A stretch of 12,071 nt of DNA. Source: a bacterium (GTDB taxonomy: Bacteria > Blakebacterota > Blakebacteria > Blakebacterales > Blakebacteraceae). The notes under the pieces are model-generated. The model was not told the DNA's origin. It saw only the letters and a program-made list of their open reading frames with translations, and did no database searches. The stretch is from positions 1 through 12,071 of the forward strand of contig JALGVQ010000097.1 in assembly GCA_025774615.1 (NCBI GenBank), given 5' to 3'. The translations under genes and the position numbers were made by a program. Below, piece after piece: positions 1-12,071 of this stretch. The first letter of the stretch is position 1. The number at the start of each line of letters is the position of its first letter.

Positions 1-423
1 GACGCCGGATCGGTGATCGGTGGTGAGGGCAACGGCGGCGTGATCCATCCCGATGTGGTCCATGCCCGCGATGCGCTGACGGGGTCCTTCCTCATACTCT
101 CGGCCATGGCGATGAGCGGGCTCGATCTGCCCGCTCTACGATCCGCTATCCCATCTTACGCGATGAGAAAACTGAAATACGCGCTTCCCGCGGGAGGTGC
201 GGCGGCACTCGGAGAACAGCTGGCAGCGCTCCCCGGCCGGTTCACTGACGCGGTGGTGGATGATCGGGATGGAGTGCGTCTCGACTGGCCCGAACGATGG
301 GTGCACATCAGGCCCAGCAACACCGAACCTGTAGTCAGGCTCATCTCGGAGGCTCCCCGGGAGGCAGAAGCCCTCCGGCAGGCTGATGAGGTCGCCTCGA
401 TCCTGGATCTGACCGATGAGTAA
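1..423 (+). CDS. glmM: Phosphohexomutase C-terminal part (phosphoglucosamine mutase / phosphomannomutase type), 5' truncated
   Basis: The frame is open from base 1, so the N-terminal catalytic domains lie outside the window; 140 residues are visible. What is visible is the sugar-binding loop GGEGNGGVI near the start and the domain-4 phosphate-binding loop RPSNTEP followed by VVRLISEAP. These are hallmarks of the alpha-D-phosphohexomutase family, and the GEGNGGVI and RPSNTEP variants resemble the archaeal/Bacteroidetes-type phosphoglucosamine mutases. Family enzymes move phosphate between C1 and C6 of a hexose phosphate in the cytoplasm; glucosamine phosphate would feed UDP-GlcNAc and cell-envelope synthesis. 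The active-site serine is not in view, so substrate choice (glucosamine, mannose or glucose phosphate) cannot be settled and the symbol is a best guess. The stop overlaps the next gene's start by 8 nt, suggesting translational coupling. Confidence 0.85.
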   Translation, partial: DAGSVIGGEGNGGVIHPDVVHARDALTGSFLILSAMAMSGLDLPALRSAIPSYAMRKLKYALPAGGAAALGEQLAALPGRFTDAVVDDRDGVRLDWPERWVHIRPSNTEPVVRLISEAPREAEALRQADEVASILDLTDE

Positions 424-2029
424 CGCACCCGGGCAGCAGAGCGAATCTTCTCTGAAGGATGAGACCGTACTGGTCGCGCTCGAGCATCCTGACATACGTG
501 AGGCGCTTGATCGCGTGAGCGAGCGAACCCGGATCGTGGTGCTCGACTCGATCGACCAGATAACCCGGTACGCCGGATCGAGGCCGGTAGACCTGGTCGT
601 GCTTCCCGATTCTGTCGATGGCGCGCTCGTGGAGGGACTGAAGACCGCATTGCGCGCCAATAGCGCCCACGGCCAGATCCTTCAATTGGCCCCGGGCGGG
701 TTTGCCCGGCTGACAGAGCAGGGGCCATGGCAGGGACCGGATGCTCCCCCTCCACCTCCGGAGGATGCTGTCTCGGAGATCATCACCACCCTGCTGGAGT
801 TCTCACGCGTCGGCAGGCTCACCGGACTGCTGGGCGAGAGCGAGGCTATAGCGAGTGTGCTTCGGACGGTTTCGAGGATCGCGCAGACAGACGTTCCGAT
901 CCTGATCAGAGGTCCATCAGGAACGGGGAAGGAACTGATCGCCCGCGGCATCCACCGGGCGAGCCCCCGCTCGGAGAACCCGTTCGTCGCGGTGAACACT
1001 CCCGGTCTCTCCGAATCGCTCATCGAATCGGAACTCTTCGGACACGAGAAGGGAGCCTTCACCGGCGCGATGAGTCGCAAGGAGGGGGTATTCGAAGCGG
1101 CGGGTGAAGGCACGATCTTTCTCGACGAGATCGGGGATCTGTCAAGGAACCTGCAGTCGAAGCTCCTGCGGGTTCTGGAAGAGCACGAATTCCATCGGGT
1201 CGGTGGAACCGGACCGATCCGTGTAAGAGCGAGGGTGCTGGCAGCCACAAACGTGGACCTGGAACGAGCGGTCGAAGATGGGGAATTCCGGGAGGATCTC
1301 TACTATCGTCTCCAGGTGGTGACGATAGAAATGCCGCCGCTCAGAGACCGCGCCGAAGATGTCGTGCCTCTGTTGGCGCACTTCGTTACCCGGGTGTGCA
1401 CCGAACGCGGGACGACCTTTGTCGGATTCACCGATGACGCCATCGGATATCTGCAGAGATACGCATGGCCGGGGAACGTGAGAGAACTTCGCAACCTGGT
1501 CGAACAGGTTGTGCTGCTGCATCCGGGCGAGAAGATAACCGCCACTCTTCTCATGAGGATCTTCGAAGAGCGAACGCGCGACCCGCGGAACCTGCCGACC
1601 TCGACCGGCAAGACGCCCGACCAGGTGGAACGGGAACTCATCTTCCAGTCGCTCCAGGCACTTCGGGAGGAAGTGGCGGATCTGCGGGCGAGTGTGGAAG
1701 TGATGAACCTTGCCGGACGTTCGGGTGGGGAACTGGACCGGTTCGCTGTGCGTGAGAGCGGCAGGGACGCTTCCGGATCCCTGCACGGTTCGGTGACGGT
1801 CCCGCTCGGCGCTACTCTGGAAGAGATCGAAGTGCGGCTCATCGAGGAGACACTGCGCCGGCTCAAGGGTGACAAGAAGAAGACAGCCGAGGCCCTCGGT
1901 ATCGGTTTGCGTACCCTCTACCGTCGTCTGGAGCCGTCGTCTGGAGAAGATGGAGGAGGAGAGTGTATCCCACCATGGAGAGAATTCCAGGGAACCAGGT
2001 GGAGAGAGCGGACGTTAGTTACAGAGTAG
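416..2029 (+). CDS. Sigma-54-dependent activator with degenerate receiver, AAA+ and Fis-type HTH
   Basis: The 537-residue protein has the NtrC-family layout. Residues about 16-100 look like a receiver domain but lack the usual phosphorylation residues (DD becomes L22-E23, the acceptor Asp is P64, the switch Thr is A92). A proline run (111-115) links it to the AAA+ domain: Walker A GPSGTGKE (166-173), sigma-54-contacting GAFTGA (213-218), Walker B TIFLDE (233-238), ATN sensor I (277-279), arginine-finger region FREDLYYRL (291-299), and WPGNVREL sensor II (351-358). A helical linker with ERELIF and LREEVADL (about 415-435) leads to a Fis-type helix-turn-helix, with KKTAEALGIGLRTLYRRL at about 488-505. 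Such proteins bind upstream enhancers and use ATP to open sigma-54 promoters. The 32-residue tail after YRRLE is altered by a 13-bp tandem duplication. The start ATG overlaps the preceding stop. The target genes are unknown. Confidence 0.93.
   Translation: MSNAPGQQSESSLKDETVLVALEHPDIREALDRVSERTRIVVLDSIDQITRYAGSRPVDLVVLPDSVDGALVEGLKTALRANSAHGQILQLAPGGFARLTEQGPWQGPDAPPPPPEDAVSEIITTLLEFSRVGRLTGLLGESEAIASVLRTVSRIAQTDVPILIRGPSGTGKELIARGIHRASPRSENPFVAVNTPGLSESLIESELFGHEKGAFTGAMSRKEGVFEAAGEGTIFLDEIGDLSRNLQSKLLRVLEEHEFHRVGGTGPIRVRARVLAATNVDLERAVEDGEFREDLYYRLQVVTIEMPPLRDRAEDVVPLLAHFVTRVCTERGTTFVGFTDDAIGYLQRYAWPGNVRELRNLVEQVVLLHPGEKITATLLMRIFEERTRDPRNLPTSTGKTPDQVERELIFQSLQALREEVADLRASVEVMNLAGRSGGELDRFAVRESGRDASGSLHGSVTVPLGATLEEIEVRLIEETLRRLKGDKKKTAEALGIGLRTLYRRLEPSSGEDGGGECIPPWREFQGTRWRERTLVTE
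1921..1946 (+). repeat. Perfect 13-bp tandem duplication causing a frameshift in the activator's 3' end
   Basis: The unit CCGTCGTCTGGAG occurs twice back to back (1921-1933 and 1934-1946). Since 13 is not a multiple of 3, the second copy changes the frame. As it stands the protein reads LYRRLE-PSSGEDGGG and stops at 2027-2029. With one copy removed it would read LYRRLE-KMEEES and stop at the TAG at 2016-2018. The latter continues the last Fis helix in a more natural way (families usually read RRLEK or RKLKE at this point). The duplication is directly visible; that it is recent, and that the one-copy form is ancestral, is inference. An assembly artefact is possible. Confidence 0.9.
1991..2017 (+). 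promoter_or_regulatory. Candidate ECF/RpoE-type promoter for htrA
   Basis: A -35-like GGAAC (1991-1995) is followed after 17 nt by CGTTA (2013-2017). GGAAC with a CGT/TCT -10 at 16-17 nt is the pattern of promoters used by ECF sigma factors of the RpoE type, which classically drive htrA/degP genes. The element lies at the end of the activator's coding region, about 80-105 nt before the htrA start. It is the weakest of the three similar sites at its -10, and no transcript data are available. Confidence 0.35.
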
Positions 2030-2095
2030 ACGACATTGTGCAACAGGGTCGTATCCCAGGGGGGACATGGCCGGAACAGGGAGTGGAGCGTGGTT

Positions 2096-3757
2096 ATGAA
2101 GAACAGTGCGATAACAAGATGGACAGTTCTTTCGGTGGTTCTGATCGTCGGTATAGTGGCCGGCCTGACTCTTGCCGGAACGTGGGAGAGGCCACCATCT
2201 GAACGTTCGACCGAGCTTGCCCTGCAAGCGCTGGATGCGCCGGTCGCGATCGTTCCTGCCGCCCTTATCGAAATACCAGAGGAATATCCTGGTGAAACAG
2301 TAGCCGTGCAGCAGGGGGGCCTTCCCTCCCTTCGGGAAGCGGCAGCCAGCGTACGGCCCGGTGTCGTCTCAGTACAGGTCACTGGATTGCGAGCAGGGAG
2401 TACCAGCAGTTTCCAGATGCCCGAAAACCTGCCTGATGGGATGCAGGAGTTCTTCCGCGACAGGATCCCGCAGAATGACCCACCCCGGGAGGTCAACTGG
2501 GGAGGATCGGGATTCATCTTCTCCCCCGACGGATACATCATCACCAACAATCATGTGGTTGAGGGCGCGACCGATGTCGAAGTGATCCTTCCCGATAAAC
2601 GCCGGTATGATGCCGAGGTCATCGGTGCCGACGAGCTCACCGACGTGGCTGTCCTCAAAATCGTGACCAACGAGAATCTGCATGCGGTATCGCTCGGCGA
2701 TTCTGACCACCTCATGATCGGTGACTGGGTGCTGGCGATCGGAAATCCCCTCACCTTCGACTTCACGGTCACCGCGGGAATTGTGAGCGCCCTGGGACGG
2801 ACCCTCGATGTCGGCCCGAGGGATGGACTGGTGCGAACCGGTATCCAGAATTTCATCCAGACCGACGCAGTCATCAACCGGGGCAACTCGGGAGGACCGC
2901 TCGTTGATCTGAGCGGCAGTGTTGTCGGGATCAACACCGCGATCGGCTCGAATTCCGGTTTCTACGAAGGTTACGGATTCGCGATCCCCATCAACCTGGC
3001 TCGTTCTGTTGCACGCGACCTGATCGAATACGGACGCGTGAGACGCTCCTGGCTGGGACTGACCTTCAATATCATCGAGGCGCCGGAGGCGCGGGCGCGC
3101 AGCCTGCCCGACAACCCGCCGATCGGCGCACTGGTGGCGAGTATCACACCTGGAGGATCAGCCGATGAGAGCGGGATCAGGACAAACGATATCATCCTCG
3201 AGATCGATGGTGTACTCATCGACAACTCGGGGAAACTGCAGACACTGGTCAGCACCCTGAAACCGGGAACCACCATTGAGATGATCATCTACCGGGGTGG
3301 ATCGAGCCGCCGGGCGGGGCGCCGTATCACGCTTGATGTCATCCTGCAGGAGCGGCCCGATAATATCTCCGGTCAGCCGGTACCATCAGAGGATGATCCG
3401 GTAGAGGAGCTGGAGCTGGAACCTGAGGATGAGATGACGCCCGATCGACTGGGGCTCACTGTCTCAGCGCTTGAGCGTGACAGGGCAGGCGAGATCGGAT
3501 TCGATGGCCGGGGGGTCTGGGTCACATCCGTGGAGCGGTCCGGTCCCATGTATGACGCGTGGCTCCGCACGTATGGCGCGGTGCTCCGCGGGAGTGTGGT
3601 CATCGTCGAACTCGATGGAGAAGAAGTGAGAAACATGCGCGACTACGAGCGGATACTGGCCGAACTCACATCGGGCTCCTATGTGATTATGCGGATATGG
3701 CTTCCGAGACGACCTGAAGGGCAGGAGTTCGTGCCGTTGACGGTTCAAGTCCGCTGA
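2096..3757 (+). CDS. htrA: HtrA/DegP-family periplasmic serine protease with two PDZ domains
   Basis: The 553-residue protein is an envelope quality-control protease that degrades misfolded periplasmic or outer-membrane proteins. A hydrophobic N-terminal segment (about 9-28) has no clear signal-peptidase site and could be a signal peptide or a membrane anchor as in DegS. The trypsin-like domain carries a full catalytic triad: H153 in TNNHVVEG, D183 in ELTDVAVLK, S265 in NRGNSGGPL. PDZ1 spans about 328-425 and starts at SWLGLTF. An acidic linker (about 441-457) precedes a more divergent PDZ2 (about 461-545). I chose the ATG at 2096 because GGAG at 2085-2088 sits 7 nt upstream and it gives a normal N-terminus; a longer frame from TTG at 2036 lacks such a signal. 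The gene is probably transcribed from its own promoter in the short gap upstream. Confidence 0.95.
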   Translation: MKNSAITRWTVLSVVLIVGIVAGLTLAGTWERPPSERSTELALQALDAPVAIVPAALIEIPEEYPGETVAVQQGGLPSLREAAASVRPGVVSVQVTGLRAGSTSSFQMPENLPDGMQEFFRDRIPQNDPPREVNWGGSGFIFSPDGYIITNNHVVEGATDVEVILPDKRRYDAEVIGADELTDVAVLKIVTNENLHAVSLGDSDHLMIGDWVLAIGNPLTFDFTVTAGIVSALGRTLDVGPRDGLVRTGIQNFIQTDAVINRGNSGGPLVDLSGSVVGINTAIGSNSGFYEGYGFAIPINLARSVARDLIEYGRVRRSWLGLTFNIIEAPEARARSLPDNPPIGALVASITPGGSADESGIRTNDIILEIDGVLIDNSGKLQTLVSTLKPGTTIEMIIYRGGSSRRAGRRITLDVILQERPDNISGQPVPSEDDPVEELELEPEDEMTPDRLGLTVSALERDRAGEIGFDGRGVWVTSVERSGPMYDAWLRTYGAVLRGSVVIVELDGEEVRNMRDYERILAELTSGSYVIMRIWLPRRPEGQEFVPLTVQVR

Positions 3758-3781
3758 ACGTATCCTGCGGCTTAATCGTCT
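3755..3781 (+). promoter_or_regulatory. Candidate ECF/RpoE-type promoter for the pilin-like gene cluster
   Basis: TGAAC (3755-3759, overlapping the htrA stop codon) is followed after 17 nt by CGTCT (3777-3781), continuing to TCTGA at 3779-3783, which equals the E. coli RpoE -10 consensus. The -10 lies within TTAATCGTCT (3772-3781), a 10-mer found again in the gap upstream of 5411 in the same relative place. Transcription from here would leave a leader of about 145-150 nt before the ATG at 3937. The function is inferred from pattern and position only. Confidence 0.4.
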
Positions 3782-3936
3782 GAGAACAGGAGTATGGGTG
3801 AAAGAGAGTGGCAGAGTACCACGCTCCTGTCCTATATTCCGCAGTTCCAGAGTTGCAGTGAGTACGGTAACTCCGATTTGGGAAATTCGCGAACAGGCAG
3901 GAGAAGAACGGGGGCCTGGGCCCCAAGGAGTCGAAT
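3758..3936 (+). other. Intergenic leader with hairpins and a GC palindrome next to the ribosome-binding site
   Basis: No convincing gene lies in these 179 bases. Visible structure: an ACAGGAG/CTCCTGT inverted repeat (3786-3792 with 3824-3830) enclosing GTGG/CCAC (3808-3811 with 3819-3822); a 7-bp stem with one G-U pair, GAGTTGC (3850-3856) with GTAACTC (3867-3873); and the palindrome GGGGCCTGGGCCCC (3911-3924), directly followed by the Shine-Dalgarno AAGGAG (3925-3930). The last could form a hairpin abutting the ribosome site or be a protein-binding dyad. No U-tract follows any of these, so I do not call a terminator. Confidence 0.4.
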
Positions 3937-4380
3937 ATGCGTCGCATCATGAGCCAGACCGGCATGAATTACATCCAGATGCTGCTGGTCCTTGTTTTGG
4001 CCGGTATCCTCGGCGCCCTCGTGGTTCCCTATCTCACGAACCAGGAGAAAGAGGAGATCAAAGCGCTCAGCCGCGAGCGGGCTGGCAGGATCGTCGATGC
4101 CGAGTTCACCTACTACCGGACGCACGGGGAGTTCACCATGGAGATAGACTCCCTGAAGACAGTCCTCCGCGATCCGGATGCGTATGTCGATCCGCTGAAC
4201 GAGCAGGGATTCCAGATCGGTGTAGTCAACCAGGGTCAGGACTTTTCCATCCAGTCATACGCTGATGCCACGATCCTCATTGTCACCGAAGACCGCTGGG
4301 AGGATCTCCAGCAGGCACGCCTTGCCTGGAGGGATTACCAGGAAGAGATCCGACTGCAGTCACGAGGCGGCGGCAGGTAA
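3937..4380 (+). CDS. Type IV pilin/pseudopilin-like protein
   Basis: The 147-residue protein has a short basic leader MRRIMSQTG, then MNYIQMLLVLVLAGILGALVVP, a single hydrophobic helix starting right after the Gly, as in prepilins cut by PilD-type peptidase. Counting the residue after G9 as +1, Pro31 falls at +22, the position conserved in major pilins and pseudopilins. The usual Glu at +5 is Gln14. After the helix comes a soluble region with AEFTYYRTHGEFT and a DSLK segment, which resembles the pilin pattern of a Tyr-Tyr pair, a turn and a short strand (about 53-75). The C-terminus is charged and helical. The start is supported by AAGGAG 6 nt upstream. It would act in the inner membrane/periplasm, possibly as a minor pseudopilin. 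No pilus or secretion gene is in view, so a stand-alone anchored protein is the alternative. Confidence 0.6.
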   Translation: MRRIMSQTGMNYIQMLLVLVLAGILGALVVPYLTNQEKEEIKALSRERAGRIVDAEFTYYRTHGEFTMEIDSLKTVLRDPDAYVDPLNEQGFQIGVVNQGQDFSIQSYADATILIVTEDRWEDLQQARLAWRDYQEEIRLQSRGGGR

Positions 4381-4395
4381 CACGGTATAGATCGA

Positions 4396-4704
4396 ATGCC
4401 CACATATGAATACGAGTGCCTGGTCAAGGGGCACCGTTTTGAAGAATTCCAGAACATCACTGATTCTCCGCTGACCTCCTGTCCGGAGTGTGGCGGTGAG
4501 GTGCGTCGCCTCATCAGCGGCGGAGCCGGGTTCCTGTTCAGGGGATCCGGTTTTTACGAGACCGATCATCGCAGTGAATCGTATAAGAAAGCCGAGAAGG
4601 CGGATCAGGCAGCCGCCAGCGGATCGGTATCCTCTTCTGACTCGAAGAGTGGATCCTCCGGGAAGAAGAGCGCGCAGAGTGAGACCAAGGGCGGCACGAA
4701 ATGA
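4396..4704 (+). CDS. FmdB-family zinc-ribbon protein, one cysteine missing
   Basis: The 102-residue protein opens with MPTYEYEC and GHRFEEFQ, the signature of the FmdB/CxxC-CxxC-SSSS small zinc-ribbon family, followed by CPECGGEVRRLISGG (C29 and C32) and a serine/lysine-rich low-complexity tail (about 64-102). In the family the first knuckle is normally CxxC; here it reads C8-L-V-K11, so the second ligand is absent, unless H13 substitutes. FmdB was named as a putative regulator of formamidase genes, but the role of most members is unknown; nothing here suggests a specific target. It is 15 nt downstream of the pilin-like gene and overlaps the next gene by 4 nt (ATGA), so the three probably share a transcript. 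There is no strong Shine-Dalgarno. Confidence 0.88.
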   Translation: MPTYEYECLVKGHRFEEFQNITDSPLTSCPECGGEVRRLISGGAGFLFRGSGFYETDHRSESYKKAEKADQAAASGSVSSSDSKSGSSGKKSAQSETKGGTK

Positions 4705-5081
4705 TCAGGATCATACTCCTTGTGTTCATCACACTTCTCATCGTACCAGGTTGCGGGGGGAATGGTGACTGGGAGTCCCGGTGGGAGGAGACTATCACCG
4801 GAACGCAACTCACCGCTGAAGAGCTGATCGTTCGAGTCGAGGATTTCCTGGCTGAAGAGCCTCCGCTCAAGTACGCCAGCGAAGCCCGTTTCACGATCGG
4901 ATTCACCTGGGCGGAAGCTCTCAAGAAGTATGATGAAGCCCGCAGGTATTTTGAGGAACTGCTCGAGGAAGATCCTGATTGTGAATGGGCGGATGACGCG
5001 GAGTGGATGCTGGAGAACATGGAGAAGGATATGGAAGATATCCTTCCCCTGCTTGGTCTGCAGGAACCACCTCCCCGTTGA
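4701..5081 (+). CDS. Small lipoprotein with a TPR-like helical domain
   Basis: This 126-residue protein has a hydrophobic N-terminus ending in a lipobox (LIVPGC, lipidated Cys18), so it is a predicted lipoprotein. Residues about 55-115 hold helical repeats of the TPR_6 kind: YASEARFTIGFTWAEAL, YDEARRYFEELLEEDP, then EWADDAEWMLENM. The pattern matches the TPRs in CpoB and BamD, also present in this window, but there is only about one and a half repeats. The mature protein is strongly acidic. The start overlaps the preceding stop by 4 nt (ATGA). I cannot assign a function; a small adaptor on an envelope complex is a guess. The next gene is 329 nt away, so this likely ends the transcript. Confidence 0.8.
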   Translation: MIRIILLVFITLLIVPGCGGNGDWESRWEETITGTQLTAEELIVRVEDFLAEEPPLKYASEARFTIGFTWAEALKKYDEARRYFEELLEEDPDCEWADDAEWMLENMEKDMEDILPLLGLQEPPPR

Positions 5082-5230
5082 AAAGGAAATGCCCCCCACC
5101 ACTTCACGCGGTAGAGGGCACGTCCACGATCTCAGGGAACAACCGGTGGAGAAAGGCAGCGCCTCTCCTGTTGAAGGGTAAGGGATTTTATGGGCGCCAG
5201 CTTCATTTTATCGTCGCTGCCGTAAACAGA

Positions 5231-5256
5231 GGAACACCATCTGGTGTTAATCGTCT
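5231..5256 (+). promoter_or_regulatory. Candidate ECF/RpoE-type promoter for the envelope operon
   Basis: GGAAC (5231-5235) is followed after 16 nt by CGTCT (5252-5256), with TTAATCGTCT at 5247-5256 identical to the -10 region upstream of the pilin-like gene. It is the best -35 match of the three candidates in the window. The spacer contains a palindrome (5233-5248), a possible repressor site. It would drive the operon starting at 5411, which encodes several outer-membrane assembly and surface proteins, typical targets of envelope-stress sigma factors. Confidence 0.45.
5233..5248. promoter_or_regulatory. Perfect 16-bp palindrome, possible operator
   Basis: AACACCA-TC-TGGTGTT has 7-bp perfect arms with a 2-nt centre. 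It overlaps the 3' part of the -35-like GGAAC and fills the spacer of the candidate promoter, a typical position for a dimeric repressor. The loop is too short for a good RNA hairpin, so a DNA-binding dyad is more likely. No binding protein can be named. Confidence 0.4.
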
Positions 5257-5312
5257 ACGGGTCACGGCGGCGCATTCAGGAGCCGGGACCGACCCTCATC
5301 CAACGTATTGTA

Positions 5313-5335
5313 AACGGCCTTTCTCAGTGGCCGTT
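5313..5335 (+). other. Hairpin in the leader of the envelope operon
   Basis: AACGGCC and GGCCGTT form a perfect 7-bp stem around the loop TTTCTCAGT. No T-run follows on either strand close enough for an intrinsic terminator, so it is more likely a leader structure or chance. Confidence 0.35.
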
Positions 5336-5410
5336 CCCCGAACGATGTATGAGTGTGCGGGATCGGGGTAGAGAGGACAAGGTAAAAGGTTTGAGACGAC
5401 AGGACAGAGC

Positions 5411-6604
5411 ATGAGGAGAACAGCGCACAGGGCTGGACCCAATGCGGCCGGAGTCACCCTTCTGCTCACGCTTCTCCTGGTGATCGGCTGTTCCATCAAT
5501 TCCAACAACCCGGCCGGATTCGAGTTCACCGGCAGGGATCAGAGTTCCGTCCTCACCGATACACTTACCGTGACCGGTGCCGATACCAGCTGGTCAGTAC
5601 CCCTCCAGCTCAACTCGTCGATCCGTCTTTTTGTCGGAGCGTTCGAGGGATATGAATCTCTCTCGCTCATACAGTTCACCGATCTGCCGGCCGGTGCCGA
5701 GATCGTTGACGCGATCCTGATCGTGCGCGGTCACTCCGTCACCACCTCTGGCGACTCCACCGAAATAACCCTCGAGGTCAGTCCTGTTTCGTCGGCGTGG
5801 GATTCGACCTGGACCGGTGAGGATCGTGCGGGGCTCGCTCTGGGGAGCGCGGTCGCGCAGCGGACAATCCTCTACGACGCGGTCTCGGATACGGTGGGAT
5901 TCAGGCTTCCCGTTGATATGGTACAGGGATGGATCGATGACCCGGCTACTGCCGTGCGCGGTGTCGCGATATCAGCCGTATCGCCGGCGCCCTTCATGAT
6001 CAATTTCTATTCGAGTGAGGTCTCGGGCAGCACCGCGCAGAGTCAACCGCGACTGGTGATAACCTACGTACCGGCCGGGGAGAGCGGGAACAAAACTTCC
6101 ACAGTGACGGCTGAATACGATCTGAGCCTTCTCACCTTCGATTCCACGATAGAAAATGGTGAACTGTGGACAGGTCGAGGAGCCCCGTTCCGCACGCGGC
6201 TCACCTTCGATGTCTCCCACATCCCGCCGCAGGCGACCATCAACAGGGCCGTCCTGAAGATGGGAATACGATCCGAGTACACACTGGGCGCCCCCATCAC
6301 TGTTGCTGCCGCGCTCTCGCTCTACGATGAACCGTGGACGGTATCGGAGGGTGAGATCATCGATGAACTCTCACTCGGCTTTGCCGTTTCCATCGGTGAG
6401 TCGGACAGCAGCATGTCGATGGTCATCACCCCGACGGTGGCCTCCCATATCATCCTTGATGAACCTCTGATGCACATCCTCGTCGTGACATCGTACGAGA
6501 ACCTTTACGTGGGGCTGGTCCGGTTCTGGGACAGCAGCGCGTCACCGGAGTTGAGGGCCACGATCGAGTTGACCTACTCCCTTCCACCGGGGGATACGCC
6601 ATGA
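5411..6604 (+). CDS. Surface lipoprotein with two DNRLRE-like beta domains
   Basis: The 397-residue protein has a basic start, a hydrophobic stretch and a lipobox (LLVIGC, Cys27), so a lipidated, exported product is expected. The rest is beta-rich in two similar halves. The first (about 71-212) has SLIQFTDLPAGAEIVDAILIV, a Trp-containing ..SAWDSTWTGED segment, GWIDDPATAVRGVAI, then FYSSEVSGST and QPRLVITYVP. The second (about 235-390) repeats the order with RLTFDVSHIPPQATINRAVL and ends LRATIELTY. This matches the DNRLRE fold, found in secreted and surface proteins and often of carbohydrate-binding or adhesive character; the actual ligand is unknown. It is the first gene of the probable operon, overlapping the next by 4 nt. 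Confidence 0.75.
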   Translation: MRRTAHRAGPNAAGVTLLLTLLLVIGCSINSNNPAGFEFTGRDQSSVLTDTLTVTGADTSWSVPLQLNSSIRLFVGAFEGYESLSLIQFTDLPAGAEIVDAILIVRGHSVTTSGDSTEITLEVSPVSSAWDSTWTGEDRAGLALGSAVAQRTILYDAVSDTVGFRLPVDMVQGWIDDPATAVRGVAISAVSPAPFMINFYSSEVSGSTAQSQPRLVITYVPAGESGNKTSTVTAEYDLSLLTFDSTIENGELWTGRGAPFRTRLTFDVSHIPPQATINRAVLKMGIRSEYTLGAPITVAAALSLYDEPWTVSEGEIIDELSLGFAVSIGESDSSMSMVITPTVASHIILDEPLMHILVVTSYENLYVGLVRFWDSSASPELRATIELTYSLPPGDTP

Positions 6605-7872
6605 TCGCCCGGCTCCAGCACGGAATCGGAGCGGCGGCACTGGTGGCTCTCCTCGTCATCATGCAACCGGTGGACGTCTCGGCACAGACTGCTTTCGGTA
6701 TCAAGTGGTTCGGCGAGCTCAGGTCACCCGCGCCTCCCCGGACACTGGCGATCGGTGGAATATCGGCAGTGGCACCATGGGGCAGGGAGCCGGTGGTCCC
6801 GGGGCAGAGGAACCCGGCCCTCAATGCGTTCTCCGAAAGGGTTGTGTACGGGTTCGTGTGGGAACTGGGTAAACTTTCCGGATCATATGGAGGGGGAGAG
6901 GGCACCTTGTGGCAGAACGGTCCGCGCGTACTCGGCCTCGTGCTGCCGCTCGGTGGCGGTGTCGCGGTGAGCGCGAATCTCCACAGTCTCACATTCAATG
7001 AATTCGAAGTGCATACCGACAGCACCATGCCCGATGGCTCCGGCAAGATGTACCAGAATTACATCGGGACGGGTGGACTGAGCGAAGGATCGTTCTCCCT
7101 TGCATGGCGGCTTCCTTCAGGAGCGGTTGCCCTCGGCATTTCGACCGACCTGCTCTTCGGTTCTATCAAGCATGAATGGGCAGTGAACTTCGAGCCCTCC
7201 GGGTATGTCGATACCAGCGATCAACTGCACCGCCAGCACAGGGGTCGTCGCATGACCGCGGGTCTGCAGCTGCAGCCGTTTTCCTCACTCCGGATCGGGG
7301 CCGCTGTCAGTAACCGGGGCGAACTGAAGGTCAAGCACATCTATTCCACTGTGGGGAGCGAGAGCGATACGAGTGAAGGGAAGCTGCGACTTGGTGAAAC
7401 CATGGTCGTGGGAGCGGGGCTCTCTCTCACCGATAAATGGGCGGTCTACTTCGATTATCGCAGGGTGGGTTGGGACCGGGCCGAATGGATCGAAGAGCCG
7501 GTCTCACCTTCGGGATCGCCGGTAAGCGTCGCCGACATCGGACTCCTGACTGCTGAATCCGATATCGGGTTCGGCTTTGAGAGACGAACTCCACCGGTGG
7601 ACCAGCAACTCAGGTTCATCGACACGCTGCCACTTCGCGTCGGCGTCCGGTTGGGCACCTTCTATGCGCCCGACATCAGTGGTGGTGAAGTCAATAAATG
7701 GTACGGCACCCTGGGTACAGCGTTCAATATCGGCCGAGAGGGTCGTACCTGGGCAGACCTTACACTACAGTTCGGGCGCTATTCCACGAGTGGGGACGCC
7801 CACGAGTTCTTCTGGCGTGTACAGATAGGAATCACGGGAGCCGAGCGCTGGTTCCTGCCGCCTCAGAGGTAG
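6601..7872 (+). CDS. Outer-membrane beta-barrel protein (PorV/FadL-like), function unknown
   Basis: The 423-residue protein has an N-terminal signal peptide (cut probably after VSA, residue 28). The mature protein consists of alternating amphipathic strands with glycine- and aromatic-rich turns: PRVLGLVLPLGGGVAVSANL, SFSLAWRLPSGAVALGISTD, SSLRIGAAVSNRGELKV, KWAVYFDYRRVGWD, LPLRVGVRLGTFYAP and a final HEFFWRVQIGITGA. An early NPAL segment (about 77-80) within PGQRNPALNAF resembles the NPA motif of the PorV/PorQ/FadL-like barrels common in FCB bacteria. The last residue is Arg, not the usual aromatic BAM signal. The start overlaps the upstream stop by 4 nt and is preceded by GGGGGA (6589-6594). 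The co-transcribed lipoprotein may be its partner; what it transports or anchors is not visible. Confidence 0.75.
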   Translation: MIARLQHGIGAAALVALLVIMQPVDVSAQTAFGIKWFGELRSPAPPRTLAIGGISAVAPWGREPVVPGQRNPALNAFSERVVYGFVWELGKLSGSYGGGEGTLWQNGPRVLGLVLPLGGGVAVSANLHSLTFNEFEVHTDSTMPDGSGKMYQNYIGTGGLSEGSFSLAWRLPSGAVALGISTDLLFGSIKHEWAVNFEPSGYVDTSDQLHRQHRGRRMTAGLQLQPFSSLRIGAAVSNRGELKVKHIYSTVGSESDTSEGKLRLGETMVVGAGLSLTDKWAVYFDYRRVGWDRAEWIEEPVSPSGSPVSVADIGLLTAESDIGFGFERRTPPVDQQLRFIDTLPLRVGVRLGTFYAPDISGGEVNKWYGTLGTAFNIGREGRTWADLTLQFGRYSTSGDAHEFFWRVQIGITGAERWFLPPQR

Positions 7873-7910
7873 TTCCGGTCTCAGGCGGTACAGACGGAGG
7901 AGGAAGCAAG

Positions 7911-8678
7911 ATGCGTCAACGAGCCCCTATCCTGATACTTCTGGTGGTCGCGGCTGTTTCTGTGAGTGGTTGCGCGAGCGGCATGAGGTCGCTCATCGAC
8001 CAGCAGAACGTCCAGATCCAGGAGATGCAGGCACGTGTCGATCAGGTGAACCAGCAGGATGAAGCGGAAGCGCAGGAGCTTGAGGCGATCCGTCGTGACA
8101 TCTCCCAGATCGGCATGAAGGTCACTCAGACGGAGGAGATGATAGGCGACCTCTCCCGGAAGACCGAGAATGTCAGCACCCGCCTCTCCCTGCTGACAGA
8201 GGAAGTCACACGTATCAAGCAGGACCCCGTGGCGAGGCCACCGGTTACCGAACAGGGCGTCGTGCTCTTCGGGGAGGCACCGGCGGCGTCCTCAGGGAAC
8301 ACCAGGGCCATTTACGATAACGGTTTGCGACTCTATCACGGGGAGACTCCCCAGGAGACACGCGAGGCGATCGCCGAGTTCACCAGGGTTGTACAGGCTG
8401 ATCCCACCGGGGACTGGGCAGATAACGCCGAATACTGGATCGGTGAATGCTACTACAAGCTGGAGGAGTTCGATCCGGCTCTTGCCGCGTTCCAGCGGGT
8501 GTTCAACCACCAGGGCTCGAACAAGTTTGAGGACGCCCAGCTCAAGATCGGCATGACCTATCGGCTCATGGATCGCCGGACAGAGGCGATCGCCGCACTC
8601 CAGGAACTGATCCAGAAGTACCCGAACAGCCAGCACATCGAACTGGCTCGACAGATACTGGCTGAAATCGGAGGCTGA
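7911..8678 (+). CDS. cpoB: CpoB/YbgF-like TPR lipoprotein (Tol-Pal associated)
   Basis: From the ATG at 7911 the product has 255 residues; GGAGGAGG at 7896-7903 and the N-terminus MRQRAPILILLVVAAVSVSGC decide this start over a longer frame. It has a lipobox (VSGC, Cys21), a coiled-coil region (about 28-105, Gln/Glu-rich), a flexible linker, and three TPR units (about 132-255) with WADNAEYWIGECYYKL, FEDAQLKIGMTYRLM and the terminal YPNSQHIELARQIL. This is the architecture of CpoB (YbgF), which in E. coli coordinates Tol-Pal and peptidoglycan synthase PBP1B during outer-membrane constriction. E. coli CpoB is a soluble periplasmic protein, whereas this one is a predicted lipoprotein. No tol or pal gene is in view; it sits directly before the bamD-like gene. 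Confidence 0.82.
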   Translation: MRQRAPILILLVVAAVSVSGCASGMRSLIDQQNVQIQEMQARVDQVNQQDEAEAQELEAIRRDISQIGMKVTQTEEMIGDLSRKTENVSTRLSLLTEEVTRIKQDPVARPPVTEQGVVLFGEAPAASSGNTRAIYDNGLRLYHGETPQETREAIAEFTRVVQADPTGDWADNAEYWIGECYYKLEEFDPALAAFQRVFNHQGSNKFEDAQLKIGMTYRLMDRRTEAIAALQELIQKYPNSQHIELARQILAEIGG

Positions 8679-8711
8679 CGCATCAACAGTCTTACTGGAT
8701 ACGGTTACACG

Positions 8712-9530
8712 ATGCGGATATTTCGCACCATCCCGCGCTTGCTCGCTTTCGGAGTGATCCTCCTGGCCGCGGCCTGTTCGCATATTCCCAGGCCGCAGCC
8801 GGGAGCAGCCCCTGAAGATTACCTCCGATACGGATGGCGAATGCTGGAAGAGGGCAAAACGTTCCAGGCAAAGGAAATTTTCCAGGAACTGATCTATTCC
8901 GCCCCGGGAAGCGCCATCATCGATTCAATCCACTACGGACTGGCTGAGACCCACTTCGCCGAATCGAACTACTTCCTTGCCCTGAGCGAGTACAGCACGA
9001 TCGTGCGCTCTTTTCCACGGAGCGGACTCGTGGATGACGCCGCGTTCAAGGTCGGGATCTGCCACTGGGAACAGTCGAACAGCTACAAGCTCGATCAGAT
9101 GGAGACCCACGAAGCGCGCGAAGCGTTCCGGACCTTCCTCCTCGATTACCCGGCCAGTGATATCGTTGACGAGGTGGTGACCTACTACGAGATGGCCGAG
9201 GACAAACTCGCCCGGAAGCAGATCTATGAGGGAGAGACATATCTGAAACTGGGAACGGAGCGGGACCTTGTCTCTGCCACCATGGCCTTTCAGGAGGCCC
9301 TCGGCCGGTATCCGAACAGCTCCCATATCGATCTGGCTCTGTGGGGGTTGGGTGAGGTGTACTACAGGCAGGGCCGACATGACGACGCGCGCGCTGCATT
9401 CGGGGCTCTGGTAGCCAATTTCCCTGATTCGAAACGTCTCAAGAAGACACGGGCCCGACTGGAGGATCTCGGCGCATCCGAGGCTCTCTTCGCACCACCT
9501 CCACAACCACCATCTCCTCCGATATCATGA
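8712..9530 (+). CDS. bamD: BamD-like outer-membrane assembly lipoprotein
   Basis: The 272-residue protein has a signal and lipobox (LLAAAC, Cys22) followed by about five TPRs: YLRYGWRMLEEGKTFQAKEIF, ALSEYSTIVRSFPRSGLVDDA, then AFRTFLLDYPASDIVDEV, AMAFQEALGRYPNSSHIDLA and ARAAFGALVANFPDSKRLKK. The family and length fit BamD/YfiO, the essential lipoprotein that with BamA inserts beta-barrels in the outer membrane. The FRTFLLDYPASDIVDE element resembles the family's FxxFLxxYPxS motif. The C-terminus is a proline-rich tail (FAPPPQPPSPPIS). It lies 33 nt after the CpoB-like gene, whose TPRs are related, so another TPR lipoprotein cannot be wholly excluded. The next gene overlaps by 4 nt. Confidence 0.83.
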   Translation: MRIFRTIPRLLAFGVILLAAACSHIPRPQPGAAPEDYLRYGWRMLEEGKTFQAKEIFQELIYSAPGSAIIDSIHYGLAETHFAESNYFLALSEYSTIVRSFPRSGLVDDAAFKVGICHWEQSNSYKLDQMETHEAREAFRTFLLDYPASDIVDEVVTYYEMAEDKLARKQIYEGETYLKLGTERDLVSATMAFQEALGRYPNSSHIDLALWGLGEVYYRQGRHDDARAAFGALVANFPDSKRLKKTRARLEDLGASEALFAPPPQPPSPPIS

Positions 9531-10150
9531 AGATCGGCGTCTACGGCGGCGCCTTCGACCCACCGCATTCGGGCCATATCTTCATTGCCGGGGGAGTGCG
9601 TGAGGAACTCGCCCTCGATCGTGTCCTGTTCATCCCCTACACAACCGGACCCCACCGGCCGGCCGGCCCGATCGTCTCTTCCGAACACCGCCTGGAGATG
9701 CTCCGGCTCTGTCTCGGGGAGACCCCGGGATTCATGATCGATGACCGGGAGGTCCGCAGGGGTGGCGTCTCCTTCATGATCGATACCCTCCAGTCACTGC
9801 GGAGCGATCATCCTGACTCCGATCTCGTCCTTATCGTGGGGTCGGACCAGATCGGGATCTTCACTGAATGGAAGGAGTGGCGAACGATCCTCGAGCTGGC
9901 CGTTGTCGCGGTCATCGAGCGGCCCGGACACAGTTTGACCGATGGACCGGAGGAATTGCTCGAAAGCATGGTGACGATCTCCCTCCCGCCGCAGTCCCTC
10001 TCCTCCACCCAGGTCAGGGAACGGATCGCAGAGGGGACCGATATTCGGCAACTGGTGCCCGAGCCTGTCGTCCGGTACATTCAGAAACACGGACTCTACG
10101 GTTATTGTCAGGAGCCTGTCGGAGAAACAGACGAAGTGCCAAAGGACTGA
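9527..10150 (+). CDS. nadD: Nicotinate-nucleotide adenylyltransferase
   Basis: The 207-residue enzyme catalyses nicotinate mononucleotide + ATP to deamido-NAD + PPi in NAD synthesis, in the cytoplasm. Motifs: GVYGGAFDPPHSGH (4-17) containing the nucleotidyl-transferase HxGH, FIPYTTGPHRP (35-45) in place of the common PxxxxPHK, GSDQIGIFTEWKEW (105-118), and the C-terminal SSTQVR (159-164), equivalent to the ISSTxxR phosphate-binding motif, followed by a VPEPVVRYIQKHGLYG ending. Length is normal. There is no Shine-Dalgarno; the start overlaps the bamD-like stop by 4 nt (ATGA), so it is probably translated by coupling. Confidence 0.96.
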   Translation: MKIGVYGGAFDPPHSGHIFIAGGVREELALDRVLFIPYTTGPHRPAGPIVSSEHRLEMLRLCLGETPGFMIDDREVRRGGVSFMIDTLQSLRSDHPDSDLVLIVGSDQIGIFTEWKEWRTILELAVVAVIERPGHSLTDGPEELLESMVTISLPPQSLSSTQVRERIAEGTDIRQLVPEPVVRYIQKHGLYGYCQEPVGETDEVPKD

Positions 10151-10155
10151 CGAGC

Positions 10156-11445
10156 ATGCTCGACCCACGATTGATCAGAAATGAACCGGAACTGGTTGTA
10201 GAAGGTCTCGCCACGAAACAGGTCGAGGTGGACATGCAGGCCCTGACGGCGATGGAGGAGAAGCGCCGCGCGCTGATCGCCGAGACGGAGGAAGAGAAGC
10301 GAAAACTCAATGTGGCCAGTGAGAGCATCGCACTGCTCAAGAAAGAGGGGAAGGACGCCTCAGAGGCCATCAGCGATACCCGCCGCATCTCCGATCGCGT
10401 CAAGGAGCTCGATGCTGAACTGAACTCACTGCAGGCCGCGTTCGATGAAGCCCTTCTGGCTCTGCCGAACCTGCCCGATCCGAAGGCCCCGATCGGCGCT
10501 TCCCCGGAAGATAATGTCATCGGGGAGATGTGGGGGGAGCAGCCGGAATACGATTTCGAACTCCTCGAACATGTGGAGCTCTGCCGCAATCTCGGTCTGG
10601 TGGATTTCGAGGCCGCGACGCGGATGGCTGGAACCGGGTTCATCCTCTATACGGGAGCGGGAGCGCGACTCGTGAGGGGGCTCATAAACTTCATGCTCGA
10701 TCACCAGACCACCGTGAACGGTTACCGGGAGGTTTGGCCGCCGACGCTCGTGCGCTCAGATTCGATGGTCGGCACCGGGCAGCTGCCCAAGCTCGCCGAC
10801 GACATGTACAAGATCGAGGACGAAGACCTCTACCTCATCCCCACCGCAGAAGTACCGGTGACCAACATCCATCGCGAGAGCATTCTTCGTGCAGAGAACC
10901 TGCCCGTCTCATATGCGGCCTGGAGCTCCTGCTTCCGCAAGGAGGCCGGCGCTCACGGGGCCGATACGAGGGGCCTCATCAGGGTCCATCAGTTCGACAA
11001 GGTGGAACTGGTCCGCTTCTGTGAGCCGGAACAAAGTGAAGAAGAGCACCAGCTGCTGCTGGGACACGCACGCAGTGTTCTCGAACTGCTCGGACTCCAT
11101 TACCGGGTGATCGAACTCTGTACCGGCGATCTCTCATTCGCCGCCCGTCGCTGTTATGACATCGAGTTATGGTCACCAGCCACCGGACGGTGGCTGGAGG
11201 TGTCATCGTGCAGCAATTTCGGTGATTTCCAGGCCCGGCGGGCCAACATCAGGTACCGTCGAACCGATGACAACAAAGTCGCCTTCGTTCATACCCTCAA
11301 CGCAAGTGGTGTCGCGGTGCCGAGACTGTTTATCGCCCTGCTCGAGACCTTTCAGACCGAAGAGGGTAGCGTCGTGATCCCCGAGCCGCTCCGACCGTGG
11401 ATGGGTGGACTCTCACTGCTCGGACCCCTGGGAGATGGCGGGTAG
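10156..11445 (+). CDS. serS: Seryl-tRNA synthetase (class II)
   Basis: The 429-residue enzyme charges tRNA-Ser (and tRNA-Sec) with serine. It has the N-terminal tRNA-binding coiled-coil arm (about 27-100, charged), then the class II catalytic core: TAEVPVTN (230-237), motif 2 FRKEAGAHGADTRGLIRVHQF (from 260), the serine-binding region WLEVSSCSNFGDFQARR (from 346), and motif 3 HTLNASGVAVPRLFIALLE (from 379) with the motif-3 arginine R390. It ends IPEPLRPWMGG plus a short tail. The start is the ATG at 10156, with AAGGA at 10142-10146. The length is typical and the catalytic motifs are intact, so it should be functional. It is 5 nt after nadD. Confidence 0.97.
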   Translation: MLDPRLIRNEPELVVEGLATKQVEVDMQALTAMEEKRRALIAETEEEKRKLNVASESIALLKKEGKDASEAISDTRRISDRVKELDAELNSLQAAFDEALLALPNLPDPKAPIGASPEDNVIGEMWGEQPEYDFELLEHVELCRNLGLVDFEAATRMAGTGFILYTGAGARLVRGLINFMLDHQTTVNGYREVWPPTLVRSDSMVGTGQLPKLADDMYKIEDEDLYLIPTAEVPVTNIHRESILRAENLPVSYAAWSSCFRKEAGAHGADTRGLIRVHQFDKVELVRFCEPEQSEEEHQLLLGHARSVLELLGLHYRVIELCTGDLSFAARRCYDIELWSPATGRWLEVSSCSNFGDFQARRANIRYRRTDDNKVAFVHTLNASGVAVPRLFIALLETFQTEEGSVVIPEPLRPWMGGLSLLGPLGDGG

Positions 11446-12071
11446 TCACCGCACCAGCGGGGGACTCGGGTTCTGGCTACAGGCTCTGGCCCTTCTCCTT
11501 TCGGCGGCCGTTATAACGGTCAGCCTCCTCTACTCCGGACGACAGGTGGAACTCCTGCGGGAAGAGACCCGCCGTTTCACCCGTTCGTATGCGGAGCTCA
11601 TCAGCGCAGTTGCTACTGATACCAGCAGTTACAGCACGGACCTCGATTTCGCGGTAAGCCAGATGATCGCGCGTTTCGACTTTCCGTATATCGTCACCGA
11701 CTCGACCGGCGTGCCCCATTCATGGCGAGGGGTGGGCGAGGATGGAAAAACCCCGAAGAGTCTCGAACGCATAGTGAACCGGATGAGGGTTTTCGACCGT
11801 CAGTTCGATCCGATCCCGCTCGATCTGCCGGGCGCCGAACAGATATTCCACTATGGTGATCCTCCCGCGGTGCGTCGCCTCCGTCTGCTTCCCTGGATCC
11901 AGCTGGGACTCCTGGCGCTCGTGCTCATGCTCATCTGGTGGTCGCTCGCGGCCAACCTTGCGAAACAGCGGGGCCAGGTGTGGGTAGGACTCGCCAGGGA
12001 GACCGCCCATCAGTTCGGCACTCCCCTGTCCAGCCTGCAGGGCTGGATGCGGCTGCTGGGCGAGAAGCTCC
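11435..12071 (+). CDS. Membrane sensor histidine kinase, 3' truncated by the window end
   Basis: The frame stays open to the end of the window, giving at least 212 residues. Two hydrophobic helices (about 12-32 and 155-175) flank a periplasmic sensor region (about 33-154) with no domain I recognise. Directly after the second helix is the H-box LARETAHQFGTPLSSLQGW, with the phosphorylatable histidine H192. This HQxGTPLSSL form is typical of histidine kinases in Bacteroidetes and related phyla. The ATPase (CA) domain would follow outside the window. The start ATG overlaps the serS stop by 11 nt; its GGGAG lies too close for a standard Shine-Dalgarno, so the exact start is uncertain (a GTG at 11405 is in frame). 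The response partner is not in view; the activator at 416-2029 has a non-phosphorylatable receiver and is unlikely to be it. Confidence 0.88.
   Translation, partial: MAGSHRTSGGLGFWLQALALLLSAAVITVSLLYSGRQVELLREETRRFTRSYAELISAVATDTSSYSTDLDFAVSQMIARFDFPYIVTDSTGVPHSWRGVGEDGKTPKSLERIVNRMRVFDRQFDPIPLDLPGAEQIFHYGDPPAVRRLRLLPWIQLGLLALVLMLIWWSLAANLAKQRGQVWVGLARETAHQFGTPLSSLQGWMRLLGEKL

Follow-up and report, generated by a model that had tools for sequence, protein, structure and literature searches.

A 13-bp doubling at the end of a sigma-54 activator gene is probably an assembly error

The second copy of a 13-bp sequence that interrupts the end of a sigma-54 activator gene is most likely a mistake in the assembly of a draft metagenome-derived genome and absent from the organism itself. 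The window (the whole stretch of DNA analysed here, 12,071 nucleotides) carries CCGTCGTCTGGAG at positions 1921-1933 and again at 1934-1946 of the forward strand; the copies are 100% identical and exactly two in number, and the 26-mer that they form has a single site in the window at up to 3 mismatches, with 0 expected from shuffling. Under the assembly reading, the real gene would carry a single copy and end in an ordinary Fis-type C-terminus (LYRRLEKMEEES...), and the false doubling would have been introduced, for example, where a short overlap between two read paths or contig ends was entered twice. The assembly origin of the doubling at 1921-1946, and its having the same origin as other doublings of its class, are what we infer from its membership in that class.

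The gene affected (416-2029, forward strand) encodes a protein with the architecture of NtrC-type sigma-54 activators (bEBPs). Pfam matches place an AAA+ domain at residues 138-305 (Sigma54_activat, PF00158, 3.4e-67), with the GAFTGA motif present in the translation, followed by an AAA lid at residues 310-389 (AAA_lid_14) and a C-terminal Fis-type helix-turn-helix (HTH_8, PF02954, 3.3e-11) at residues 467-506. The last of these corresponds to positions 1814-1933 of the forward strand and ends in ...LYRRLE; as it covers profile positions 1-40 of 42, the match ends precisely where the doubling starts. The doubling produces a +1 frameshift that turns LYRRLE-KMEEES... into LYRRLE-PSSGEDGGG..., such that the protein as assembled is frameshifted past residue 506 and, unlike known activators of this type, has an altered end to its Fis-type helix. 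With two copies the C-terminal end reads LYRRLEPSSGEDGGGECIPPWREFQGTRWRERTLVTE and the stop lies at 2027-2029, the shifted-frame tail occupying 1947-2029; with one copy the end reads LYRRLEKMEEESVSHHGENSREPGGESGR and the stop lies at 2016-2018. The 13-bp tandem duplication, both stops and both translations had been described correctly in the original prediction. No match to any RNA family was found in the window.

Comparison with relatives indicates which of the two frames is older. Four genomes of the phylum were compared, including that of the window (G000), a sister genome of the same genus (G001), a member of the same family (G003), and G002. The orthologue in G001 (L002, 77% identity) has one copy and ends in LYRRLEKLDEMKGLGEL, and that in G003 (L003, 68% identity) also has one copy and ends in LYRRLEKLEEYGPARR; no orthologue was found in G002 at the strict cut-off, and scans of the wider collection returned only distant sigma-54 activators of other phyla and no orthologues, with none among viral contigs. 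Both available orthologues (n = 2) read LYRRLEKL, and the one-copy reading of the window, LYRRLEKM, matches LYRRLEKLEEY of G003 codon for codon, with LEKMEEE aligning to LEKLEEY free of gaps. The single copy in both orthologues makes the one-copy reading, with its stop at 2016-2018, ancestral and the two-copy frame derived. Aligning related activators had been proposed as a check on the original prediction, and it returned a single copy in G001 and G003 and no two-copy tail. Judged from these alignments, the LYRRLE-PSSGEDGGG tail is a derived state private to this sequence, and it breaks the Fis-type helix at its conserved end. We also considered an alignment that pairs the second CTGGAG of the window with the second CTGGAT of L002 and leaves only 4 extra bases. 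We rejected it: two independent events would be required, and a single doubling is enough to explain both an exact repeat of 13 bp and a match to G003 without gaps.

The altered tail also departs from the usual composition of such C-termini. We gathered 30 sigma-54 activator tails from the retrieved loci by a motif search for R-[RK]-L; many of these are close relatives of one another, so the counts that follow do not come from independent samples. The second position after this motif is K or R in 23 tails and Q in three, and P in the two-copy window alone, while the third is Y, H, L, M or F in 28 of 30 and S in the two-copy window. The one-copy reading, E-K-M, conforms to the common pattern of a basic residue followed by an aromatic or hydrophobic one.

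One interpretation of the doubling is a slippage-type switch, in which the frame is shifted by two in-register copies and recovered when one is lost, so that the protein alternates between normal and altered tails. Contingency loci are known to consist of many short units. The window resembles phase-variable simple-sequence-repeat loci in that a change in copy number would alter the C-terminal frame; it differs from them in having two 13-bp units only rather than a multi-unit array, in the single, non-repeated copy found in G001 and G003 in place of an orthologous repeat of differing copy number, and in showing no variation, as a search of the window's own assembly for a second, one-copy variant found none. 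The phase-switch reading is therefore without support, and we regard it as extremely improbable; of the interpretation first offered, the derived nature of the two-copy frame stands and the slippage switch does not.

The comparison that bears most directly on an assembly origin is with other doublings in the same genomes. We counted exact two-copy tandem doublings in about 810 kb of G000 (roughly a quarter of its 3.3 Mb), 245 kb of G001, and about 1.0 Mb of control genomes, leaving out longer arrays and discounting N-filled contigs. Doublings with a unit of at least 13 bp numbered 10 in G000, 8 in G001, and 3 in the controls (12.4, 32.7, and 3.0 per Mb, respectively). The excess over the controls had a binomial p of 0.0016 for G000 and G001 pooled and 0.024 for G000 alone, in a census made after the window doubling was already known. 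Given that the controls themselves carry about 3 doublings per Mb, some of those in G000 may be real. Among the 26 doublings of at least 10 bp in G000 and G001, boundary microhomology was 0-1 bp in 24, and the unit length was not a multiple of three in 17, which is exactly the expectation in the absence of selection. For units of at least 18 bp, perfect copies outnumbered aged ones 14 to 4 in G000 and G001, versus 1 to 5 in the controls (p = 0.015).

Several of these doublings split conserved genes. In G000, an exact 76-bp tandem doubling (L129 3814-3965, contig C27) falls in der, which encodes the ribosome-biogenesis GTPase Der/EngA, and the match to TIGR03594 is divided between two frames (positions 1-367 and 345-432); this split gene is the sole strong match in the genome, and der of G001, with a single copy where G000 has two, is open over the region. 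Model bacteria cannot live without Der, and a fixed frameshift in its gene is not easily squared with viability. In G001, an exact 40-bp doubling (L215 689-768) splits RecJ into 217-460 and 445-546, and an exact 61-bp doubling (L220 223-344) splits an LL-diaminopimelate-type aminotransferase into 82-165 and 165-382; each is the sole strong match in G001, both genes are open in G000, and RecJ is open in G003 too. A second exact 13-bp doubling in G000 (L147 3140-3165, contig C144) interrupts the frame of an SMC/Rad50-like ATPase (482 + 435 amino acids). Such doublings recur, and the conserved single-copy genes that they break are whole in relatives, as is characteristic of false doubling. Being private to one assembly, exact, free of microhomology, blind to frame, and situated in single-copy housekeeping genes, they look like false doublings, and false doubling at assembly joins fits the pattern better than phase variation does. 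That exact doublings of the same kind break single-copy housekeeping genes in G000 and its sister is what favors an assembly mistake over an on/off switch in the activator.

An alternative scenario is that the doubling is a real and recent tandem duplication, fixed or polymorphic in the lineage, which throws the final residues of the activator out of frame; DNA binding may then be weakened, or the change may be tolerated. Both copies are present in the assembled sequence, their identity is compatible with a young event, and the end of the gene appears tolerant of change, as tail length and sequence already vary between the orthologues; this gene-end position adds to the plausibility of a recent mutation. 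Like known short tandem-duplication frameshifts, the doubling is perfect and its length is not a multiple of three, so the frame shifts. Unlike them, however, it belongs to an overrepresented class, nearly devoid of boundary microhomology, whose members interrupt single-copy housekeeping genes; one of them is the Der-breaking doubling in the same assembly, which is not plausibly a living fixed state. Moreover, the change in the activator disrupts the Fis-type helix at its conserved basic and hydrophobic end. We consider a real mutation unlikely on balance, though it is a possibility to be taken seriously.

The excess in both members of the genus and the near absence of boundary microhomology could also be attributed to a genus-wide mutational process that generates exact doublings, such as fill-in and blunt joining of staggered breaks. 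Aged copies are few, however, and the single-copy housekeeping genes are each broken in one assembly alone, such that we give this process almost no credence. Ku (PF02735) had no match in G000 or G001, which are 82% and 85% complete; Ku-dependent joining is thus unsupported, and fill-in duplication of the non-homologous end-joining (NHEJ) type was set aside with the incompleteness of both genomes in mind. A broader proposal, that this small candidate phylum accumulates exact, microhomology-free doublings of 10-76 bp unusually often, housekeeping genes included, through a Ku-less repair or replication route, is only marginally less improbable.

Local assembly errors of a related kind are known from the curation of metagenome-assembled genomes, in which overlap sequence is duplicated at scaffold joins with Ns between the copies (PMC7111523). 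As in those cases, a short stretch would have been doubled where pieces meet, and wrong protein-coding sequences would result; the published copies are separated by Ns, whereas those in the window abut without Ns. No N gap with doubled flanks was found in G000 or G001; the two contain single internal N runs of 11 and 28 bases, respectively, along with several short contigs composed wholly of N. Weighing against an assembly mistake, the doubling is internal to its contig and without Ns, and a genuine frameshift would be more easily tolerated in its position, at the very 3′ end of the gene, than in der or recJ. Annotating the activator with a variable tail is unwarranted. The census suggests that the G000 and sister assemblies carry roughly 10-30 false doublings per Mb that make conserved genes look like frameshift pseudogenes, and other frameshifts called from G000 or G001 need the same check.

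Downstream of the activator lies a gene for an HtrA/DegP-family serine protease with a PDZ domain (2096-3757, forward strand; Pfam), whose start, placed at 2096, agrees with that of the sister (ATGAAGAA). It is preceded by a candidate ECF-sigma-type promoter, GGAAC-N17-CGTTA (1991-2017, forward strand), with the same spacing in the sister (L002 2946-2972); it resembles ECF-sigma promoters (GGAAC ... CGTT). Conservation of this candidate promoter in both members of the genus suggests that htrA is under envelope-stress control, independently of the upstream sigma-54 activator. The original prediction held that the doubling changes how far the coding region extends over this site, which is a weak point, as the second copy adds only 11 bases; the one-copy frame already overlaps the candidate promoter, its stop at 2018 lying inside the -10 element, so the overlap itself is independent of the doubling. 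In the sister (L002), the activator stop precedes the -35 element. One further GGAAC-N17-CGTTA occurs among all loci retrieved, at position 3223 of L193 in G000; we rejected it as a promoter, since it sits at a gene end, is aimed into a convergent gene, and looks like a chance occurrence. After htrA, positions 3937-10150 of the window hold an envelope-biogenesis cluster encoding a pilin-like protein, an FmdB-type zinc ribbon protein, a DNRLRE-domain protein, a BamG-like outer-membrane protein, CpoB/YbgF-like and BamD-like TPR lipoproteins, and a nicotinate-nucleotide adenylyltransferase.
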